Source of the DNA: Desulfatibacillum sp.
GTDB taxonomy: Bacteria; Desulfobacterota; Desulfobacteria; Desulfobacterales; SpSt-501
Assembly (NCBI GenBank): GCA_020725555.1
Contig: DYEU01000004.1
Location: 62,001-126,000 of the forward strand
Length of the DNA: 64,000 nucleotides
Reading direction: 5' to 3'
The translations under genes were made by a program, and so were the position numbers. The notes below the pieces were generated by a model that made no database searches, was not told the DNA's origin, and saw nothing but the letters and a program-made list of their open reading frames with translations. The first letter of the stretch is position 1; each line of letters begins with the position of its first letter. Of the stretch, positions 1 through 64,000 are shown in pieces.

Positions 1-886
1 TCGCCGCCACCCTCAGGACGGGGGCGTCCAGGAAATCGAAGAGCTCGGCCTGGATGCGCGCGGCGAGCTCCGCGCCGAAGCCCCCGGTCAGGCAGGCCTC
101 GTGCACGATGACCGCCCGGTAGGTCTTGCGCAGGGAGGCCGCGACCGTTTCGAAATCGAGCGGCTTGAGCGTCCGCAAATCCACGATCTCGGCCTCGATC
201 CCCTCGCGGGCGAGCTCGGCGGCGGCCTCCTGGCAGAGGAAATACCCCGAGCCGTAGGTGAAGAGCGAGACGTCCCGGCCTTCGCGCTTGACCGCCGCCT
301 TCCCGAGGGGGATGACGAAGTCGGGGTCGTCCGGGACCGGGCCCTCGCGCCGGAAAAGGCGCTTGTGCTGGAAGAACATGACGGGGTTGTCGTCGCGGAT
401 CGAGGCCTTCATCAGCCCCTTCACGTCGGCGGCCTCGGAGGGGACGACCACCTTGAGGCCCGGGGTGTGGACGAACCAGGCCTCGAGCGACTGGCTGTGC
501 TGGGCGGCGGCGCGCAGCCCGGCGCCGTCGGGGCACCAGACGACGAGCGGCAGCTTCACCTGGCCGCCGAACATGTAGCGGATCTTCGCCGCCTGGTTGC
601 AGAGCTCGTCCATGCCGCAGGTGACGAAGTCCGAAAAGTGGAAATCGACGATCGGCCGCATCCCGGTCAGCGCGGCCCCGACGCCGCAGCCGGCGATGCA
701 GGTCTCGCTGATCGGGGTGTCGAGGATGCGCCCGGGGAACTTCTCCGGGATGCCCTTGAACTGGCCGAAGATCCCGGCGTGGGCGGTCAAGTCTTCGCCG
801 AGGATGAAGATCCGCTCGTCGCGGGTCATCTCCTCGATCAGGGCCTCGGCCAGCGCGGCCGAGGCGGTGAGCAGGCGATCGCTCAT
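1..886 (-). CDS. 2-oxoacid dehydrogenase E1 component, beta subunit (partial, C-terminus beyond window)
   Basis: Beta half of a thiamine-diphosphate-dependent E1 enzyme (acetoin/pyruvate/branched-chain 2-oxoacid type), which decarboxylates a 2-oxoacid and passes the acyl group to a lipoyl E2. The 295 visible residues carry family hallmarks: the GEDLTAHAGIFGQF segment near residue 30, DTPISETCIAGCGVGAAL, FSDFVTCGMDELCNQAAKIR, and the C-terminal transketolase-like half with HEACLTGGFGAEL. The start is the ATG just after a GAAGGAGAG ribosome-binding site. It is co-directional with and downstream of the alpha subunit. No E2 or E3 gene is visible; they may lie beyond the left edge. The substrate is unknown. 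Confidence 0.93.
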   Translation of the reverse strand, partial: MSDRLLTASAALAEALIEEMTRDERIFILGEDLTAHAGIFGQFKGIPEKFPGRILDTPISETCIAGCGVGAALTGMRPIVDFHFSDFVTCGMDELCNQAAKIRYMFGGQVKLPLVVWCPDGAGLRAAAQHSQSLEAWFVHTPGLKVVVPSEAADVKGLMKASIRDDNPVMFFQHKRLFRREGPVPDDPDFVIPLGKAAVKREGRDVSLFTYGSGYFLCQEAAAELAREGIEAEIVDLRTLKPLDFETVAASLRKTYRAVIVHEACLTGGFGAELAARIQAELFDFLDAPVLRVAA

Positions 887-950
887 CGCTTCTCTCCTTC
901 CTGCCGTGGAGGCCGCGCGCGCGCACCTGCCGGCGGCGCCGCGCGGGGCG

Positions 951-1943
951 TTAGACGAAGAGGTCTTCGAGCGCCTCCTCGGGGCGCGGAAACGGGCTTT
1001 CCTTGGCGAAGGCGACCGCGGCGTCGAGCTCCGCCCGGACCTCCTCCTCGATGCGCCGGATCTTCTTCGCCGTCAGCACCCCGCGCCGGCGCAGGAAATC
1101 CTCGAAGCGGCGGAGGGGGTCGTTTTCGGCCTGCCAGCGCTGCACCTCCGCGGCGTCGCGGTACTTCTGGGGGTCGCCCTCGAAGTGGCCGCGCACGCGG
1201 TAGGTCTTGTTTTCGATCAGGCTCGGCCCCTGCCCCGCCCGCGCCTCGGCCACGGCCCGGGCCGCCGTCTCGCGCACGGCGAGGACGTCGTTGCCGTCGA
1301 CGCCGTAGCCGGGCATGTTGTAGGCCGCGGCCCGCTGGCAGAGATCGCCGATGGCGCAGGAGTAGCTCTGGGGGGTGGTCGAGGCGTACTGGTTGTTTTC
1401 GATCACGAAGAGGACCGGGAGCTTCCAGATGGAGGCGAGGTTCATCGCCTCGTGCACCGGGCCGCGGTTGGCCGCCCCGTCGCCGAAGAAGACGACCGCC
1501 ACCTGGTCGGTCCGGCGCAGCTTGATCGAGAGCCCGGCCCCCACGATGAGGGGCAGGCCGCCGGCGACGACGCCGTTGGCCCCCAGGATGCCGATCGAGA
1601 AATCGGCGATGTGCATGGAGCCGCCCTTGCCCCTGCAGTAGCCGGTCGCCTTGCCGAAGAGCTCGGCCGCCATGCGCTTGACGTCGGCGCCCTTGGCGAT
1701 CATGTGGCCGTGGCCGCGGTGGGTGGTCGCGACATAGTCGTCCGGCCGCAGGCAGGAGCAGACCCCCACGCTCGAGCCTTCCTGGCCGATCGAGAGGTGA
1801 ATGAAGCCGGGGATCTGCCCGGCGGCGAAGTACTCCCCGGCCAGGGTCTCGAAGAGCCGGATCTTCACCATCGTGCGGTACATCGCCCGCCAGGTCTTCG
1901 TCTCGACGGGGCGATCGTCCTTGCGTTCCTTCTCCTTGGCCAT
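951..1943 (-). CDS. 2-oxoacid dehydrogenase E1 component, alpha subunit
   Basis: Alpha subunit (330 aa) of the same E1 heterotetramer; it binds thiamine diphosphate and carries out the decarboxylation. The cofactor motif is clear: GDGAANRGPVHEA followed by ENNQYASTTP (GDG...NN spacing). The THRGHGHMIAKGAD and KGGSMHI segments are also typical of the family. Length is normal for acetoin or pyruvate dehydrogenase alpha chains. It lies 64 bases upstream of the beta gene in one minus-strand operon with a PPC-domain protein, an SDR enzyme and a TRAP transporter, suggesting catabolism of an imported carboxylate. Which 2-oxoacid is used cannot be read from sequence. Confidence 0.94.
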   Translation of the reverse strand: MAKEKERKDDRPVETKTWRAMYRTMVKIRLFETLAGEYFAAGQIPGFIHLSIGQEGSSVGVCSCLRPDDYVATTHRGHGHMIAKGADVKRMAAELFGKATGYCRGKGGSMHIADFSIGILGANGVVAGGLPLIVGAGLSIKLRRTDQVAVVFFGDGAANRGPVHEAMNLASIWKLPVLFVIENNQYASTTPQSYSCAIGDLCQRAAAYNMPGYGVDGNDVLAVRETAARAVAEARAGQGPSLIENKTYRVRGHFEGDPQKYRDAAEVQRWQAENDPLRRFEDFLRRRGVLTAKKIRRIEEEVRAELDAAVAFAKESPFPRPEEALEDLFV

Positions 1944-1977
1944 GCTCCTCCTTTCCCCCGGGCCGTGAGGGCCCGCC

Positions 1978-2460
1978 TCAGGCTGCGCCTCCGCCCTCGC
2001 GAAAGCCGAGGACCTTCATCTCCACCGCGGGATCGAGGCACCGCAGCGCTTCGATCCCGGCGATCACGCCCAGGGTCACCTCGCAGGTGATGAGGATGGG
2101 GGCGGAGCCCGCGATCAGGTGCCCGCCGAACGCCCGGGCCGACCCGTCGCTCACCACGGCGTGCACGTGGAGGTAATGCCCGCCGTCCTCTTCCCGCCCC
2201 ACCGTCCCCTGGGCGCAGACGAGCTCGAGCGGCCCGGGAATCGCGATCGGCTCGCCGTAGCCTCCCCCCGCCTTGTTGGGGAGGGCAACGGCCGTGAAGA
2301 GGCTGGCGCGCCGGAGGCTGCCGATCGCCGAGAGCACGGCGGCGCAGGAAATCTCCCGCTCGCGGCAGACCCGCTGGATCCCCTCGAGGACATCGCATCC
2401 CGGCTCGAGCCGGAAGGAGACGATTCCCCGGATCCCGCCCGCGGCATGCCCGATCTTCAT
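1978..2460 (-). CDS. PPC domain (DUF296) protein
   Basis: A 160 aa single-domain protein of the PPC/DUF296 family, which includes plant AT-hook-linked proteins and bacterial stand-alone forms of uncertain role. Visible family marks are the N-terminal FRLEPGCDVLEGIQRVC, the AVLSAIGSLRRASLF segment, the HLHVHAVVSDG-like stretch (here HYLHVHAVVSDG) and GGHLIAG near residue 117. The clustered histidines resemble a metal or ligand site. It sits between the SDR gene and the E1 alpha gene, with short gaps on both sides, so it belongs to the operon. It may be a ligand-binding or regulatory accessory of the pathway; no function is assigned. Confidence 0.85.
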   Translation of the reverse strand: MKIGHAAGGIRGIVSFRLEPGCDVLEGIQRVCREREISCAAVLSAIGSLRRASLFTAVALPNKAGGGYGEPIAIPGPLELVCAQGTVGREEDGGHYLHVHAVVSDGSARAFGGHLIAGSAPILITCEVTLGVIAGIEALRCLDPAVEMKVLGFREGGGAA

Positions 2461-2491
2461 CGTCCCGCCTCCTTTCCCGGCCCCTGGGCGG

Positions 2492-3259
2492 CTAGATCAT
2501 CAGTGAGCCGCCGTTCGAATCGATGCAGGCCCCGGTGATGTTGGCCGCGGCCTCGCTCAGCAGAAACCCGATGACCCCCGCCTGCTCCTCGGGGGAGGCC
2601 CAGCGCCCGCGCGGGATCGCGGCCGCGACCCGCTCGAACTCCTCCGGGGTCGTGGTGGTGAGGGTCATGGGGGTCAAGGTCGCCCCGGGGCAGAAGGCGT
2701 TGACGCGGATTCCCTGCCGCGCGTACTCGCGGGCGAGGTGCCGCGAGAGCCCGACCAGCCCGTGCTTGGCGGCCGTGTAGTGCGCGCCGCCGAGGATGCT
2801 GCAGGTGCGCCCGGCGAGCGAGGCGACGTTCACGATCGCCCCCTTCCCCCGCCGCAGGAGGTGGGGGATCACCTCCCGGCAGAAGAGGAAACAGCCGCGC
2901 AGGTTGACCGCCATCATGAGGTCCCACTCCTCGGTCGCGATCCCCGCAAACGCCGTGCGGCGCAGGATGCCGTGCCCGTTCACGAGAAAATCGATCGCCC
3001 CGAAGGCGGAGAGGGCCTCCGCCACCGCCCGGCGGACCTCCGCCTCGCGGGAGGCGTCGGCAAAGGCGGACGACACGCGGCGTCCCGGGGCCGCCTGCCG
3101 GATCTCGGAGACGGCCTCCTCCAGGCGCCCCGCGTCCAGGTCCACGAGCAGCAGATCGGCCCCCATGGCGGCGATGTGCCGTGCTGCGGCGCGGCCGATG
3201 CCGCTCGCCGCGCCGGTCACGATCCCGCATTGCCCCTCGAGCGAAAGCTTCCAGGCCAT
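2492..3259 (-). CDS. short-chain dehydrogenase/reductase (SDR)
   Basis: NAD(P)-dependent oxidoreductase of the classical SDR family, 255 aa. Shown by the N-terminal cofactor motif TGAASGIG (residues 15-22), the NGHG stretch corresponding to NNAG, the catalytic serine in NVASLAG and the YTAAK active-site Tyr-Lys pair, followed by IRVNAFCPGA. An acidic residue after the second strand (LLLVDLDAG) favours NAD over NADP. It lies between the TRAP transporter genes and the PPC/E1 genes on the same strand, so it probably oxidises a hydroxy-acid or alcohol intermediate of the imported substrate. Substrate unknown. Confidence 0.93.
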   Translation of the reverse strand: MAWKLSLEGQCGIVTGAASGIGRAAARHIAAMGADLLLVDLDAGRLEEAVSEIRQAAPGRRVSSAFADASREAEVRRAVAEALSAFGAIDFLVNGHGILRRTAFAGIATEEWDLMMAVNLRGCFLFCREVIPHLLRRGKGAIVNVASLAGRTCSILGGAHYTAAKHGLVGLSRHLAREYARQGIRVNAFCPGATLTPMTLTTTTPEEFERVAAAIPRGRWASPEEQAGVIGFLLSEAAANITGACIDSNGGSLMI

Positions 3260-3296
3260 GGGGCCTCCCCTTCGGGGGGGACCGGTTTCCCCCCCG

Positions 3297-4622
3297 TCAG
3301 CCGCCGAGGGTCACCCGCGGCAGCCAGAGGACGATCTCGGGGAACATCATGCAGAGGGCAAGCCCCGCCATCTGCAGGATCACAAAGGGGACGATCCCCT
3401 TGTAGATGTCGGTCGTCTTGATCTCCGGCGGGGAGGCGCCCTTCACGAAGAAAATGGCGTAGGCGAAGGGCGGTGTCAGAAACGACATCTGCAGATTCAC
3501 GCAGACGAGAATCGCAAACCACAGGGGGTCGAACTGCAACGCCGCGGAGATCGGAAGAAAGATGGGCACGACGATGTAGAGCAGCCCCTGCCAGGAGATG
3601 AAAAACCCGCCGACGAAGAGCGTGAACATCATCACGCCGAGGATGAACCAGCGCCCGAAGGGAAGCCCGAGGAGCATGCTTTTCACGAGCTCGCCTCCCC
3701 CCAGGAAGAGAAACACGGAATTGAACACCCCGGCGCCGATGATGATGAAGAAGACCATCGCCGTCACCAGCAGCGTCGTCTGCGCCGCGGCCTTGAGTGT
3801 GGCGAAGGTGAGCTTGCGGTAACAGGCGGCGAGCACCAGGGCACAGAAGGCGCCCACGCCCGAGGCCTCGGTGGGGGAGGCGACCCCCTCGATGATCGAG
3901 CCCAGGACGGCGACGATCAAAAGCACCGTCGGGATCATCTGCCAGACGGCCCGGAGCCAGAAGCGGCGGTCGCGCCGGGGCATCTCCTCACGGGAGATGG
4001 CCGGGGCGAGGTTGGGGTTCAGCCAGGCGCCGAGCCCGATGTAGAGGAGGTAGAGCGCGGAAAGCAGGAGCCCCGGGAAGAGGGCCGCGGCGAAGAGCTT
4101 GGCGACGGAGAGGTTCGCCATGGGGCCGTACATGACGAGCATGACGCTCGGCGGGATGAGAATCCCCAGGCTGCCCCCGGCGCAGACGACCCCCGTGGCG
4201 AGCCCCTTGTTGTAATTGCGCTTGAGCATCGCCGGCACGGCCAAGAGCGTCATCGTGGTCACGGTCGCGGCGATCACGCCGGTGCAGGCGGCGAAGACCG
4301 TGCAGGTGAGGATGGTCGCGAAGGCGAGCCCCCCGCGCACCGGCCCAAAGAGCTCGTAGAGCGTCTGGTAGACGTTCTCGGCGACCTCGGTCTTCTCGAG
4401 GATCGTCCCCATGAACACGAAGAGGGGCACGGCGATCAGCTCCTCGCTCTCCATGGTGCCGAAAAAGGAAAGCATCGACATCTGGAAGATCATCGGCCCC
4501 ATGTAGGCGAGCCCGAAGACGATCGCCAGCAGCATGAGCGCGAAGGCGAGGTGCACGCCCCCGATCACGAAGACGAGGAGCAGCCCCATCATGATCACGG
4601 CCGCGGCTTGGTCGGGGATCAT
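3297..4622 (-). CDS. TRAP transporter large permease (DctM family)
   Basis: Large membrane subunit (441 aa) of a tripartite ATP-independent periplasmic transporter, which uses an ion gradient to import carboxylates delivered by a binding protein. The chain is a succession of about 12 hydrophobic segments with family signatures such as GGSLGILIPPSVMLVMYG (about residue 152) and SPTEASGVGAFCAL. The ATG overlaps the stop of the small permease gene by 4 bases, indicating translational coupling. The order binding protein - small permease - large permease is the classical DctPQM arrangement. Confidence 0.95.
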   Translation of the reverse strand: MIPDQAAAVIMMGLLLVFVIGGVHLAFALMLLAIVFGLAYMGPMIFQMSMLSFFGTMESEELIAVPLFVFMGTILEKTEVAENVYQTLYELFGPVRGGLAFATILTCTVFAACTGVIAATVTTMTLLAVPAMLKRNYNKGLATGVVCAGGSLGILIPPSVMLVMYGPMANLSVAKLFAAALFPGLLLSALYLLYIGLGAWLNPNLAPAISREEMPRRDRRFWLRAVWQMIPTVLLIVAVLGSIIEGVASPTEASGVGAFCALVLAACYRKLTFATLKAAAQTTLLVTAMVFFIIIGAGVFNSVFLFLGGGELVKSMLLGLPFGRWFILGVMMFTLFVGGFFISWQGLLYIVVPIFLPISAALQFDPLWFAILVCVNLQMSFLTPPFAYAIFFVKGASPPEIKTTDIYKGIVPFVILQMAGLALCMMFPEIVLWLPRVTLGG

Positions 4623-5125
4623 GAGGCCCTCCTCCCCGCGCGCAGGCTCTGGAGGCAGCGCGCGATCTCGGCGACGGCCTGGAGGCCGAGCAGGAAAAAC
4701 CCGATGGGGATGAGGCTCTTCGGCGGACCCGAGGGGAAGAACCAGTTGGTCGTGGAGAGCTTTTCGCTGGCCGCGAAGGCCTCGGCCGCGAACCGGAAGC
4801 CCGCCCAGGTGAAGAGCCCGGCCGGCACCAGGAAAAAGACGACGTAGATGAAGAGGTCGTAGACGACCTTCGCCCTCTCGGAGAGGAGGTTGTAGACGAT
4901 GTCGATGCGGATGTGGTTTTTCTTAAGCAGGGTGTATGCCCCGCCGATCAGGAACTGGGCCGAGAAGAGCATCCAACTCGTGTCGTAGCCCCAGCCCGTG
5001 GGCGCGTTGAAGACGTGCCGCGCCCCCACCTCGTGCACGACGACGAGGAGCAGGGGGATCACGAGCCACGCGGCGAGGTTTCCCGTGAGGCGGCTGAGGC
5101 CGTCGATGATCTTGAAGAGGAGCAT
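4619..5125 (-). CDS. TRAP transporter small permease (DctQ family)
   Basis: Small four-helix membrane subunit (168 aa) of the DctPQM transporter encoded with its neighbours. It shows four hydrophobic helices, the NAPTGWGYDTSWMLF segment and the KKNHIRIDI motif (about residue 68) typical of DctQ. It overlaps the large permease start by 4 bases and lies 86 bases after the binding-protein gene. It has no catalytic function of its own; it forms the membrane complex with DctM. Confidence 0.93.
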   Translation of the reverse strand: MLLFKIIDGLSRLTGNLAAWLVIPLLLVVVHEVGARHVFNAPTGWGYDTSWMLFSAQFLIGGAYTLLKKNHIRIDIVYNLLSERAKVVYDLFIYVVFFLVPAGLFTWAGFRFAAEAFAASEKLSTTNWFFPSGPPKSLIPIGFFLLGLQAVAEIARCLQSLRAGRRAS

Positions 5126-5211
5126 CGCTCGGGGTCTCCGCGGTGGCCGCCGGGGGGAGGAAGCGTTTCCCCCCCGGCGGCCGGGCTTTCAGGAGAGGAC
5201 TCCGCCCGCCG

Positions 5212-6258
5212 TCAATCGAACTTGGTGAAGTCGTAGTAGGGCCGGAACTCCTGGATGAACTTCTTCTGCGACTCCCAGACCTTCTTGAAGAAGGGGTCCT
5301 TCGCCGATTTCTCTTCGATGATCTGCATCGTGATCTCGCGCGTCTTGGCCTGGTCCTCCTTCGAGAGCTTGGTCGTGACCGTGCCGTAGGCCTCGATCTT
5401 CTTGTTGGCGGCGATCGTGTCCTGCCAGAAATCGGCGTACCCCTGAATCGTGGCCGCCAGGGCCGCCTTCTCGACGACCGCCTGGAGATCGGCGGGAAGT
5501 TCCTTCCAGGACTTGGTCTTGATGATGAGCTGGAAGATGTTGTTCGACATGTGCACCGGCGGCCCGAAGCGGTACTTGCAGACCTCGTGCAGGCCGAGGC
5601 TCATGTCGTAGGAAGCCTCGAGCATCTCGGCCGCGTCGATCAGGCCGCGCTGCAACCCGGGGACCACCTCGCCGCCCGCAAGCAGAACCACCGAGGCCCC
5701 CAGCTTCTCAAAGAGATCCATGCTGAGGCCCGCCGCGCGGATCTTCAACCCCTTGATGTCGGCGAGGGTCTTGATCGGCTTCTTCGACCAGACCTCCTCC
5801 GGCGGGGTGAGGCCCAGGGGGAAGACGACCAGCTCGTCGCCGTACATCTCCTGGGCGAGTTGCTTGCCGCCTGCGCCGTACATCCAGACGATCAGGTCGT
5901 TCATCTCGAGCACCCCGCCCGGCAGCGTGTAGAAGAGGTCGCCCGCCGGGTATTTGCCCTTCTGCCAGGCCGGGGTGTTCAGGCCGAAGTCGAGCATGCC
6001 GTCGCGCACGGCGTCGTAGATCTTGGTCGGCGGGACGATCTCGCCCGCATCGTGCAGGGTCAGCTGCAGCCTGCCGCCGCTCATCTCCTCGGCGTACTTC
6101 TTCCACAGGACGATCGTGTGCTTGCCGAGCGGCGAGGCGATCCCGAAGCAGGATTCCCCCTTCCATTTGAAGACCTTGTCCGCCGCCTGCGACGGCCCCG
6201 CCGCCAGGGCGAGCGCGAGCAGGCAGCACACCCAACCGATCCGAACCCGCTTGTTCAT
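5212..6258 (-). CDS. TRAP transporter substrate-binding protein (DctP family)
   Basis: Periplasmic solute-binding protein, 348 aa, with a cleavable signal peptide (MNKRVRIGWVCCLLALALAAG, cleavage expected after PSQAA-like residues near 25). The DctP fold is indicated by the KIYDAVRDGMLDFGL segment, the hinge and ligand Arg context LKIRAAG (about residue 170) and the C-terminal helix with EEVWSKKPIKTLADIKG upstream. In DctP proteins a conserved arginine binds the carboxylate of the ligand. It heads the transporter genes; a carboxylate substrate feeding the SDR and 2-oxoacid dehydrogenase is the likely logic, but its identity is open. Confidence 0.93.
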   Translation of the reverse strand: MNKRVRIGWVCCLLALALAAGPSQAADKVFKWKGESCFGIASPLGKHTIVLWKKYAEEMSGGRLQLTLHDAGEIVPPTKIYDAVRDGMLDFGLNTPAWQKGKYPAGDLFYTLPGGVLEMNDLIVWMYGAGGKQLAQEMYGDELVVFPLGLTPPEEVWSKKPIKTLADIKGLKIRAAGLSMDLFEKLGASVVLLAGGEVVPGLQRGLIDAAEMLEASYDMSLGLHEVCKYRFGPPVHMSNNIFQLIIKTKSWKELPADLQAVVEKAALAATIQGYADFWQDTIAANKKIEAYGTVTTKLSKEDQAKTREITMQIIEEKSAKDPFFKKVWESQKKFIQEFRPYYDFTKFD

Positions 6259-6297
6259 GCTTCCTCCTTTCCGCTGGGACGCTGGGCGCGGCCGGGC

Positions 6298-7407
6298 CTA
6301 TCGGCCGGCCGCGCGTTGCGCCGGGACGTTCTCCGCGTCGAAGACGACCGCGGCCTTGATGAAGCCGGCGGGCGGACGCTCGGTTGCGGCCAGGGCGCGC
6401 GCGAGATCGTCCAGCCGGAAGATCGTGTTGTTGATCTTTTCGAAGGCGAAGCGCCGCGAGTCGATCAGCCGCACGGCGTCGCCCACGTTCCCGGCCTGCC
6501 CCTTGCCGCAGACCACGCTCACGTCCCGCCAGACGAGATCGTCGAAGGCGACGGCCGTCTCGCGGCCGCCCGAGAGGCCGATGACGACGACCCGGCCGGA
6601 GGGGCGCACGAGCCGGATCGCCGTGCGGATGGCCGCGGGGGCGCCCGAGGTCTCGATCACCACATCGGGGGCGCCCCCCAGCAGATCGGGCACGGCCTCG
6701 AGGGCGTTGTCGCGGTCCACGGCGAGGATGTGCTCGGCGCCGAACTCGCGGGCGAGCGCAAAACGCGCCTCGTCGGCGGCGAGCCCGAGGAGCACGATCG
6801 GCCCCACACCGCAGGCGAGCGCCGCCGCGAGGGTGCACAGCCCCTGAGACCCCACCCCGCTGATCACGAGCCGCTCGCCGAACCCCATCCGCCCCAGGGT
6901 CTTCACCCAGCGGAAGGCGTTGCCCACGACCGAGGAAAGACAGGCCGCGAGATCCGGCGTCTCCGGGGCGACCCGGTGGAGGAGGCTCCCGTCGACCAGG
7001 GTGACGATTTCCGCGTAGCCGCCGAAGAGGTGCGGCGGCCGGTCGCAGGGCATGGAAACCCCGTAGAGCCGGACGTCGGGGCAGTTGTGGTAGTGATGCT
7101 CGGTGCGGCACCAGGCGCAGCGGCCGCAGGGAATGTAGGGCTCGGGGGTCACGCGGTCGCCCTCGCGGAGGCCGAAACGGCCGGCCGCCTCGCGGCCGAC
7201 GGCGATGACCTCGCCCACGAACTCGTGGCCCATGATCAGGGGAAAGCGGGCGCGGCCGACCCCGCCGTGAAAGACCTTGACGTCGGTCGCACAGACCGAG
7301 GTCGCCCGGGTGCGCACCAGGACCTCCCCGGGGCCGGGCGCGCTCACGGGAAACGCGGCCGCCTCGATGCGCCCCGGAGCCGTGACCACCATGGCCTTCG
7401 CCTGCAT
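6298..7407 (-). CDS. zinc-dependent alcohol dehydrogenase (MDR family)
   Basis: Medium-chain dehydrogenase, 369 aa. Catalytic zinc residues appear in the CATDVKVFHGG and GHEFVGEVIAVG motifs; the structural zinc lobe is CGRCAWCRTEHHYHNC (about residues 95-110). The Rossmann segment VISGVGSQGLC follows. I place the start at an internal ATG (MQAKAMVV) rather than the longer open frame, because it has a good AAAGG-type site and matches where family members begin. It lies between the DctP gene and the GntR regulator in the same direction, so it is probably part of the carboxylate or polyol catabolic operon. Substrate unknown. Confidence 0.92.
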   Translation of the reverse strand: MQAKAMVVTAPGRIEAAAFPVSAPGPGEVLVRTRATSVCATDVKVFHGGVGRARFPLIMGHEFVGEVIAVGREAAGRFGLREGDRVTPEPYIPCGRCAWCRTEHHYHNCPDVRLYGVSMPCDRPPHLFGGYAEIVTLVDGSLLHRVAPETPDLAACLSSVVGNAFRWVKTLGRMGFGERLVISGVGSQGLCTLAAALACGVGPIVLLGLAADEARFALAREFGAEHILAVDRDNALEAVPDLLGGAPDVVIETSGAPAAIRTAIRLVRPSGRVVVIGLSGGRETAVAFDDLVWRDVSVVCGKGQAGNVGDAVRLIDSRRFAFEKINNTIFRLDDLARALAATERPPAGFIKAAVVFDAENVPAQRAAGR

Positions 7408-7420
7408 GGGCCTTTTCCTT

Positions 7421-8182
7421 TCAGCCGCCGGCCCTCGGCACGGCCCGGCGGCGTTCGGCCTTCCGCGCCCGCCCCGCCCGGCCGGGCCCCGGGGGGGCCG
7501 CCTCCTCGTAGCCGAGCAGGATGTGCGCGAGCAGATCGTCCTTGCGCCGCAGCCGCGAGAGAACAAACTGCCGGGCGAAGGCGAGGTGCCGCCGCATCAG
7601 GAGCTCGGCCCGGCGCGCTTGCCCCGCCGCGATCGCCTGGAAGATCCCGACGTGCTGCGGGTGGGCCTGGTGGAGGTGGTCGGTGGTCATCAGGTTCACG
7701 TTCTGGATCATCCAGATCCGGCCGAGGATCGACCGGCCCATCTCGGCGAGCGGCCGGTTGCGGCTGGCCTCGAAGATGAGAAGATGGAAGTCCTGCTCGA
7801 GATCGAGGATGCGCGGCTTGTCGCCGCCGTCGATGCAGCTCTCCACGGCGTCGAGGAGATGGGAGAGGCGGGTGCGGTCAGCGGCGGAGATGCGGGAGGC
7901 CGCCTGGCGCGCGGCGAGCGCCTCGAGGGCGATCCGGAGGTCGTAGAGGTCGGCGACCCCCTCGAGATCGAGTGCGCTCACGCGGAAGCCCCGCCGGGGC
8001 TCGCGTGCGACCAGCTGCTCCTTTTCGAGCATGCTGAGCGCCTCGCGCACGGGGGTGGGGCTCATCTGCAGCACCCGGGCGAGGTCCCCCACCCGCAGGC
8101 GGGCGCCGGGCTTGAGGCGGTGGTGGACCACCCAATCCTTGAGGTGCGCATAGGCCTGGTCGGCTAGCGAACGCCGGGGCAA
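7421..8182 (-). CDS. GntR-family transcriptional regulator (FCD/FadR subfamily)
   Basis: DNA-binding regulator, 253 aa. An N-terminal winged helix-turn-helix (about residues 8-70, with LARVLQMSPTPVREALSMLE) precedes an FCD ligand-binding domain whose acidic and histidine residues (DLRIALEAL, LEQDFHLLIFEA, HVGIFQAI, RRHL) form the usual metal/carboxylate pocket. The start is a TTG, chosen because CCGGAGG lies 6 bases upstream and no ATG fits. It is the promoter-proximal gene of the minus-strand module and is probably its autoregulated repressor, responding to the carboxylate or an intermediate. Confidence 0.92.
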   Translation of the reverse strand: MPRRSLADQAYAHLKDWVVHHRLKPGARLRVGDLARVLQMSPTPVREALSMLEKEQLVAREPRRGFRVSALDLEGVADLYDLRIALEALAARQAASRISAADRTRLSHLLDAVESCIDGGDKPRILDLEQDFHLLIFEASRNRPLAEMGRSILGRIWMIQNVNLMTTDHLHQAHPQHVGIFQAIAAGQARRAELLMRRHLAFARQFVLSRLRRKDDLLAHILLGYEEAAPPGPGRAGRARKAERRRAVPRAGG

Positions 8183-8225
8183 CGAGAACCTCCGGGCAAG
8201 GGGGGCGGCGCACGGGACGAATCCG

Positions 8226-8255
8226 CTGATAGCAGGGGGGGTGAGCGGGTGTCAA
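8226..8255 (-). promoter_or_regulatory. sigma-70-type promoter of the GntR-led operon
   Basis: On the minus strand TTGACA (8250-8255) and TATCAG (8226-8231) are separated by 18 bases, about 40 bases upstream of the regulator start. The match to the -35 box is perfect, to the -10 box 4 of 6. Inferred by eye. Confidence 0.6.
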
Positions 8256-8281
8256 CAAAAATATGAAAAAATATATTTTTG
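8256..8281. repeat. A+T-rich inverted repeat next to the GntR promoter
   Basis: CAAAAATAT (8256-8264) and ATATTTTTG (8273-8281) form perfect 9-base arms with an 8-base A-rich spacer. It abuts the -35 box and is strikingly A+T-rich in a GC-rich chromosome. It could be an operator, an UP element or both. Confidence 0.5.
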
Positions 8282-8402
8282 AATCGTGTTCAGAAAACAG
8301 GGTTTCTTTTTCCGGCACGCGGGCGCCTTGGCCGCCTGCGCGCGCTACACTGTCTCGGGAAACGACGAGGGGAGGAACCGGGTGCGGCCGCGGGGGGGGC
8401 TG

Positions 8403-9470
8403 TCAGGGCATGCGGTAGATCAGCGAGTTGACGTTCATCCCCGCCCCGACCGAGGCGAAGACGACGATGTCCCCCGGGTGCAGGCGGTGGCCGTTCACCC
8501 GGCCGCGCAGGATGAGGTCGAGCAGCGTGGGGAGGGTGGCGACCGAGCTGTTCCCCGTCCAGGAGATGATCATCGGCATGATGTCTTCGGGGACCTCGCG
8601 CACCCGGTAGAGATCGAAGAGCCTGCGGATGATCGCCGCGTCGAGCTTTTCGTTTGCCTGGTGGACGAGGATCTTCTTCACCTCGTGGAGGCCGATCCCC
8701 GAGGTGTCGAGGTTTTGCTTGACCACGAGGGGGACGGTCTTGACGGCGTACTTGTAGATCTCGTGGCCGTTCATCTTGATGTAGAGCTCGCCGCCGTTTT
8801 TCTCGGGGTTGTAGGAGCCCCCCATGCGGAGCAGGAAGGCGTGCTCGAGGGCGTCGGTGCGCGCAAGGTGCGAGAGGATCCCCGCCTCCCCCGCGCGCGC
8901 CTCGAGGAGGGTCGCCCCGGCGCCGTCGGAGTAGATCATGCTGTCCACGTCGTGCGGGTCGGCGATGCGCCCCAGGGTTTCCGTTCCGATCACGAGGACC
9001 CGGCGCGCGGCGCCCGCGCGGATGAAGCAATCGGCGGTGATCATGCCCTGGAGCCATCCCGGGCAGCCGAAGGGCAGGTCGAAGGCGACGGTGTAGGGGT
9101 TGCGGATGCCCAGGCGGTGTTTCACGCGGGAGGCGAGCGTGGGGACGGTGTCGCAGCGCAGATTGCCGTTTTTCACGTCGCCGAAGTTGTGGGCGACGAT
9201 GATGTAGTCGAGGGTTTCGCGGTCGACGGCCTCGAGGGCCGCCTCGGCCGCCTGCGCGGCCATGTCCGAGGCGCACAGATCCGACGGCGCGTAGCGGCGC
9301 TCCTCGATGCCCGTGATCTCGTGGAGCTTGCGGATGATCTCGGGGTTGCCCTTCGCGAGGCGCCTTCCTTGGGGGTCGAAAAAGGTGTGGCCGAGAAAAC
9401 GCTCGTTGGGGACCCTCACGGGGGGGAGGTAGCTGCCTGTCGCGGCGATGATCGCTCGAATTTCGGCCAT
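8403..9470 (-). CDS. 3-oxoacyl-ACP synthase III-like thiolase-fold enzyme (FabH/KAS III family)
   Basis: Condensing enzyme of the thiolase superfamily, 355 aa. The Cys-His-Asn triad of KAS III proteins is intact: Cys136 in DLPFGCPGWLQG, His270 in LVHQANEK and Asn307 in SWTGNSSVATLP. The N-terminus IIAATGSYLPP and the C-terminal FASVGAGMNVNSLIYR also fit. FabH starts fatty-acid synthesis by condensing an acyl-CoA with malonyl-ACP; relatives make 2-alkylquinolones, beta-ketones or 3-hydroxy-3-methylglutaryl-type products. No fab genes are adjacent and it has its own promoter, so a specialised role rather than housekeeping FabH is likely. Confidence 0.88.
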   Translation of the reverse strand: MAEIRAIIAATGSYLPPVRVPNERFLGHTFFDPQGRRLAKGNPEIIRKLHEITGIEERRYAPSDLCASDMAAQAAEAALEAVDRETLDYIIVAHNFGDVKNGNLRCDTVPTLASRVKHRLGIRNPYTVAFDLPFGCPGWLQGMITADCFIRAGAARRVLVIGTETLGRIADPHDVDSMIYSDGAGATLLEARAGEAGILSHLARTDALEHAFLLRMGGSYNPEKNGGELYIKMNGHEIYKYAVKTVPLVVKQNLDTSGIGLHEVKKILVHQANEKLDAAIIRRLFDLYRVREVPEDIMPMIISWTGNSSVATLPTLLDLILRGRVNGHRLHPGDIVVFASVGAGMNVNSLIYRMP

Positions 9471-9509
9471 GGCCAGGGCACACCGACTCCTTTACGAAGT
9501 TAAAATTTT

Positions 9510-9538
9510 TTTATAGCCTTCTTTTCGTCAACGATCAA
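9510..9538 (-). promoter_or_regulatory. sigma-70-type promoter of the KAS III-like gene
   Basis: Minus-strand TTGATC (9533-9538), 17-base spacer and TATAAA (9510-9515), ending 40 bases before the start codon. The surrounding stretch 9495-9520 is A+T-rich. An AAAGGAG site lies about 16 bases from the ATG, longer than usual. Confidence 0.6.
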
Positions 9539-9665
9539 GAGAGCAAGAGGATTCAGCTCCGGTCACGCGCGGTGAGGGGTTCCCGGAGCGTCCGGCTTTC
9601 CGGGCGGCCTCGAAGCCGTCTCGTTCCTGCTCCGGCCGCCGCGGCGGACCGGGCGGCGCGTCGGA

Positions 9666-11006
9666 TCAACGGACGAACGCAGGCAGATAGGTCGCAAGCG
9701 CGGGAAACAGCAGGATGACGACGATGCTGATCAGCTCGGCGATCAGGAAGGGGAAGGTTCCCACGATCAGGTCCTTGATTTCGACATCCTTTTCGGCCAC
9801 GCCCAGAACCGAATAGAGATTGATCCCGAAGGGGGGGGTGATGAAGCCGACTTCGATCGCCAGGATCACCACGACGGCATACCAGATGGCGTCGATCCCG
9901 GCGGCGTTCACGATGGGGTTGAAGAGGCTGATGGTGATGCTGAGCATCGAGATGCTGTCGATGAAACAGCCGAGCAGCAGGTAGACGAGGGCAAAGCCGA
10001 TGACCAGGCTCATCTGCGAGAGGCCGAGGCCGATCACGAACTCGCTCAGCCGGGTCGTCAGCCCCGTGAGGACCGTGAAGTTGGAAAAAACGGTCGCCGC
10101 CCCGAGCACGAGAAAAATCATGGCCGAGGTGGTCGCCGTTTCGTTCAGGATCCCATAGAGCTCCCGGAAGCGCTCCCCGATCCCCCGCCCGCGCCCGCGA
10201 AAGAACCCCCGGTAGAGATAGATCAGGAAGAGAACGAAGGCGGCCACGGCCGAAGCCTCGGTCGGGGTGAACACGCCGCCGTAGATCCCCCCGAAGATGA
10301 TCCCGGCCGAAAGGACGATCGGCCACCACGAGCGCAGGCTGAGCAGTTTTCGGGACAGCGGCACCGCCCGCGCCGGCTCGGGCGGCCGGATCGCCTGGGA
10401 ACGGATGCGCGGGTACAGGGCGATCGCGACGCAGAAAAGAACGGCCCAGAGGATTCCGGGCACGATCCCCGCGATCAGGAGCTTTCCGATCGAGACCCCC
10501 GAGAGCATGCCGTAGACGATCGCCAGGATCGAAGGGGGGATGAGCATGCCGATCGAGCCCGCCGCCGCGCAGATCCCGTAAGCGAAGCCCTTCTCGTAGC
10601 CCCGCGCGCGCATCTCCGGGGCGCTGATCTTGGCGAACACGGCGGCGGTCACGAGCGAAGAGCCGCAGACCGTCCCGAAGGCCGTGCAGGCGAGCACCGT
10701 GGCCATGCCGAGACCGCTTCGGAACCGCCCGACGAGGAGCTCGAGGCTCGCGTAGATGTCGCGGCTGATCCCGCCCCCCGAGGCGAGATAGCCGACGAGG
10801 ATGAAGAGCGGCAGCGTGACCAGGGCGGTCCCCGAAATTTTCCCGTAGATCGCACCGACGCTCATCTCGAGGGCGCGCTCCAGGCCGAGCACGGTGGTCA
10901 GGCCGAGAAAGCCGGTGATGATCAGGGCCATGCCGACGTGCATGCCGAGCAGGAGCAGGAGGAGCAGCAACGCCACGCCGGCCAGGCCTACGAGAAGAGC
11001 ATCCAT
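9666..11006 (-). CDS. TRAP transporter large permease (DctM family), second system
   Basis: Large TRAP permease, 446 aa from the chosen start. It has about 12 hydrophobic segments, beginning with a long Leu-rich helix, and the family marks CAAAGSIGMLIPPSILAIVYG and FTPTEASAVAAFVLF. I begin at the ATG (MDALLVGLAG) 4 bases after the small-permease stop instead of the 20-codon longer open frame, because this fits coupled translation and the normal DctM N-terminus. It works with the DctQ and DctP encoded directly upstream. Confidence 0.93.
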   Translation of the reverse strand: MDALLVGLAGVALLLLLLLLGMHVGMALIITGFLGLTTVLGLERALEMSVGAIYGKISGTALVTLPLFILVGYLASGGGISRDIYASLELLVGRFRSGLGMATVLACTAFGTVCGSSLVTAAVFAKISAPEMRARGYEKGFAYGICAAAGSIGMLIPPSILAIVYGMLSGVSIGKLLIAGIVPGILWAVLFCVAIALYPRIRSQAIRPPEPARAVPLSRKLLSLRSWWPIVLSAGIIFGGIYGGVFTPTEASAVAAFVLFLIYLYRGFFRGRGRGIGERFRELYGILNETATTSAMIFLVLGAATVFSNFTVLTGLTTRLSEFVIGLGLSQMSLVIGFALVYLLLGCFIDSISMLSITISLFNPIVNAAGIDAIWYAVVVILAIEVGFITPPFGINLYSVLGVAEKDVEIKDLIVGTFPFLIAELISIVVILLFPALATYLPAFVR

Positions 11007-11010
11007 CGCC

Positions 11011-11526
11011 TCAGGGGTTCCCGGGGGCCGCCTCGCCCCGCAGGAGGTCGAGGGTGTCCAGAGCAAACCGCAGGGTAAAGATCGCGAGCCCCACCGGCAT
11101 GGCGATCTTGCCCCACCACCACAAGAGTTCTACGGCGGCGAGCATTTCCTCGCGGATGGCAAAGGAGAAATAAAAATAGCGCCAGCTGTATACGGTGAGA
11201 ACGCCGGCCATGGCCGCAGAAAGGAGGTTCGTCAGGATCCGCAGCCGGCGCTCCCCCTGCGCCGAGATCCGGCTGGTCAGCATGGCCACCCGGACATGGC
11301 TGCCTTTCGCCAGAGCGAAGGCGAAGGGGAGAAACACGACGTGGGGCATGCAGAGCTCGCCGATTTCCCAGGTGGCGGGAAGCGGCCTGGAGTAGAAGTA
11401 GCGCAGGAAAATGTCGGTGACGATGAGCAGCGTGAGCCCCAGGGTCACCGACCAGGACCACACCGTCAGGGCGACCTCGACCCCGCCGGCCAGCCGTTTG
11501 AGCACGCCGTACACCGGGATTCCCAC
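11011..11526 (-). CDS. TRAP transporter small permease (DctQ family), second system
   Basis: Four-helix TRAP membrane subunit, 171 aa. Hydrophobic helices are visible near residues 16-37, 53-75, 95-115 and 132-155, with the FLPFAFALAKGSHVRVAMLTSRI segment matching the DctQ region before the third helix. It starts 4 bases after the binding-protein stop and ends 4 bases before the large permease start, so all three are translated from one message. Confidence 0.9.
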   Translation of the reverse strand: MGIPVYGVLKRLAGGVEVALTVWSWSVTLGLTLLIVTDIFLRYFYSRPLPATWEIGELCMPHVVFLPFAFALAKGSHVRVAMLTSRISAQGERRLRILTNLLSAAMAGVLTVYSWRYFYFSFAIREEMLAAVELLWWWGKIAMPVGLAIFTLRFALDTLDLLRGEAAPGNP

Positions 11527-11530
11527 CGAA

Positions 11531-12610
11531 TTACTTTTTCACGCCCCATTTGCGGGCCCACTTGAAGCCGAGGTCGGCCGTCGCCTTCTGCCAGAACTCG
11601 AGAATGGCGAATCCGGGGTACCCCTTGGCTTCGACCTCCGCGGCCCATTCGGCCGGCACGTCCTCCAGGCTGTCGGCCCACTTCTTGATTTCCGCTTCGG
11701 GGAATTTCGAGAACTGCACCCCGGCCTTTTCGAACTCGGCCTGGCAGCTCTTGAACCAGGCGGGAAGCACTTCCAGGGCCATCTTGTCCTCGGCGATCCG
11801 CCCGGCCTCGAGCACCGCCTTCTGGATCTCCGGCGGCATCCGGTTGAAGGCCTCCAGGTTGATCAGGATCTGGGAGTGGAAGCCCGCCATCAGCCCGACC
11901 GAGGTGTAGTGTTTGACGAGCTCGTAGACCTTGGTGAAGTGAAAATGGGTGAACGGGTGGAGGTCGATGTTCGCCACCCCGTTCTGCAGCAGTTCGTAGC
12001 GGTCGTGCATCGGCCGCACCACGGCCGTCGCCCCCGGCGGCAGCCAGCGGCCGAAGTAACGGCCGACGAGGGAGACTTTCTCGCCCTTGAAGTCCTCGAG
12101 CGTCCGCAGCGGCTTGCGGCTCATGAAGTCATAGACGCCGCCCGGCGGGTCGCTGATGAGGAGCACCTTGTTCTTCTTTTCGTCCTCCACCAGCTGGGGG
12201 AATTTTTCCCGCAGCTGGCGGTTGGCCTTGACGATCAGCATGGGGTCGGAAGGACCGAAGGGCAGCACGTAGGTCACCCCGTGGATCGGAAAACGCCCCG
12301 GCGTGTACCAGGGGAAGGTCTGGGCGACATCCACGGTGCGGTTCCCCACGAGGTCGATGTGTTCCGGGCCCTTGCCGATCGTCGCGCCGTAGAAATTTTC
12401 GAAGGCGAATTTGCCGCCCGTGAGGCGATTGAGTTCCTCCTGCCAGATCTGCAAGGCCTTGCCCATGGACATGGGCACATCCGGCGCCGGATAAATGCTC
12501 GCGCAGCGCAGCTTGTATTCGGCCGCCGGGGCGGGGGCGGGCACGCTCAGGGCGACGGCGAGCGCGACCGCGGCGAGGACGGGCAGGGTCCCTTTGCTGT
12601 TCATCTTCAT
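11531..12610 (-). CDS. TRAP transporter substrate-binding protein (DctP family), second system
   Basis: Periplasmic binding protein, 359 aa, with a signal peptide (MKMNSKGTLPVLAAVALAVA, cleavage near PAPAAEYK at about residue 30). The DctP-like core includes QIWQEELNRLTGGK, the EHIDLVGNRTVDVAQ stretch, a basic residue in VSLVGRYFGRW in the position of the carboxylate-binding arginine, and a C-terminal amphipathic helix. It differs clearly from the DctP at 5.2-6.3 kb, so the two systems should have different ligands. It lies downstream of a creatininase-family gene and a GlcD/GlcF-like pair. Confidence 0.9.
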   Translation of the reverse strand: MKMNSKGTLPVLAAVALAVALSVPAPAPAAEYKLRCASIYPAPDVPMSMGKALQIWQEELNRLTGGKFAFENFYGATIGKGPEHIDLVGNRTVDVAQTFPWYTPGRFPIHGVTYVLPFGPSDPMLIVKANRQLREKFPQLVEDEKKNKVLLISDPPGGVYDFMSRKPLRTLEDFKGEKVSLVGRYFGRWLPPGATAVVRPMHDRYELLQNGVANIDLHPFTHFHFTKVYELVKHYTSVGLMAGFHSQILINLEAFNRMPPEIQKAVLEAGRIAEDKMALEVLPAWFKSCQAEFEKAGVQFSKFPEAEIKKWADSLEDVPAEWAAEVEAKGYPGFAILEFWQKATADLGFKWARKWGVKK

Positions 12611-12692
12611 GGCCGGCCTCCTTCAACGAAAAAGGGCAGATGCGGTTTGCGGCGACTCCTGGGGATACGGCCTTGCCGGCCGTCCCCCCGGG

Positions 12693-13556
12693 CTACACGC
12701 GATGGACGAACTCCCGGTTGTGCACCTCGACCTTGACTTTTTCGAGCTCCCTCAGCGCCCGGGCGAGGTGTTCGCCGAAACGGCGGTTCGCCTCGGCGCC
12801 CTTGGCGGCGCTTGCGCGCAAGGGGTTCCCGATCAGGCCGGTGTCGGAGAACTCGCGGTGCTCCATGGGAAAGACGAAGTAGTTGTAGCCTTCGAACTCG
12901 ACGCTCGGCGTGCCGTCTTTCTTGATGAAGGAATCGGGAAGGAAGGGCGGGGTTTTGGTCCGCTCGCTCTTGATCGCGCGGTCCATGCGCACGAGCTTCT
13001 CGTCGACCGACATCACCTGGCTCGTTTCGAGCTCCCCGGCATGCCAGCCCGGGGTCTCCTCCGGCGGCCCCTCGATCAGATCGGCGACGATGCCGAGGTA
13101 GTTCTCGGCCCAGGGCCGGCAGATGCCGATCAGCGCGCCGGTTTCGTACTTGAGGCTGCGCATCAGGGGGTCGATGATTTTCATGTTGGAGGCGTGGCCG
13201 ACGACCAGGATGATCTTGTTGAACCCGTGATGGATGAGGCTGCGGCAGATGTCATACATCAGGTTGCGCCACGTTTCGGCGCGCACGGTGATCGTCCCCA
13301 GGCCGAGGTTGGGGGGGCCCATGTGGTGGGGGCTGTAGCCGATCCAGAGCTGCGGCGTGTAGAGGACCTGGGCGGTCTCGGCGGCGATCTTCGTGATGGC
13401 CTCGCAGTGAATCGAGTCCGTGAGCAGCGGGCAGTGATAGGAGTGCTGCTCCAGGCTGGCCACCGGCACCATGACGATATCCTTGTGCTTGAGGTACTCC
13501 TGCACGTCGGGATAGCATAGGTACCCCATGTTCCAGGTCGGGAAATCGAGCGCCAT
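12693..13556 (-). CDS. creatininase-family amidohydrolase
   Basis: Metal-dependent hydrolase, 287 aa, of the creatininase/MftE family, which opens cyclic amides or cleaves peptides. Metal-site motifs are visible: ASLEQHSYHCPLLTD (E-x-H near residue 35), VVGHASNM in place of the usual NGHGGN, and HAGELETS near residue 185. The glycine/asparagine pattern of the second motif is altered, so the pocket may differ. The start is the ATG with GGAGGTGAG immediately upstream; the longer open frame has no such site. Between a TRAP transporter and an Fe-S/FAD oxidase pair, it probably acts on the imported compound. Confidence 0.88.
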   Translation of the reverse strand: MALDFPTWNMGYLCYPDVQEYLKHKDIVMVPVASLEQHSYHCPLLTDSIHCEAITKIAAETAQVLYTPQLWIGYSPHHMGPPNLGLGTITVRAETWRNLMYDICRSLIHHGFNKIILVVGHASNMKIIDPLMRSLKYETGALIGICRPWAENYLGIVADLIEGPPEETPGWHAGELETSQVMSVDEKLVRMDRAIKSERTKTPPFLPDSFIKKDGTPSVEFEGYNYFVFPMEHREFSDTGLIGNPLRASAAKGAEANRRFGEHLARALRELEKVKVEVHNREFVHRV

Positions 13557-13618
13557 CGTCTCACCTCCTTCCGGGACGGCGGCAACGGCAACGACCAAGC
13601 GCCGCCCGACTGCGGAAT

Positions 13619-14752
13619 TCACCCGATCGCGACCGCCCGGGCGACCAGGTCGATCACGTTGACGACCTCCAGCGGCGGCAAGGCGGCGTTTGCCTCCCGG
13701 GCGGCGCGGAACATCTCGTCGCAACGCGTGCAGGCGGTCGCCAGGAGCCGGGCGCCGGTCTCGGCCGCCTCCCGCAAGCGCCAGGCGGCGAGCTCTCCGG
13801 CCACCTCCGGTTTGTAATCGGCCAGCATGCCGCCCGCGCCGCAACAGGGGGCGTTGCCGCCGCTTTCCTCCATTTCCCGGATCTCGCCGGCGACGACCCG
13901 CCGCAGGATGTCCCGGGGGGGCTCGATCGTCACCCGGTAGCGGGCCAGCGCACAGGGGTCGTGGTAAGTGACCGGGCCGGGGAGCGGGCGGCGGACAACG
14001 AGCTTTCCGTCCTTGAGCCAGTCGGCCAGGGCCTCGACGGCGTGACGGAAGGTGATCCCCGTGACATCCCCGCCGAAGCGCACGGTGCGGGTCGTGAACA
14101 TGCGCAGGCAGTCGGCGTCCATCGCGACCACTTCCCGGGCCGCGGCGCGGCGCAGCATCTGGGCGACCCGCCGGGAAAAGGCCCCGGCGCCGTCAAAGTC
14201 GCCGAGCTGGTAGAGCGGCCAGCCGCAGCAGGGTTCTTCCTCGAGGACTCGAAACGGGACCCCGGCGGCGTTGAAGAGCCGCCCCAGGCGGATGAGGGTT
14301 TCGGGGAACCGCCTGCGGCTGGTGCAGCCGGCGAAGAGGATCCGCGGCGCCTCCGGATCCATCGCCACGCCGGCGTCGCCCAGGATCGCCGCGGGCGAGG
14401 GGCCCATCTCCCGGCCGGCGTGAAGATCCTCGACCCGCCTGCGGATCTCCTCGGGCACCGCCCCCCGGCGAAAGAACCGCGCGCGGGCATCCACGATCAG
14501 TTCCTCGTAGGGGTACTTGCCGACGCACCAGCGCTCGAGCAGCCCGTCGTTGACGGCCGTGTACACGAGGTCGGCCGCATCCGCGTTCCAATCGAGCAGC
14601 CCTTTTTCCAAGGCCCACAACACGGCCGCACGCCCCCGCGGCGTGTAGGACTCGCGGCGCAGGACGGCGGCGACCCGGTCGGCCACATGGCACATCATGC
14701 AGAAGCGACAGGCCCAGAGGGTCTCGCTGCGTTCCGCTTCGGAGAGAAACAT
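13619..14752 (-). CDS. iron-sulfur oxidoreductase subunit with two CCG domains (GlcF/HdrB-like)
   Basis: A 377 aa partner for the FAD oxidase encoded upstream; such pairs oxidise 2-hydroxyacids and pass electrons to the quinone pool. The two CCG (heterodisulfide-reductase-type) domains are complete, with Cys175-Cys176 in EEEPCCGWPL and Cys303-Cys304 in NAPCCGAGG. The N-terminal ferredoxin-like part is degenerate: only Cys15, Cys18 and Cys21 follow the C-x2-C-x2-C pattern, the fourth ligand is missing, and only Cys76 remains of a second cluster. It could still hold one unusual cluster. It is 36 bases downstream of the FAD oxidase gene. Confidence 0.85.
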   Translation of the reverse strand: MFLSEAERSETLWACRFCMMCHVADRVAAVLRRESYTPRGRAAVLWALEKGLLDWNADAADLVYTAVNDGLLERWCVGKYPYEELIVDARARFFRRGAVPEEIRRRVEDLHAGREMGPSPAAILGDAGVAMDPEAPRILFAGCTSRRRFPETLIRLGRLFNAAGVPFRVLEEEPCCGWPLYQLGDFDGAGAFSRRVAQMLRRAAAREVVAMDADCLRMFTTRTVRFGGDVTGITFRHAVEALADWLKDGKLVVRRPLPGPVTYHDPCALARYRVTIEPPRDILRRVVAGEIREMEESGGNAPCCGAGGMLADYKPEVAGELAAWRLREAAETGARLLATACTRCDEMFRAAREANAALPPLEVVNVIDLVARAVAIG

Positions 14753-14788
14753 CGGCCGGCGTCCCTTGACAGCGGCTTGCCGCGCGGG

Positions 14789-16231
14789 TCACACCCGGCG
14801 GGCAAAGCCGAATTTCCCGGGGTTCATGATCCCCTGGGGATCCAGAGCATCCTTGATCGCCTGCAGCACGGCGAAGGCCGGTCCGTACTGTTCGGGCATC
14901 AGCCAGCCCAGCTTGAAGCCGATCCCGTGATGGTCGTTGAGAACCCCGCCGTGAGCGAGGGAGGTGCGGGCGGCCTTGGCCCAGATCATCGTGTGCAGTT
15001 CGAGCGCCTCCTGGGGATCCTGCGGCGGCTTGGGGATGATGAAACGGTCGTAAATCATGACCCCCCAGGGGAACCAGTGGGAAAAGTGGGCGATGTAGCG
15101 CGCGCCGAACTCCTTGAAGCCCTCCTCGATCGCCTCTTTCTTTGCCCGGTAGATGCCGTAGATCTTGTCGTAGGTGGTCGTGGTCTCGACCGTGCCGCTC
15201 ATCTCCGGGAGCATGAGGTTGTGCGGCGGGAAGTAGAAGTCGTAGCGGTGCCGCCACCAATGCTCCCCGAGTCGGGGTCCCAGCTCGCGGCCGCCTTGTT
15301 CGGTGCAGATCGCGGCCATGGCGTCGAGCGTGCGTTCCACCGCGGAAGCCTCCCCGTCGGCCCCCACGACCATGTAGCATCCGCGCACGTCCAGACCCAG
15401 CACCCTCTTGACGATCCGCTCGCTGGAGTTGTCGTCGTAGAGCCGCAGCGTACAGGGCTGCAGCCGCCGGGTCATGATGCGGCGGCCCGCTTCCAGGCCG
15501 GCGCGGATGTCCTCGAAGAGGTAGGCGTTGAAGCGGCGGGCTTCCGGCATCGGTTCGATGCGGATGGTGACTTCGGTGATGACCCCCAGGGTTCCCTCCG
15601 AGCCCACAAACAGCTGCAACAGGCTCGGGCCGCAGGCGTGGTTGGGGACCGGCAGGGTGCGGATGACTTCGCCGTTGGGCAGGACCACCTCCAGGCTGAG
15701 GACCATGTCCTCCGCCTTGCCGTACTTGGTGGACAGGGTCCCGGAGCCCCGGGCGGCGATGTACCCGCCCAGGGTCGCCCCGTAGACCGAAGCCGGGTAG
15801 TGGGCCAGGGTGAACCCCCGGCGGTTGAGGGCCCACTCCAGCCGTTGGCCGTTGATCCCCGGCTGGGCGGTGACGGTGAGCGAGCGGTCGTCGACCCGCA
15901 GGATGCGATCCATCCGCTTGACGTCGACGACCACCCCGCCGTACAGGGGCGTCACCCCTCCCTGGCTGCCGCTTCCGCCGCCGTAGGGAATCACCGGCAG
16001 CCGGTGCCGGGAGGCGATCTTGACCACGCGGGCGACCTCTTCGGTCGAGCCGGGGTGCACGACGATGTCCGGCTGGCAGGGCTTCAGGCCGCGGTCCGCC
16101 CAGATCTGGGGGGCGAGGTAGTAGTCCATGCTGTACGCATAGAGATCCACCGGCCGCACGGAGACGTTCTCCGACCCCAGGGCGTCCCGGAACTCGTTCA
16201 CGATCACCTGATAGCGAAAATCGGTCGGCAT
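14789..16231 (-). CDS. FAD-binding oxidase/dehydrogenase (GlcD/D-lactate dehydrogenase family)
   Basis: Flavoenzyme of the vanillyl-alcohol-oxidase fold, about 480 aa. The PCMH FAD-binding domain is seen in VIPYGGGSGSQGGVTPLYGG, TVTAQPGING, YPASVYGATLGGYIAARGSGTLSTK-type segments and FVGSEGTLGVITE; the C-terminal GlcD domain carries THARTSLAHGGVLNDHHGIG-like sequence near the end (GGVLNDHHGIG). It oxidises a 2-hydroxyacid, electrons going to the CCG protein. I start at the ATG giving MPTDFRYQ, because a TTGACA-type promoter lies inside the longer open frame (which would begin at 16312), and this start matches relatives. Confidence 0.88.
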   Translation of the reverse strand: MPTDFRYQVIVNEFRDALGSENVSVRPVDLYAYSMDYYLAPQIWADRGLKPCQPDIVVHPGSTEEVARVVKIASRHRLPVIPYGGGSGSQGGVTPLYGGVVVDVKRMDRILRVDDRSLTVTAQPGINGQRLEWALNRRGFTLAHYPASVYGATLGGYIAARGSGTLSTKYGKAEDMVLSLEVVLPNGEVIRTLPVPNHACGPSLLQLFVGSEGTLGVITEVTIRIEPMPEARRFNAYLFEDIRAGLEAGRRIMTRRLQPCTLRLYDDNSSERIVKRVLGLDVRGCYMVVGADGEASAVERTLDAMAAICTEQGGRELGPRLGEHWWRHRYDFYFPPHNLMLPEMSGTVETTTTYDKIYGIYRAKKEAIEEGFKEFGARYIAHFSHWFPWGVMIYDRFIIPKPPQDPQEALELHTMIWAKAARTSLAHGGVLNDHHGIGFKLGWLMPEQYGPAFAVLQAIKDALDPQGIMNPGKFGFARRV

Positions 16232-16261
16232 GGAATTGAATTCCCGGCTCAGGTTTGCTAC

Positions 16262-16290
16262 GAAGTATCCAAGTTGTTTCATGATGTCAA
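16262..16290 (-). promoter_or_regulatory. candidate sigma-70 promoter of the FAD oxidase operon
   Basis: Minus-strand TTGACA (16285-16290), 17-base spacer, TACTTC (16262-16267). The -10 match is weak (2 of 6). The position in the A+T-rich divergent region facing the DeoR gene, 30 bases before the chosen ATG, supports it. Confidence 0.45.
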
Positions 16291-16330
16291 TAAAAATTTC
16301 ATTTAGACTCATATTGTCTCATGGTGGCGC

Positions 16331-17101
16331 ATGTACCCCTTCGAACGGCTGGAAAAGATCACCGAGCGGCTGAAGGCGAGCGGGCAGATCAAGATCCACG
16401 AGGACGCCCGGCGTTTCGGCGTCTCCAAGGCCACGCTGCACCGCGACCTGGATCTCCTGGAGCGCCAGGGGTTGCTGATCAAGGTCCGCGGCGGCGCCGT
16501 GTTGCGCGAGCGCCTGCGCGTGGACACCCACTTTCACAACCGCCGCCGCACCGCCGTCGCCGAAAAGCAGAAAATCGCCGCCGCCGCCGCGGCCGGCATC
16601 CGCGACGACACCTCGATCTTTCTCGACCATTCCTCGACGGTCGCCTACCTCGCCGAAGCGCTCGCGCGCCGGGCTTTCCGCAACCTGATCGTGGTCACCA
16701 ACTCGCTGGCCGTCCCCGGCCTGCTCGGCAACGTCCTGGGCATCCAAACGATCTTGACCGGCGGGCGGGTGGAGCCCGACTTTCAGGCGCTCTCGGGACG
16801 CTGGGTCATCGAATCCTTCCGCAGCTTCAATTTTCACCAGGTCTTCGTTTCCTGCGGCGCGGTGACGGCCGAGGGGTTTCTCACCCAAACCCCGTTCATC
16901 CATGAAATCCTTTGCGAAATCCTCAACCGCAGCGGGGTCGAGATCAACATGCTGGTCGACAGCAGCAAATTTCAGAAGATCGCCACCTTCCGCGTCGCCC
17001 CGCTCAAGGCGGCGGCGAAGCTCTACACCGATGCCGGCGTTCCCAAGGGAATCCGCGAACGGCTGCAGGCCGCCGGCGTTCCGCTGGTCGTGGCGTCTTG
17101 A
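16331..17101 (+). CDS. DeoR/GlpR-family transcriptional regulator
   Basis: Sugar- or carboxylate-sensing repressor, 256 aa. The N-terminal helix-turn-helix (about residues 5-60: ERLEKITERLKASGQIKI...FGVSKATLHRDLDLLERQG) is followed by the DeoR ISOCOT sensor domain with KQKIAAAAAAGIRDDTSIFLDHSSTV, the TNSL switch, LTGGRV and the C-terminal LVDSSKF motif, all typical. It is divergent from the FAD oxidase operon across an A+T-rich promoter region, so it probably controls that operon and itself. The ribosome-binding site is weak (GGTGG). Confidence 0.92.
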   Translation: MYPFERLEKITERLKASGQIKIHEDARRFGVSKATLHRDLDLLERQGLLIKVRGGAVLRERLRVDTHFHNRRRTAVAEKQKIAAAAAAGIRDDTSIFLDHSSTVAYLAEALARRAFRNLIVVTNSLAVPGLLGNVLGIQTILTGGRVEPDFQALSGRWVIESFRSFNFHQVFVSCGAVTAEGFLTQTPFIHEILCEILNRSGVEINMLVDSSKFQKIATFRVAPLKAAAKLYTDAGVPKGIRERLQAAGVPLVVAS

Positions 17102-17134
17102 AGCACCGGGCCTCACGGCCCGGCAGTCCTCGCG

Positions 17135-19084
17135 ATGGCTGCCATCTGCCTGGTCAACCCGGTCAGCGCCGCGCCGCCCGCGCGGGCGGAGTTGCTCAAG
17201 GGCTACCTCAGCCTCGGGCTGCTCGCCTCCGCCCTGCGGGACGCCGGGTTTCTCGGGCGCTTCGCCGCGCGCGCCGGGCTTTTTTCCCCGCCGGGGGGGC
17301 AAAAGCCTTTCGACGTGCGCATCCTCCATCTGGGCCCCGCGCTGGACGCCGAGGGCCTGGCGGCGGCGCTCTCCCGCGCCTTTGCGGGCCTTGCCCCCCC
17401 GCTTCTGGTCGGCGTCACCGCGACCGCCGACCGGGTCGCCTGGTCACGCACCGTCGCCCGGGCCGCCTGCCGGCTCTGGCCCACGGTCCCGCGGATTGCG
17501 GGCGGCCCCCACCCGTCGACGAGCCCGGAAGCCTTTCTCGCCCAAGGCGCGTTCCATGCCGTCTGCCGCGGGGAAGGGGTCGAAACGCTCGCCGAACTCG
17601 CCCTGCGCCTGCGCGCCCCGGAACCGTTCTCCTGGCGGAAGATCGATGGACTCGCCTTGGCCGACCCCGCGGGAGGCATGACGCTCACTCCGCCGCGCCG
17701 CTTGCTCTTCGCCCCGGATGACTATCCGCCCGCCTCGCGAAGCCTCGATCTCTTCCTGGCGTGGGGGGACTCCGCCGCCCCGCACCCGGAGGATGTCGTC
17801 TTTCTCTGGGCAGGGCACGGCTGTCCCCGCCATTGTTCGTTCTGCGCCCAGCGGGCCGTGTTCGGGGGGGCCATCCGGGAACGGGGGGCGGCCTCCCTCG
17901 TCGGCGAGATCGCCGAGCTGCACGCGCGGGGATACCGCAACTTCGCGCTCGTGCAGGAAACCTTTTTCAACCGGCGGGAACGGGTCGACGAGTTCCTCCG
18001 CCGGGTCGCCGACGCGGGGCTCGCGTTTCGGTGGACCGCCGAGGCCCGCTGCGATCAGCTCGACCGCCCGCTGCTGGAGCGCCTGCGGGCCTCCGGCCTG
18101 AAGATGATCCAGATCGGCCTGGAAAGCGGCGACCCCGAGGTCCTGGCGCGCATCGGCAAGGGGTTCTCCCTCGAACGGGCGGCGGAGGTGATCGACGACT
18201 GCCGCGAACTCGGCATCGACACCGCCGTCTACCTGCTGGTCGGCCTCCCCGGCCAGGACTGGCGCAGCGTCCTGCTCACGGCCCGCTTTCTCGAACGCCA
18301 CCCCCCCCGGAACCGGGCGACGGGGCACGTCGCCGTGGCCGTCGCCCTGCCTTACCCCGGGACTCGGATCGCCTGCGAGGGATCCGTCCGCCTCGCCGCG
18401 GCGGGCAGCGGGGGGAGCTTCCCCCGGCGCACGCCCCGGGTCTGGTTCGACGCTGCCGGGGGACTTGAGGTCGAGCCGATCACCGAAACCGACCACCTCT
18501 CCGGCAGAGAAATTGCGGAAGCCTTCTTTTTCCTCGACGATTTCCTCCAGTTTCGGACCGCCGCCCGCGCCGGCGCCTGCGCCGCCCGCCTCCGGGAAAT
18601 GCAGCAGTACGCCGACCGCCTGCTGACCATGATCGTTCACCGCGCCATCCGCGATCTCGCGCTCCCGGATCCGGCAGGTTCCGGGGCGGGGCGGCGTGCC
18701 GCACTCGAGGATTTTCTGCAACGCCACGGCCCCGAAAACCGGATCGCGGAAATGAGCGACCCCCGCTGCGCACCGCTCGATGAGGGCCTGGTCGATTTCC
18801 TGGCCTGCATCCGGCTCTCCACCGGCCGGCGGGCGCTCGCCGCCCTGAACTGGCGCGAGCGTTTCCAGGTGGCCCGCTTCGCGGCCCGCTGCTGGGCCGC
18901 CTCGGGCCGCGCCTTCGACCGCCTGGCCGTCACCCCCGACGAGGCCGAAGCCGGCCGGCGCCTGGTCGAAGCGCTGTGCAGGGCGCCTTGCCGCGTCGTT
19001 CAACGCCTGGCATCGCGCACGCTGATCCTTGAACCGCCGCCCGGACCGCAACCCCGGGCGCAGAACCGCTGGAGGCCGTCATGA
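17135..19084 (+). CDS. B12-binding-domain radical SAM protein
   Basis: A 649 aa radical S-adenosylmethionine enzyme of the cobalamin-binding class. The [4Fe-4S] motif is C-x3-C-x2-C at Cys230, Cys234 and Cys237 (HGCPRHCSFC). The N-terminal third looks like a B12-binding Rossmann domain (LVGVTATADRVAW and IAGGPHPST near residue 123), but without a DxHxxG lower-ligand motif. The core continues with ALVQETFFN, MIQIGLESGD and LLVGLPGQDW. A C-terminal extension of about 200 aa is unassigned. Members methylate or rearrange unactivated carbons. It overlaps the next gene by 4 bases, so the two products are probably linked. Confidence 0.9.
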   Translation: MAAICLVNPVSAAPPARAELLKGYLSLGLLASALRDAGFLGRFAARAGLFSPPGGQKPFDVRILHLGPALDAEGLAAALSRAFAGLAPPLLVGVTATADRVAWSRTVARAACRLWPTVPRIAGGPHPSTSPEAFLAQGAFHAVCRGEGVETLAELALRLRAPEPFSWRKIDGLALADPAGGMTLTPPRRLLFAPDDYPPASRSLDLFLAWGDSAAPHPEDVVFLWAGHGCPRHCSFCAQRAVFGGAIRERGAASLVGEIAELHARGYRNFALVQETFFNRRERVDEFLRRVADAGLAFRWTAEARCDQLDRPLLERLRASGLKMIQIGLESGDPEVLARIGKGFSLERAAEVIDDCRELGIDTAVYLLVGLPGQDWRSVLLTARFLERHPPRNRATGHVAVAVALPYPGTRIACEGSVRLAAAGSGGSFPRRTPRVWFDAAGGLEVEPITETDHLSGREIAEAFFFLDDFLQFRTAARAGACAARLREMQQYADRLLTMIVHRAIRDLALPDPAGSGAGRRAALEDFLQRHGPENRIAEMSDPRCAPLDEGLVDFLACIRLSTGRRALAALNWRERFQVARFAARCWAASGRAFDRLAVTPDEAEAGRRLVEALCRAPCRVVQRLASRTLILEPPPGPQPRAQNRWRPS

Positions 19085-19785
19085 AGGTGAGGCGATTGCG
19101 TCTGGAGGGGGGCGCGCGGCAGGCCCGGGGCGCGGCCGTGGTGATCGACGTCTTCCGCGCCTTCACCTGCGCCCCGCTGCTCTTCGAGCTGGGCGTTTCC
19201 GAGATCCGCTTCGTCGCCCGGCCCGAGGAGGGGCTGGCGCTGAAACGGGAAGACCCCGGGCGGATTTTGATCGGCGAGGTGAACGGCGCGCCGATTCCCG
19301 GCTACGATCTCGGAAACTCGCCCAAGGAGATTCTCGCCTGCCCCCCGGAGCGCTTCCGGGGAGGCCGGGTGGTGCAGCGGACCTCCTCCGGCGTTCAGGG
19401 GGTGCTGATCGCACTCGAACGGGCGGCACCGGTTCTGCCGGCGAGCTTTGTCAACGCCCGCGCCACGGCGCGTCACCTGCTTCGCCTCAACCCGCCCGAG
19501 GTCAGCATCCTGGCCATGGGCCGCAACATGAAGGAGCCCGCCCCCGAGGACGAGCTCTGCGCCCGTTACCTCGCCTCCCTCCTCGGGGAATGCGCCTACG
19601 ACCACCGCGAGGCCCTGCGGGAGCTCCTTTTCAGCCCCATGACGCAGCTCTTCACCTCCGGGCGCTATCCTTATCTCCCCGCCGAGGACGCCGTCTACTG
19701 TCTGCAGCGGGACCTTTTCGACCTCGTCCTCTGTGCGCAAAAAGAAGGGGACGCGGTGATCGTGCGCCCGGTTTCCGCCTCTTGA
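19081..19785 (+). CDS. comB: 2-phosphosulfolactate phosphatase (ComB family)
   Basis: ComB-family phosphatase, 234 aa, which in coenzyme M and sulfolactate biosynthesis converts 2-phosphosulfolactate to sulfolactate with Mg2+. Seen: AVVIDVFRAFTCAPLLFELG near the N-terminus, ILIGEVNGAPIPGYDLGNSP, RTSSGVQG (about residue 101) and FVNARATARHL, all matching the family. The ATG overlaps the radical SAM stop. No other coenzyme M genes are visible, so the physiological substrate may differ from that of the methanogen enzyme. Confidence 0.9.
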   Translation: MKVRRLRLEGGARQARGAAVVIDVFRAFTCAPLLFELGVSEIRFVARPEEGLALKREDPGRILIGEVNGAPIPGYDLGNSPKEILACPPERFRGGRVVQRTSSGVQGVLIALERAAPVLPASFVNARATARHLLRLNPPEVSILAMGRNMKEPAPEDELCARYLASLLGECAYDHREALRELLFSPMTQLFTSGRYPYLPAEDAVYCLQRDLFDLVLCAQKEGDAVIVRPVSAS

Positions 19786-19835
19786 CGGCGCGGCCTTGAC
19801 GCGTGATCGCCCGGGAAGCGCGGAAATGACCCCCT

Positions 19836-20990
19836 TCAGCGCACCGCCGGCCCCCCGGCGGACAGCAGGCGCCGGCCGAGCCCGACCGCGAGGAGACAGA
19901 CCGCACCGAGCACGAGGAAGCCGTCGCTGAAAGAGCCGCGGGTGTCTTTGAACCAGCCGAAGAGGAAGGTGAAGGCCACGGCCCCGAAATTGGCGATCAT
20001 GTTCACCAGGCCGATCAGCGTCCCCAGCGAACCTGCGGGGCCGGCGCGGGAGATCAGGTGAAAGAAGGCGCCGAAGTTGATCGAGGCGGAGGCCGCGGCG
20101 GTCAGCGCGAGCGGCAAAAGCGCCCGCGGGTCCTCCGCCAGGAAAAGGGCTCCGTAAAGACCCGCCAGGACGGCAATCGAACCGTGGGCGATGGGGGCGG
20201 GAGGGAGGCGAAAGAGAAGCATCCCGCCGGAGAGGCGCCCGATCCCGCTGACCAGGAGGACGAGCATCCCGCCCCAGGCATACGGCGCCGAGGCACCGGA
20301 TCCTGAGGCTTCGGCCAGAAGCGAAGGGACCCAGCTGCCCAGGGCGAGAACCGATCCCCAGGAGAGGCTGTGGTAAAGACCGATCGCCCAAGCGGCGCGC
20401 ACCCGGAACACCCCCAGGAATTCGGCCGCGGTCGTCGCAACCGCCGGGCGGCCCTCGACCCGCAACAAGACGGCCCAGGCGAGAAGGGGCAGAAATCCCA
20501 GGCCCGGGGCCAGGTAGACCCAGATCCAGCCCAGGGGCACCAGCTGCGGGATGACCAGGTAGGCCGCAATGCAGCCCAGAGAGAAGAAGCCGCCGAAAAA
20601 GGCCTGGTGCATGCCGATTTTGTTCCGCGGCGAGCAGAGGGCGATCATTTTGAAGACGGTGGGGAAGCTCAACCCCGTGCCCACGCCGGTCAGGATCCTG
20701 CCGGCGACGGCCAGCTCGAGCGAGGCCCCGGCAAGGGGCAAGAGGCTCCCCAGCGTCATCGCCCCCAGGCAGGCGATGAGATTGCGCTTGAGCCCCAGGC
20801 GATCGACGAGCACGCCCGAGGGGATTTGCACCAGGGCGTGCGTCCAGAAAAGGGCGCTCATCAGCAGCGAGATGCGCGTGTACGAGGCGGCATAAAGCGC
20901 CATCAGGGGGTCGAGCGCCGCAGGGACGTTCAGGAAGGCAACCCCCATGACCCAGGCGATGGCAAAGCCCAGGGCGACCCGAGAATCCAT
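19836..20990 (-). CDS. MFS transporter
   Basis: Major facilitator with about 12 hydrophobic helices in 384 aa. Typical features are the helix 2-3 loop GVLVDRLGLKRNL (the GxxxDRxGxR signature), the GVGTGLSFPTVFKMIAL segment in helix 5 and a second-half GGMLLF loop. The start ATG has AAAGGAG 9 bases upstream. It converges on the comB-like gene and is divergent from the Tm-1-like gene, with which it may share regulation. Substrate unknown; the carboxylate setting suggests an organic anion. Confidence 0.9.
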   Translation of the reverse strand: MDSRVALGFAIAWVMGVAFLNVPAALDPLMALYAASYTRISLLMSALFWTHALVQIPSGVLVDRLGLKRNLIACLGAMTLGSLLPLAGASLELAVAGRILTGVGTGLSFPTVFKMIALCSPRNKIGMHQAFFGGFFSLGCIAAYLVIPQLVPLGWIWVYLAPGLGFLPLLAWAVLLRVEGRPAVATTAAEFLGVFRVRAAWAIGLYHSLSWGSVLALGSWVPSLLAEASGSGASAPYAWGGMLVLLVSGIGRLSGGMLLFRLPPAPIAHGSIAVLAGLYGALFLAEDPRALLPLALTAAASASINFGAFFHLISRAGPAGSLGTLIGLVNMIANFGAVAFTFLFGWFKDTRGSFSDGFLVLGAVCLLAVGLGRRLLSAGGPAVR

Positions 20991-21194
20991 GAGCCGCGCT
21001 CCTTTTTCGTTGCGCCGGGTGGTTGGGTTCGGCGACGCGGGTTTCTTTTCCGGCTTACCGCGGATCTCATTTCAGATCAATTCTTTTCATTTTTTCTCAT
21101 CAGCTTGCGCCGCCCCGCCCCTTTCTGCTAAACGACCGGAAGCGCCGCCCCTCTCGGGCGGCCGCGATCAAACCGCCGCAAAGGAGCGCCTCCC
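20991..21194. promoter_or_regulatory. divergent intergenic region between MFS transporter and Tm-1-like gene
   Basis: Unusually A+T-rich around 21060-21105. It contains an inverted repeat GATCT (21063-21067) / AGATC (21074-21078) with a 6-base spacer, placed where it could control both genes. No convincing -35/-10 pair was found on either strand. Confidence 0.4.
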
Positions 21195-22466
21195 ATGACG
21201 ACCAACACCCCGCAAAAGCGCGCCGTGCTGGTGATCGCCACCCTGGACACCAAAAGCGCCGAGGTCATGCACCTGAAAGCCCTGATCGAAGGGGAAGGGT
21301 TGGAGTGCGTCATCCTGGACACCGGGATCCTCGGTGAACCTCAAGGGGTCACGCCGGACATCCCCGCCTCGGAGACGGCGCTGGCGGGGGGCATGCCGCT
21401 CGCCGAGGTGCGGAAAAAACCCTCACGGGGAGCGGCCGTGGAGGTCATGCTCGAAGGGGCCAGGGTCTTCACCCGCCGCCTCTTCGAGGCCGGACGGATT
21501 CACGGGGCGATCAGCATGGGCGGCGCGGAAGGCGGGGTCATGGCGGCCGCGGCGATGCAGGTGCTGCCTCCCGGCTTCCCCAAGGTGATCATCACGCCGC
21601 TCGCCAGCGGCCACCGTCCCTTCGAGCCGTTCATCGGCATCCGGGACATCCTGGTCATGCACTCCCTCGTTGACATCGCCGGCATCAACGACATCAGCCG
21701 CGCGGTCTTCGATAACGTCGGGCATGCCATCTGCGGCATGGTCAGGCACTACCGTCCCCTGGAGATCACGCGGCGCAATCTCGTCGCCGTCACCACCCTG
21801 GGCACCACCGAGTGGGCCATGCGCCGGATCTCCCAGGGTCTCCGGGCCGCCGGGTTCGAGCCCATCATCTTCCACTCAAGCGGTGCGGGCGGCCGGGTCA
21901 TGGAGGACATGATCGGCCGCGGTTTCTTCTGCGGCGTGGTCGATCTGTGCCCCAACGAGCTGACCGACCACCTCGTCGGCGGCTTTCACGACGCCGGCCC
22001 CGGCCGCCTCGAGGCCGCCGGCCGCATGGGGATCCCCCAGGCGGTCTCGACCGGTTGCATGGATTTCTTCGCCCAGGGCGGCAAGGAGACCATCCCGGAA
22101 AAGTGGCGCGGCCGCAAAATGTACTACCACAACCCGGCCTTCACCCTCATCCGGCCCAGCCACGAGGAAATGAGACGCTTGGGCGAAATCATGGCCGAGA
22201 AACTCAACCGGGCCCGCGGGCCGGTGCGGGTCGTGCTCCCGCTCGGCGGGATGAGCATCGGGGGGAAGAAAGGCGGCAGCACCTACGACCCCGAGGGGGA
22301 CCGGGCGCTCTTCGAAACCCTCAAGGCAAAGCTGAACCGGGAGATCCCCGTGGTCGAGCTCGCCTGCCACGTGAACGACGAGCCCTTCGCCGACCGCCTC
22401 GTCGCGGAATTTCTGGCGATCGCCGCAGCGGCCCCTCCGGCCGGGCCCCCCGCCGGGAAGGGCTGA
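21195..22466 (+). CDS. Tm-1-like ATP-binding domain protein (UPF0261)
   Basis: A 423 aa protein of the UPF0261/Tm-1 N-terminal family, related to the tomato mosaic virus resistance protein Tm-1, whose bacterial role is not settled. The family pattern is clear: VLVIATLDTKSAEVMHLKALIE at the start, LDTGILGEP, the glycine-rich GAISMGGAEGGVMAAAAMQVLP, GIRDILVMHSLVDIAGIN, LGTTEWAMRRI, VVDLCPNEL and the C-terminal LPLGGMS. ATP or nucleotide binding is inferred for the family. The usual fused or adjacent TIM-barrel partner is not seen here. Good AAAGGAG site 9 bases upstream. Confidence 0.9.
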   Translation: MTTNTPQKRAVLVIATLDTKSAEVMHLKALIEGEGLECVILDTGILGEPQGVTPDIPASETALAGGMPLAEVRKKPSRGAAVEVMLEGARVFTRRLFEAGRIHGAISMGGAEGGVMAAAAMQVLPPGFPKVIITPLASGHRPFEPFIGIRDILVMHSLVDIAGINDISRAVFDNVGHAICGMVRHYRPLEITRRNLVAVTTLGTTEWAMRRISQGLRAAGFEPIIFHSSGAGGRVMEDMIGRGFFCGVVDLCPNELTDHLVGGFHDAGPGRLEAAGRMGIPQAVSTGCMDFFAQGGKETIPEKWRGRKMYYHNPAFTLIRPSHEEMRRLGEIMAEKLNRARGPVRVVLPLGGMSIGGKKGGSTYDPEGDRALFETLKAKLNREIPVVELACHVNDEPFADRLVAEFLAIAAAAPPAGPPAGKG

Positions 22467-22472
22467 GGCCCG

Positions 22473-22499
22473 CGGGAGCGCCGCCTCCCGTCTTCTTCT
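22473..22499 (+). terminator. candidate Rho-independent terminator after the Tm-1-like gene
   Basis: CGGGAG (22473-22478) and CTCCCG (22485-22490) can form a 6-bp stem with a 6-base loop, followed by the pyrimidine run TCTTCTTCT. It begins 7 bases after the stop codon. The T-tract is imperfect. Confidence 0.45.
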
Positions 22500-22577
22500 G
22501 GCCATGGGGGGGGCCGCCGTGGTACAAAGCGGATTTCCGGCCCGGCCGGCGTATGGCCGCCGCGCGGAGGAGGCGTC

Positions 22578-23711
22578 ATGACGATCGAAATTCTCGAGGT
22601 GCGCTCGCGGCGGGACCTCGAGGACTGGATCCGCTTCCCGCTTGCGCACTACCGCGGGGATGCGAACTTTGTCCCCCCGCTCCTGCGCGAGGAGCGGGAG
22701 TTCTTTTCCCCGGAAAAAAACCCGGGGTTCCGGGTCGCCGAGGTCCGCCTGCTCCTGGCCCGGCGGGAGGGCAGGACGGTCGGCCGCGTCTTGGGCCTGC
22801 TTAACCGCCTGGAAACCGAAAAACTAGGCTTTCGCCGCGGCCGCTTCGGCTGGTTCGAGAGCGCGGACGACCCGGCTATCGCCCGGGCGCTCCTCGCCGA
22901 GCTCGAGGCGGGGTTCCGCGCCCGCGGCTGCCGCGAGATGACCGGCCCCCACGGGTTTTCCGATCTCGATCCCGAGGGGCTCCTCGTCGAGGGCTTCGCG
23001 GCCCTGCCCACCATCGCCGGGAGCTACAACAAGCCTTACTATCCCCGGCTCCTCGAGGGCTGCGGCTTCGTGAAGGAGGTCGACTACCTGGAAACCCGCT
23101 TCCGGCTCCCGGAGGAGACCCCGGCCTTGATCCGCCGGATGGAGGAGCGGGCGGCACCCGCGGCCCGGGCCGACGGCCTGCGCCTCCTCACGGGCCTGAA
23201 CAAACGGGGCATCCGCACCTGGGCGGGTCCCTTCTGGGAGGTTCTCGAGGAGGCCTTCGCGCCGCTCTACGGGGTGACCCCCCTGAGCGCGGAGCAGAAA
23301 CGGTTCTACGAGCGGAAGTATTTCCCCTATCTCGACCCGCGCTTCGTCCAGCTCGTCGTCGACCGCGCAAACCGCCTCCAGGGCTTTTTCCTGGGCCTTC
23401 CTTCGCTCAGCCTGGCCTTCCAGAAAGCCCGCGGCCGCCTCCTGCCCCTCGGCTGGCTCGCCGTCGCGCGCGCCTTCCGCCGCTTCGACACGGTCGATTT
23501 CTATTTCGCCGGCGTGCGGCCCGGCGCCAACCCGCGCAAGGTGCTCCCGCTCATGGCGCTTGGCATGTGGCACAGCCTGCGCGCGGCCGGGGTTTCCTTC
23601 ATCGAAACCAACCGCGAACTCGAAACGAACACGCTGATCGTGGGCATCTGGTCGCGCTTCGAGGTGATCAACCGCCGCCGCACCCGGATCTTCCGCAAAC
23701 CGCTGTCCTGA
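22578..23711 (+). CDS. GNAT-like N-acetyltransferase family protein (large, double-domain form)
   Basis: A 377 aa protein of a conserved bacterial family annotated as GNAT-like. The N-terminal half (MTIEILEVRSRRDLEDWIRFP, FVPPLLREER, VGRVLGLLNRLETEKLG, then EMTGPHGFSDLDPEGLLVEG near residue 118) and the C-terminal half (KVLPLMALGMWHSLRAAGVSFIETNRELETN at about 315-345) resemble two degenerate GNAT halves. Substrate and role are unknown. A strong GGAGGAGG site precedes the ATG. It lies alone between the Tm-1-like gene and terC. Confidence 0.72.
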   Translation: MTIEILEVRSRRDLEDWIRFPLAHYRGDANFVPPLLREEREFFSPEKNPGFRVAEVRLLLARREGRTVGRVLGLLNRLETEKLGFRRGRFGWFESADDPAIARALLAELEAGFRARGCREMTGPHGFSDLDPEGLLVEGFAALPTIAGSYNKPYYPRLLEGCGFVKEVDYLETRFRLPEETPALIRRMEERAAPAARADGLRLLTGLNKRGIRTWAGPFWEVLEEAFAPLYGVTPLSAEQKRFYERKYFPYLDPRFVQLVVDRANRLQGFFLGLPSLSLAFQKARGRLLPLGWLAVARAFRRFDTVDFYFAGVRPGANPRKVLPLMALGMWHSLRAAGVSFIETNRELETNTLIVGIWSRFEVINRRRTRIFRKPLS

Positions 23712-24000
23712 CCCGTGACTTCCTCGCCGCCGTGCATTTCGTCATCAACGCGTTTCCACCCTGCAGCGGGTGTCCAAAAGCGAGCGACACCGTCGCCCGC
23801 CGCGGGCTGCGGCGGCGGACCGACCGTTTTCCCATCTTGATTGAAATCAACGAGTTCCCATCCCGTGCCGCAATACCGCAGCGCTTCGGCGGCATGGCAT
23901 GGTTTTTGATTATCCGTATTCGGCCGGGCGTGCCCGGGGGAGCCCCCCGCCGCCGGGCGAGATCCGCCACCGAGGCGGAAAGCGGAAAGGAGCGGGAACG
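23712..24000. other. 289-base intergenic region upstream of terC
   Basis: No gene seen. It contains small GC hairpins, such as CCGGGC-GT-GCCCGG near 23925 and TCCGCC-ACCGA-GGCGGA near 23970, and a GTGCATTTCGTCATCAAC stretch at about 23750. AAAGGAG lies 10 bases before the terC ATG. Confidence 0.35.
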
Positions 24001-24900
24001 ATGATCGACCTGGGTGGATGGGGAACCCTCGAGTTCTCGTGGAGTTTTCTGCTCGCCGTGGGGAGCATCGTGCTGATCGACCTCGTCCTCGCCGGGGACA
24101 ACGCCGTTGTGATCGCCATGGCCGTCAAGCGCCTCGAGGGGCGCCAGCGCACGCTGGCGATCGCCGGCGGCGCCGGGGCGGCGGTTCTCGTGCGTGTCGC
24201 CTGCACCTTCGCCGTAGCTCGCCTGTTGACGCTCCCGCTCATCAAGCTGATCGGCGGCGCGGTGGTTGTCTGGATCGCGGTCAAGCTGCTGACGGCCGGC
24301 TCCGCAGAGGAGCACGGCGGCAAGGAGGGGCGCGGCCTGCTGCAGGCGCTCTGGATCATCGTCGTCGCCGACCTGAGCATGGGGATCGACAACATGCTCG
24401 CCGTCGGCGCGGCAAGCCACGGCAACCTTTTCCTTCTTCTCTTCGGCCTCGTGCTCTCGATCCCCTTTGTGGTCTTCATGAGCACGCTGCTCGCCCGCCT
24501 CATGGACCGCTTCCCGGTCATCCTCTGGCTGGGGGCGGCGATTCTCGGCAAGGTGGGCGGCGAGATGATGGCAACCGACCCCTTCGTGCAGGCGCACCTT
24601 GCCCTGCCCCACGGCGCCGAATACGGCGCCATGGCCTTTTTCGTCCTCTTTGTGCTGCTGGCCGGCCGGTGGGTCCTGGTGTCCCGCAAACGGGGCGCCG
24701 CCCCCGCCCGCGCGGGATGGGCCCTGCTGGAGCCGATTCCGCTGTGGCCGTCCCCCGTCCTTCGCGGCCGGATGCCCTGGGGACCCCATGCCTCTACCCC
24801 TACTGCTGAGCGCATCCGGATCGGAGCGGCGCCCCTCTTGCGGCGCAAGCCCGCAGATGGTAAAGGGGCGCCTGCCGCTTGCGGGAGGCAGCAAGGATAA
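24001..24900 (+). CDS. TerC-family integral membrane protein with atypical C-terminal tail
   Basis: TerC/YjbE-type membrane protein, 299 aa, linked in the family to metal (tellurium resistance, manganese) export. The diagnostic acidic membrane motifs are intact: DLVLAGDNAVVIAM (residues 27-40) and DLSMGIDNMLAVG (124-136). About seven helices end near residue 226. The last 70 residues (from about 230) are a Pro/Ala/Arg-rich tail without helices and unlike the family, whose members usually stop soon after the last helix. I start at the ATG with AAAGGAG upstream, not the longer frame from 23899. Confidence 0.88.
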   Translation: MIDLGGWGTLEFSWSFLLAVGSIVLIDLVLAGDNAVVIAMAVKRLEGRQRTLAIAGGAGAAVLVRVACTFAVARLLTLPLIKLIGGAVVVWIAVKLLTAGSAEEHGGKEGRGLLQALWIIVVADLSMGIDNMLAVGAASHGNLFLLLFGLVLSIPFVVFMSTLLARLMDRFPVILWLGAAILGKVGGEMMATDPFVQAHLALPHGAEYGAMAFFVLFVLLAGRWVLVSRKRGAAPARAGWALLEPIPLWPSPVLRGRMPWGPHASTPTAERIRIGAAPLLRRKPADGKGAPAACGRQQG

Positions 24901-25036
24901 GGGGCCTTTCGCGGGGAGATGACCGCCTGCGCCACCCCCCCCACAGGGGGCTTGCGGCCGTCGCACCGGCGAGAGGCTCTTTTGTCTCGAGCCCGCCCCA
25001 GGACCCGGTATCCTTCGTGGAAGGAGGCTGCGCCCC

Positions 25037-26365
25037 ATGGGTTTTGCCGAAACCGCCGCCCTGATCATTTTTCTTGTGACCATCACGTTCGTGATCGCCG
25101 GCTGGATCGACAGCGTGCTCGCGGCGCTGATCGGCGTCGTCGCCATGATCGTCTGCGGCCTCATGACGGACATCGAGGCCTTCCAGACCGTGGACTGGAA
25201 CCTGATCGTCATCCTGCTCTCGATCTGGATCATCTCCGGGTTCTTTGGAAAATCCGGGGTCCCGGAATACCTCTCCGCGGTCGTCTTGCGGGCCTCGGGC
25301 GGGGACGTGGCGCTTTTCGTGGTCGGGGTGGGGGCGTTGGCCGGCTTTGTCTCCATGCTGATCGACAACGTGGTCGTGGTGCTCATGTTCGCGCCGGTCA
25401 TCTTCCACGCCTGCCGGCGGTTTCATTTTCCCGCCTTCGAGCCCGTGCTCTTCATGGGCATGTGCGCCAACTTGATGGGCACCGCGCTGCTTCTGGGGGA
25501 TCTCCCCCCGCAGATGCTCCACAGCGTCTCCAAGATCGAGTTCTGGGGCTTCATCTGGCACCTGGGCCGGCCCTCCTCGTTCTTCGTCCTGCTCATCGCC
25601 TATGTCCTCACCTGCGGCTATTTCTACGTCCGTTTCCGCAGGCGATACCGCGGGCTCTGCATGGACATCTCCTGCATGGTGGACGAAAAGCCCCTCGACC
25701 ACATCCGGGACAAGCCCTTCGCCGTGGTCACCTGCGCGATCTTTCTTCTCACCATCCTCGCCATGGCCTTCCGCGAGTTCTTAGGCTTCCACCTCGGCTT
25801 CATCGCCATGTGGGGGGCCCTCACGATCATCCTCTTCTTCACCTTGTTCAAGAAGCGCTTCACGGTCGAGATCCCCGATGTCGAGGAAATCCTCAAGGAA
25901 CTCGACTGGCGCGCGGTCTTCTTCTACGTCTCTCTCTTCGCCCTGGTGGGGGGCCTCGAGCACTCCGGGGTGATCAAGATCCTCGTCACCCACATCACCC
26001 CGCTCATGCGCGACAGCCTCGTCGCCGGGGCGACGGTGATCTACTGGGTGACCGCACCGATCGTCGGCATCGTCGAACACGACGCCTACATTCTCACCCT
26101 GCTCTATGTCATCCGCGACCTCGGCGCCGAGGGGGTGAACCCCTGGCCGCTCTACTGGATGGTCCTCTGGGCCGGCACTTTGGGGAGCAACCTCACGGTG
26201 GCGGGGGCCCCGGCACTCTTCGTCGCCAAAAATCTTGCGGAAAAGGAGGACGGCCGGGAGAGCACGGTGCGGCAGTTTCTTTCCATGTCCGGGCCTTACG
26301 TCCTCGTCTCGCTGATCTCCTGCTACATTCCGGCGATGCTGATCTGGGTGCTCCCCTTCGCCTGA
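25037..26365 (+). CDS. ArsB/NhaD-type ion transporter (SLC13/citrate-proton superfamily)
   Basis: Polytopic permease of 442 aa with about 11 hydrophobic helices. The NhaD/ArsB layout is seen in WIDSVLAALIGVVAMIVCG, WNLIVILLSIWIISGFF, the re-entrant FVSMLIDNVVVVLMFAPV (about residue 105), MCANLMGTALLLGD, and the second-half match VGIVEHDAYILTLLYV followed by AGTLGSNLTVAGAPA. The paired N/D-containing broken helices fit sodium/proton antiport or anion transport. The start has a good GGAAGGAGG site. The 136 bases before it hold nothing I recognise. Substrate open. Confidence 0.86.
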   Translation: MGFAETAALIIFLVTITFVIAGWIDSVLAALIGVVAMIVCGLMTDIEAFQTVDWNLIVILLSIWIISGFFGKSGVPEYLSAVVLRASGGDVALFVVGVGALAGFVSMLIDNVVVVLMFAPVIFHACRRFHFPAFEPVLFMGMCANLMGTALLLGDLPPQMLHSVSKIEFWGFIWHLGRPSSFFVLLIAYVLTCGYFYVRFRRRYRGLCMDISCMVDEKPLDHIRDKPFAVVTCAIFLLTILAMAFREFLGFHLGFIAMWGALTIILFFTLFKKRFTVEIPDVEEILKELDWRAVFFYVSLFALVGGLEHSGVIKILVTHITPLMRDSLVAGATVIYWVTAPIVGIVEHDAYILTLLYVIRDLGAEGVNPWPLYWMVLWAGTLGSNLTVAGAPALFVAKNLAEKEDGRESTVRQFLSMSGPYVLVSLISCYIPAMLIWVLPFA

Positions 26366-26482
26366 GGCGGTCTTGGCACGAGGCGGCGGCTTTCCGGCTA
26401 AAGATTCCCGCCGCATCGTCCGATAGTGCGCTTGAGAGCGCCGCGACGATGCGGCGGAACCCGGAAGGTCCCGCCCACGCCC

Positions 26483-27400
26483 ATGCAGCCGGTTGAGCCT
26501 GCCAACTTAGGCCAGACGATCGTCCTCGAAGGGGAGGCCCCCCCCGCGGCCGGATCCTACCACCCCTACCTCACCGTCTTTTCCGGGCCCCACAGCGGCC
26601 GGCGCTTCCGGCTGAACTGCGGCCTCACCACGATCGGCCGCTCGCCGAAGGCCGACCTCGTCGTCAACGACAACCGCGTCTCGCGCATCCACTGCACCCT
26701 CGAGTGGCTGGGCGAGCGGATCGTGATCGAGGACAAGGGCTCGACGAACGGCACCTTCGTCGACGGCTGCCGCATCGCGCGGGCGGTGCTCTCCCCCGGG
26801 GTCGCCCTCCAGATCGGCCTTTCCATGATGCGGCTCGAATTCAAGACCGAGGCCGAGATCCGCATGGAGGAAAGCCTCGTCCACTCCGCCACCTTCGACG
26901 GCCTGACCGGGGTCTACAACCGCGCCCATTTCCTCCAGCTCGCCGTGACCGAAGCGGCCTTCGCCCAACGCCACGGCCGGCCGCTCGGCATCGTGCTCGC
27001 CGATCTCGACCGCTTCAAGGCGGTTAACGACCGCTACGGCCACCTCTGGGGGGATTTCGTCCTGACGAAGTTCGCGGGGATTCTCTCGCAGAGCAAGCGC
27101 GCGGAGGACCTGCTCGGCCGTTACGGGGGGGACGAATTCATCCTGCTGCCGCGGGGCGAGATGAGCCGGGAGAACCTTTTCGCCTACTGCGAGCGCCTGC
27201 GAGGCTGCGTCGCGGCTTGCCCGGTGCACTTCGATGCGGCGACCGTCACCCTCTCGGTCTCGCTCGGCTTTCACCTCGCGCCGATCGGGGAAAGCCCCCC
27301 CGAGGCGGCGCTGGCCGAGATGATCGCCGAGGCCGACCGCATGCTCTACCGCGCCAAGGAAAAAGGCCGCAACCGCACCGAGGGGCGGCCCGCGGCTTGA
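26483..27400 (+). CDS. FHA-GGDEF diguanylate cyclase
   Basis: A 305 aa signalling enzyme making cyclic di-GMP. An N-terminal FHA domain (about residues 28-115) shows GRSPKADLV (52-60), SRIHC (67-71) and STNGTF (87-92), which bind phosphothreonine peptides. The GGDEF domain (137-300) has DLDRFKAVND (174-183), the intact active site GRYGGDEF (GGDEF at 215-219) and an RAED product-inhibition site (206-209). No signal peptide or membrane helix is present, so it is cytoplasmic and probably steered by a Ser/Thr kinase. The start ATG is chosen because the FHA family pattern begins soon after it. Confidence 0.94.
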   Translation: MQPVEPANLGQTIVLEGEAPPAAGSYHPYLTVFSGPHSGRRFRLNCGLTTIGRSPKADLVVNDNRVSRIHCTLEWLGERIVIEDKGSTNGTFVDGCRIARAVLSPGVALQIGLSMMRLEFKTEAEIRMEESLVHSATFDGLTGVYNRAHFLQLAVTEAAFAQRHGRPLGIVLADLDRFKAVNDRYGHLWGDFVLTKFAGILSQSKRAEDLLGRYGGDEFILLPRGEMSRENLFAYCERLRGCVAACPVHFDAATVTLSVSLGFHLAPIGESPPEAALAEMIAEADRMLYRAKEKGRNRTEGRPAA

Positions 27401-27436
27401 GCCACACCCGCGCCCCCGGACGTCCGGCCGCCGCCG

Positions 27437-29452
27437 TCAGGCGTCGGAGACGGTCGCGCGGCTGACCACGCCCTTTCGCTTCTTGTAGCGCTGATAGGCG
27501 AGCAGCCCCGCCAGCAACCCCAGGCCGATCAGGTCGGTGCGAAGGTCGGGGTGAATCAGGGTGAGCCCGCCCACGAAGAAGAGGATCCGCTCCGCCCAGT
27601 TCATCGGCGCCCAGAAGAAGCCGATCATGGAGGCGCCGATCGCCGTCATGCCGCCGCAGGCGGTCACCAGGGTGTGGATCATCTCGTACCAGGTCGTGTC
27701 CACCCAGAGCATCGCGGTGTTGTAGACGAAGATGTAGGGCGTGATGAAGGCCCCGATCGCGAGCTTGGTCGAGGTGACCCCGGTCTTGAAGGGGTTGGAT
27801 TTCGCGATCCCCGAGCCCGCGTAGGCCGCAAGCGCGACCGGCGGGGTGATGTCGGCCACGATCCCGAAGTAAAAGACGAACATGTGCGCGGCGAGCGGGT
27901 GCACCCCGAGCTGGGTGAGGGCCGGGGCGGCGATGGTCGAGGTGATGATGTAGTTCGCGGTCGTCGGGACCCCCATCCCGAGGACGATCGAGGTGATCAT
28001 GGTGAAGACGAGCGTGAGCGGCAGGCTTCCGCCGGCCAGCTCGACCAAGCCGTTTCCGAGCTTGAGGCCGATCCCGGTCAAGGTGACCGCGCCGATGATG
28101 ACCCCGGCCGAGGCGCAGGCGAGCGCCACCCCGATCGCGCCGCGGGCCCCCGCGGCGAGCACGTCGACGATGTCCCGCGGGCTCATGCGCGTCGCCTTCT
28201 TGATCAGCCCCGCGATCACGGCCGTCAGCAACCCCATGAGGGCGGCGTAAATGGGGGTGAAGCCCGAGGTGAGAAAGTAGATGATCACGAAGAGCGGCAC
28301 GATGAGGTGGCCCCGCTCCCTGACGACCCGCCAGAAGCGCGGCAGCTCGTCGCGGTTCAACCCCCGCAGGTTGCAGCGCTTGGCCTCGAAGTGCACCTCC
28401 ATGAAGACCCCGAAGAAATAGAGGCAGGCCGGGATGGCGGCCGCCTTGGCGATCTGGATGTAGGGGATGTTCAGGAACTCGGCCATGATGAAGGCCGCGG
28501 CCCCCATGATGGGCGGCATGATCTGCCCGCCGGTCGAGGAGGAGGCCTCGACCGCGGCGGCGAACTCGGGGCGGTAGCCCAGGCGCTTCATCATCGGGAT
28601 CGTGAGGCTGCCCGACTGCACCGTGTTCGCCACCGAGCTGCCCGAGACCGTGCCCTCGAGTGCGCTCGTCACGATCGCCATCTTGGCCGGGCCGCCCGAG
28701 GCCCAGCCGGCCACGGCGTTGGCGATGTCGATGAAGAGCTGCCCCAGCCCCGAGCGTTCGGCGAAGGCCCCGAAGAGGATGAAGAGAAAGATGAAGGTCG
28801 CCGACACGCCGAGCGGGATGCCGATGATCCCCTCGGTGGTGAGGTACATGTGCGAGGCGATGCGCTCGATCGAGTAGCCGCGGTGGGCGAGAAAGCCCGG
28901 GAAGTAATTGCCGAAGTAAGTGTAGAGGAGAAAGAAGGAGGCAAGGCAGACGATCGGCAACCCCACCACGCGCCGCGCGGCCTCGAGCGTCAGCAGCACG
29001 CCGAGAATCCCGGCGAGGTAGTCCAGGCGCGAATAGTCGCCCCCGGCCATCATGATCCGCATGTAGTTCAGGGCCATGTAGAGGCCGATGTAGCAGGCGA
29101 GCGCGGCAAGAACCCAGTGGTGCCAGCGCAGCCGGCCGTCGCCGCCCTCGCGGCGGGCCGGGTAGAGGAGATAGGTGAGGGTCAGCGCGAAGGCGAGGTG
29201 GATCGAACGCTGGAGCTGCGCGGGGAGCAACCCGAAGGCCGCGGTGTAGACCTGGAAGAGCGACCAGCCGACGGCGATCGCGTACACGAGCCATTTCGGG
29301 AAACCGGAAAGATCGCGCACGGCCGACTCGCGGTCGACCTGTTTCAGGATGCGCTCGATCTCCTCCTGGGAGACGACCTCTTCGGCCTCGGCCGCCGCCC
29401 CGTCGGGGAGAGGCGCCCGGGGATGCTTTTCGTTTGCGCTCACGGGGGACAC
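27437..29452 (-). CDS. TRAP transporter fused permease (DctQ-DctM fusion, TAXI type)
   Basis: A 671 aa membrane protein combining small and large TRAP permeases, as found in TAXI transporters. The first 200 residues form DctQ-like helices; the rest is DctM-like with SGSSVANTVQSGSLTIPMMKR and SSSTGGQIMPPIMGAAAFIMAE (about residue 305-325), GVPTTANYI and DITPPVALAAYAGSG. It is preceded on the same strand by a DUF1850 gene that overlaps it by 13 bases and by a TAXI binding protein. It converges on the diguanylate cyclase gene with only a CCGGACGTCCGG palindrome between. Confidence 0.95.
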   Translation of the reverse strand: MSPVSANEKHPRAPLPDGAAAEAEEVVSQEEIERILKQVDRESAVRDLSGFPKWLVYAIAVGWSLFQVYTAAFGLLPAQLQRSIHLAFALTLTYLLYPARREGGDGRLRWHHWVLAALACYIGLYMALNYMRIMMAGGDYSRLDYLAGILGVLLTLEAARRVVGLPIVCLASFFLLYTYFGNYFPGFLAHRGYSIERIASHMYLTTEGIIGIPLGVSATFIFLFILFGAFAERSGLGQLFIDIANAVAGWASGGPAKMAIVTSALEGTVSGSSVANTVQSGSLTIPMMKRLGYRPEFAAAVEASSSTGGQIMPPIMGAAAFIMAEFLNIPYIQIAKAAAIPACLYFFGVFMEVHFEAKRCNLRGLNRDELPRFWRVVRERGHLIVPLFVIIYFLTSGFTPIYAALMGLLTAVIAGLIKKATRMSPRDIVDVLAAGARGAIGVALACASAGVIIGAVTLTGIGLKLGNGLVELAGGSLPLTLVFTMITSIVLGMGVPTTANYIITSTIAAPALTQLGVHPLAAHMFVFYFGIVADITPPVALAAYAGSGIAKSNPFKTGVTSTKLAIGAFITPYIFVYNTAMLWVDTTWYEMIHTLVTACGGMTAIGASMIGFFWAPMNWAERILFFVGGLTLIHPDLRTDLIGLGLLAGLLAYQRYKKRKGVVSRATVSDA

Positions 29453-30027
29453 CTGCCTTTCGCCAGAAAATCGAAGGGCCCGCTCCGCCCGACGCGCATC
29501 GTCAGCGCCGACCCCGGCGGGGCAAGGCTTGCGAGAGAAACGCCGCCCTCGCGGAAGAGGAGCCGGTGATCGGCCACCCGGCCCACCCGGAGGGTCACCT
29601 CACCGACCGGCCGGTTGACCGTCCATTCGAGGCCTCCCCCCGCGAGCACCCTCAAGGTCCCTTCACCGGTCGAGCCGTCCGGCATGCCGGCGCCAAAGGC
29701 GTCGAAGCGGGAGCCCACGATCACCAGCCCCCCCTCCTCGATCCGCAGCGTGTCGTGGACGGGTCTGCGGTTCACCGAATGGACGTAGGCGAGCACCACT
29801 TCCTCGCCGGCCTGGACCCGTCGGCAGAAGACCCGCGAACCTTCGGGCTGCAGGATGAGCTCCAGAACCGGCCCGCCCGCGCAAGCGGCGGCAAGCGCGG
29901 CCGCCAGGGCCGCGGCAAACAGAAACAGCCGGCTCCACCGCGCGCCCTCCGCGGGCAAAGAGGCCGGATGGCGAAACCGAGCACAAGGGCCGAAGGAGCG
30001 GCCGGCCACCCAGCGGAATCGCTTCAT
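29440..30027 (-). CDS. DUF1850 domain protein of a TAXI TRAP system
   Basis: A 195 aa protein with an Arg-rich N-terminus, one hydrophobic helix (residues 34-51: LFLFAAALAAALAAACAGG) that looks like a signal or anchor, and a DUF1850 domain with LAYVHSVNRRPVHDTLRIEEGG and the SRFDAFGAGMPDG segment. DUF1850 proteins are repeatedly found between TAXI binding proteins and fused permeases, as here, and are thought to be exported accessory parts. Its end overlaps the permease start by 13 bases. The true start could be further inside the frame. Confidence 0.85.
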   Translation of the reverse strand: MKRFRWVAGRSFGPCARFRHPASLPAEGARWSRLFLFAAALAAALAAACAGGPVLELILQPEGSRVFCRRVQAGEEVVLAYVHSVNRRPVHDTLRIEEGGLVIVGSRFDAFGAGMPDGSTGEGTLRVLAGGGLEWTVNRPVGEVTLRVGRVADHRLLFREGGVSLASLAPPGSALTMRVGRSGPFDFLAKGRCPP

Positions 30028-30070
30028 GCCCCCCTTCGGCCCGTTGCGGTTTCGCCTGCGGCGGCGAAGG

Positions 30071-31018
30071 TTACTTCATCGCCCCTTTTTCCTTGTAGTA
30101 CTTCACCGCCCCGGGGTGGAAGGGGATCGAGACGCCCTTGACGGCTTTGCTCATCTCGAGCTCCTTGCCCTTGGCGTGCGCCGCGGCGAGCTCGGCCTGG
30201 TTCTCGAAGAGCGCCTTGGTCAGGTTGTAGACCACGTCCTCTTTCAGGTGGTTGCCGGCGATCAGCACGGCGTTCACCGCCACGGTGCTCACCTCGTTGT
30301 CCTGGCCCTTGTAGGTGCCGGCCGGGACCTTCGCCGGGGCGAGGAAGGGGTACTTGGCGACGAGCTTCTCGGCCTCCGGCCCCTTGATGTCGAGGATGCG
30401 GACGGCGTGCTGGGTGGAGACGTCCATGATGCCGGCGTTGGGGATGCCCGCCGTCACGATGAAGGCGTCGATGTGCTTGTCCTTGAAGGCCTCGGCGCTC
30501 TCGGCGAAGGAGAGGTACTGCGGGTTCACGTCCTCCTTTTTGAGGCCGTAGATGTCCATCAGCTGGCGGAAGTTCGCCTCGGTTCCGCTGCCCGGGGCCC
30601 CCACGCCCACCTTCTTGCCCTTGAGGTCGGCAAAGGAGCGGATCGGGCTGTCGGCGCGCACGACGACCTGGATGATCTCCGGGTAGAGGACGGCGATCGC
30701 GCTCATGCCCTTGAGCGGCTCCTTGAAGGCCTCCTTGGCGTTGAAGGCGAAATCGAGCGTGTCGCTCTGGACCAGGGCGAGCTCCACTTCCTTCTTGTTG
30801 ATCAGCCGCACGTTCTCCGCCGAAGCCCCGCTCGTCTGGGCGGTGACGCTCATGTCCTTGATTTTGGAGCTCCAGATTTTCGCCATCGCCCCGCCGAAGG
30901 GATAGTACGTTCCCGCCGTCCCGCCGGTCGCCAGGACGAGTTTTTCGGCGGCTTGCGCCGCGGCCACCGTTGCGACCAGCGCGATCACCAGAAGTCCGAT
31001 TGCAAACCGTCGCTTCAT
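30071..31018 (-). CDS. TAXI-family TRAP substrate-binding protein
   Basis: Periplasmic binding protein, 315 aa, with a signal peptide (MKRRFAIGLLVIALVATVAA, cleavage near AQAAEK). The TAXI signature GGTAGTYYPFGGAMAKIW follows directly, and ALVQSDTLDFAF, KGKKVGVGAPGSGTEANFRQLM and DAFIVTAGIPNAGI are family segments. TAXI proteins bind small anions such as glutamate or other dicarboxylates; the ligand here is unknown. The ATG preceded by CAGGAGGTG is chosen over a start 15 codons upstream. It leads the operon with DUF1850 and the fused permease. Confidence 0.94.
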   Translation of the reverse strand: MKRRFAIGLLVIALVATVAAAQAAEKLVLATGGTAGTYYPFGGAMAKIWSSKIKDMSVTAQTSGASAENVRLINKKEVELALVQSDTLDFAFNAKEAFKEPLKGMSAIAVLYPEIIQVVVRADSPIRSFADLKGKKVGVGAPGSGTEANFRQLMDIYGLKKEDVNPQYLSFAESAEAFKDKHIDAFIVTAGIPNAGIMDVSTQHAVRILDIKGPEAEKLVAKYPFLAPAKVPAGTYKGQDNEVSTVAVNAVLIAGNHLKEDVVYNLTKALFENQAELAAAHAKGKELEMSKAVKGVSIPFHPGAVKYYKEKGAMK

Positions 31019-31099
31019 GGAACACCTCCTGTTGGGGTTGGTTGGCGGAGGTCCGAGAGGCACGTTCGGACCGCATGGAAACGGTGCAGAGGAAAGGCT

Positions 31100-31129
31100 A
31101 TCTTAGGCGACGGGCCTCCAGGGTGTCAA
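31100..31129 (-). promoter_or_regulatory. sigma-70-type promoter of the TAXI operon
   Basis: Minus-strand TTGACA (31124-31129), 18-base spacer, TAAGAT (31100-31105), about 80 bases before the binding-protein start. The -35 box is perfect, the -10 box 4 of 6. Confidence 0.6.
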
Positions 31130-31172
31130 GAACAACCGCCGCGGGCAAGGCCGCGGCGGAGGGCGACCGGAA

Positions 31173-31200
31173 TTGACTTCCGCAACGCGCGGGTTATCAT
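31173..31200 (+). promoter_or_regulatory. sigma-70-type promoter of the 31.2-35.5 kb operon
   Basis: TTGACT (31173-31178), 16-base spacer, TATCAT (31195-31200); each box matches 5 of 6. It lies 52 bases before the first ATG and is one of the best promoter matches in the window. Confidence 0.65.
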
Positions 31201-31252
31201 CCGCCCTGCCGCCAGAGGCCGCGGGTCGTTTGCGAAACATCAGGGATGGGGC

Positions 31253-32509
31253 ATGCCGGCAGCGGGATCGATCGTCCTCATGGGCTCGGGCGAGCTCACC
31301 GCCACCATGGTGGAGGTGCACAAGGAGCGGCTTGCCCGCCTGGGGCCCGAGGCGAGGGCGGTCTTTCTCGACACGCCGGCCGGGTTCCAGCTCAACGCCG
31401 ACCAGATCGCCGCGCGTGCCCGCGACTATTTCCGCCGCCGGGTGGGATGCGCGCTCGAGGTCGTCTCCTGGAAATCCCGCGCGCTGCTCTCCTCGCCGCA
31501 GGGCGAACAGGCGCTCGCGGCCCTCCGCCGCGCCGACTACATCCTGATCGGCCCCGGGAGCCCGACCTACGCCCTGCGCCACTGGCGCGAGACCCCCGTC
31601 CCCGAGATCCTCGCCCGCCGGGTCGCCGCCGGCGCCTGCCTCGTCGCCGCCAGCGCCGCGGCCCTGACCGTGGGCCGCTTCACGCTCCCCGTCTACGAGA
31701 TCTACAAGGTCGGGGAGGAGCCGCGCTGGGAGGAGGGCCTCGACCTGCTCGGCCGCTTCGCGCTGCCGCTCGTCGTCGTTCCGCACTGGAACAACGCCGA
31801 GGGCGGAACGCACGACACGCGCTTCTGCTTCATGGGCGAATCCCGCTTCCGCCTCCTCGAGCGCCTGCTGCCGCCGGGGTGCGCCGTGCTCGGCCTGGAC
31901 GAGCACACGGCCTGCATCGTCGATCTCGCCGCGGGCGAGGCCCGCGTCCGCGGGGCGGGCGGGGTCAGCCTGCGGCGCGGCGAAACCGAGCTCCGCCTGG
32001 CGAGCGGGGCGCGGATCGCGCTGGAGGTCATGGGCGGCCGGGTGGCCGGCGATGCGCCCGCCGCCCCGCCGGGCCCGCGGATCGCAACCGCGAGCCCCCC
32101 CGCCGCCGATGCCTTCTGGTCCCGGGTGCACGGGATCGAGGAGCGCTTCCGGCAGGCCCAGAAACGGACCGATCCGGCCGCCATGGCGGCCGAGGTGCTG
32201 GACCTCGACGCCTTCCTCTGGTCGGCCTTTCAGGACCTCGAAAACCCCGAGGCCCTCGCCCAGGGCCGGGAGCTGCTGCGGGAATGGATCGCCCTTCTCG
32301 GCGCGGCCTGCAGCGCCTGCCCGCGGGCCCGGGAGGAGGAGCTCGCGCCGCTGATCGCCCCCGCGCTCCGGCTGCGCGAGGAGCTGCGCCGGGGCCGGCG
32401 GTGGGCCGAGGCCGATCTGCTGCGGCGGCTGCTCGCGCTTCAGGGAATCGTGGTCGAAGACACGCCGGAGGGGCCCCGCTGGCGCCGCCTCGAGGGACGG
32501 GGCCCGTGA
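31253..32509 (+). CDS. S51/class-I GATase-like protein with cysteinyl-tRNA-synthetase-like C-terminal domain
   Basis: A 418 aa two-part protein. Residues 1-265 resemble peptidase S51/cyanophycinase-like proteins of the type 1 glutamine amidotransferase fold: SIVLMGSGELT at the start, RADYILIGPGSPTYALRHW (93-111), a serine at 134 in VAASAAALTVG where S51 enzymes have GxSAG, and LDEHTACIVD (215-224). Both nucleophile-elbow glycines are Ala, so activity is uncertain. Residues 365-412 closely resemble the C-terminal end of cysteinyl-tRNA synthetases, with LREELRRGRRWAEADLLRR followed by GIVVEDTPEGPRWRR; residues 285-350 are DALR-like. The synthetase catalytic core is absent. First gene of a coupled operon. 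Confidence 0.75.
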   Translation: MPAAGSIVLMGSGELTATMVEVHKERLARLGPEARAVFLDTPAGFQLNADQIAARARDYFRRRVGCALEVVSWKSRALLSSPQGEQALAALRRADYILIGPGSPTYALRHWRETPVPEILARRVAAGACLVAASAAALTVGRFTLPVYEIYKVGEEPRWEEGLDLLGRFALPLVVVPHWNNAEGGTHDTRFCFMGESRFRLLERLLPPGCAVLGLDEHTACIVDLAAGEARVRGAGGVSLRRGETELRLASGARIALEVMGGRVAGDAPAAPPGPRIATASPPAADAFWSRVHGIEERFRQAQKRTDPAAMAAEVLDLDAFLWSAFQDLENPEALAQGRELLREWIALLGAACSACPRAREEELAPLIAPALRLREELRRGRRWAEADLLRRLLALQGIVVEDTPEGPRWRRLEGRGP

Positions 32510-33462
32510 CCCTCCGCGCCCGCCCCGAGCGCCTCGAGTCGCTTCACCGGCTCGGCCTCTCCTTCCCCTCCCCCTTCACGCTGCCCGCGTGGGTCGCAAG
32601 CTGGCGCGACGCCTTCGACCCGGCGTGCCCCCTCTGGGTGCGCTCCTTTCACGACGGCAGCGGCCCGCTCGGCGCCGCAATCCTGCGGATCGCCGGCGGC
32701 CGCGGGGTGTTCGCCGGGGACCCGGAGGTCTGCGACCACCTCGACCTGCTCCCCGTCGCGGGCCGCGAGCCGGAGCTCGGCGCGGCGCTTCTCGCGGCGG
32801 CCCGCGCCGAGGGGCTCCGCGGTCTCGATCTCCACGACCTCCGGCCCGACGCGGTCGTGCTGACGGCACTCGTTCCCGCGGCGCGCAAGGCAGGCCTCGA
32901 GGTCGAACTCCGCGAGCGCGCGGTCCTCTTCGCCATGGACCTTCCCCGCCGCTGGGAGGACTACCTCGCGGGGCTTGGCCCCAAGGAACGCCACGAGGTG
33001 CGCCGCAAGCTCCGGCGCTTCGAGGAGCGCTCCGACGGCCCCCTGCGGCTTATCCCCGGGGGGCCGGAGGCCGCGGCGGCGATCGAGAGCTTTTTTCATC
33101 TCTTTCGCCGCACCCGCCCCGCGAAGGCGGCCTTTCTCACGGAACGCACGGCAGCCTTTTTCCGCCTGCTCGCGCTTCGGCTGCCGGAGTTCCGGCTGGG
33201 GGTGGTCCACGTTGACGGGTCTCCGGCCGCCGCGGTATGCTGTTTTGATTTCGGCCCGACCCGCTATCTTTACAACAGCGCCTACGATGCGGCCTTCGCC
33301 CCCTTGGGGGCGGGCATGGCGTGCAAGATCCTGAGCATCCGCGACGCCGTCGAGCGCGGCATCCCCCGTTACGATTTCCTGAAAGGGGATGAGCCTTACA
33401 AGCGCCGGCTCGGCGGAACGCCCCTGGCCCTCTTCGGATGCCGCATCGAACTCGGAGGCTGA
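32506..33462 (+). CDS. BcsL/CelD-type acetyltransferase (GNAT superfamily)
   Basis: A 318 aa protein beginning at a GTG that overlaps the previous stop (GTGA). The C-terminal half fits the Acetyltransf_6/CelD fold: MDLPRRWEDYLAGLGPKERHEVRRKLRRFE-like residues at about 145-175, then FFHLFRRTRPAKAAFL, GSPAAAVCCFDFG, the substrate-site YNSAYDAAFAPLGAGMACK and YDFLKGDEPYKRRLGG near 290-305. Members transfer acyl groups in envelope or small-molecule pathways. In this operon it stands where a mycothiol-type pathway has an acetyltransferase, though it is not of the MshD family. Confidence 0.8.
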   Translation: MTLRARPERLESLHRLGLSFPSPFTLPAWVASWRDAFDPACPLWVRSFHDGSGPLGAAILRIAGGRGVFAGDPEVCDHLDLLPVAGREPELGAALLAAARAEGLRGLDLHDLRPDAVVLTALVPAARKAGLEVELRERAVLFAMDLPRRWEDYLAGLGPKERHEVRRKLRRFEERSDGPLRLIPGGPEAAAAIESFFHLFRRTRPAKAAFLTERTAAFFRLLALRLPEFRLGVVHVDGSPAAAVCCFDFGPTRYLYNSAYDAAFAPLGAGMACKILSIRDAVERGIPRYDFLKGDEPYKRRLGGTPLALFGCRIELGG

Positions 33463-33477
33463 GCGAGGACTCCGCCC

Positions 33478-34764
33478 GTGCCGCCCGCGCGCCTTTCGAT
33501 CGCCATGGTTTCGCTCCACTCCGGCCCGCTCGGGCCCCTGGGCGCGCGCCGCACGGGGGGGCTCAGCGTCTGCCTGCGCGAGCTCTCGCGCGCGCTGGGC
33601 CGGGCCGGCCACCGCGTCGATCTCTTCGCCCCCGCGGCCGGTGGGGCCGGGGGTGAGGCGTCGATCCCGCTTGCGGACAACGTGCGGCTCCTCCCCGTCG
33701 CCCCCGGGGTCCCCGCCCGCCCGCTCGAGATCCACCGGCAGGCGGAAGGGGTGTGGGAAACGATCGAGCGCCTCCGGCGGCGGCTGGGGACCGGCTACGA
33801 CCTCGTCCACAGCCACTATTGGGCCTCGGGGCGGGCGGCGGAGCTCGCCTGCCGCGCCTGGGGCGCACCCCACGTGGCGACCTTCCACACGCTCGCGGCC
33901 GGCAAACGGCGCCTCCGGGAGGATCGGGCGGAGCTCCTCGTGCGCCTCGCGGCGGAGCGTCGTCTCGCCCGGATTTGCGAGGCGCTGACCGTGCCCTCGC
34001 CGCGCGAGAGAGACCTGCTCACGACCTTCTGCCGCGCCGCCGCCCCGCGCACGGCCGTCGTTCCCTGGGGGGTCGATTTGGAGCGCTTCCGCCCGCTCCC
34101 CCGACGGGAGTCCCGCGCCCGGCTCGGCATCCCCGAGGAGGCCGAGGTCGTGCTCTACGTGGGAAGGCTCGCGCCGGAAAAGGGGTTGAAGCGGCTCCTC
34201 GCCGCGCTCGCCCGCCTCGGAGACCGCGCCCCCCTGCGGCTGATCGTCGTCGGCGGCGACGGGGCGGGCGACCCCCGGCGGCGCCTGCTCGCCGCCTGGG
34301 CCGAAGCCCGCGGCCTGGGCGGCCGGGTCGCCTTCCGCGGCCGGGTCGAGCCGGAGGCGCTCCCGCTGTTTTACAGCGCGGCCGATCTCCTCGCCCTGCC
34401 CTCCTCCTACGAGAGCTTCGGTCTCGTGATCCTCGAGGCCCTCGCCTGCGGCACCCCGGTCGCCGCGACACCCGTCGGTGCGGCGGAAACGCTCCTGCGC
34501 GGCGGCAGGCGGGGCCGTCTCGCCGCCGGCTTCGCCCCGGACGACCTCGCCGCGGCGATCGCCGCGCTTCTCGACACCCATCTCCCCTCGCCGCTCATGG
34601 CGGCGGCGCTGCGCCGCTCGGTGGCGGGCTTCGGCTGGCCGCAGGCGGCCGAGGGGATGCTCGCCGTCTACCGCGCGGTGCTCTCCGGCCAGGAGGCCGC
34701 CCGGGGGCTCGAAGCCGGGGAGTCGGCCTGCTGCGGCTGCGGCCGGGGTCGAGGCCGAAAGTGA
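33478..34764 (+). CDS. GT4-family glycosyltransferase, MshA-like
   Basis: Retaining GT-B glycosyltransferase, 428 aa, starting at GTG. The N-terminus (IAMVSLHSGPLGPLGARRTGG, then LSVCLRELSRAL) has the pattern of MshA and sucrose-phosphate-synthase-like enzymes. YDLVHSHYWASG (107-118), VPWGVDLERFRPL, LYVGRLAPEKGL and the nucleotide-sugar E-x7-E motif at Glu312 and Glu320 (SYESFGLVILEA) complete the family. MshA joins GlcNAc to inositol phosphate, BshA to malate; the acceptor here is unknown. The last 15 residues are Cys/Gly/Arg-rich. It is followed by a PIG-L deacetylase, the usual partner of MshA and BshA. Confidence 0.9.
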   Translation: MPPARLSIAMVSLHSGPLGPLGARRTGGLSVCLRELSRALGRAGHRVDLFAPAAGGAGGEASIPLADNVRLLPVAPGVPARPLEIHRQAEGVWETIERLRRRLGTGYDLVHSHYWASGRAAELACRAWGAPHVATFHTLAAGKRRLREDRAELLVRLAAERRLARICEALTVPSPRERDLLTTFCRAAAPRTAVVPWGVDLERFRPLPRRESRARLGIPEEAEVVLYVGRLAPEKGLKRLLAALARLGDRAPLRLIVVGGDGAGDPRRRLLAAWAEARGLGGRVAFRGRVEPEALPLFYSAADLLALPSSYESFGLVILEALACGTPVAATPVGAAETLLRGGRRGRLAAGFAPDDLAAAIAALLDTHLPSPLMAAALRRSVAGFGWPQAAEGMLAVYRAVLSGQEAARGLEAGESACCGCGRGRGRK

Positions 34765-34775
34765 GGGAGGCCCCC

Positions 34776-35471
34776 GTGAGCGCCCCCGCCGACGTCCTCG
34801 CCATCGCCGCCCACCCGGATGACTGCGAGTTCGGGGCCGCCGGTACGATCGCCCGCTGGGTCCGCGAGGGGAAATCCGTGGTCTACGTCCTCTGCACAAG
34901 CGGCGAGAAGGGCACCAACGACCCGGACCTTACGCCGCCGGCCTTGGCCGCGATCCGCGAGGAGGAACAGCGCGCGGCCTGCGCCGTCCTCGGCGTGCGC
35001 GAGGCGGTGTTCCTGAGGCTTCCCGACCAGGGCCTCGAGGACACCGACGCCTTCCGCCGGCTGCTCGTGCGCCAGATCCGCCGCTTCCGCCCGCGGATCG
35101 TGCTCACCTCGGACCCCTACCGCCGCTACATCTGGCACCGCGACCACCGCATCGTGGGCCAGGTCGTCCTGGATGCCGTCTTCCCTTACGCCCGGGACCG
35201 GCTCGCCTACCCCGAGCTTCTGGCGGAGGGGTACGCCCCGCACAAGGTGCGCGAGCTCTATTTCTGGGGGGCCGAGGAGATCAACTGCCGGGTGGACGTC
35301 ACGGCAACCTTCGAGATCAAGATCGCGGCCCTTCGCTGCCACAAGAGCCAGCTGCGGGAATTCTCCCGCGGCGACCCGGTCGCCTGGCTGCGGGAACGCT
35401 GCCGCGAGATGGCGGCCGGGGAGTCCTACGGGCTGGCCGAGGGGTTTCACCGCGTCGAGGCGCCGCCGTGA
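34776..35471 (+). CDS. PIG-L/LmbE-family deacetylase (MshB/BshB-like)
   Basis: Zinc-dependent N-acetylglucosaminide deacetylase-type protein, 231 aa. Metal and catalytic motifs are AAHPDD (His13, Asp15, Asp16) and HRDHRIVGQ with His124; TSGEKGTNDPD and SDPYRRY also fit. The family removes acetate from GlcNAc conjugates, as in mycothiol, bacillithiol and GPI synthesis. I use the GTG with GAGGGAGG 5 bases upstream; an alternative GTG 15 bases earlier overlaps the glycosyltransferase stop. It converges with and overlaps the histidine phosphatase gene by 25 bases. Confidence 0.9.
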   Translation: MSAPADVLAIAAHPDDCEFGAAGTIARWVREGKSVVYVLCTSGEKGTNDPDLTPPALAAIREEEQRAACAVLGVREAVFLRLPDQGLEDTDAFRRLLVRQIRRFRPRIVLTSDPYRRYIWHRDHRIVGQVVLDAVFPYARDRLAYPELLAEGYAPHKVRELYFWGAEEINCRVDVTATFEIKIAALRCHKSQLREFSRGDPVAWLRERCREMAAGESYGLAEGFHRVEAPP

Positions 35472-36109
35472 GGCGGCGCGGCCTCCGCGCCTCCCCCCGG
35501 GAGAAAGGCGATCTCCGCGGGCCGCTTTGGCCACCCCGGGGGGAGAACCAGGCGCACGACGGCGCCGGTCGGGGGGTAGCCGCCGCCTCCCGGGATCGCA
35601 AGGCGCGTCTTGTTCTCGGGGCGAAGCTCCCGCCGCATCGCCCAGAGCAGCGTGAAGGCGATCACATCGCCGTGGGTCACCGCGGCCACCGCTTCGCCCG
35701 CGTGCCGCCGCCGGAGGCGCTCGAGAAAACGCACCATGCGCCGGACGAGATCCTGCGGCTGTTCCCAGGGCGGGCCCTCGCCGGTGTAGAAGTCGTCGCG
35801 CCGCCCCGCGAGCATGGAAAGCGGCTCGCCCTCGAAGCGCGTGCGCACCTCGTCGAGCAGCCGCGAGGTGCGGACGGCGAGACCCGGGTGAAGGGCGGCG
35901 ATCGCGGCCGCGGTCTGCCGCGCCCTGAGCCGCGGGCTCGTGTAGACCGCCGCAAGCTTGGCCCCGGCGAGGATCCCCGCCGCCCGGGCCGCCTCCTCGC
36001 GGCCGCGCGCGCTCAGCGGGAAGCGGGGCAGCCGGCCGTAGAGGACGCCCCGGGGGTTGTGGACGTGCCCGTGGCGGACGAGAAACACCGTCGGGGGCGG
36101 AGGCCTCAT
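35447..36109 (-). CDS. histidine phosphatase family protein (phosphoglycerate-mutase-like)
   Basis: A 220 aa phosphatase of the RHG family. The catalytic FLVRHGHVHN (residues 9-18), the acid/base region and the second histidine in AVTHGDVIAF (about 143-152) are present, so activity is expected. Substrate not predictable; relatives act on phosphosugars and cobalamin or inositol phosphates. Its ATG overlaps the upstream alpha/beta hydrolase stop by 4 bases, and its 3' end overlaps the convergent deacetylase gene. Confidence 0.9.
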   Translation of the reverse strand: MRPPPPTVFLVRHGHVHNPRGVLYGRLPRFPLSARGREEAARAAGILAGAKLAAVYTSPRLRARQTAAAIAALHPGLAVRTSRLLDEVRTRFEGEPLSMLAGRRDDFYTGEGPPWEQPQDLVRRMVRFLERLRRRHAGEAVAAVTHGDVIAFTLLWAMRRELRPENKTRLAIPGGGGYPPTGAVVRLVLPPGWPKRPAEIAFLPGGGAEAAPPHGGASTR

Positions 36110-36972
36110 CGCGCCGGGGCCTCCCCCGCCGTTGGGGCGGCCTCTTCATGTCGGGGCCGGCCTTCGGCCCATAGAATGCCCTTCCGCCGCAGAAAGCCGG
36201 CCACGTCGCGGAAAAAGGCCTCCCAGTCGGGCGGGCAGTCGTTGTGGCCGGCCTCGTAGGCGACGAGCTCGGCGTCCGCGGCCGCGGCCTTGAGCCGCGC
36301 GGCATGGCCGAAGGGGACGATCTCGTCGTGCCGGCCGTGCAGGACGAGGACGGGGCCGCGGTAGCGCCTAAGGGCCGCGAGGTTGTCGAAGGGGTCGCGG
36401 ATGAGAAAGGGCGGGGCGAGGTAGCGGGCGGCGAAGGCCTTCACGCCGGTGAAGCAGGAGAGCAACACGAGGGCCGCGGCCGGCCGGCGGAGCGCAAGGT
36501 CGCAGACCGCACCGCCGCCGAGCGAGCGGCCCAACAACACGATGCGCGCGCGGTCGATCTCGGGCCGGGCGGCGAGCCGGTCGTAGGCGAGATCGAAGGC
36601 CTCCGCGATCCTTCTCTGGGAAGGGGAGCCCCCGGAGCGGCCGTAGCCGGGGTATTCGACGAGCAGCAGGCCAAAGCCCAGCTCCCGGAAGGGACCCAGC
36701 GTTTCGGGCCAGAAGTCGATCAACTCGCCGTTTCCGTGGGCGAACACGACGGCCGGTGCGGGGCGGCGGTTTTCGGGCGGGGGGAGGTACCACGCCTCCA
36801 CGCGGCCGAAGGAGGCGGAAAGCCATAAGCGCTCGATCCCCCGCTCTTCGACCGCGGGCTCGCCCGGCGCCGGGATCATCCAGCGGGGAAAGAGGAGCGG
36901 CCGCTGCAGGACGAAGAGCAGAAGGCACCAGCCGAGATAGAGCAGCAGCAGGATGTTCGCCGCCTGGAGCAT
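36106..36972 (-). CDS. membrane-anchored alpha/beta hydrolase
   Basis: A 288 aa protein with an N-terminal membrane anchor (residues 2-24, LQAANILLLLYLGWCLLLFVL) and an alpha/beta hydrolase domain. Seen: oxyanion HGNGELIDFW, EYPGYGRSGG, nucleophile elbow LLGRSLGGG (Ser about 147), HGRHDEIVPF with the acid and EAGHNDCP with the histidine. This matches the FrsA/BAAT-like family with periplasm-facing or membrane-bound serine hydrolases. The open frame is much longer, but the ATG preceded by GGCGAGG fits the anchor. Co-translated with the histidine phosphatase through a 4-base overlap. Confidence 0.87.
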   Translation of the reverse strand: MLQAANILLLLYLGWCLLLFVLQRPLLFPRWMIPAPGEPAVEERGIERLWLSASFGRVEAWYLPPPENRRPAPAVVFAHGNGELIDFWPETLGPFRELGFGLLLVEYPGYGRSGGSPSQRRIAEAFDLAYDRLAARPEIDRARIVLLGRSLGGGAVCDLALRRPAAALVLLSCFTGVKAFAARYLAPPFLIRDPFDNLAALRRYRGPVLVLHGRHDEIVPFGHAARLKAAAADAELVAYEAGHNDCPPDWEAFFRDVAGFLRRKGILWAEGRPRHEEAAPTAGEAPAR

Positions 36973-37081
36973 GAAGCCGACCTCGCCGCCGGGAAGACGG
37001 CGGCCGTGTTCCGCCGCACCCGGCGGCACAAACGCCGTGGGTCCCCCGGTCTGCGGACCACCTAATCCGGGAGGAATCACC

Positions 37082-37660
37082 GTGTCAATCGCCATGCGGG
37101 CCGCGCTCTTCCTGGCGGCCGTCCCGATCCTGTGTGACGCCGCGCCCGCCGGCGCGGAGGAGGCCGCCTGGGATGCGCTCCGCCGGGGCGGCTGGGTCGT
37201 GTTTCTCCGCCATGCCCTCGCCCCGGGGACGGGTGACCCGCCCTCGTTCCGCCTCGAGGATTGCACCACGCAGCGCAACCTCTCCGCGGAGGGGCGAACC
37301 CAGGCCCGCGGCATCGGGGAGGCCTTCCGGCGGCGCGGGATTCCCGTGGAGAAGGCCTTCTCCAGCCGCTTTTGCCGCTGCCGGGAGACGGCCGCGCTCG
37401 CGTTCGGGGCCTTCGAGCCCCACCCGGCGCTCGACTCCTTTTTCGCAGCCCCCGCAAGGGAAAACGAGCAGACCGAAGCCCTCAGGCGTCTCGTGGCCGA
37501 AAACCCGCCGGGCCGCGGCAACCTCGTCCTCGTCACCCACCAGGTGAACATCACCGCCTTCACCGGGGTCTCCCCCGCCGCCGGGGAGATGGTTCTCGCG
37601 AAGCTCTCCGCCGCGGGGTCGATCGAACGGCTGCTGCGGCTCAACCCCGCCGGTCCTTGA
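37082..37660 (+). CDS. exported histidine phosphatase family protein
   Basis: A 192 aa phosphatase with a probable signal peptide (residues 1-22, ending ADA/AGA-like AAPAGAEE). FLRHALAPGTGDP carries the catalytic histidine but the usual RHG is RHA; SRFCRCRETAALAFG and LVTHQVNITAFTG with the second histidine are present. This resembles SixA/periplasmic RHA-type members. I choose the GTG with GGGAGG 8 bases upstream; an ATG 4 codons later is the alternative. It is divergent from the alpha/beta hydrolase across about 110 bases. Confidence 0.85.
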   Translation: MSIAMRAALFLAAVPILCDAAPAGAEEAAWDALRRGGWVVFLRHALAPGTGDPPSFRLEDCTTQRNLSAEGRTQARGIGEAFRRRGIPVEKAFSSRFCRCRETAALAFGAFEPHPALDSFFAAPARENEQTEALRRLVAENPPGRGNLVLVTHQVNITAFTGVSPAAGEMVLAKLSAAGSIERLLRLNPAGP

Positions 37661-37782
37661 GCCGCCCCTCGGCCGCACCCATTTCAAACCGCCTCCTGAT
37701 GCCGCGCTAACCCGCACGGGGCATGCATCCCCCCGGCGGGGCGGGGAAAGCGTCCTGACCCGCAGCCGGGAGGAGGAACGGG

Positions 37783-38217
37783 GTGAGTTCGGTTCGGCGC
37801 ATCGGGCTCGTCGCCCACGACGAGCGCAAAAAAGACCTTCTGGAATGGGTCCGCTTCAACCGCGAGACCCTCTCGCGGCATCGCCTCTGGGCCACGGGGA
37901 CGACCGGGAGGATCCTCGCCGAAGCCTGCGGCCTGGAGATCCGCCTGCTCAAGAGCGGCCCGCTCGGGGGGGACCAGCAGCTCGGGGCGATGATCGCCTC
38001 CGGCGAACTCGACGTCCTCATCTTTTTCTGGGACCCGATGACCGCCCAACCGCACGACGTGGACGTGAAGGCCCTGTTGCGGATGGCCGTCCTCTACAAC
38101 GTCGCCGTCGCCTGCAACCGCGCGACGGCCGACCACCTCATCTCGAGCGACCTCTTTCACCGCGGCCACCGCCCGGCGGCGGGTGAGGCGGCAGGCAGCC
38201 CGGGGGCCATGGGGTGA
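37783..38217 (+). CDS. mgsA: methylglyoxal synthase
   Basis: Converts dihydroxyacetone phosphate to methylglyoxal and phosphate, a bypass of lower glycolysis under phosphate limitation. The 144 aa chain aligns by eye along the whole E. coli enzyme: GLVAHDERK (catalytic His), LWATGTTG phosphate loop, KSGPLGGDQQLGAMI with the catalytic aspartate, DVLIFFWDPMTAQPHDVDVKALLR and NRATADHLI. The last 15 residues diverge. It starts at GTG with AGGAGGA upstream. Confidence 0.96.
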   Translation: MSSVRRIGLVAHDERKKDLLEWVRFNRETLSRHRLWATGTTGRILAEACGLEIRLLKSGPLGGDQQLGAMIASGELDVLIFFWDPMTAQPHDVDVKALLRMAVLYNVAVACNRATADHLISSDLFHRGHRPAAGEAAGSPGAMG

Positions 38218-38293
38218 GCGGGCGCAGAGAGGGCTTGCCTCAGGGAATCCCGTGCTTACCGTGGACCCAGGACACCCGAAAGGAGGGCGTTCC

Positions 38294-38476
38294 ATGAAAG
38301 CGATCTGCGCGGCTTCCGCGATCCTCATCCTCGCCGCCTTCACGGCGGTCAACCTCTTCCTGCCCTATGCGCTCCTTGTGCTCGCGGCCGGCGCCGGGGC
38401 CGCCTACGCCTTCGGCATCCCCTGCGGGATTCTCTCCGGCGACAAGGGCCCCTCCTGCCGCCTCGGCACCTGCTGA
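38294..38476 (+). CDS. small membrane protein, 60 aa, unknown function
   Basis: Begins with MKAICAASAILILAAFTAVN and has one or two hydrophobic helices (residues 4-20 and 24-42), then GIPCGILSGDKGPSCRLGTC with three cysteines. It has a good AAAGGAGG site upstream. I do not recognise the family. It lies between mgsA and another tiny Cys-rich gene on the same strand. Real coding is likely from the ribosome-binding site and helix pattern. Confidence 0.6.
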   Translation: MKAICAASAILILAAFTAVNLFLPYALLVLAAGAGAAYAFGIPCGILSGDKGPSCRLGTC

Positions 38477-38515
38477 GGCAGCCGAACCGGCGGGAAGGTG
38501 AACACCCACTCAAGA

Positions 38516-38574
38516 GATCCCCGGGATGGGCGATACATCGTGAGGAGCGGTGTGAACCCCATCCCGGGAGGATC
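38516..38574 (+). promoter_or_regulatory. RNA hairpin enclosing the ribosome-binding site of the next small gene
   Basis: CCCGGGATGGG (38520-38530) and CCCATCCCGGG (38558-38568) are perfect 11-base arms with a 27-base loop. GATC at 38516-38519 can extend pairing to GATC at 38571-38574 around an AG bulge. The Shine-Dalgarno GGGAGG (38566-38571) falls inside the 3' arm, 6 bases from the ATG, so folding should block initiation. No T-run follows, arguing against a terminator. Confidence 0.55.
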
Positions 38575-38576
38575 CC

Positions 38577-38792
38577 ATGCATGCCTGCTGCGCCGCCGGA
38601 CCCCAGTTTCGGCGGCTGACCCCGGACCTCGAGGAAGACCCCCCGCCGCGGGAGATCGCCTGCGCGCGCTATCGGGCGTGCCTGGCGGCGGCCGCGGCGG
38701 CGAACCTCGCCCTCGACTGCTCCCGCTGCCCGGAAGACGCGGTCGCTTCCGCCCCCGGCCCGGCGGGCCGCCGGGTCGCCGCCTGCGCCTGA
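38577..38792 (+). CDS. small cysteine-rich protein, 71 aa, unknown function
   Basis: A short protein with seven cysteines, including CC at residues 4-5 (MHACCAAGPQF) and a C-x2-C pair near 48-51 (LDCSRCPED), possibly metal-binding. A helix-like ALAxAAANLA stretch sits in the middle. The GGGAGG site 6 bases upstream supports it as a gene, but the site lies within a stable hairpin. No family recognised. Confidence 0.55.
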   Translation: MHACCAAGPQFRRLTPDLEEDPPPREIACARYRACLAAAAAANLALDCSRCPEDAVASAPGPAGRRVAACA

Positions 38793-38808
38793 TGCCGGTG
38801 GCCCCCGT

Positions 38809-38837
38809 TTGACAGCTCCCGGGCTCTGGGCTATGGG
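38809..38837 (+). promoter_or_regulatory. sigma-70-type promoter upstream of the glycosyltransferase pair
   Basis: TTGACA (38809-38814), 17-base spacer, TATGGG (38832-38837), ending 23 bases before the ATG at 38861. The -35 box is perfect, the -10 box matches 3 of 6. Confidence 0.5.
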
Positions 38838-38860
38838 GAAGGCCCGTTCGGGGCGACCCC

Positions 38861-40459
38861 ATGACCGCCATCCGCGTCCTTCTCGGCCTCACCCCCTTCG
38901 CCTTCGGGGCCTCGATCCTGTGGCTCGGCCAGGACATCTCCTGGGACCTGAGAAACTACCACGTCTACAACCCGTTCGCCTTTCTCTTCGACCGCATGGG
39001 GCACGACGTGGCCGTCGCCCACGTGGCCACCTACTACAACCCCCTCCTTTACCTCCCCTTTTACCACGCCGTCGTCGGCCTGCCGCCGAAGGCGGTCGGC
39101 TTTCTGCTCGGCTTCCTGCCCGGCCTGAACGCCTGGCTCATCTACGCCATCACCCGCCGGGCGGTCGACCCCGGGGACTCCGCCCGGGCCCGCTGGTACT
39201 GTTTCGCGCTGACCGCGGCGGCGATGCTCGGCATGATTCACCTCGCCGAGATCGGCACGAGCTTCGGCGACACCGTGGTGAGCCTCCCGGTGCTCGCGGC
39301 GGTCTTCCTGCTCGTCCGTTTCCCGGAGCGGCTCGGCGGCCCGCTCCGCGGCGGCGCTTCGGTCGTGCTTGCCGCGGGCGTGCTCGCGGGCTCGGCCTGC
39401 GGGGTGAAGCTCCCCTTCGCCATCTACTGCGTGGGGCTCTGCGCGGCGATCCTCGCCTTCCGCCTGCCCTGGCGCAGGCGCCTTGCGCTCGCCGTTCTCT
39501 TCGGCCTGGGGGTCCTCGTCGGGATCGCCGCAACCGGCGGTTTTTGGATGCTCGCCATGTGGCGGCGCTTCCAGAACCCCGTGTTCCCCTATTTCAACGA
39601 GTGGTTCCGCTCCCCCTGGGGGGCCGAGGGCTCCTACCGCGACGAGCGCTTCATCCCGCAGGGGCCGGCGATGTGGCTGCTCTTCCCCTTCTGGTTCAAC
39701 GTGGAGCCGACGCGCGTGGGCGAGGTGGGCTTCCGCGACCTTCGCTTTCCGCTCCTCTACGTGCTGCTGCTCGCGGCCCTGATCGGCGGGGCTTGCCGCC
39801 TCCGCCGCGGCGGGAGGACCGCCGCGGCGGAGGCTTCGCCCCCCGCGGCCGACGGGTTCCTCATCGTCTTCCTCGTCGTTTCTTTTCTCCTGTGGATGAA
39901 GCTCTTTTCCGTCTACCGCTACGCGATCGTCTGCGAGTATCTCGCCCCGCTCACCGCCCATGCCCTTCTCGGCCGGCTGATCCGCAACCCGCGCCGCCTC
40001 AAGCAGGCCGCGCTCGCCGCGGCCGCCTTCGTCGTTCTCACCCTCGATCCCGGCCACTGGGGCCGGAGGCCCTGGACGGCGGACTACTTCGACATCGCCC
40101 TGCCGCCGCTAGCCGCCGAGCGCCGGGCGATCGTGCTCGTGACCGGCCACGACCCGGTCGGCTACCTGATCCCCTCCTTTCCCGCCGAGGCCCGCTTTCT
40201 GCGCATCCAGGGCTTCGTGACCGGGCCCTCGCCGCGGCTGAACGAGACCGACCGCATGATGATGCGCGCCGTCGCGGAACATTCGGGGCCGCTTCTTCTG
40301 CTCTACCGCATCTACGAGGAGTGGCATGCGCTCCAGGCGCTCGAGTTCTACGGGCTCGAGCTCGAGCGCGACTCCTGCCAGGGCTTCGTCCCCGGCATCG
40401 AACCCCAGCCGGAGCACCCCTTCTTTCTGTGCCGGGTGAGCCGGCGGGCGACCCACTGA
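38861..40459 (+). CDS. polytopic membrane protein, GT-C glycosyltransferase-like
   Basis: A 532 aa protein with about ten hydrophobic helices. After the first helix an acidic loop (LGQDISWDLRNYHVYNPF) is placed like the Asp-bearing first periplasmic loop of GT-C enzymes, which use lipid-linked sugars. YYNPLLYLPFYH and FRDLRFPLLYVLLL further support this, as does the soluble C-terminal third. No precise family recognised. It is 11 bases upstream of a DPM1-like GT2 gene, which could supply the polyprenyl-phosphate sugar donor. Confidence 0.75.
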   Translation: MTAIRVLLGLTPFAFGASILWLGQDISWDLRNYHVYNPFAFLFDRMGHDVAVAHVATYYNPLLYLPFYHAVVGLPPKAVGFLLGFLPGLNAWLIYAITRRAVDPGDSARARWYCFALTAAAMLGMIHLAEIGTSFGDTVVSLPVLAAVFLLVRFPERLGGPLRGGASVVLAAGVLAGSACGVKLPFAIYCVGLCAAILAFRLPWRRRLALAVLFGLGVLVGIAATGGFWMLAMWRRFQNPVFPYFNEWFRSPWGAEGSYRDERFIPQGPAMWLLFPFWFNVEPTRVGEVGFRDLRFPLLYVLLLAALIGGACRLRRGGRTAAAEASPPAADGFLIVFLVVSFLLWMKLFSVYRYAIVCEYLAPLTAHALLGRLIRNPRRLKQAALAAAAFVVLTLDPGHWGRRPWTADYFDIALPPLAAERRAIVLVTGHDPVGYLIPSFPAEARFLRIQGFVTGPSPRLNETDRMMMRAVAEHSGPLLLLYRIYEEWHALQALEFYGLELERDSCQGFVPGIEPQPEHPFFLCRVSRRATH

Positions 40460-40470
40460 GGGGGAAGGTG

Positions 40471-41433
40471 ATGGAAACGAAAGGCGACAGCCTCCCGGCG
40501 CTCCGCACGGCCGTGATTCTTCCCTGCTACAACGAGGAGGCGGCGATCGCCCAGGTGGTGCGCGATTTCCGCCAGGCCCTGCCCCAGGCCGCGATCTACG
40601 TCTACGACAACAACTCGACCGACCGCACGGCCGAGGTCGCGGCCGCGGCCGGCGCCGTCGTGCGCCGCGAGACCCGCCAGGGAAAGGGCCACGTCGTGCG
40701 CCGCATGTTCGCCGACGTGGAAGCCGACGTCTACGTGCTCGCCGACGGCGACGGGACCTACGACGCGGCCAGCGCGCCCCGGCTCGTCGCCAAGCTGCTC
40801 GAGGAGCGCCTCGACATGGTGGTCGGCTCCCGGCTCTCGACCTACGAGGGGGCGGCCTTCCGGCCCGGGCACCGGCTGGGGAACGACCTCCTCACGGGGT
40901 TCCTCGGCCTCTGCTTCGGCCGCAGCTTCAGCGACATCCTCTCCGGCTACCGCGTCTTCTCGCGGCGCTTCGTCAAGTCCTTCCCCGCGCTCTCGACGGG
41001 CTTCGAGATCGAAACCGAGCTCTCCGTGCACGCCCTCGAGCTGCGCATGCCGACCGCCGAGGTGCCCACCCCCTACCGTGCCCGGCCCGCCGGCTCGGCG
41101 AGCAAGCTGCGCACCTACCGCGACGGCTTCCGCATCCTGATGATGATCCTCGACCTTTTCAAGGAAGAGCGGCCGCTCGCCTTCTTCTCGCTCATCGCCG
41201 GGGGGCTCGCCCTCGCCTCGGTCCTCCTCGCCGCGCCGATCGTGGTCACCTACCTCGAAACCGGGCTCGTGCCGCGCGTTCCGACCGCGATCCTCTCGAC
41301 CGGCCTCATGATCCTCGCCTTTCTCAGCCTCGCCAGCGGCTTCGTCCTCGACACCGTGACCCACGGCCGCCGCGAGATGAAGCGCCTGATCTACCTCTCC
41401 ATCCCCCCCCGCGGGGAAAACACCGCACCCTGA
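40471..41433 (+). CDS. GT2-family glycosyltransferase, DPM1-like, with C-terminal membrane anchor
   Basis: A 320 aa inverting GT-A enzyme. ILPCYNEEAAIAQVV (residues 15-29), YDNNSTDRT, DGDGTYD (metal-binding region near 91-97) and DILSGYRVFSRRFVK are characteristic of polyprenyl-phosphate mannosyl/glucosyl transferases. Two C-terminal helices (about 230-252 and 268-290) anchor it. It likely makes a lipid-phosphate sugar for the preceding GT-C-like protein. The ATG follows GGGGAAGG. Confidence 0.9.
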   Translation: METKGDSLPALRTAVILPCYNEEAAIAQVVRDFRQALPQAAIYVYDNNSTDRTAEVAAAAGAVVRRETRQGKGHVVRRMFADVEADVYVLADGDGTYDAASAPRLVAKLLEERLDMVVGSRLSTYEGAAFRPGHRLGNDLLTGFLGLCFGRSFSDILSGYRVFSRRFVKSFPALSTGFEIETELSVHALELRMPTAEVPTPYRARPAGSASKLRTYRDGFRILMMILDLFKEERPLAFFSLIAGGLALASVLLAAPIVVTYLETGLVPRVPTAILSTGLMILAFLSLASGFVLDTVTHGRREMKRLIYLSIPPRGENTAP

Positions 41434-41473
41434 GGACCGAGGACTGGGTGGCCCCGGGTTCCTGCCGCACCAT

Positions 41474-41501
41474 TTGACAATCCGCCCTTCGGCCATAGCA
41501 T
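41474..41501 (+). promoter_or_regulatory. sigma-70-type promoter of the metal-efflux operon
   Basis: TTGACA (41474-41479), 16-base spacer, TAGCAT (41496-41501), 38 bases before the TolC-like start. The -35 box is perfect, the -10 box 4 of 6. Confidence 0.6.
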
Positions 41502-41539
41502 TCGCCTGCATCGCAACCCCAGCGGACAGGGAGACGGCG

Positions 41540-42802
41540 GTGAGGCGCTTTTCGTTCCTGTTGGCGTTCGGCGCGGCGATCCTCTGCGGCCCGTTTTGCT
41601 CCTCGGCTGCGGGCGGTGCGGGTCTCGCGCTCGAGGCGCTCGTGGCCGAGGCGCTCGCGCGCAACCCGGAGATCCGCGCCGCCCGCGAGCGGGAGGGCGC
41701 CCTGCGGGAGCGGATCCCGCAGGCGGGCGCGCTCGAGGACCCGATGATCGGCTTCGGGATCCTCAACGTGCCGCGCAACTTCGAGCTGGACGAGGAGGAC
41801 ATGACGGCGAAGGAGCTTTCCCTCTCCCAGAAGCTCACCTTCCCGGGAAAGCTCGAGGCCGCTGCGGAGGCGGCCGGGTACGAAGCCCAGGCCGCCCGGG
41901 CCGAGACGGAGGAGACCGCCAACCGCGTCGCGGCGGCGGTCAAGGAGGCCTTCCACGAGCTCTCCCACGTCCACCGCACCCACGAGGTGACGCTGCGGAA
42001 CAAGGAGCTGCTCGAGGAACTCGCGCGCATCGGCCGGGCGCGCTACGCCGCGGGCCGCGGACAGCAGGAGGAGCTGCTCCAGGCCGAGCTCGACATCACG
42101 CAGGCGGCCGACGAGCTGTTGCGCCTCGAGGCCGAGCGGGAGGCGGCCCAGGCCCGCCTGGAAGCCCTTCTCGACCGCCCCCCCGGGGGGGTCCGGGGGC
42201 TCCCGGCCGACCCGCCCTTTTCCCCCACGGCCTTCTCCCTCGAGGAATTGCGCGAGCGGGCGGCCGGCGAGAACCCGGGGCTCCGGGCGCTCAGGCTCGC
42301 CGTCCTCGCCCGGCGGGCGGAAGTTGAGCGCGCGCGGCGGGAGGTCTTCCCGGATTTCACGGTCACGTTCGCCTACGGCCAGCGGGAAGACCGGCTCGAC
42401 ATGCTGAGCGGCATGGTCGAGATGAATCTCCCGATCTTCCATCGCTCCAAGCAGGACCGCCGCGTGGCCGAAGCGCTCGCCCTGGTGCGTGCGGCCGAGT
42501 CACGCCTCGAGGCCGGCCGCAACGACCTCTTCGCACGCCTCAACACGCTCGGGCCCCGGGTGCAGGCGCTCGAGCGCCGCATCGCGCTCTACCGCACGGG
42601 GATCCTCCCCCAGGCCCGGCTGCGCCTGGAATCGGCCCTCAGCGCCTACCGCGTCGACCGCGCCGGCTTCGCCGCCGTGGTCGCCGCCCGCATGCAGCTC
42701 TACCGCCTGGAGCTCGACTACCACGAGGCCTTGACCGAACACGGCAAGGCGATCGCCGCCCTGGAGGCCGCCCTCGGCGGCCCCCTCTCCCCGCGGAGGT
42801 GA
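41540..42802 (+). CDS. TolC-family outer-membrane channel (CusC-like)
   Basis: Outer-membrane efflux channel component of 420 aa with a signal peptide (RRFSFLLAFGAAILCGP..., cleavage near SSAAG). Two long TolC repeats with coiled-coil heptads are visible (residues about 55-235 and 255-415), including EALARNPEIRAARERE, QKLTFPGKLEAAAEAAGYEA and a mirrored LEAGRNDLFARLNTL region. It starts at GTG with AGGGAG upstream; the TTG giving the longer frame is the promoter's -35 box. It is the first gene of the efflux operon. Confidence 0.9.
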   Translation: MRRFSFLLAFGAAILCGPFCSSAAGGAGLALEALVAEALARNPEIRAAREREGALRERIPQAGALEDPMIGFGILNVPRNFELDEEDMTAKELSLSQKLTFPGKLEAAAEAAGYEAQAARAETEETANRVAAAVKEAFHELSHVHRTHEVTLRNKELLEELARIGRARYAAGRGQQEELLQAELDITQAADELLRLEAEREAAQARLEALLDRPPGGVRGLPADPPFSPTAFSLEELRERAAGENPGLRALRLAVLARRAEVERARREVFPDFTVTFAYGQREDRLDMLSGMVEMNLPIFHRSKQDRRVAEALALVRAAESRLEAGRNDLFARLNTLGPRVQALERRIALYRTGILPQARLRLESALSAYRVDRAGFAAVVAARMQLYRLELDYHEALTEHGKAIAALEAALGGPLSPRR

Positions 42803-42804
42803 CG

Positions 42805-44013
42805 ATGAACGTCCGCGCCGCGATCCTTCTCGCGCTCGGCCTGATCCTGCCCGCCGCTTCGCCCGTCCCCGGCCAGCATGCCCACCCGCCAGCGCCGTCC
42901 GCCCCGGCCGCGGCCGCGCCGCCGGAGGACCTCGAGGCGTTGAAGGGCCTGAGCCTCGAGGCCGTGCGCCGCGAGGGCAAGGCGCGCGAGATCCCGCCGG
43001 GCGCAATCGAGATCCCCCCCGAGATCGGTCACCGCCTGGGGATCCGCTTCGGCACGGTGGAGAAGCGGGTCCTCCAGAAGACGATCCGCACCGTCGGCCG
43101 CATCGAGCCCGACGAGACGCGGATCGCGGTCGTCTCCCCGAGGGTCGGCGGCTGGGTCGAAGCGCTGCACGCCGACTTCACCGGCCGCCCCGTGCGGCGG
43201 GGGGAGGCGCTGCTTTCGCTCTACAGCCCGGAGCTCGTCGCCACCCAGGAGGAATACCTGCTCGCCCTGCGGGCCGAGCGGGAGTGGGGACGGAGCAGCC
43301 CCTTCACCGAACTCGCCGTCGCCGGAAAAGAGCTCGCCGCGGCCGCCCGGCGGCGCCTGCTGCTCTGGGACATCTCCGAGGCGCAGATCCGCCGCCTCGA
43401 GGAGCGGGGCACCCCCGAGACCGCGCTCACCCTGCACAGCCCCTTTGACGGCACCATCCTCGAAAAGCGGGTCTTCCGCGGCCAGTACGTGGAAGCGGGG
43501 GCGGAGCTTTTCCGGATCGCCGACTTGTCGGTCGTCTGGCTGATCGCGGACATCTACGAGTACGAGCTCCCCGCGGTGCGGCCGGGCCAGGAGGCCGTGG
43601 TGCGGCTTTCCGCCGCGGCGGGGGAGCGCCTCACCGCCCGGGCCGCGTACCTCTACCCGACCCTCGACCCCCGGACGCGCACGGCGCGCCTGCGCTACGT
43701 TCTGCCCAACCCGCACGGCCGGCTCAAGCCGGAGATGTTCACCGAGGTCGAAATCGCCGTCTCCCTGGGTCCGCGCCTCGCCGTGCCCGAGGGCGCGGTG
43801 ATCGACTCGGGGGTGCGCCGGATCGTCTTCGTGGAGGCGGCGGAGGGGGTCCTCGAGCCCCGCGAGGTGCGGCTGGGGGCCAGGGCCGACGGGTTTCTCG
43901 AGGTCATCGCGGGCCTTGCGCCCGGCGAGCGCGTGGTGACGGGCGCGAATTTCCTGATCGACTCCGAGTCGCGGCTGCGCGAGGCCCTGGGAGGGGGCGG
44001 GCACCATCACTGA
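42805..44013 (+). CDS. efflux RND periplasmic adaptor (CusB-like membrane fusion protein)
   Basis: Membrane-fusion protein (402 aa) linking pump and channel. After a signal peptide (MNVRAAILLALGLILPAAS) and a His/Pro-rich stretch, it shows IRTVGRIEPDETRIAVVSPRVGGWVE and LLSLYSPELVATQEEYL, the CusB beta-barrel and lipoyl/hairpin segments, then HSPFDGTILEKRVFRGQYV. It ends in a Gly/His tail (GGGGHHH). The ATG 6 bases after GGAGG is chosen; a GTG overlapping the previous stop is the alternative. Confidence 0.92.
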   Translation: MNVRAAILLALGLILPAASPVPGQHAHPPAPSAPAAAAPPEDLEALKGLSLEAVRREGKAREIPPGAIEIPPEIGHRLGIRFGTVEKRVLQKTIRTVGRIEPDETRIAVVSPRVGGWVEALHADFTGRPVRRGEALLSLYSPELVATQEEYLLALRAEREWGRSSPFTELAVAGKELAAAARRRLLLWDISEAQIRRLEERGTPETALTLHSPFDGTILEKRVFRGQYVEAGAELFRIADLSVVWLIADIYEYELPAVRPGQEAVVRLSAAAGERLTARAAYLYPTLDPRTRTARLRYVLPNPHGRLKPEMFTEVEIAVSLGPRLAVPEGAVIDSGVRRIVFVEAAEGVLEPREVRLGARADGFLEVIAGLAPGERVVTGANFLIDSESRLREALGGGGHHH

Positions 44014-44041
44014 GCGCCCGCGGCGGACAAGGACGCAGACC

Positions 44042-47000
44042 ATGATCGAAGCCTGGATCGAGCGCTGCGCGCAAAACCGCTTTCTCGTCTTCGCCGTCGT
44101 TCTCCTCGCGACGCTCGCCGGGGTCTACAGCCTGCGCCACATCCCGCTCGATGCCATCCCGGACATCTCCGACGTCCAGGTGATCGTCTACACGCCCTGG
44201 GAGGGGCGCAGCCCCGACCTGATCGAGGACCAGGTCACCTACCCGATCGTCAGCGCCCTCGTCTCGGCCCCGCGCGTCCGGACCGTGCGCGGCATCTCCG
44301 ATTTCGGCTTCTCCTACGTGTACGCGATCTTCGAGGACGGAACCGACATCTACTGGGCGCGCTCGCGGGTCCTCGAGTACCTGCAGCAGATCGCCCGCAC
44401 CCTGCCCGAGGACGCCACGCCCGCCCTCGGCCCCGATGCGAGCGGGGTGGGCTGGGTCTTCACCTACGCGCTCGTCGACGAAAGCGGCCGGCGGGACCTG
44501 AGCGAACTGCGGGCGCTCCAGGACTGGCACCTCCGCTACGCGCTGGGCAGCGTCCCCGGGGTGGCCGAGGTGGCCAGTGTCGGGGGCTTCGTCCGGCAGT
44601 ACCAGGTCACCGTGGACCCCAACCGGCTTGCCGCCTACGGGATCTCGATCCGCGAGGTCGCAGAGCGCATCCGCCGCTCGAACCGGGACGTCGAAGGCCG
44701 CCTTCTCGAGATGGGCGGCCGCGAGTACATGGTCCGCGGCCGCGGCTACGTCCGGGGCGCCGAGGACCTCCGCGCGATCGTGCTTGGCGCATCGGGGGGG
44801 ACGCCGGTTCTGCTCGGCGACGTGGCCCACGTGGCCCTGGGCCCCGACATCCGCCGCGGCCTCGCGGAGCTCGACGGCCGCGGCGAGGTGGTGGGCGGCA
44901 TCGTCGTCATGCGCCACGGCGAAAACGCCCTGCGGGTCATCCGGGCGGTCAAGGAAAAGCTCGAAGAGATCGCCCCGGGCCTGCCCGCGGGGGTGCGCGT
45001 CGTCCCCACCTACGACCGCTCGGAGCTGATCCTGCTCTCCATCGCCACCCTCCAGAAGACGCTCCTCGTCGAGATCGCCGCCGTGAGCCTCGTCGTGATC
45101 CTCTTTCTCTTCCATGTCCGCTCGGCCCTCGTTCCGATCCTGGCGCTCCCGGTCGCGGTCGCCGTCTCCTTCATCCCCATGGCGCTCCTCGGCATCCCCT
45201 CGAACATCATGTCCCTCGGCGGGATTGCGCTTTCGATCGGCGTGCTCGTCGACGCGGCGATCGTCATGGTGGAAAACGGGGTGCGCCGCGTCGCCGAGGG
45301 CGAAGGCCGCGGCGGCCGCCGGGAGCTGCTCGTCGGGGCCTGCCGCCAAGTGGGCCGCGGGCTCTTCTTCGCCCTGCTCATCATCATCGTCTCCTTCACC
45401 CCGGTCTTCCTGCTCGAGGCGCAGGAGGGACGCCTCTTCCGGCCGCTCGCCTTCACCAAGACCTTCGCCATGGCGGCCTCGACGCTTCTCGCCGTGACCC
45501 TCGTCCCCGTGCTGATGACCCTGTTTCTCTCCCGGGGGCGGATCCGGCCCGAGTCCGAAAACCCCGTGTCGCGTGTGCTGCACCGGATCTACGAGCCGGT
45601 GTTGCGCGTGGCGCTCCGGAGGCGGAAGAGTGCCCTGTTCCTCAACGCGCTGCTCATCCCGCTGAGCCTGTGGCTCGCCCTCGGGGCGGGCAGCGAGTTC
45701 ATGCCGCCGCTCTACGAGGGGACGATCTTCTACATGCCGGTCACCGCCCCGGGGATCTCGGTGACCGAGGCGGGGCGCCTGCTCGCCCTCCAGGACCGGA
45801 TCCTCAAGGGCTTCCCCGAGGTCGAGCGCGTCTTCGGCAAGGCCGGCCGGGCCGAGACCGCAACCGACCCGGCGCCTTTCAGCATGATGGAGACCACCGT
45901 GCTTCTCAAGCCCCGGGAGGCCTGGCGCCGGGTGAACCGGGACGTTTCGGGGTGGCCCGCGCCGCTCCGCCCCCTCGCCGCGCTGCTCCTCGGCGAAGAA
46001 CGCCCGCTCACCTACGAGGAGCTCGTCACCGAGATGGACCGGGCGATGCAATTCCCGGGGCTCCAGAATTCCTGGACCATGCCCATCCGGGCGCGCATCG
46101 ACATGCTCTCGACCGGGATCCGGACGCCCGTGGGGGTCAAGGTCTCCGGCCCCGATCTGCAGACCGTGGAGGAGATCGGGTTGCGGATCGAGTCCGTGCT
46201 GAAGGACCTCCCCGGCACCCGCAGCGTCTTCGCCGAGCGCGCCACCGGCGGCACCTTCGTCGACATCGACATCCGCCGCGAGGCGATCGCCCGCTACGGC
46301 CTCACCGTGGGCGAGGTCCAGGAGGTGATCCAGACGGCGATCGGCGGGATGAACCTCACGCGCACGGTCGAGGGCCGCGCGCGCTTCCCGGTGAACCTGC
46401 GCTACCCGCGGGAGCTGCGCGACGACCTCGATCGCCTGGGCCGCGTCCTCGTCCCCGTGCCGCCGCCGTCCGGGGCGGCGATGGAAGCGCCCGGCCGGCC
46501 GGTCGCTCAGGTTCCGCTCGCCCAGCTCGCCGACATCCACGTCCGCTCGGGGCCGGCCATGATCCGCAACGAGGACGGCCTGCTCACCGGCTACGTCTTC
46601 ATCGACGTCGCCGGCCGCGACCTCGGCGGCTACGTCGAGGAGGCGCGCCGGAGGGTCCGCGAGGAGGTGGCGCTCCCGCAGGGCGCCTTTCTCTCCTGGA
46701 GCGGGCAGTACGAGTTCCAGCTCCGCGCGCGCGAGCGGCTGCAGGTCCTCCTGCCCGTCGTCTTTTTCGTGATCCTGATTCTCCTCTACCTCACCTTCCG
46801 CTCGCTCCCCGAGGCGCTCATCCTCATGGTCGCCGTGCTCTACGCCATGACCGGCGGGGTGATCCTGCAGGTCCTTCTCGGCTACCCGTTCAGCGTCGCG
46901 GTCTGGGTGGGCTACATCGCTCTCTACGGGATCGCGGTCGAAACCGGGGTCGTCATGGTCCTCTACCTCCACGAAGCCCTCGACCGCCGGCTGACACAGG

Positions 47001-47329
47001 GCGCCCTGGGCCCGCAGGACATCGTCGCGGCGACCCTCGAGGGCTCGGTGCTGCGGCTGCGGCCCAAGGTGATGACGGTCGCCACCACCCTGATCGGTCT
47101 GTTGCCGATTCTCTGGTCCTCGGGCGTGGGCGCCGACGTCATGAAGCCGATCGCCGCCCCCATCGTGGGCGGGCTGTTGACCTCGACCCTCCATGTCCTC
47201 ATCGTCACCCCGGTCATCTTCGCCATGGTGAAGGAGCGCGCGCTGCGCAAGGGGCGGCTCCGGCCTGCGCAGCCCGGCCCCGCAGGCGGGGTGGCCGGCC
47301 ATCCTTCCCGAGAGGAGGAACTTCCATGA
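44042..47329 (+). CDS. CusA/CzcA-family heavy-metal efflux RND transporter
   Basis: Inner-membrane proton-driven pump of 1095 aa. RND hallmarks: RHIPLDAIPDISDVQVIVYT near the N-terminus, the metal-pump PWEGRSPDLIEDQVTYPI, PALGPDASGVGWVF, and transmembrane helix 4 LSIGVLVDAAIVMVEN (about residue 400), which is of the CusA (monovalent Cu/Ag) type rather than the divalent CzcA type. Second-half repeats match. It works with the CusC-like and CusB-like proteins encoded before it, exporting from periplasm or cytoplasm across the outer membrane. Confidence 0.94.
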   Translation: MIEAWIERCAQNRFLVFAVVLLATLAGVYSLRHIPLDAIPDISDVQVIVYTPWEGRSPDLIEDQVTYPIVSALVSAPRVRTVRGISDFGFSYVYAIFEDGTDIYWARSRVLEYLQQIARTLPEDATPALGPDASGVGWVFTYALVDESGRRDLSELRALQDWHLRYALGSVPGVAEVASVGGFVRQYQVTVDPNRLAAYGISIREVAERIRRSNRDVEGRLLEMGGREYMVRGRGYVRGAEDLRAIVLGASGGTPVLLGDVAHVALGPDIRRGLAELDGRGEVVGGIVVMRHGENALRVIRAVKEKLEEIAPGLPAGVRVVPTYDRSELILLSIATLQKTLLVEIAAVSLVVILFLFHVRSALVPILALPVAVAVSFIPMALLGIPSNIMSLGGIALSIGVLVDAAIVMVENGVRRVAEGEGRGGRRELLVGACRQVGRGLFFALLIIIVSFTPVFLLEAQEGRLFRPLAFTKTFAMAASTLLAVTLVPVLMTLFLSRGRIRPESENPVSRVLHRIYEPVLRVALRRRKSALFLNALLIPLSLWLALGAGSEFMPPLYEGTIFYMPVTAPGISVTEAGRLLALQDRILKGFPEVERVFGKAGRAETATDPAPFSMMETTVLLKPREAWRRVNRDVSGWPAPLRPLAALLLGEERPLTYEELVTEMDRAMQFPGLQNSWTMPIRARIDMLSTGIRTPVGVKVSGPDLQTVEEIGLRIESVLKDLPGTRSVFAERATGGTFVDIDIRREAIARYGLTVGEVQEVIQTAIGGMNLTRTVEGRARFPVNLRYPRELRDDLDRLGRVLVPVPPPSGAAMEAPGRPVAQVPLAQLADIHVRSGPAMIRNEDGLLTGYVFIDVAGRDLGGYVEEARRRVREEVALPQGAFLSWSGQYEFQLRARERLQVLLPVVFFVILILLYLTFRSLPEALILMVAVLYAMTGGVILQVLLGYPFSVAVWVGYIALYGIAVETGVVMVLYLHEALDRRLTQGALGPQDIVAATLEGSVLRLRPKVMTVATTLIGLLPILWSSGVGADVMKPIAAPIVGGLLTSTLHVLIVTPVIFAMVKERALRKGRLRPAQPGPAGGVAGHPSREEELP

Positions 47330-47799
47330 ACCCGTTGCTTCAACGCTTCGCGGCCGCGGCGGCCGTCCTGACCGTGTGGGCGCTCGCCCTCCCGGCCGCC
47401 GCCCAGCATGATCACACCCACGGCGCCGGGCAGGCGGCGACCCGCGAGGTCCTCGTTGACGGCCTGAGGGTCGCCTTCCACGTCATGGAAAACACCGCGC
47501 ACCGCCGGATGCTCCGCGAGATGAAGCTCAAGGACAACGTCGAGCCCGGCACCACGCACAACGTCACGGTGATGCTCTCCGAGGCCGCAAGCAAACGGCC
47601 CGTGACCGACGCCGCGGTCGGCATGAAGATCGTCGAACCGGGCGGGGGCGAGCAGATCCGGCAGCTCGCCTACAACGCCGGTTTGAAAGGCTACGAAGGC
47701 TACTTCCGCCTCCCCGAGAAGGGGACCTACGAACTGCTCGTCCTGGTGCGGATCGGCGAGGAGCGCAAGACGGCGGGGATCCGCTGGGATCTGAAATGA
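47326..47799 (+). CDS. small secreted protein of the Cus-type operon (FixH/YtkA-like)
   Basis: A 157 aa exported protein. A signal peptide (residues 1-26, ending LPAAAQ) is followed by a His-rich HDHTHG motif, then a beta-sandwich-like domain with LRVAFHVMENT, NVTVMLSEAASKRPVTDAAVGMK-type segments and GYFRLPEKGTYELLVLV, similar to YtkA/FixH-like domains. His and Met residues (AHRRMLREMKLKDN) may bind copper. The ATG overlaps the pump stop by 4 bases, so it is part of the efflux operon and perhaps a periplasmic metal-binding accessory. Confidence 0.8.
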   Translation: MNPLLQRFAAAAAVLTVWALALPAAAQHDHTHGAGQAATREVLVDGLRVAFHVMENTAHRRMLREMKLKDNVEPGTTHNVTVMLSEAASKRPVTDAAVGMKIVEPGGGEQIRQLAYNAGLKGYEGYFRLPEKGTYELLVLVRIGEERKTAGIRWDLK

Positions 47800-47813
47800 C
47801 TTGCGAGGGAGGG

Positions 47814-47841
47814 GGGCGGCCGGCCCGGCGGCCGGCCGCCC
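47814..47841. terminator. strong bidirectional hairpin between convergent genes
   Basis: GGGCGGCCGGCC (47814-47825) and GGCCGGCCGCCC (47830-47841) are perfect 12-base arms with a CGGC loop, between the efflux operon end and the porin gene end. No T-tract on either side, so it would be a non-canonical or Rho-assisted terminator. Confidence 0.5.
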
Positions 47842-47864
47842 GGGGGGGTGGGGAGGTGGAGGGC

Positions 47865-48641
47865 TCAGAACGTCCGCGAGATGCTGAAGACGATCCGCTC
47901 GTCGGCGATGTCACGGCCCAGAAAATTCGCGCTGTCGGTGTCCTGGTAGCTCAAATCGAGCTGGAAGCCGAGAAGCGGCCTCATCACCCCGATTCTCCAG
48001 TGAACGTAGTCGTAGCCGTCTTCGCCGTTCTCGCCGGCCCCCTTGCCCGTGCTCTTTTCCCCTTCGACCCACTGGTAGCCGACGAGGCCGTAGAGGGTGA
48101 ACTCGTAGGGCAACCCGAGATCCAGCCTGGCGCTCAGGTAGTGTCCGGCGCCATCCTCGCCGAAGAAATCGGGGGAGTAGTTGTAGCCCAGGCCGATCTT
48201 CGGGCTGAGCGGGAACTCCTTCAGGAGGACTTCCACTCCCAGGTGCCCCTCCACATAGTTCTTCTTCGGGTCATCCCCGCTGCCGGGGTAGACATAGTAG
48301 ATCAGGGAGGCGTCCACGCTCAGCCGTTCCCACACCGTGACCCCCCAGCCGGCGTAGACATCGATTTCGATGTTTCCCCGGGAGACGGCATCGTCCACGT
48401 TCGACCCCCAGACGCCGAGGGCGAGACCGGCCGGGTGCTTGTAGTCGAAACTTCCCTGGACGGCGGGCTTGTTGTCGGTTTGCGAGACCCCGCGGAAGAC
48501 GTAATCCGAGGCGAAGGTGAGGGAGGCGCCGAAGTTTTTCGCGTCGGCGGCCTCTTCCCAGAAATCGGCGGCGGTGGCCGCGGCGGCGGGAAGCGAAATC
48601 AGCAACAGGGCCGTGAACAGGCTCGAAAGAAAGCGCATCAT
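47865..48641 (-). CDS. TorF-family putative porin
   Basis: Outer-membrane beta-barrel protein of 258 aa. A signal peptide (FLSSLFTALLLISLPAAAATA, cleavage near ATAADF) precedes alternating beta-strand sequence with the family segment FASDYVFRGVSQTDNKPAVQGSFDY, several aromatic-girdle YxxxxG strands, and a terminal phenylalanine (VFSISRTF) typical of barrels inserted by BAM. TorF-type porins often accompany amt genes, as here: it lies 75 bases downstream of the ammonium transporter on the same strand. Confidence 0.9.
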   Translation of the reverse strand: MMRFLSSLFTALLLISLPAAAATAADFWEEAADAKNFGASLTFASDYVFRGVSQTDNKPAVQGSFDYKHPAGLALGVWGSNVDDAVSRGNIEIDVYAGWGVTVWERLSVDASLIYYVYPGSGDDPKKNYVEGHLGVEVLLKEFPLSPKIGLGYNYSPDFFGEDGAGHYLSARLDLGLPYEFTLYGLVGYQWVEGEKSTGKGAGENGEDGYDYVHWRIGVMRPLLGFQLDLSYQDTDSANFLGRDIADERIVFSISRTF

Positions 48642-48716
48642 GGGTGAGGTTCCTTTCGTTGGCTTCGTGCAATCCCGGCATCGATGTCCTGTTGTTTGTG
48701 GCGGCGAGGCGGCGGC

Positions 48717-50129
48717 TCACGCCTGCCGGGCGGTTGCGATCTCGGGTCGGCAGACCTGGCCGCCGGGAGGCGCCGCAGGGGCGGGCGCGGGAAGGCCGAT
48801 CCCGCCGCCGTGCGCCAGGGCCTCGAAATCGGGGTAGGCGATCCCGGCATGTTCGCTCAGGTCGAGCCCCTCGAGCTCCTCTTCCCGGGAGACGCGCAGG
48901 CCGACCGTCGCCGCGATGGCCTTAAAAAGAAGCCACGCCGTGGGGAAGGTCCACAGAAAGCAGGCCGCCACCCCCAGCGCCTGGACCCCAAGACGGCCGA
49001 GATCGAAGCCTTCGACGTGGAACAACCCCGCCGCGAGCGTCCCCCAGGCGCCGTTCACGGCGTGGACGGAAATCGCGCCGACGGGGTCGTCCACCCGCAG
49101 GCGCTCGAAGAAGAGCACCGAAAAAACGACCAGCACCCCGGCCGCAGCCCCGATGAGGGCGGCGCTCGCGGGGGTGACCGTGGCGCAGGGGCTCGTGATC
49201 GCCACCAGCCCGGCCAGTGCGCCGTTCAGGGTCATCCCGATTTCCGCCTTGCCGAAGCGGATCCACGAGGTGGCCATCGCCAGAAGCGAGCCGGCGGCCG
49301 CGGCCAAGTTCGTGTTGACGAAGATCAGGGCGATGTCCTTCTTCGCCGCGGTCGTCGACCCCGGGTTAAAGCCGAACCAGCCGAGCCAGAGAATGAAGAC
49401 GCCCAGGGCGGCAAGCGGCATGTTGTGCCCCAGGATGGGCCTCACCCGGCCGTCCGGCGCGTACTTCCCCAGCCGGGGTCCGATCACAAGCGCCCCGGCG
49501 AGCGCCGCCCAGCCTCCGACCGAGTGGACGACCGTCGAGCCGGCGAAGTCGATGAAGCCGAGCGATTCGAGCCACCCCTTGCCGTGATGCAGCCCGCCCC
49601 AGGCCCAAGATCCGAAGACGGGGTAGATGACGGCGCTCACGACGGCGCTGTAGAGGAGATAGCCGGCGAAGCGCGTGCGCTCGGCCATCGCCCCCGAGAC
49701 GATGGTCGCGGCGGTGGCGGCGAAGACCACCTGGAACATCCAGAAGGCGAGCACCCAGGGGTCGCCGCCGGGCGCGAAATCGCTCAGGAAGAAACCGCTC
49801 GTCCCAAACCAGCCGAAGGGGCTCGCGCCGAACATCAACCCGAAGCCGACCGCCCAGAAGGCGATCGTCCCCACCGAGAAGTCCATGAGGTTTTTCATGA
49901 GGATGTGGATCGCGTTCTTGGCGCGCGTGAAGCCGGTCTCGACCATCGCAAAGCCCGCCTGCATGAAAAAGACGAGCGCGGCGGCGATGAGCGTCCAGAC
50001 GTAGTCGGCATGGGTCTGGACGAGCTCGATGGCCGCACGGTTGGACTCGACCGTGGGCGGCTCCCCGGCCGCCCAGGCGGAATAGGCCGAAAGGCCGAGG
50101 CCGGAACACAGGATCAGGGCTTTCTTCAT
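48717..50129 (-). CDS. amt: ammonium transporter (Amt family)
   Basis: Ammonium channel, 470 aa. An N-terminal signal-like helix (KKALILCSGLGLSAYSAWAAG) is followed by 11 helices with the Amt signature. The pore twin histidines are in FAGSTVVHSVGGW and ISVHAVNGAWG, and FFMQAGFAMVETGFTRAKNA is typical. A C-terminal regulatory tail contains EELEGLDLSEHAGIAYP, the segment contacted by PII protein. The ATG follows GGGGAGGAAG. No glnK is adjacent. Upstream lie a candidate sigma-54 promoter and a folded leader, consistent with nitrogen control. Confidence 0.96.
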   Translation of the reverse strand: MKKALILCSGLGLSAYSAWAAGEPPTVESNRAAIELVQTHADYVWTLIAAALVFFMQAGFAMVETGFTRAKNAIHILMKNLMDFSVGTIAFWAVGFGLMFGASPFGWFGTSGFFLSDFAPGGDPWVLAFWMFQVVFAATAATIVSGAMAERTRFAGYLLYSAVVSAVIYPVFGSWAWGGLHHGKGWLESLGFIDFAGSTVVHSVGGWAALAGALVIGPRLGKYAPDGRVRPILGHNMPLAALGVFILWLGWFGFNPGSTTAAKKDIALIFVNTNLAAAAGSLLAMATSWIRFGKAEIGMTLNGALAGLVAITSPCATVTPASAALIGAAAGVLVVFSVLFFERLRVDDPVGAISVHAVNGAWGTLAAGLFHVEGFDLGRLGVQALGVAACFLWTFPTAWLLFKAIAATVGLRVSREEELEGLDLSEHAGIAYPDFEALAHGGGIGLPAPAPAAPPGGQVCRPEIATARQA

Positions 50130-50152
50130 GATCTTCCTCCCCGCGTTGAAAA

Positions 50153-50222
50153 CGTTCGCCTCGCTTCCTCGGGGGGCGACCCTGGCCGAGACGCCAGCCC
50201 CCCGGGGCTTTGCGGACGAACG
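50153..50222 (-). promoter_or_regulatory. folded 5' leader of amt
   Basis: The minus-strand leader can close with CGTTCG/CGAACG (50217-50222 with 50153-50158). Inside is a nested hairpin: 6 G-C pairs (50171-50176 with 50198-50203), a small bulge, then CTGGC/GCCAG (50182-50186 with 50193-50197) and a 6-base loop. It starts near the predicted transcription start. No known riboswitch consensus was recognised. Confidence 0.4.
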
Positions 50223-50229
50223 AAGGAAA

Positions 50230-50246
50230 ATCAAACTCCATGCCAG
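50230..50246 (-). promoter_or_regulatory. candidate sigma-54 promoter of amt-porin operon
   Basis: Minus-strand CTGGCATGGAGTTTGAT against the consensus YTGGCACGnnnnTTGCW. The GG element is at the right 10-base distance from GA, which replaces GC. Two core positions deviate. Expected transcription start near 50219. The setting (ammonium transporter) is where nitrogen-regulated sigma-54 promoters are common. Confidence 0.5.
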
Positions 50247-50422
50247 GGGGCGGCGGCTCCCCAAACGCCGCGGAATCGCTTTCGATCCTCGTCTTCGCGC
50301 CGTCTCGGCGAAAAACGGAAAATCTTTCAAAAAAGAAAAAACAGCATCTCAAATTTTCAGAATTGTAATTTTCAAAACGGGTGTCGCACCGGTGGCGGCG
50401 GGACCGGCGGCTTCCTCGGCTT
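50247..50422. other. A+T-rich part of the amt-pal divergent region
   Basis: No gene seen. A run of A and T from about 50323 to 50380 stands out from the GC-rich background and may hold regulator or IHF-type sites for the divergent promoters; no specific motif was recognised. Confidence 0.3.
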
Positions 50423-50451
50423 TTGACAAGCCGCCCGGCCTGGGGTAGAAA
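50423..50451 (+). promoter_or_regulatory. sigma-70-type promoter of the Pal-like gene
   Basis: TTGACA (50423-50428), 17-base spacer, TAGAAA (50446-50451). The -35 box is perfect, the -10 box 4 of 6. It lies about 87 bases before the start codon. Confidence 0.55.
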
Positions 50452-50537
50452 ACGACCATCTCGGAATGCGCCGAGAAACCATCCGGCCGCCGGGTTCCCG
50501 GCCGGGCGGCCGCGCGTAGGGTACGCAAAAGGAGTGG

Positions 50538-51116
50538 GTGATGAACGAGCGAAAACGGTTCGGGTTCCTCCTGGTTCTCGCCGCGGCGGTCCTGCTGGCG
50601 GCCCTGGGGTGCCAGAAGAAAGAGATCGCCTCCGGGGCGGGCTACGGGGCGGCGGGCGACGGCAGCGGTGCCGCCGGAGCCGGGCGCCGAGCCGGTGTCG
50701 GGGAACAGGATCTCGGCGGCACGGCGGGCCGCGGGCTGCCCGGAGGCGGGGCCGCTTCCGTGCCGGCCTCCGAGCGGGCGGCCTTCGAAAACGAGGACAT
50801 CTACTTCGCCTTCGACAGCGCCGCCCTCTCGCAGGAGGCCCAGGCCGTGCTGCGAAAGAAGGCGGCCTTCCTCAAGGCCCACCCCAACGTGCGGGTCACG
50901 ATCGAGGGCCACTGCGACGAGCGCGGCACCAACGAATACAACCTCGCCCTCGGCGAGGCCCGCGCCAAGGCGGCCAAGGCCTTTCTCGTGGATCTCGGCA
51001 TTGCGGCCGAGCGGCTGGCGACGATCAGCTACGGCGAGGAGCGGCCGATCGCCCGGGGGAGCACCGAGGAGGCGTGGGCGAAGAACCGCCGCGCCCATTT
51101 CGTGATCGAACCCTGA
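50538..51116 (+). CDS. pal: peptidoglycan-associated OmpA-family lipoprotein (Pal-like)
   Basis: A 192 aa lipoprotein. The signal ends in the lipobox-like LAALGC (Cys24), slightly atypical with Leu at -2. A Gly/Ala-rich linker (25-80) leads to an OmpA C-terminal domain with [18 protein letters not shown] (about 87-104), [24 protein letters not shown] and the [10 protein letters not shown] end, which binds diaminopimelate of peptidoglycan and links outer membrane to wall. This pattern is typical of Pal. No tolB or other tol genes are adjacent, so a Pal paralogue is possible. Confidence 0.9.
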
Positions 51117-51174
51117 GCCCGGCCCACGGCCGCCCGCTCCCCCGGCCGGCGCAAGAACACGGGGGTTCGCGGCG

Positions 51175-51987
51175 ATGATCCGCAAGATCCTCTCCGGGGG
51201 CCAGACGGGCGTGGATCGCGCCGCCCTCGATGTCGCGCTCAAGCTGGGCATCCCCCACGGCGGCTGGGTTCCCCGGGGCCGCCGCGCCGAGGACGGCCCT
51301 CTTCCCGCGCACTACCGCCTGCAGGAGACGGAAAGCGAAGAGTACGCCGAGCGCACCGCCCGCAACGTGCAGGAGGCCGACGGGACGCTGATCCTCTCGC
51401 GCGGCCCCTTGACCGGCGGCTCCGAGCTCACGCGGCAGCTCGCCCGCCGGTTCGGGCGGCCCTGCCTGCACATCGATCTCGGCCGCAGCGGCGCCCTGCG
51501 CGCCGCGCGACGCATCCTCGATTGGCTCCGCCGACACGAGATCCAGGTGCTGAACGTCGCCGGCCCCCGGGCGAGCAAGGACCCGCAGATCTACGACCTC
51601 GCCTGCGGCCTGCTCGAGGCCGTCCTCTCCCTCGACGGCCCAAGCGCCGCCCCCCCCGCCAAAGGCCGCAAGCCCGCCGCGGCGGCCGCCCCCCCGCCCC
51701 CGGCCACGGTGCGTGAGGCGGTGGCGGCGCTGAGCGCGGCGCTTCCCCTGAAAGACCGGGTGCGGATCGCGAACATGGCGGAAAAGGAGCTTCCCGCCTT
51801 GAAAGCCGGCCTCGGGGAGCGGGTCATCCTGCGCTTCGGGCTGGAGGGTGAAAACGAGCCCTTGCTGCGCTCCTGCCGCTTTACCGCCCGGCGGCCGGTG
51901 AAGGACGCCGACGACGCGGCCCGGATCATCCTGCGCTCCTTGTGGCTGAGCCTGCGCCGCACTCACCCCCTGCGCCGCGTCAAGTAG
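51175..51987 (+). CDS. putative molybdenum carrier protein fused to DUF6794-like domain
   Basis: A 270 aa two-domain protein. Residues 1-150 match the molybdenum-carrier/YpsA-like Rossmann family: [17 protein letters not shown] at the start, [34 protein letters not shown] and the conserved [12 protein letters not shown]. An Ala/Pro linker (155-180) precedes a C-terminal DUF6794-like helix bundle with [20 protein letters not shown] and [14 protein letters not shown]. Molybdate carriage is a family label only. No molybdenum genes are nearby. Confidence 0.82.
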
Positions 51988-52012
51988 GCCCGCCGCCTGC
52001 GACCGCGGATCG

Positions 52013-52072
52013 GGAAACGTTTTTCCCAAAAAGCGGCAACCGACCCCCCAAGCGAAAAGGGGGGACGTTTCC
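52013..52072. repeat. inverted repeat upstream of the sigma-54 promoter
   Basis: GGAAACGT (52013-52020) and ACGTTTCC (52065-52072), perfect 8-base arms 44 bases apart, 63-138 bases upstream of the sigma-54 promoter, where activator sites usually lie. A CCCCCC/GGGGGG pair lies between them and could instead make this the 3' hairpin of the preceding gene. Confidence 0.4.
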
Positions 52073-52134
52073 GCTCCGGGGCCCTTGTTTTTTCAACCCA
52101 CGGAATGAATTGCTCTTTTCTTTCTTCGCGGGTG

Positions 52135-52151
52135 CTGGCACGGGGTTTGCT
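52135..52151 (+). promoter_or_regulatory. sigma-54 promoter with full consensus match
   Basis: CTGGCACGGGGTTTGCT fits YTGGCACGnnnnTTGCW at every fixed position, with GG (52137-52138) and GC (52149-52150) 10 bases apart. Expected start of transcription near 52162, giving a leader of about 60 bases before the ATG at 52221. Confidence 0.75.
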
Positions 52152-52220
52152 GGGCAACAAGACGGGAAAAGGCGTGCGGGCGGCCTGCGTCGCCCGGAAG
52201 AAACGAGGGATCCGGACGCC

Positions 52221-52493
52221 ATGAAGAACGACATTCGTCCCGATATCGAGGACCTGCTGGAAGAGGCCCTCCCGGACCGCGGGGGGATGCGCTCCGGGGA
52301 GGATCGCCGCAAGCACGACCTCCCCTTCGACGGCCACGAACGCCGCAGCGGCCGGGATCGCCGCCGGGGGTTCGATCGCCGCAGCGGGATCGACCGCCGC
52401 CGCTTTGCGGATCGCCGCGCCGAGCGGTTTTTCACCGCGGGCGACCGCGTCGAGCGCCGCGACGCCCTGCGGCGCCTCATCGGCGACGCCTGA
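52221..52493 (+). CDS. small hexad-repeat (xxxDRR) protein, 90 aa, unknown function
   Basis: A highly charged 90 aa protein. The acidic N-terminus (MKNDIRPDIEDLLEEALPD) is followed by four in-phase hexads ending DRR at residues 43-66 (SGRDRR, RGFDRR, SGIDRR, RFADRR), with another EDRR at 27-30, then ERRDALRRLIG. Similar DRR runs occur at the ends of some signalling proteins, but I know no function. It could bind nucleic acid or acidic partners. A full-consensus sigma-54 promoter lies just upstream, so it is probably induced by an enhancer-binding activator. Confidence 0.7.
   Translation: MKNDIRPDIEDLLEEALPDRGGMRSGEDRRKHDLPFDGHERRSGRDRRRGFDRRSGIDRRRFADRRAERFFTAGDRVERRDALRRLIGDA
52347..52418 (+). 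repeat. tandem 18-base coding repeat (DRR hexads)
   Basis: Four 18-base units, each ending GAYCGCCGC (or close), encode the xxxDRR hexads of the small Arg-rich protein. They could expand or contract by slippage. Confidence 0.6.
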
Positions 52494-52500
52494 GGATCCG

Positions 52501-52554
52501 CGCATCCGGGCGGCCGTCGGCGATCGCGACGGAGGGCGGGGCCGCCCGGGTGCG
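52501..52554. terminator. long bidirectional hairpin between convergent genes
   Basis: Arms 52501-52515 (CGCATCCGGGCGGCC) and 52540-52554 (GGCCGCCCGGGTGCG) pair over 15 positions with one mismatch or wobble, and an inner GTCG/CGAC stem is nested. It lies between the small Arg-rich gene and tpx, which converge. No T-tract. Confidence 0.5.
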
Positions 52555-52577
52555 TTCCGGATCGTTCCCCTTCCGCT

Positions 52578-53096
52578 TCAGGCGAGCAGCTTCTTCACCG
52601 CCGCGATCACCGCCCCGTAATCGGGCTCCTGGGAAACCTCCTTCACGTGCTGCACGTAGCGCACGATCCCCTCGCGGTCCGCGACGAAAATCGAACGCGC
52701 CAAAAGCCGCAGCTCCTGAATCAGGACCCCGAAGGCCCGGCCGAAGGCCGCCTCCCGGTGATCGGAGAGGGTCTTCACCTTGTCCACCCCCGCCGCACCG
52801 CACCAGCGCTTCTGGGCGAAGGGGAGATCCATGCTGACGGTGAGGACCTGGACGTCGCCCCCGAGGCCGGCGGCCTCGGTGTTGAATCGCCGCGTCTCCA
52901 TGTCGCAGACCGGGGTGTCGAGCGAGGGGACCGAGGAGACGATCAACACCTTGCCGCGGAAATCGGAGAGCTTGACCGGTTTGAGGTCGTTGTCGAGAAG
53001 GGTGACGTCGGGGGCGGGCGCCCCCTCGCGGATCTCGTCACCGACCAGCGTGAGGGGGTTTCCCCGCAGCGTGACCGCACCTTTGCGTTCCTGCAT
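52578..53096 (-). CDS. tpx: thiol peroxidase (Tpx)
   Basis: Two-cysteine peroxiredoxin, 172 aa, reducing peroxides with thioredoxin. VTLRGNPLTLVGDEIREG at the start, the peroxidatic cysteine in SVPSLDTPVCDMETRRFN (about 60), the Asp-Leu-Pro-Phe-Ala segment SMDLPFAQKRWCG with the resolving cysteine (about 94) and ARSIFVADREG are full Tpx hallmarks. The ATG (MQERKGAV) after AAGGAGAA is preferred to an earlier frame start. Divergent from the azoreductase gene. Confidence 0.96.
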   Translation of the reverse strand: MQERKGAVTLRGNPLTLVGDEIREGAPAPDVTLLDNDLKPVKLSDFRGKVLIVSSVPSLDTPVCDMETRRFNTEAAGLGGDVQVLTVSMDLPFAQKRWCGAAGVDKVKTLSDHREAAFGRAFGVLIQELRLLARSIFVADREGIVRYVQHVKEVSQEPDYGAVIAAVKKLLA

Positions 53097-53198
53097 CGCA
53101 TGTTCTCCTTTCCTGTCTGGGTCGTTGCCGGGCAAGCCGGGATCCCCGCCCCCCCGGGCCGCCGGCCGCGGGGGGCGCAGACGATGGATGGCCCTCGA

Positions 53199-53226
53199 AC
53201 CATAAGACCCGGGGGCCGTGAATCAA
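53199..53226 (-). promoter_or_regulatory. candidate promoter of tpx
   Basis: Minus-strand TTGATT (53221-53226), 16-base spacer, TATGGT (53199-53204), about 100 bases upstream of the tpx start. Each box matches 4 of 6. Confidence 0.4.
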
Positions 53227-53247
53227 GGCCGCCTTGCGGTTCCCGGT

Positions 53248-53276
53248 TTGACAGCCGCGGCGCCCGTGCCCATGTT
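53248..53276 (+). promoter_or_regulatory. candidate promoter of azoR
   Basis: TTGACA (53248-53253), 17-base spacer, CATGTT (53271-53276; 3 of 6). It lies back to back with the tpx promoter, about 78 bases before the azoreductase start. Confidence 0.4.
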
Positions 53277-53353
53277 GCCGCATAAACGCAGTGCAAGCCG
53301 CCATCGTCCCCGGGCGGCTTCCCCGCCTGAACCGGACCGAGGAGAACGCACTC

Positions 53354-53983
53354 ATGAGCAGGATTCTTTACCTCCAGGCTTCGCCGCGGGCGGCGCAATC
53401 CCTCTCGATCGCCGTGGCCGACGCCTTTCTGGAAACCTACCGCCGGCATCACCCGGCCGACACGGTCACCGTCCTGAACCTCTTCCAGAACGAGCTTCCG
53501 CCCTTCGACGGCGCGGTGCTCGACGCGAAGTACGCCGTTTTGAACGGGAAACCGCACACGCCCGAACAGGCCGAGGCCTGGAAGGCGGTCACGCGGGTCG
53601 CTTCCGAGTTCGCCGGCCACGACAAGTTCGTCCTGGCCGCGGCCATGTGGAACTTCTCCATCCCCTACCGCCTCAAGCACTACCTCGACCTCCTCATCCA
53701 GCCGGGGTTGACCTTCCGCTTTTCGCCCGCAAGCGGCTATTCCGGCCTGGTCACGGGGAAACCCGCCTTTCTCGCGCTCGCGCGCGGCGGGGAATACCCC
53801 CCCGGAAGCCCGGCGGCGCCCTTCGATTTCCAACGGCCCTACCTGGAGACGATCCTCGGCTTCATCGGCTTCACGGAGATCCACACCGTCACCGTCGAGC
53901 CGACCCTCGGCGACCCCGAGCGGACCGCCCGGAGCCTCGGCGAGGCTCGGGCGAAGGCCGCGGAGATCGCCCGCACCTTCTGA
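53354..53983 (+). CDS. azoR: FMN-dependent NADH-azoreductase
   Basis: Flavodoxin-fold quinone/azo reductase, 209 aa. ILYLQASPRAAQSLSIAVADAFLETY at the N-terminus forms the FMN phosphate site; AAAMWNFSIPYRLKHYLD (about 96-113) and ALARGGEYPPGS are the classical AzoR motifs. It reduces quinones by two electrons, protecting from redox stress. It is divergent from tpx, another redox-defence gene, and followed by a DUF547 gene. The ATG follows GGAGAACGC. Confidence 0.93.
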   Translation: MSRILYLQASPRAAQSLSIAVADAFLETYRRHHPADTVTVLNLFQNELPPFDGAVLDAKYAVLNGKPHTPEQAEAWKAVTRVASEFAGHDKFVLAAAMWNFSIPYRLKHYLDLLIQPGLTFRFSPASGYSGLVTGKPAFLALARGGEYPPGSPAAPFDFQRPYLETILGFIGFTEIHTVTVEPTLGDPERTARSLGEARAKAAEIARTF

Positions 53984-54012
53984 CCCCGTGGCCGGAAAGG
54001 GGGGAATCGACC

Positions 54013-54756
54013 GTGAGGCGCCTTGCCCTTGCCGCGACGCTCGCTCTGCTTCTTTCCTGGCCGGCGCCGGCCGCGGCGCAGGCGGAGGTCGACCACGGCC
54101 TCTATGCCGCCCTGCTTGCGCGGCATGTGGAACACGGGCTGGTCGACTACGAGGGCTTCAAGCGCGAGGAGGCCCTCCTCGACCGCTACCTCGAGGAGCT
54201 CTCGCGGGTCGACCCCGCGAGGCTTTCGCGGCAGGAGCAGTTCGCCTTCTACATCAACGCCTACAACGCCTGGACGATCAAGCTCGTCCTCACCCGCTGG
54301 CCGCGGATCTCCTCGATCAAGGACCTCGGGAGCTGGTTCCGGAGCCCTTGGAAGATTCCCCTGGTCCGCCTCGCCGGAGGGCTCCTCACCCTCGATGAGC
54401 TCGAGCACGGCATCCTCAGGCCGCGCTTCGGCGACCCGCGGGTGCATTTCGCCGTGAACTGCGCCTCGCGGGGCTGCCCGCCGCTCTCCGCCGAGCCCTT
54501 CCGCGGCCGAACGCTCGAGGCCCAGCTCGACCGGCTGACGGCCGACTTCCTGAACGACCCCGCCCGCTACCGCCTCGAGGAGCCCGATTTCTGGGTGAGT
54601 TCGCTCTTCCGCTGGTTCGCCGAGGACTTCCCGGAGGGGACGCTCGCCTTCTACCGGCGCCATGCCCGGGGGGAGCTCCGCGAGCGCCTGCTCGCCGCCG
54701 GGGATCGCCTGCGGCTGCGCTATCTCGACTGGGACTGGAGCCTGAACGCCCGCTGA
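54013..54756 (+). CDS. exported DUF547 domain protein
   Basis: A 247 aa secreted protein with a signal peptide (RRLALAATLALLLSWPAPAAAQ). The DUF547 core is evident: SRQEQFAFYINAYNAWTIKLVL (about 75-96), LTLDELEHGILRPRFGDPRVHFAVNCASRGCPPL (111-146 region) and a C-terminal ALxFxRxYxxDWSLN-like end (LRYLDWDWSLN). The invariant Cys-Ala-Ser and Glu-His residues suggest a hydrolase-like site, but no function is established for the family. It starts at GTG after GGGGGGA. Confidence 0.88.
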   Translation: MRRLALAATLALLLSWPAPAAAQAEVDHGLYAALLARHVEHGLVDYEGFKREEALLDRYLEELSRVDPARLSRQEQFAFYINAYNAWTIKLVLTRWPRISSIKDLGSWFRSPWKIPLVRLAGGLLTLDELEHGILRPRFGDPRVHFAVNCASRGCPPLSAEPFRGRTLEAQLDRLTADFLNDPARYRLEEPDFWVSSLFRWFAEDFPEGTLAFYRRHARGELRERLLAAGDRLRLRYLDWDWSLNAR

Positions 54757-54918
54757 CCCCCCCGGCGGGCAAGAGGCGTGGGGCGCCCGGCGCGCCGGGC
54801 CCGCGCCGGGCGGGACGCGAGGGGCCGGGGGTTTGCCAAAACTCCCCGTTTCTGGCAAGGTGCGGGGCTGCCGCGGGATGCAGAGCCCGCGGGTTTTGAA
54901 AAAAAGGAGCCCCCGCCC

Positions 54919-56037
54919 ATGCCGCAGCTTGCCGATCTTCTCGCCCTGGGACAATCGATCTGGCTCGATTTCATTCGCCGCTCGCTGCTTGATTCCGGAG
55001 AGATGGCCGCGCTGGTCGCGGACGGCGTGCGGGGCATGACCTCGAACCCGGCGATCTTCGAGAAGGCGATCGCCGGCTCGAACGAATACGACGCGGAGAT
55101 CGCCGCCCTCGCCCGCCGCGGCCTCTCCGCGGAGGCGATCTACGAAACGCTGGCCGTGGAGGACATCCGCCGCGCAGCCGACGTGCTCTTGCCCGTCTAC
55201 CGGGAGTCGGAAGGCCGGGACGGCTTCGTCAGCCTCGAGGTCGACCCCTTTCTCGCGCGGGACGCCGCGGCCACGGCCGCCGAGGCGAAACGGCTCTATG
55301 CGCGCGTCGGCCGGCCCAACCTGATGATCAAGATCCCCTCCACGACCGAGAGTCTCCCCGCGGTCGCGGAAAGCCTGGCCGCCGGGGTGAACGTGAACGT
55401 GACCCTGATCTTCGGCCTGGGAAACTACCGGCAGGTCGTCTCCGCCTTTTTCGAGGGCCTGGAGCGTCTGGCCGAGCGGGGGCCCGAGGTCCCGGGCGGG
55501 CACCCCGTGGAGCGGATCGCCTCCGTCGCCTCCTTTTTCGTGAGCCGCATCGACACCGCCATCGACCGCGAGCTCGAAGCCCGCGGGGTCGGGGAACTCG
55601 CCGGCAAGGCCGCGATCGCCAACGGCCGCCTCGCCTACGCCGCGTTCCGGGATCTCTTCGCCTCGCCCCGCTGGCGCAAGCTCGCCTCCCGCGGGGCGCG
55701 CATCCAGCGGCTGCTCTGGGCGAGCACGAGCACCAAGAACCCGGCCTACCCGCCCACCCTCTATGTCGATGAGCTGATCGGGCCGGACACGGTGAACACG
55801 GTCCCGCCCGAGACCCTGGAGGCCTTCCGGCGCGGCGGCCGGGTCGCGCTCACCGTGACCCAGGGGATAGACGGGGCCCGCGACCACGTGGCGCGGCTTG
55901 CGCAGCTGGGGATCGACCTCGAGGCGGTCGCGGCGCGGCTTCAGCAGGAGGGGGTCGTCGCCTTCGAGCGGCCGTTCCGCCAGCTGCTCGCCAGCATCGC
56001 CGAAAAGCGCCTCCGGGCGGGAGGGCCCGCGTCATGA
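54919..56037 (+). CDS. tal: transaldolase (long form)
   Basis: Pentose-phosphate enzyme moving a dihydroxyacetone unit between sugar phosphates. The 372 aa length fits the long cyanobacterial/actinobacterial-type transaldolase. Seen: SIWLDFIRRSLL near the start, GMTSNPAIFEKAI, the Schiff-base lysine in NLMIKIPSTTESLPAV (about residue 136), VNVNVTLIFGLGNYRQV, SFFVSRIDTAID and LWASTSTKNPAYPPTLYVDELIG-type segments. It overlaps rpiA by 4 bases, a pentose-phosphate pair. AAAAAGGAG precedes the ATG. Confidence 0.95.
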   Translation: MPQLADLLALGQSIWLDFIRRSLLDSGEMAALVADGVRGMTSNPAIFEKAIAGSNEYDAEIAALARRGLSAEAIYETLAVEDIRRAADVLLPVYRESEGRDGFVSLEVDPFLARDAAATAAEAKRLYARVGRPNLMIKIPSTTESLPAVAESLAAGVNVNVTLIFGLGNYRQVVSAFFEGLERLAERGPEVPGGHPVERIASVASFFVSRIDTAIDRELEARGVGELAGKAAIANGRLAYAAFRDLFASPRWRKLASRGARIQRLLWASTSTKNPAYPPTLYVDELIGPDTVNTVPPETLEAFRRGGRVALTVTQGIDGARDHVARLAQLGIDLEAVAARLQQEGVVAFERPFRQLLASIAEKRLRAGGPAS

Positions 56038-56726
56038 CGGCCGCGGAGGAACTCAAGAAAAACGCCGCGCGTGCCGCCTGCGAGGCGGTGCGCTCCGGGA
56101 TGGTGCTCGGCCTGGGGACGGGGAGCACCACCCACCACGCCCTGGTGCGCCTCGGCGAGCTCCTGCGCGAAGGCCGCCTGAAAGACATCGTCGGCATCCC
56201 GAGCTCGCTGGCCACCGAGAAGACGGCCCGCGGCCTGGGGATCCCCTTGGGAGACCTGGAGGCGCACCCCGAGATCGACCTCACGATCGACGGCGCCGAC
56301 GAGGTCGACCCCGAGCTCAACCTGATCAAGGGCGGAGGCGGGGCGCTCCTGCGCGAGAAGGTGATCGCCCAGGCGAGCCGGCGCAACCTGATCGTGGTCG
56401 ACGAAAGCAAGCTCTCGCCGCGCCTTGGAACCCGCTGGGCGCTGCCGGTCGAGGTGGTGCCCTTCGCCTGCGCGGCCGAGAAGCGCTTTCTCGCCTCGCT
56501 CGGGGCCGCCGTGCGGCTGCGGGTGCGCGACGGTCGGCCGGTCGCCACCGACCAGGGCCACTGGATCCTGGACGCGGCCTTCGGGCCGATCGCCGACCCG
56601 GCGGCCCTCGCCGGCGCCCTCGACCGCCGGGCCGGGATCGTCGAACACGGACTGTTCCTCGACCTCGCCCACGAGGTGATCGTCGCCGCAGCCGACGGCG
56701 TCCGCCGTCTCTCCCGCCCGTCTTGA
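56034..56726 (+). CDS. rpiA: ribose-5-phosphate isomerase A
   Basis: Interconverts ribose 5-phosphate and ribulose 5-phosphate. The 230 aa chain has VLGLGTGSTTHHALVRLGE (25-43), the catalytic ITIDGADEVD region (TIDGADEVDPELNLIKGGGGALLREK, about 83-108), IVVDESKLSPRLG and DQGHWILD. It overlaps tal by 4 bases and is followed by acnA after 59 bases, so these three central-carbon genes may be co-transcribed. Confidence 0.96.
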   Translation: MTAAEELKKNAARAACEAVRSGMVLGLGTGSTTHHALVRLGELLREGRLKDIVGIPSSLATEKTARGLGIPLGDLEAHPEIDLTIDGADEVDPELNLIKGGGGALLREKVIAQASRRNLIVVDESKLSPRLGTRWALPVEVVPFACAAEKRFLASLGAAVRLRVRDGRPVATDQGHWILDAAFGPIADPAALAGALDRRAGIVEHGLFLDLAHEVIVAAADGVRRLSRPS

Positions 56727-56785
56727 GGGAGCGGCCGGCGGCGGAAGCGGGGGCCGCCCTCGCGGCGAACCTGGAGGGAGATGCC

Positions 56786-59530
56786 ATGAAACGGAACGAT
56801 TTTCTGCACAAGGCGAGCCTGGAGCGCAAGGAGATCCGCTTTTACGACATCGGCCGGCTCGAAAAGAAGGGGGTCGCCCGCATCGGCCGGCTGCCCTACG
56901 CGATCCGCATCCTCCTCGAAAACCTCCTGCGGCACCTCGACGGCCGCGCGGTGCGGGAGGAGGACGTCGTCGCGCTGGCGCGCTGGAAAAAGGGCGGGGC
57001 CGGGCCGCGGGAGATCGCCTTCTTCCCGGCGCGCGTCCTGATGCACGACTTCACCGGGGTTCCCGCGGTGGTCGACCTGGCCGCCATGCGCGACGCGGTG
57101 CAGGCGCTGGGCGGCGATCCCCGGCGGGTCAACCCCCTCGTCCCCGTCGACCTGATCGTCGACCACTCGATCCAGATCGACTCCTGGGGCACGCGGGAGG
57201 CGCTCCGCGAGAACGTGGCCGCCGAGTACGGCCGCAACGCCGAGCGTTACGCACTCCTCAAGTGGGCGCAGGAGAGCTTCGACCGCTTCCGGGTCGTGCC
57301 CCCCAACGCGGGCATCTGCCACCAGGTGAACCTGGAGGCGCTCGGCCGCGTCGTGCTGATCGAGCGCGAACAGGGCCGGCGCCTCGCCTACCCGGACACG
57401 CTGGTCGGCCTCGACTCCCACACCCCGATGATCAACGGGATCGGGGTCCTGGGCTGGGGGGTCGGCGGCATCGAGGCCGAGGCCGTCATGCTGGGGCAGC
57501 CCTACTGGCTTTCCATCCCCGAGGTGATCGGCGTGCGGCTGAGCGGCGCCCTGCGCGAAGGGGTGACGGCGACCGATCTGGTCCTCACCCTGACCGAGAT
57601 GCTGCGCCGGCGGGGGGTGGTGGAAAAGTTCGTCGAGTACTTCGGGCCGGGGCTCTCCTCGCTCTCCGTGCCGGACCGCGCGACGATCGCCAACATGGCG
57701 CCCGAGTACGGCGCCACCGTCGGCTTCTTCCCCGTCGACGAGCAGACGCTCGAGTACCTGCGGCTCACCAACCGCGGCTCCCACGCCCGCAAGGTGGAGC
57801 GGCTCGCCCGCCTGCTCCGCCTCTTCTACACCGGCGAGGAAACGCCCGATTACACCGACGTCCTCGAGCTCGACCTGGGCAGCGTCGTCCCCTCGGTCGC
57901 CGGGCCGGCGCGGCCCCACGACCGCATCGCCCTGCCCGAGCTTCCCGCGGCCTTCGTGCGGAGCCTCGCCTGCGAGGCCGAGCGCAAGCCCGACACCGTC
58001 CCGCTCACCGCCTTCCAGCAGGAGTCCGCCGCCACGGCGCAGCCGCCCGACGCCTGCCGCCCCCGCAAAAAGGCCTGCAGCCTGCGCCTCGACGGGCGCG
58101 AGCTCCCGCTCTGCGACGGCGACATCGTCATCGCGGCGATCACCTCCTGCACGAACACCTCGAACCCCGCGGGCCTGATCGGCGCGGGGCTCGTCGCCCG
58201 CAAGGCGGTCGAGCACGGCCTGCGGGTGCCGCCGCACGTGAAGACCTCCTTTGCGCCGGGCTCGCGCGTCGTGGTCGATTTCCTCGAGCAGGCCGGGCTC
58301 ATGGCCTATCTCGAGGCCCTGGGGTTCCACCTCGCCGCCTTCGGCTGCACGACCTGCATCGGCAACTCCGGCCCGCTGCGGCCCGAGATCGAGGAGGCGA
58401 TCCGGAAACACGAGCTGAACGTCGCCGCCGTGCTCTCGGGCAACCGCAACTTCGAGGCCCGCATCCACCAGCGCGTCCGCTCCAACTTCCTCATGTCGCC
58501 GATGCTGGTGGTGATCTTCGCGCTCGCCGGCCGCATCGACATCGATCTCGCCGCCGAGCCGGTCGGCACCGACCCGCTGGGGCGCCCGGTCTTCTTCCGC
58601 GACCTCTGGCCGAGCCGCGAGGAGATCGACCGCCTGGCCGCCCGCCACGTGCAGGCGGGGTTTTTCCGCGAGGAGTACCGCCGGATCTTCACGGGCGACG
58701 AATTCTGGCGCAACCTCTCCGTCCGGGGAAGCACGACCTTCGCCTGGGACCCGGCCTCGACCTACGTCAAGCGGCCGCCCTTTTTCGAGGACGTCTCGCT
58801 CACCCCGCCCCGACCCGCCGACATCCGCAACGCAGCCGTGCTGCTCGTGCTCGGGGACACGGTGACGACCGACCACATCTCGCCCGCCGGGGCGATCGCG
58901 CCGCACACCCCCGCCGGGCGCTACCTGCTCGAGCTGGGGGTCGCGCAGCAGGACTTCAACGCCTACGGCACGCGGCGGGGCAACCACGAGGTCATGATGC
59001 GCGGGGCCTTCGCCAACATCCGCATCAAGAACCTCCTCGTCGCCCCCCGCGAGGGGGGGCTCACCCGCAAGTTCCCCGAGGACCGCGAGATGACCGTCTT
59101 CGAGGCCGCGGCGGCCTACCGCGCCGAGGGGCGGCCGATGATCGTGCTGGCGGGCCGGGAATACGGGACGGGTTCCTCGCGCGACTGGGCGGCCAAGGGG
59201 CCCAGCCTCCTCGGGGTGCGGGCGGTGATCGCCGAATCCTTCGAGCGCATCCACCGCAGCAACCTGATCGGCATGGGGGTGCTGCCGATCCAGTTCCTCG
59301 AGGGCGAAAACCGAACGAGTCTAGGCCTGGACGGCACGGAAGCCTACGACATCACGGGAATCGCCGAGCTGCGGCCCCGCCGGCGGCTTGCCGTGCGGGC
59401 GCGCCGGCCCGACGGCGCCGAGATGGCCTTCGAGGCGATCGCCCGCGTGGATACCGAGATCGAGCTGGAGTATTACGTCCACGGCGGGATCCTGCCCTAT
59501 GTGTTGCGGAACCTGCTCGCCTCCCGCTAG
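56786..59530 (+). CDS. acnA: aconitate hydratase A
   Basis: TCA-cycle enzyme isomerising citrate and isocitrate through a [4Fe-4S] cluster. The 914 aa length and the AcnA/IRP order are clear: VDHSIQIDSWG-type DHSIQ (about 127), GIGVLGWGVGGIEAEAVMLGQP, cluster cysteines in AITSCTNTSNP (about 455) and GCTTCIGNSGPL (about 522-525), then the swivel domain with GDTVTTDHISPAG, NAYGTRRGNHEVMMRGAFAN-type sequence, and the C-terminal AGREYGTGSSRDWAAKG. GGAGGGAG precedes the ATG. Confidence 0.97.
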   Translation: MKRNDFLHKASLERKEIRFYDIGRLEKKGVARIGRLPYAIRILLENLLRHLDGRAVREEDVVALARWKKGGAGPREIAFFPARVLMHDFTGVPAVVDLAAMRDAVQALGGDPRRVNPLVPVDLIVDHSIQIDSWGTREALRENVAAEYGRNAERYALLKWAQESFDRFRVVPPNAGICHQVNLEALGRVVLIEREQGRRLAYPDTLVGLDSHTPMINGIGVLGWGVGGIEAEAVMLGQPYWLSIPEVIGVRLSGALREGVTATDLVLTLTEMLRRRGVVEKFVEYFGPGLSSLSVPDRATIANMAPEYGATVGFFPVDEQTLEYLRLTNRGSHARKVERLARLLRLFYTGEETPDYTDVLELDLGSVVPSVAGPARPHDRIALPELPAAFVRSLACEAERKPDTVPLTAFQQESAATAQPPDACRPRKKACSLRLDGRELPLCDGDIVIAAITSCTNTSNPAGLIGAGLVARKAVEHGLRVPPHVKTSFAPGSRVVVDFLEQAGLMAYLEALGFHLAAFGCTTCIGNSGPLRPEIEEAIRKHELNVAAVLSGNRNFEARIHQRVRSNFLMSPMLVVIFALAGRIDIDLAAEPVGTDPLGRPVFFRDLWPSREEIDRLAARHVQAGFFREEYRRIFTGDEFWRNLSVRGSTTFAWDPASTYVKRPPFFEDVSLTPPRPADIRNAAVLLVLGDTVTTDHISPAGAIAPHTPAGRYLLELGVAQQDFNAYGTRRGNHEVMMRGAFANIRIKNLLVAPREGGLTRKFPEDREMTVFEAAAAYRAEGRPMIVLAGREYGTGSSRDWAAKGPSLLGVRAVIAESFERIHRSNLIGMGVLPIQFLEGENRTSLGLDGTEAYDITGIAELRPRRRLAVRARRPDGAEMAFEAIARVDTEIELEYYVHGGILPYVLRNLLASR

Positions 59531-59590
59531 CTGGCGGCGGACCGGGGGCGTGGGTCCGGCCGCGGCTCCCGGCCCCGGGGGGCGTCCCGC

Positions 59591-60946
59591 ATGAGCGCCC
59601 CCCCCGAGGTGCTGATCCTCTTCACCCGGGCGCCGCGGCCGGGTGCGGTGAAAACGCGGCTGATCCCGCTTCTCGGCCCCTCGGGGGCGGCCGCCCTGCA
59701 CCGCCGGCTGACGGAGCACGCGCTGGGCGCGGCGCGGGAGGCGGCCGCCCGGCGCGGCGCGCGGCTCGCCGTCGTGCACGACGGCGCAGGGCGCGAGGAG
59801 ATGGCCGCCTGGCTCGGCGGCGATCTGGTCTTCCACCCCCAGGCCGGGGGCGACCTCGGCGGCCGCATGCGGGCGGCCTTCGCTTTTGCCTTCGCCGCGG
59901 GGGCCGAGCGCGCGGTCCTGATCGGCACGGACGCCCCCGGGCTGGATGCCGCGGCCTTGGAGGAGGCCTTCGAGCGGCTGCGCGGCGAGGAGATCGTCTT
60001 CGCCCCGGCCGCCGACGGCGGCTACGCGCTGGTCGGCATGACGGCGCGCGCCTTCCGCGCCGGCACCCCGCACTTCGACCCCGGGATGCCTTGGGGCACG
60101 GAAGGCGTGCTCGCGCTCTCGCTCGGCCGGCTGCGGGACCGTTGGCGCACGGCGGGGCTCCTGCCGACGGTCGCCGACGTCGACCGCCCCGCGGATCTCC
60201 CCGCCGCCTTCGCCCTGCTTGGCCGGAAGCCGGGGCGGCCGGCGATCTCGGTCGTCCTGCCGGCCCGCGACGAGGCGGGACTCCTGCCCGGAACGATCGC
60301 CTCGCTCGCCGGCCACGCCGAGGTGGAGGCCGTCCTGGTCGACGGCGGCAGCCGCGACGAGACCCGGGAGATCGCCGCGCGGGGGGGCCTGCGGGTCCTC
60401 CCCGGGGAGCCGCCGCGCGCCTGGCAGCTGAATGCGGGAGCGGCGCTCGCGGAAGGGGAGGTGCTCCTCTTCCTGCACGCCGACACGCGGCTCCCGCCCG
60501 GCTACCCGGGGATCGTGCGGCGCGCGCTCGCGGCGCCGGGGGTCGCGGCGGGCGCCTTCCGGCTGGGCATCGACGCACGCGGGAAGGGATTGCGCCTGGT
60601 GGAGCGGGGGGCGAACCTCCGCAGCCGCCTCTTCGGCCTGCCCTACGGCGACCAGGGGCTTTTTCTGCGGCGCGAGGTGTTCTGGCAAGAAGGGGCCTTC
60701 CCGCCGATCCCCCTGCTCGAGGATTTCGCCTTCGTCCGTCGCCTGCGGCGCCGCGGCCGGATCGCGCTTGCGCCCGCGGCGGTCGCCACTTCCGCCCGCC
60801 GCTGGCTGCGGCTGGGGCTCATGCGGACCTGGCTGACCAACCAGGCCCTGGTCGCGGCCTTCCTCGCCGGCATCCCGCCGCGGCGGCTTGCGGCCTGCTA
60901 CCGCCGGGGGACCGAGCCTCAAGCTTTGCCGGCGACCGGGCGATGA
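59591..60946 (+). CDS. fused glycosyltransferase (TIGR04282 + TIGR04283 domains)
   Basis: A 451 aa protein joining two families that usually sit side by side. Residues 1-215 match the TIGR04282/DUF2064 nucleotidyl/glycosyltransferase-like type: ILFTRAPRPGAVKTRLIPLLG, VLIGTDAPGLDAAALEEAF, FAPAADGGYALVGM and MPWGTEGVL. Residues 220-440 match the TIGR04283 GT2 type: ISVVLPARDEAGLLPGTI, LVDGGSRDETREIA, FLHADTRLPPGY, YGDQGLFLRREVF. In some bacteria these act in arsenosugar-like or unknown glycolipid pathways. A separate pair is the common layout, so the fusion is notable. Confidence 0.88.
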   Translation: MSAPPEVLILFTRAPRPGAVKTRLIPLLGPSGAAALHRRLTEHALGAAREAAARRGARLAVVHDGAGREEMAAWLGGDLVFHPQAGGDLGGRMRAAFAFAFAAGAERAVLIGTDAPGLDAAALEEAFERLRGEEIVFAPAADGGYALVGMTARAFRAGTPHFDPGMPWGTEGVLALSLGRLRDRWRTAGLLPTVADVDRPADLPAAFALLGRKPGRPAISVVLPARDEAGLLPGTIASLAGHAEVEAVLVDGGSRDETREIAARGGLRVLPGEPPRAWQLNAGAALAEGEVLLFLHADTRLPPGYPGIVRRALAAPGVAAGAFRLGIDARGKGLRLVERGANLRSRLFGLPYGDQGLFLRREVFWQEGAFPPIPLLEDFAFVRRLRRRGRIALAPAAVATSARRWLRLGLMRTWLTNQALVAAFLAGIPPRRLAACYRRGTEPQALPATGR

Positions 60947-60995
60947 TCCCCCCGGGGCCCCGCGCCCGGTGCACCCCAAGGAGAACGGACCGCCG

Positions 60996-61898
60996 ATGAA
61001 CGCGCTTTCCCCCCCGGTGTGCTTTGAACGCCCGGACCTCGCGGCGCTCGCCCGCGAGGGCGCGGTCGTGGACATGCATTTTCACAGCCGCGCCTCCGAC
61101 GGCCGCGACGGCGCGGCGGCGATCGCCGCCCGGGCGCGCGCGCTCGGCATCGGGGTCGCCGTCACCGACCACAACGCCGTGGCGACCGCGCTCGAGCTCG
61201 AGCGCTTCGAGGGCGTCTTCAGCATCCCCGGCATCGAGCTCACGTCTTGGGAAGGGACCCACCTGCTCGTCTATTTCTACGACGCGGGCGGCCTGCTCTC
61301 CTTTTACCGCCGGCACGTGGCGCCCTACCGCGGCGCCGAGGTCATGTCCTCGCTTTCGCTTGGCCTCTCGGAGCTGATCGCGCGCGCGCGCGATTTCGAG
61401 ACGCTGGTCGTCCTCCCCCACCCCTGCTGCGGCAACTACACCGGGGTGCACAACCCCCTCTTCGACGACGCGCAGCGGGCGGAGTTCTTCGCGCGGGTCG
61501 ACGGCATCGAGGCGATCAACGCCGAGAACCTGAAAACGGGGAATCTGAAGAGCGCGCTTCTCGGCTTCAACCTGGAGAAGCCCCTCACGGGCGGAAGCGA
61601 CGGGCACCGCCTCGACCGCCTCGGCCGCGCGGTGACCGTCGCCCGCTGCCCGCGGTCGCCCCGCGCGTTTCTGGATGCGGTGAAGGGGCGCCGCGCGCGC
61701 GTCGTCGGCAAGGAAATCGGCCTGCTGCGCCAGGTCGCCGGCGGCGGCACCCGGCTGCGCACGGGGATCCGCCACGCCCCCGACCTGGTCGGGAAACACC
61801 TGCGCGTTCTCAACGCCACCTCGCGGCGGCTGTGCGACTCCGTCCAGCACCGCCTCGCCGAGCGCCTGCTCGGCGCAGGCGGCCGGCGCCGGGCCTGA
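60996..61898 (+). CDS. PHP-domain phosphoesterase
   Basis: Metal-dependent phosphoesterase of 300 aa. The PHP motifs are VDMHFHSRASDGRDG (about 26-40), VAVTDHNAVATA (51-62), GIELTSWEG, VLPHPCCGNYTG (about 139-150) and GGSDGHRLDRLG (203-214), supplying His/Asp metal ligands. Relatives hydrolyse nucleotide or sugar phosphates. The ATG follows AAGGAGAAC. It ends 1 base before the convergent AI-2E transporter stop codon. Confidence 0.9.
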   Translation: MNALSPPVCFERPDLAALAREGAVVDMHFHSRASDGRDGAAAIAARARALGIGVAVTDHNAVATALELERFEGVFSIPGIELTSWEGTHLLVYFYDAGGLLSFYRRHVAPYRGAEVMSSLSLGLSELIARARDFETLVVLPHPCCGNYTGVHNPLFDDAQRAEFFARVDGIEAINAENLKTGNLKSALLGFNLEKPLTGGSDGHRLDRLGRAVTVARCPRSPRAFLDAVKGRRARVVGKEIGLLRQVAGGGTRLRTGIRHAPDLVGKHLRVLNATSRRLCDSVQHRLAERLLGAGGRRRA

Positions 61899-61899
61899 T

Positions 61900-63021
61900 T
61901 CAGGCCTCGGGCCGGCGGGGGCTCTCCTGCGCCGGGGCCTCGCCCGCCCCCGGGCGGCCGCAGGCCTCCCTGCCGTCGAGCTCCTCCCGGAACGCCGCGC
62001 CGTAGATCTCCCAGGCCGTCACCACGAGCGCGGCCACCAGGGGCCCGAGCAGGATGCCCGCGGCCCCGAACATCCCGATCCCCCCCAGGGTGCCGAAGAG
62101 GACCATCAGCTCGTGCAGCCGCGTGTCCTGCCCCACCAGCCGCGGCCGGAGCAGGCTGTCGACGCTCGTCACGACGAGGCCGCAGAAGGCGAGCAGGCCC
62201 ACGGCCTGGGCCGTCTTGCCGGCCGAGGCGAGCACGAGGACGGCCGGCAGCCAGACCAGGGCCGTGCCGATGCCGGGGACGAGCGAGGCGACGGCGGCGA
62301 CCGTCCCCCAGAAGATCGCGCTCGGGATCTCGACCGCGGCGAAGGCCGCGCCCGTCAGCGCCCCCTGCAGGAACCCGATGACGGCGATCCCGCGGAGGGT
62401 CGCCCGCGTGACCGCGGTGAAGCGCGCGAGCATGCGCTCGGCGTCCGCCCGCCGGAGCGGCAGATGGCCAAGGACCCAGGAAAGCATTTGCTCCCCGTCC
62501 AGCCAGAAAAAAAACAGCGCATAGAGGAAGAGGAAAAAGAAGAAGAGAAACTGCGCCGTCATCACCGTCAGCGAGGAGAGGCTTTCGATCAGGATCCCGC
62601 TCAGCTTTCCGACCAGCTCGCCCGCGCGCAACAGGATCGTCTCCCGGTAGGGCATGAGGTGCTCGAGGAACGGAAGCCGCCTGAGCGTCTCGCCGAACTC
62701 GGCCGGGGAGGAGAGCTGGCGCTGGATCCAGGGCTTGACCGCCTGGCTGATCTTGATCGCCTCGGCGGTGACGGCGCCGACGAGGAGGACAAGCGGCACG
62801 ATGCCGAGCACGAGGACGAGCAGCAGGGTGGCCGCCGCGGCCAGGCGGGTTCGGCCGCCGCAGAGGCGGGACAAGCGCCGGTGGAGCGGCTGCGTCAGCG
62901 CGGCGAAGAGCGCGGCCAAGGCCAGCACGAGGAGAAAAGGCCGCAGCATCGTGAGAAACAGCGCGGAGAGAAAGACGACAAGAAGCAGGACAAAGGCCTT
63001 CTGGAAGGCTCCCTGGCTCAT
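61900..63021 (-). CDS. AI-2E family transporter (PerM-like)
   Basis: Integral membrane protein, 373 aa, with about eight helices in the AI-2E/PerM pattern: paired N-terminal helices (KAFVLLLVVFLSALFLTML and following), a long soluble loop with ILLRAGELVGKLSG, then GIAVIGFLQGALTGAAFA, SLVPGIGTALVWLPAV and the typical end GGIGMFGAAGILLGPLVAAL. Members export autoinducer-2 or sodium; the substrate here is unknown. The ATG overlaps the ubiG stop by 4 bases; a longer open frame is ignored. Confidence 0.92.
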   Translation of the reverse strand: MSQGAFQKAFVLLLVVFLSALFLTMLRPFLLVLALAALFAALTQPLHRRLSRLCGGRTRLAAAATLLLVLVLGIVPLVLLVGAVTAEAIKISQAVKPWIQRQLSSPAEFGETLRRLPFLEHLMPYRETILLRAGELVGKLSGILIESLSSLTVMTAQFLFFFFLFLYALFFFWLDGEQMLSWVLGHLPLRRADAERMLARFTAVTRATLRGIAVIGFLQGALTGAAFAAVEIPSAIFWGTVAAVASLVPGIGTALVWLPAVLVLASAGKTAQAVGLLAFCGLVVTSVDSLLRPRLVGQDTRLHELMVLFGTLGGIGMFGAAGILLGPLVAALVVTAWEIYGAAFREELDGREACGRPGAGEAPAQESPRRPEA

Positions 63022-63755
63022 GGTCCGGTCCTCGCCGGCAAATCGCCCCCCTCCGCGGCCGGCCTGCGGGCGTGGAGCAGGTAGTTCACCCGCGTGTGCC
63101 CGCCGGTGCGGAAACGGCGCGAGAAGGGGTTGTAGTGCAGGCCGCGGGTTTCCCCGGGCACGAGCCCGGCCCGGCGGCACCAGGCGGAGAGCTCCGCGGG
63201 GCGGACGAACCTCCGGTAGCGATGGGTCCCGCGCGCGACCAGGCCGAGCAGCCATTCCGCCCCGAGGATGGCGAAGACAAAGGCCTCCGGGTGGCGGTTG
63301 ATCGTCGCAAAGAAGAGATCCCCGCCGGGGCGGACGAGCCGGCCGCAAGCCCGCACGACCTCGGCCGGTTGCGGCACGTGCTCGAGGAGCTCCATGCAGA
63401 CGACGGCGTCGAAGCGGGCCGCCGCCGCCGCGGCGAAGGTCTCGGCGGTCGCAACACGGTAGTCGATCGCCAGCCCCGCGGCCGCGGCGTGACGCCGGGC
63501 GGCCGCGATCGCCTCGGCCGAGGCGTCGATGCCGGTGACGGCGGCGCCCCGACGGGCCAGCGCCTCGGCCAGGATCCCCCCGCCGCAGCCGACGTCGAGG
63601 ACCGCCCGGCCGGCAAGGGGGCCGTGCCCGGCGATGAAGGAAAGCCGCAGGTCGTTGATCGCGTGCAGCGCGCCGAAGGGCCCCGCGGGGTCCCACCAGA
63701 AATCGGCCTGCGCCGCGAACCGGGCGATCTCGCGCGGATCGGCGTTTTCCCTCAC
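63018..63755 (-). CDS. ubiG: ubiquinone biosynthesis O-methyltransferase (UbiG)
   Basis: SAM-dependent methyltransferase doing the two O-methylations of ubiquinone synthesis, 245 aa. ARFAAQADFWWDPAGPFGALHAIN at the N-terminus is the distinctive UbiG start; AVLDVGCGGGILAEALARRGAAVTG (about 52-76) is the SAM site, with VVCMELLEHVPQP and the C-terminal GLHYNPF. It overlaps both neighbours by 4 bases. A ubiquinone pathway implies aerobic or facultative respiration. Confidence 0.93.
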   Translation of the reverse strand: MRENADPREIARFAAQADFWWDPAGPFGALHAINDLRLSFIAGHGPLAGRAVLDVGCGGGILAEALARRGAAVTGIDASAEAIAAARRHAAAAGLAIDYRVATAETFAAAAAARFDAVVCMELLEHVPQPAEVVRACGRLVRPGGDLFFATINRHPEAFVFAILGAEWLLGLVARGTHRYRRFVRPAELSAWCRRAGLVPGETRGLHYNPFSRRFRTGGHTRVNYLLHARRPAAEGGDLPARTGP

Positions 63756-64000
63756 GGCCGCATCCTCCGCCGGGGGCGCCCCCGCTGCGAGAGGATCATG
63801 CCGGCAAGCATCAAGGCGCAGCCGGCGAGCGCCCGGGACGAAAGCCGCTCATCGAGGATGACGAAGCCCCCCAGGGCGGCAAAGACGGCCTCCAGGCTCA
63901 TCAGGATCGAGGCATGGGCCGGGTGGGCCCGCTGCTGCGCCACCACCTGGAGGGTGTAGGCCACGCCCACGGAGAGGACCCCACCGTACAGGATCGGGCC
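63752..64000 (-). CDS. DMT-family (EamA) transporter, C-terminal part; N-terminus beyond window
   Basis: The visible 82 residues are the end of the second EamA repeat: LYGGVLSVGVAYTLQVVAQ, ILMSLEAVFAALGGFVILDE and ALAGCALMLAGMIL, followed by an Arg-rich end (GRPRRRMRP). The reading frame continues past the window edge with no start, so it is a partial gene. It overlaps the ubiG start by 4 bases and leads the operon in this window. Substrate unknown. Confidence 0.85.
   Translation of the reverse strand, partial: GPILYGGVLSVGVAYTLQVVAQQRAHPAHASILMSLEAVFAALGGFVILDERLSSRALAGCALMLAGMILSQRGRPRRRMRP

Follow-up and report, generated by a model that had tools for sequence, protein, structure and literature searches.

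What does a group of four adjacent + strand genes in an uncultured sulfate-reducer-like bacterium (31253-35471 of the window, the whole 64,000-nucleotide stretch of DNA that was analyzed) produce? According to the accessible part of PMC6282198, many prokaryotes have no identified low-molecular-weight (LMW) thiol, and complete mycothiol gene sets have been reported only in Actinobacteria. The original prediction described a four-gene operon with GTGA-type coupling that could make an undescribed LMW thiol or another amino-acid-decorated glucosaminide. Our preferred reading, to which we assign a probability of about 0.5, is that the genes are the core of a mycothiol-like pathway outside Actinobacteria (in Desulfobacterota, Nitrospirota and Chloroflexi), which would take cysteine from Cys-tRNA and yield a small, protective Cys-GlcN-polyol thiol. 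The features of the locus are as follows.

31173..31200, + strand: putative sigma-70-like promoter, TTGACT-N16-TATCAT, 10/12 consensus positions, a consensus match alone
31253..32509, + strand: gene 1 (P0001), 418 aa, ATG start; S51-fold domain fused to a CysRS DALR/anticodon-binding end
31253..32032, + strand: Peptidase_S51-like domain of gene 1, residues 1-260; S134, E149 and H178 invariant in 45/45 aligned sequences
32126..32488, + strand: C-terminal ~120 residues of gene 1, homologous to E. coli CysRS 336-461 (tRNA-Cys anticodon binding)
32506..33462, + strand: gene 2 (P0002), 318 aa, GTG start; PF13480, FemX/Sbb17-type double-GNAT fold, predicted aminoacyl-tRNA-dependent transferase
33478..34764, + strand: gene 3 (P0003), 428 aa, GTG start; MshA-like GT4 glycosyltransferase
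34761..35471, + strand: gene 4 (P0004), 236 aa, GTG start; PIG-L N-deacetylase, BshB1-like
35447..36109, - strand: convergent histidine phosphatase (PF00300), putative candidate for a dephosphorylation step

The predicted coupling was confirmed: the GTG start of gene 2 overlaps the gene 1 stop by 4 bases, and genes 3 and 4 also overlap by 4 bases, with an in-frame GTG at 34776 as a second candidate start for gene 4. The promoter candidate is one of three sigma-70-like matches in the scanned stretch, against a mean of 0.0 in shuffled sequence. From 38861 on, ~3.4 kb downstream of gene 4, further genes look glycosyltransferase-like on plain reading of the window.

Conservation of the neighborhood, named in the original prediction as a check, was borne out. 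Gene 1 was found at 77 loci. Nine of these, in Chloroflexi, Dormibacteraeota and Acidimicrobiaceae, had no genes 2-4 near gene 1 in the retrieved DNA and were left out; at 41 of the remaining 68, the sequence continued for 8 kb or more downstream of gene 1. All four genes were present in the retrieved DNA of 30/41 such loci, in the same order and on the same strand in 27/30 by script; L090 was out of order by script and in order by tblastn. At L176 the genes form a single-strand run, g1-GFO-GFO-g2-g3-g4-Ino1-HAD. Gene 4 at a threshold of at least 160 bits was missing in 3/9 non-Desulfobacterota genomes (G058, G059 and G061, with only 77-83 bits). The clustering exceeds chance, and the operon itself is real and conserved. 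Desulfatitalea alkaliphila M08but (L089), whose record is named as a strain and not as a MAG, has the four genes in a row, and the prediction is therefore directly testable.

Gene 1 had been described as carrying a cysteinyl-tRNA-synthetase-like end without being an MshC, and both statements hold. A profile search with the family alignment against solved CysRS structures matched the C-terminal region, E. coli CysRS 336-461 (1li5/1u0b), with E 7.7e-11, and the protein has no catalytic domain. CysS_C in the window protein alone scored 21.2 bits, just below the cut-off of 23, and the structural match of this end to 1u0b (VIA; Z 8.4 over 117 residues, rmsd 11.2) is weak on its own; short variants without the helical bundle (L164, L169) were still over the CysS_C cut-off. 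In E. coli CysRS, residues R423, R427, W432 and D436 read G34 of tRNA-Cys, as described in the accessible part of PMC12684709. Their equivalents in gene 1 are R375 (45/45), R379 (44/45), W384 (40/45, the others F/Y) and D388 (45/45), and most positions between them are variable in the 45 aligned sequences. The same genome also encodes a distinct CysRS that has a CysS_C of its own (L202).

The N-terminal domain of gene 1 had not been recognized in the original prediction. It matches PF03575 Peptidase_S51 at 30.1 bits (cut-off 23.9), and fold comparisons (VIA) gave Z 26.6 to 6nqc, 24.9 to cyanophycinase 3en0 and 20.2 to PepE 1fy2. Two of the invariant residues, S134 and H178, line up with the catalytic Ser and His of PepE. 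Judged by these alignments, gene 1 combines the hydrolase fold of family S51 with a tRNA-Cys anticodon-binding domain and is predicted to bind tRNA; no description of a tRNA anticodon-reading domain paired with a hydrolase fold was found in the literature searched.

A protein of this kind could instead serve as a hydrolase (a deacylase, for instance) in the quality control of tRNA-Cys and be no more than a frequent neighbor of genes 2-4, whose product would then be unrelated to cysteine. The absence of genes 2-4 near gene 1 in the nine loci set aside above fits this view, as do two genomes (G060, G063) in which gene 1 homologues are present with no gene 2. We nevertheless consider it very unlikely, given that gene 1 and gene 2 co-occur strongly even when unlinked. 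Among 58 relatives, a long gene 1 match was found in 13 and a gene 2 match of at least 360 bits in 14, with all 13 shared. Across 297 genomes of the phylum, gene 2 (at least 200 bits) was present in 30/33 gene-1 genomes (Fisher 3.6e-26, kinship ignored), leaving 3/33 with gene 1 and no gene 2. Seven Chloroflexi genomes with gene 1 and no nearby genes 2-4 all have gene 2 elsewhere (7/7), adjoined by gene 3 in 4/7. In the opposite direction, 16/46 genomes carry gene 2 without gene 1, and gene 2 therefore looks core and gene 1 accessory.

Gene 2 (domain PF13480, Acetyltransf_6) had been called an acetyltransferase of a fold other than that of MshD; the difference in fold was upheld, and its FemX/Sbb17-like character is new. 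The AF2 model has a pLDDT of 96.3, and 22 of the first 23 VIA rows are aminoacyl-tRNA-dependent transferases or their homologues (Z 16.8-21.4, rmsd 3.4-3.9), the sole exception being 2hqy, of unknown function. Sbb17 scored Z 21.4 and FemX 18.9-20.9, with MprF also among the relatives, whereas CoA-type GNATs appeared from Z 14.6 down (rmsd 6.8) and the mycothiol acetyltransferase MshD at 13.6 (2c27) and 12.8. No sequence match to any solved FemX was found. K299, within a Y-K motif, is invariant (43/43), and from the motif alone we would guess that it is the equivalent of the catalytic Lys of FemX, K305. A precedent involves streptothrisamine, an amino-sugar compound. Orf11, a FemX-like GNAT-fold enzyme, uses Gly-tRNA on this substrate, according to the accessible part of PMC12945691. 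With a FemX/Sbb17-like fold in gene 2 and a tRNA-Cys anticodon domain in gene 1, the chemistry is probably tRNA-dependent, and the modeled fold makes an aminoacyl-tRNA the probable donor for gene 2; counting against this, the FemX fold may be common to PF13480 proteins irrespective of donor.

Alternatively, gene 1 itself could be the cysteine transferase, with Ser134 forming an acyl-enzyme from Cys-tRNA and passing cysteine to the sugar amine in place of MshC, and gene 2 then acylating or aminoacylating the cysteine in place of MshD. PepE-type enzymes form aminoacyl-enzyme intermediates, the S134, E149 and H178 residues of a PepE/cyanophycinase fold are invariant in a protein fused to a tRNA-Cys anticodon domain, and the four genes would map to MshA-D. 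This arrangement is unlikely, though it deserves to be kept in view, as the predicted fold of gene 2 is FemX-type and not MshD-type, and 16/46 genomes, as counted above, have gene 2 but not gene 1.

Gene 3 was originally likened to MshA, and all scanned family members (27/27) match the MshA model (best E 7e-108; runner-up NCBIfam model 5e-40). For the window protein, MshA (TIGR03449) is the best NCBIfam model at 244.6 bits, below its cut-off of 462.5, with EpsE at 92.8 bits and BshA at 78.9 bits (below cut-off 273.7). Among solved structures the profile matched MshA 3c4q with E 7e-111 and sucrose-phosphate synthase nearly equally (E 3.5e-106). Y114, T138 and R156 (27/27) align with Y110, T134 and R154 of MshA, presumably phosphate-binding positions, while the position of MshA N25 is S in 25/27 and that of K78 is K in 20/27 and P in the window protein. 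Because of the near-tie with sucrose-phosphate synthase and these two changes, the acceptor may not be inositol-1-phosphate. By its profile scores gene 3 is closest to MshA and not to envelope transferases. GT4, PIG-L and PF13480 proteins do occur in envelope-polysaccharide operons, and glycosyltransferase-like genes lie downstream of gene 4, but we regard an operon of that kind as extremely unlikely: MshA is by far the best model for gene 3, and the recurrent neighbors identified are Ino1, phosphatases, an MBL protein, oxidoreductases and a glutaredoxin/thioredoxin-reductase (Grx-TrxR) fusion, although only part of the neighbor clusters is annotated and the rest may include envelope genes. 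Gene 4 has a PIG-L domain, and its best NCBIfam model is BshB1 (118.3 bits, below cut-off 182.5); it is nearer to BshB1 than to MshB (118 vs. 61 bits), which counts against a mycothiol-like reading.

Inositol-phosphate synthase (Ino1), in two divergent types, is present at 23/79 loci that have genes 2 and 3. The sole Ino1 scanned, from L066, is nearest to mycothiol_INO1 (417 bits, below cut-off 638). The host genome has its Ino1 on a different contig from the operon (G000:C33:42914-44134), no Ino1 match was found in 3/13 gene-1 relatives (G002, G003, G008), and enrichment by genome is modest (11/14 vs. 14/44, p 0.004). The Ino1 neighbors suggest inositol phosphate as the glycosyl acceptor. The Grx-TrxR fusion occurs at only 3/77 loci, and the Grx part of the sole one scanned (L036) is nearest to mycoredoxin (82.8 bits, below cut-off 89.5). 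Histidine phosphatase relatives were found in the retrieved DNA of 12/77 loci, and glyoxalase-II-like neighbors at 13/77.

Two GFO/IDH/MocA oxidoreductases often lie inside the operon (each in 28/77 loci, both in 27/77), a feature that would suit a non-thiol product, namely a glucosaminide aminoacylated with another amino acid by the same enzyme classes to give a glycolipid, osmolyte or secreted compound. Enzymes related to gene 2 by fold use other aminoacyl-tRNAs to act on sugars, lipids or precursors of peptidoglycan, as far as the accessible parts of the sources describe them. Set against this are the tRNA-Cys anticodon contacts kept in gene 1 and the mycoredoxin-like/TrxR and glyoxalase-II-like neighbors, and we judge such a product quite unlikely.

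In the mycothiol-like pathway that we prefer, the MshA-like GT4 would attach GlcNAc to a phosphorylated polyol, most likely inositol-1-phosphate, a neighboring HAD or histidine phosphatase would take off the phosphate, and the PIG-L protein would strip the N-acetyl group to leave a free amine. The gene 2 protein would then load this amine with an amino acid (cysteine being the most likely) taken from its charged tRNA. The anticodon-binding end of gene 1 would recognize tRNA-Cys. Its S51 Ser-His site would act on the cysteinyl group in one of two ways: by forming an acyl-enzyme that relays the group to gene 2 or to the sugar, or by hydrolyzing wrong or idle aminoacyl products and so clearing them. 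A pathway of this form would need neither of the ATP-dependent ligases, MshC and BshC, to arrive at its Cys-GlcN-polyol thiol. The original proposal, in which the product is an undescribed LMW thiol or a glucosaminide decorated with an amino acid, survived the checks that were run and stays a prediction, now with an S51 domain and a FemX-like fold that it had missed. We tentatively suggest, at slightly below even odds, that cysteinyl-glucosaminide thiols are reached by a third route besides those of MshC and BshC, in which a FemX-type transferase and an S51/CysRS-anticodon protein draw on Cys-tRNA to make a mycothiol-like main thiol in parts of Desulfobacterota, Nitrospirota and Chloroflexi, lineages for which the thiol gene survey consulted reports no complete set of mycothiol genes. 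If true, sulfur-cycling and other lineages would gain a predicted main thiol and a gene marker for tracing it, and the synthesis of a redox cofactor would include a step that depends on tRNA.

Absence of the canonical ligases had been named as a check in the original prediction. BshC (PF10079) was found in 0/58 genomes, with B. subtilis, Thermus and Deinobacterium controls detected, and MshC (TIGR03447) was over cut-off in 0/25 genomes and 0/16 of a second set, compared with 1/14 in the control set; one protein in G060 is MshC-like, with 373 bits vs. 322 for cysS, and in G065 MshC reaches 393 bits and cysS 394. The bacillithiol pathway (BshA-BshC) shares a GT4 and a BshB1-like PIG-L with the operon, but its BshC was not found here (0/58) and its GT4 is far from gene 3, which scores 78.9 bits with BshA vs. 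244.6 with MshA. The mycothiol pathway (MshA-MshD, Ino1) of Actinobacteria resembles it in an MshA-like GT4 with matching phosphate-binding positions, a PIG-L deacetylase, an Ino1 gene that adjoins the cluster in part of the genomes, and the mycoredoxin-like neighbor in 3/77 loci; it differs in lineage, in a PIG-L that is here closer to BshB1, and in having MshC and MshD where the operon has an S51 protein predicted to bind tRNA-Cys and a transferase of the FemX type. Unlike CysRS, gene 1 has no catalytic domain, but ~120 of its residues, G34 contacts included, correspond to the CysRS C-terminal domain. Peptidase family S51 (PepE, cyanophycinase) has no such anticodon-binding end, and PepE has S-A-G in place of the S-A-A of gene 1, while the N-terminal fold and the aligned Ser and His are common to both. 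From FemXAB, Orf11-Sbb17 and MprF, gene 2 is set apart by an identity of 10-18% (first 23 VIA rows) and by linkage to an MshA-like GT4 and a PIG-L protein, and it shares with them the double-GNAT fold, with Z up to 21.4.

The window corresponds to contig C28 of a genome with 35 contigs and 3.59 Mb in total (below, G, C and L numbers denote genomes, contigs and loci). The genes under study are arranged as follows, in window positions:

31173-31200: promoter-like match preceding gene 1
31253-32509, + strand: gene 1, S51 domain with a cysteinyl-tRNA synthetase (CysRS)-type C-terminus
32506-33462, + strand: gene 2, PF13480
33478-34764, + strand: gene 3, GT4
34761-35471, + strand: gene 4, PIG-L

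The original prediction of a four-gene operon with GTGA coupling is borne out, as all genes lie on the + strand and 4-base GTGA overlaps join genes 1 and 2 and genes 3 and 4. A methylglyoxal synthase gene (37783-38217, + strand; 201 bits, cut-off 84) is located ~2.3 kb downstream of gene 4. One usual target of thiol-dependent detoxification is methylglyoxal.

Conservation was measured at 77 gene 1 loci recovered by scanning genome contigs (best 80 of 86 stretches). Across all of these, gene 2 was present in 56, gene 3 in 54, gene 4 in 40 and the complete set in 38. The main count excluded nine Chloroflexi-type loci and, from the other 68, 27 with less than 8 kb downstream of gene 1; in the remaining 41 loci, from the same best 80 of 86 stretches, genes 2, 3 and 4 were found in 36, 37 and 32 cases, respectively, and all four genes in 30. 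Score thresholds for gene presence, and for the neighbor counts below, were of our own choosing. Among 58 relatives, gene 1 was detected by long matches in 13 (another 10, of 23 with any match, were dropped because they matched the CysRS end only) and gene 2, at 360 bits or more, in 14 (4 of 18 matching genomes, G019, G025, G040 and G048, were set aside as weak), with 13 genomes common to both; the single gene-2-only relative, G036, is a 65% complete genome. Across the phylum (297 genomes), gene 1 occurred in 33, gene 2 (at least 200 bits) in 46 and both in 30, a co-occurrence for which the Fisher value ignores relatedness.

The nine Chloroflexi, Dormibacteraeota and Acidimicrobiaceae loci had none of genes 2-4 near gene 1. 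Gene 2 was located elsewhere in the genome in 7 of 7 Chloroflexi, paired with gene 3 in four of them and then followed by gene 4 in one (L133); at L155-L157 it had no gene 3 neighbor, and L157 begins at a contig end. Of the 9 genomes, 6 had a close relative of gene 4, scoring at least 160 bits, and G058, G059 and G061 had none. Gene 1 homologues from Dormibacteraeota and Acidimicrobiaceae (L099, 2257-3522; L102, 37-1365) begin GSGETAPTM; gene 2 was not found in either genome, and that of L099 contains an MshC-like protein.

The gene 1 protein contains a Peptidase_S51 domain (Pfam, residues 8-221) and a CysS_C match slightly below cut-off (residues 371-411). A family profile built from 45 sequences (the window protein and 44 of 70 complete homologues) matched the S51-like protein 6nqc (E 1.4e-11) and five CysRS C-termini (E 4e-12 to 3.5e-4; E. 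coli CysRS, 7.7e-11). In structure comparisons, the AF2 model (pLDDT 84.7, pTM 0.64) matched 6nqc (Z 26.6), cyanophycinase (24.9) and PepE (20.2), and its residues 289-413 matched E. coli CysRS bound to tRNA-Cys (1u0b; Z 8.4 over 117 residues), a match that is weak on its own because the rmsd is 11.2. In the available portion of PMC12684709, G34 is contacted in E. coli CysRS by R427, W432 and D436, with R423 in a water network. The aligned residues of gene 1 are kept as R379 (44/45), W384 (40/45, otherwise F or Y), D388 (45/45) and R375 (45/45), as is D403, aligned with CysRS D451 (45/45), amid wide variation at most positions between them. Short variants at L164, L166 and L169 have, by sequence, lost the helical bundle and retained the small anticodon-reading unit, and CysS_C exceeds its cut-off in L164 and L169.

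Within the S51 site, S134, E149 and H178 are each kept in 45/45 sequences. In PepE, a Ser and a His occupy the positions aligned with S134 and H178, and our guess is that E149 is the third catalytic residue, lying one alignment column from PepE Asp135. With these residues and the tRNA-Cys anticodon residues both kept, gene 1 appears to encode an active enzyme of the S51 type that recognizes tRNA-Cys. It had been argued originally that gene 1 is not an MshC, and Pfam and profile searches agree, as the class I catalytic core is absent. Apart from gene 1, the window's genome encodes a CysRS that carries a CysS_C of its own (L202, 3156-4544). At two loci, a second, stand-alone S51-like gene adjoins gene 1 (L175, 12384-13103, - strand; L176, 2597-3382, + strand); it has a SAGA elbow and matches the gene 1 profile weakly.

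Gene 2 belongs to PF13480, and sequence searches for solved relatives returned none, the only match being a DNA ligase at E 0.23. Its AF2 model (pLDDT 96.3, pTM 0.91) gave 23 top structural matches (Z 16.8-21.4, rmsd 3.4-3.9) consisting of Sbb17/Sba18, FemX, FemA and MprF-type proteins and one protein of unknown function, 2hqy. CoA-type GNATs enter the list at Z 14.6 (rmsd 6.8), and MshD at 13.6 and 12.8. The expectation of a fold other than that of MshD is thus upheld for the predicted structure, and it is on predicted fold only that an MshD-like acetyltransferase was rejected. K299, in a Y-K motif, is kept in 43/43 sequences (the window protein and 42 of 53 homologues) and may be equivalent to FemX K305, a residue described in the accessible part of PMC12945691, where Orf11 is also presented as a Gly-tRNA-dependent enzyme acting on streptothrisamine. 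In two loci of one family, gene 2 adjoins a gene for a radical SAM/SPASM protein (L180, 7293-8462, - strand, identified by family scan; L195, 4707-5837, + strand, by the start of its sequence).

The GT4 family profile matched MshA (3c4q, E 7e-111) and sucrose-phosphate synthase (6kih, E 3.5e-106), and the MshA model was matched by 27/27 members (the window protein and 26 of 49 homologues; best E 7e-108, next-best model 5e-40). Y114, T138 and R156 are kept in 27/27, aligned with MshA Y110, T134 and R154; the position of N25 is S in 25/27, and that of K78 is K in 20/27 and P in the window protein. These five MshA residues, placed here by counting along the alignment, are phosphate-binding. Grouping of the GT4 enzyme with envelope transferases, named originally as a refuting outcome, was rejected, as the nearest NCBIfam model is MshA. 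Gene 4 keeps H18, D20, D21, H126, D128 and H129 in 24/24 sequences (the window protein and 23 of 38 homologues), and the best E in its family came from the BshB1 model.

Neighboring genes were assigned by scanning one representative per family, or two for HAD, against NCBIfam or Pfam. Inositol-phosphate synthase (Ino1), of two divergent types, occurred in 23 of 79 loci with genes 2 and 3, a set that can count one genome twice; a representative of the first type, when scanned, came closest to mycothiol_INO1 (417 bits, cut-off 638). By genome, Ino1 was found in 11/14 carriers of gene 1 or 2 vs. 14/44 others (p 0.004), and in the window's genome it lies on another contig. It adjoins gene 3 at L173, L174, L186, L188, L189, L190, L192 and L165. 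At L176, a single strand carries the S51 paralogue, gene 1, ThuA-GFO, GFO, genes 2-4, Ino1 and a HAD phosphatase, and at L175 Ino1 and a histidine phosphatase are convergent on the cluster. Among the 77 loci (best 80 of 86 stretches), a HAD phosphatase was present at 11, a histidine phosphatase at 12 and a glyoxalase-II-like MBL protein at 13. Each of two GFO/IDH genes occurred at 28 loci, and 27 loci had the pair. Three loci had a glutaredoxin-TrxR fusion, and the glutaredoxin part of the one scanned (L036) came closest to the mycoredoxin model, at 82.8 bits against a cut-off of 89.5. The GFO/IDH/MocA oxidoreductase pair, which may tailor the polyol, usually lies between genes 1 and 2 (e.g., L048, 11382-14172, + strand), and its first member has a weak ThuA-like N-terminus. 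In one family of the phylum (L173, L174, L186, L188, L189, L190), Ino1 lies beside genes 3 and 2, and a search at E 1e-30 did not detect gene 1; these loci perhaps represent a related pathway lacking gene 1.

Known thiol ligases were also sought. BshC was found in 0/58 relatives, and a bacillithiol pathway was rejected on this basis. MshC exceeded its cut-off in 0/16 gene-2-only genomes and in 0/25 gene-1 genome handles (24 distinct genomes, as G068 is the same genome as G004). The highest scores below cut-off were 393 bits in G065 (cysS, 394) and 373 bits in G060 (cysS, 322), the latter protein preferring the MshC model. With these scores, and no CysS_C end (Pfam) in either protein, MshC-like proteins may exist in both genomes, which lie outside Desulfobacterota. 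The window's own genome encodes a CysM-like cysteine synthase fused to a CysRS-like protein (L199, 3786-6068, - strand, from G000:C21; listed alongside it, L200, 4576-6897, - strand) whose CysRS-like part, judged by eye, apparently no longer carries the HIGH and KMSKS motifs. G045 has a similar protein, and the other gene-1 Desulfobacterota genomes among those searched for MshC have a CysRS-type match in a frame of at least 760 aa. L201 (4005-6191, + strand, from G089:C1) encodes a GT2 glycosyltransferase in fusion with a CysRS catalytic domain.

Taken together, the two unusual proteins, of genes 1 and 2, suggest an aminoacyl-tRNA as donor, and the anticodon residues of gene 1 suggest cysteine as the amino acid. 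For the acceptor, GT4, Ino1, the phosphatases and PIG-L suggest a GlcN-inositol-type compound. In the phylum, gene 2 occurs without gene 1 in 16/46 genomes vs. 3/33 for gene 1 without gene 2; this asymmetry makes gene 2 the likelier core transferase, with gene 1 as a partner specific for tRNA-Cys. In open-licence literature, we found no prior description of the operon among the matches listed and no paper on a low-molecular-weight thiol in Desulfo-type bacteria; none of the papers listed for the phyla concerned mentions mycothiol, and the one listed that links S51, CysRS and FemAB deals with another system. MshC and FemX-type ligases are discussed in PMC2922099, the available portion of which does not describe the operon. 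Complete mshA-D sets were confined to Actinobacteria in a genome survey, as given in the accessible part of PMC6282198; the product predicted here would be a mycothiol-like Cys-GlcN-polyol thiol with its cysteine drawn from Cys-tRNA.
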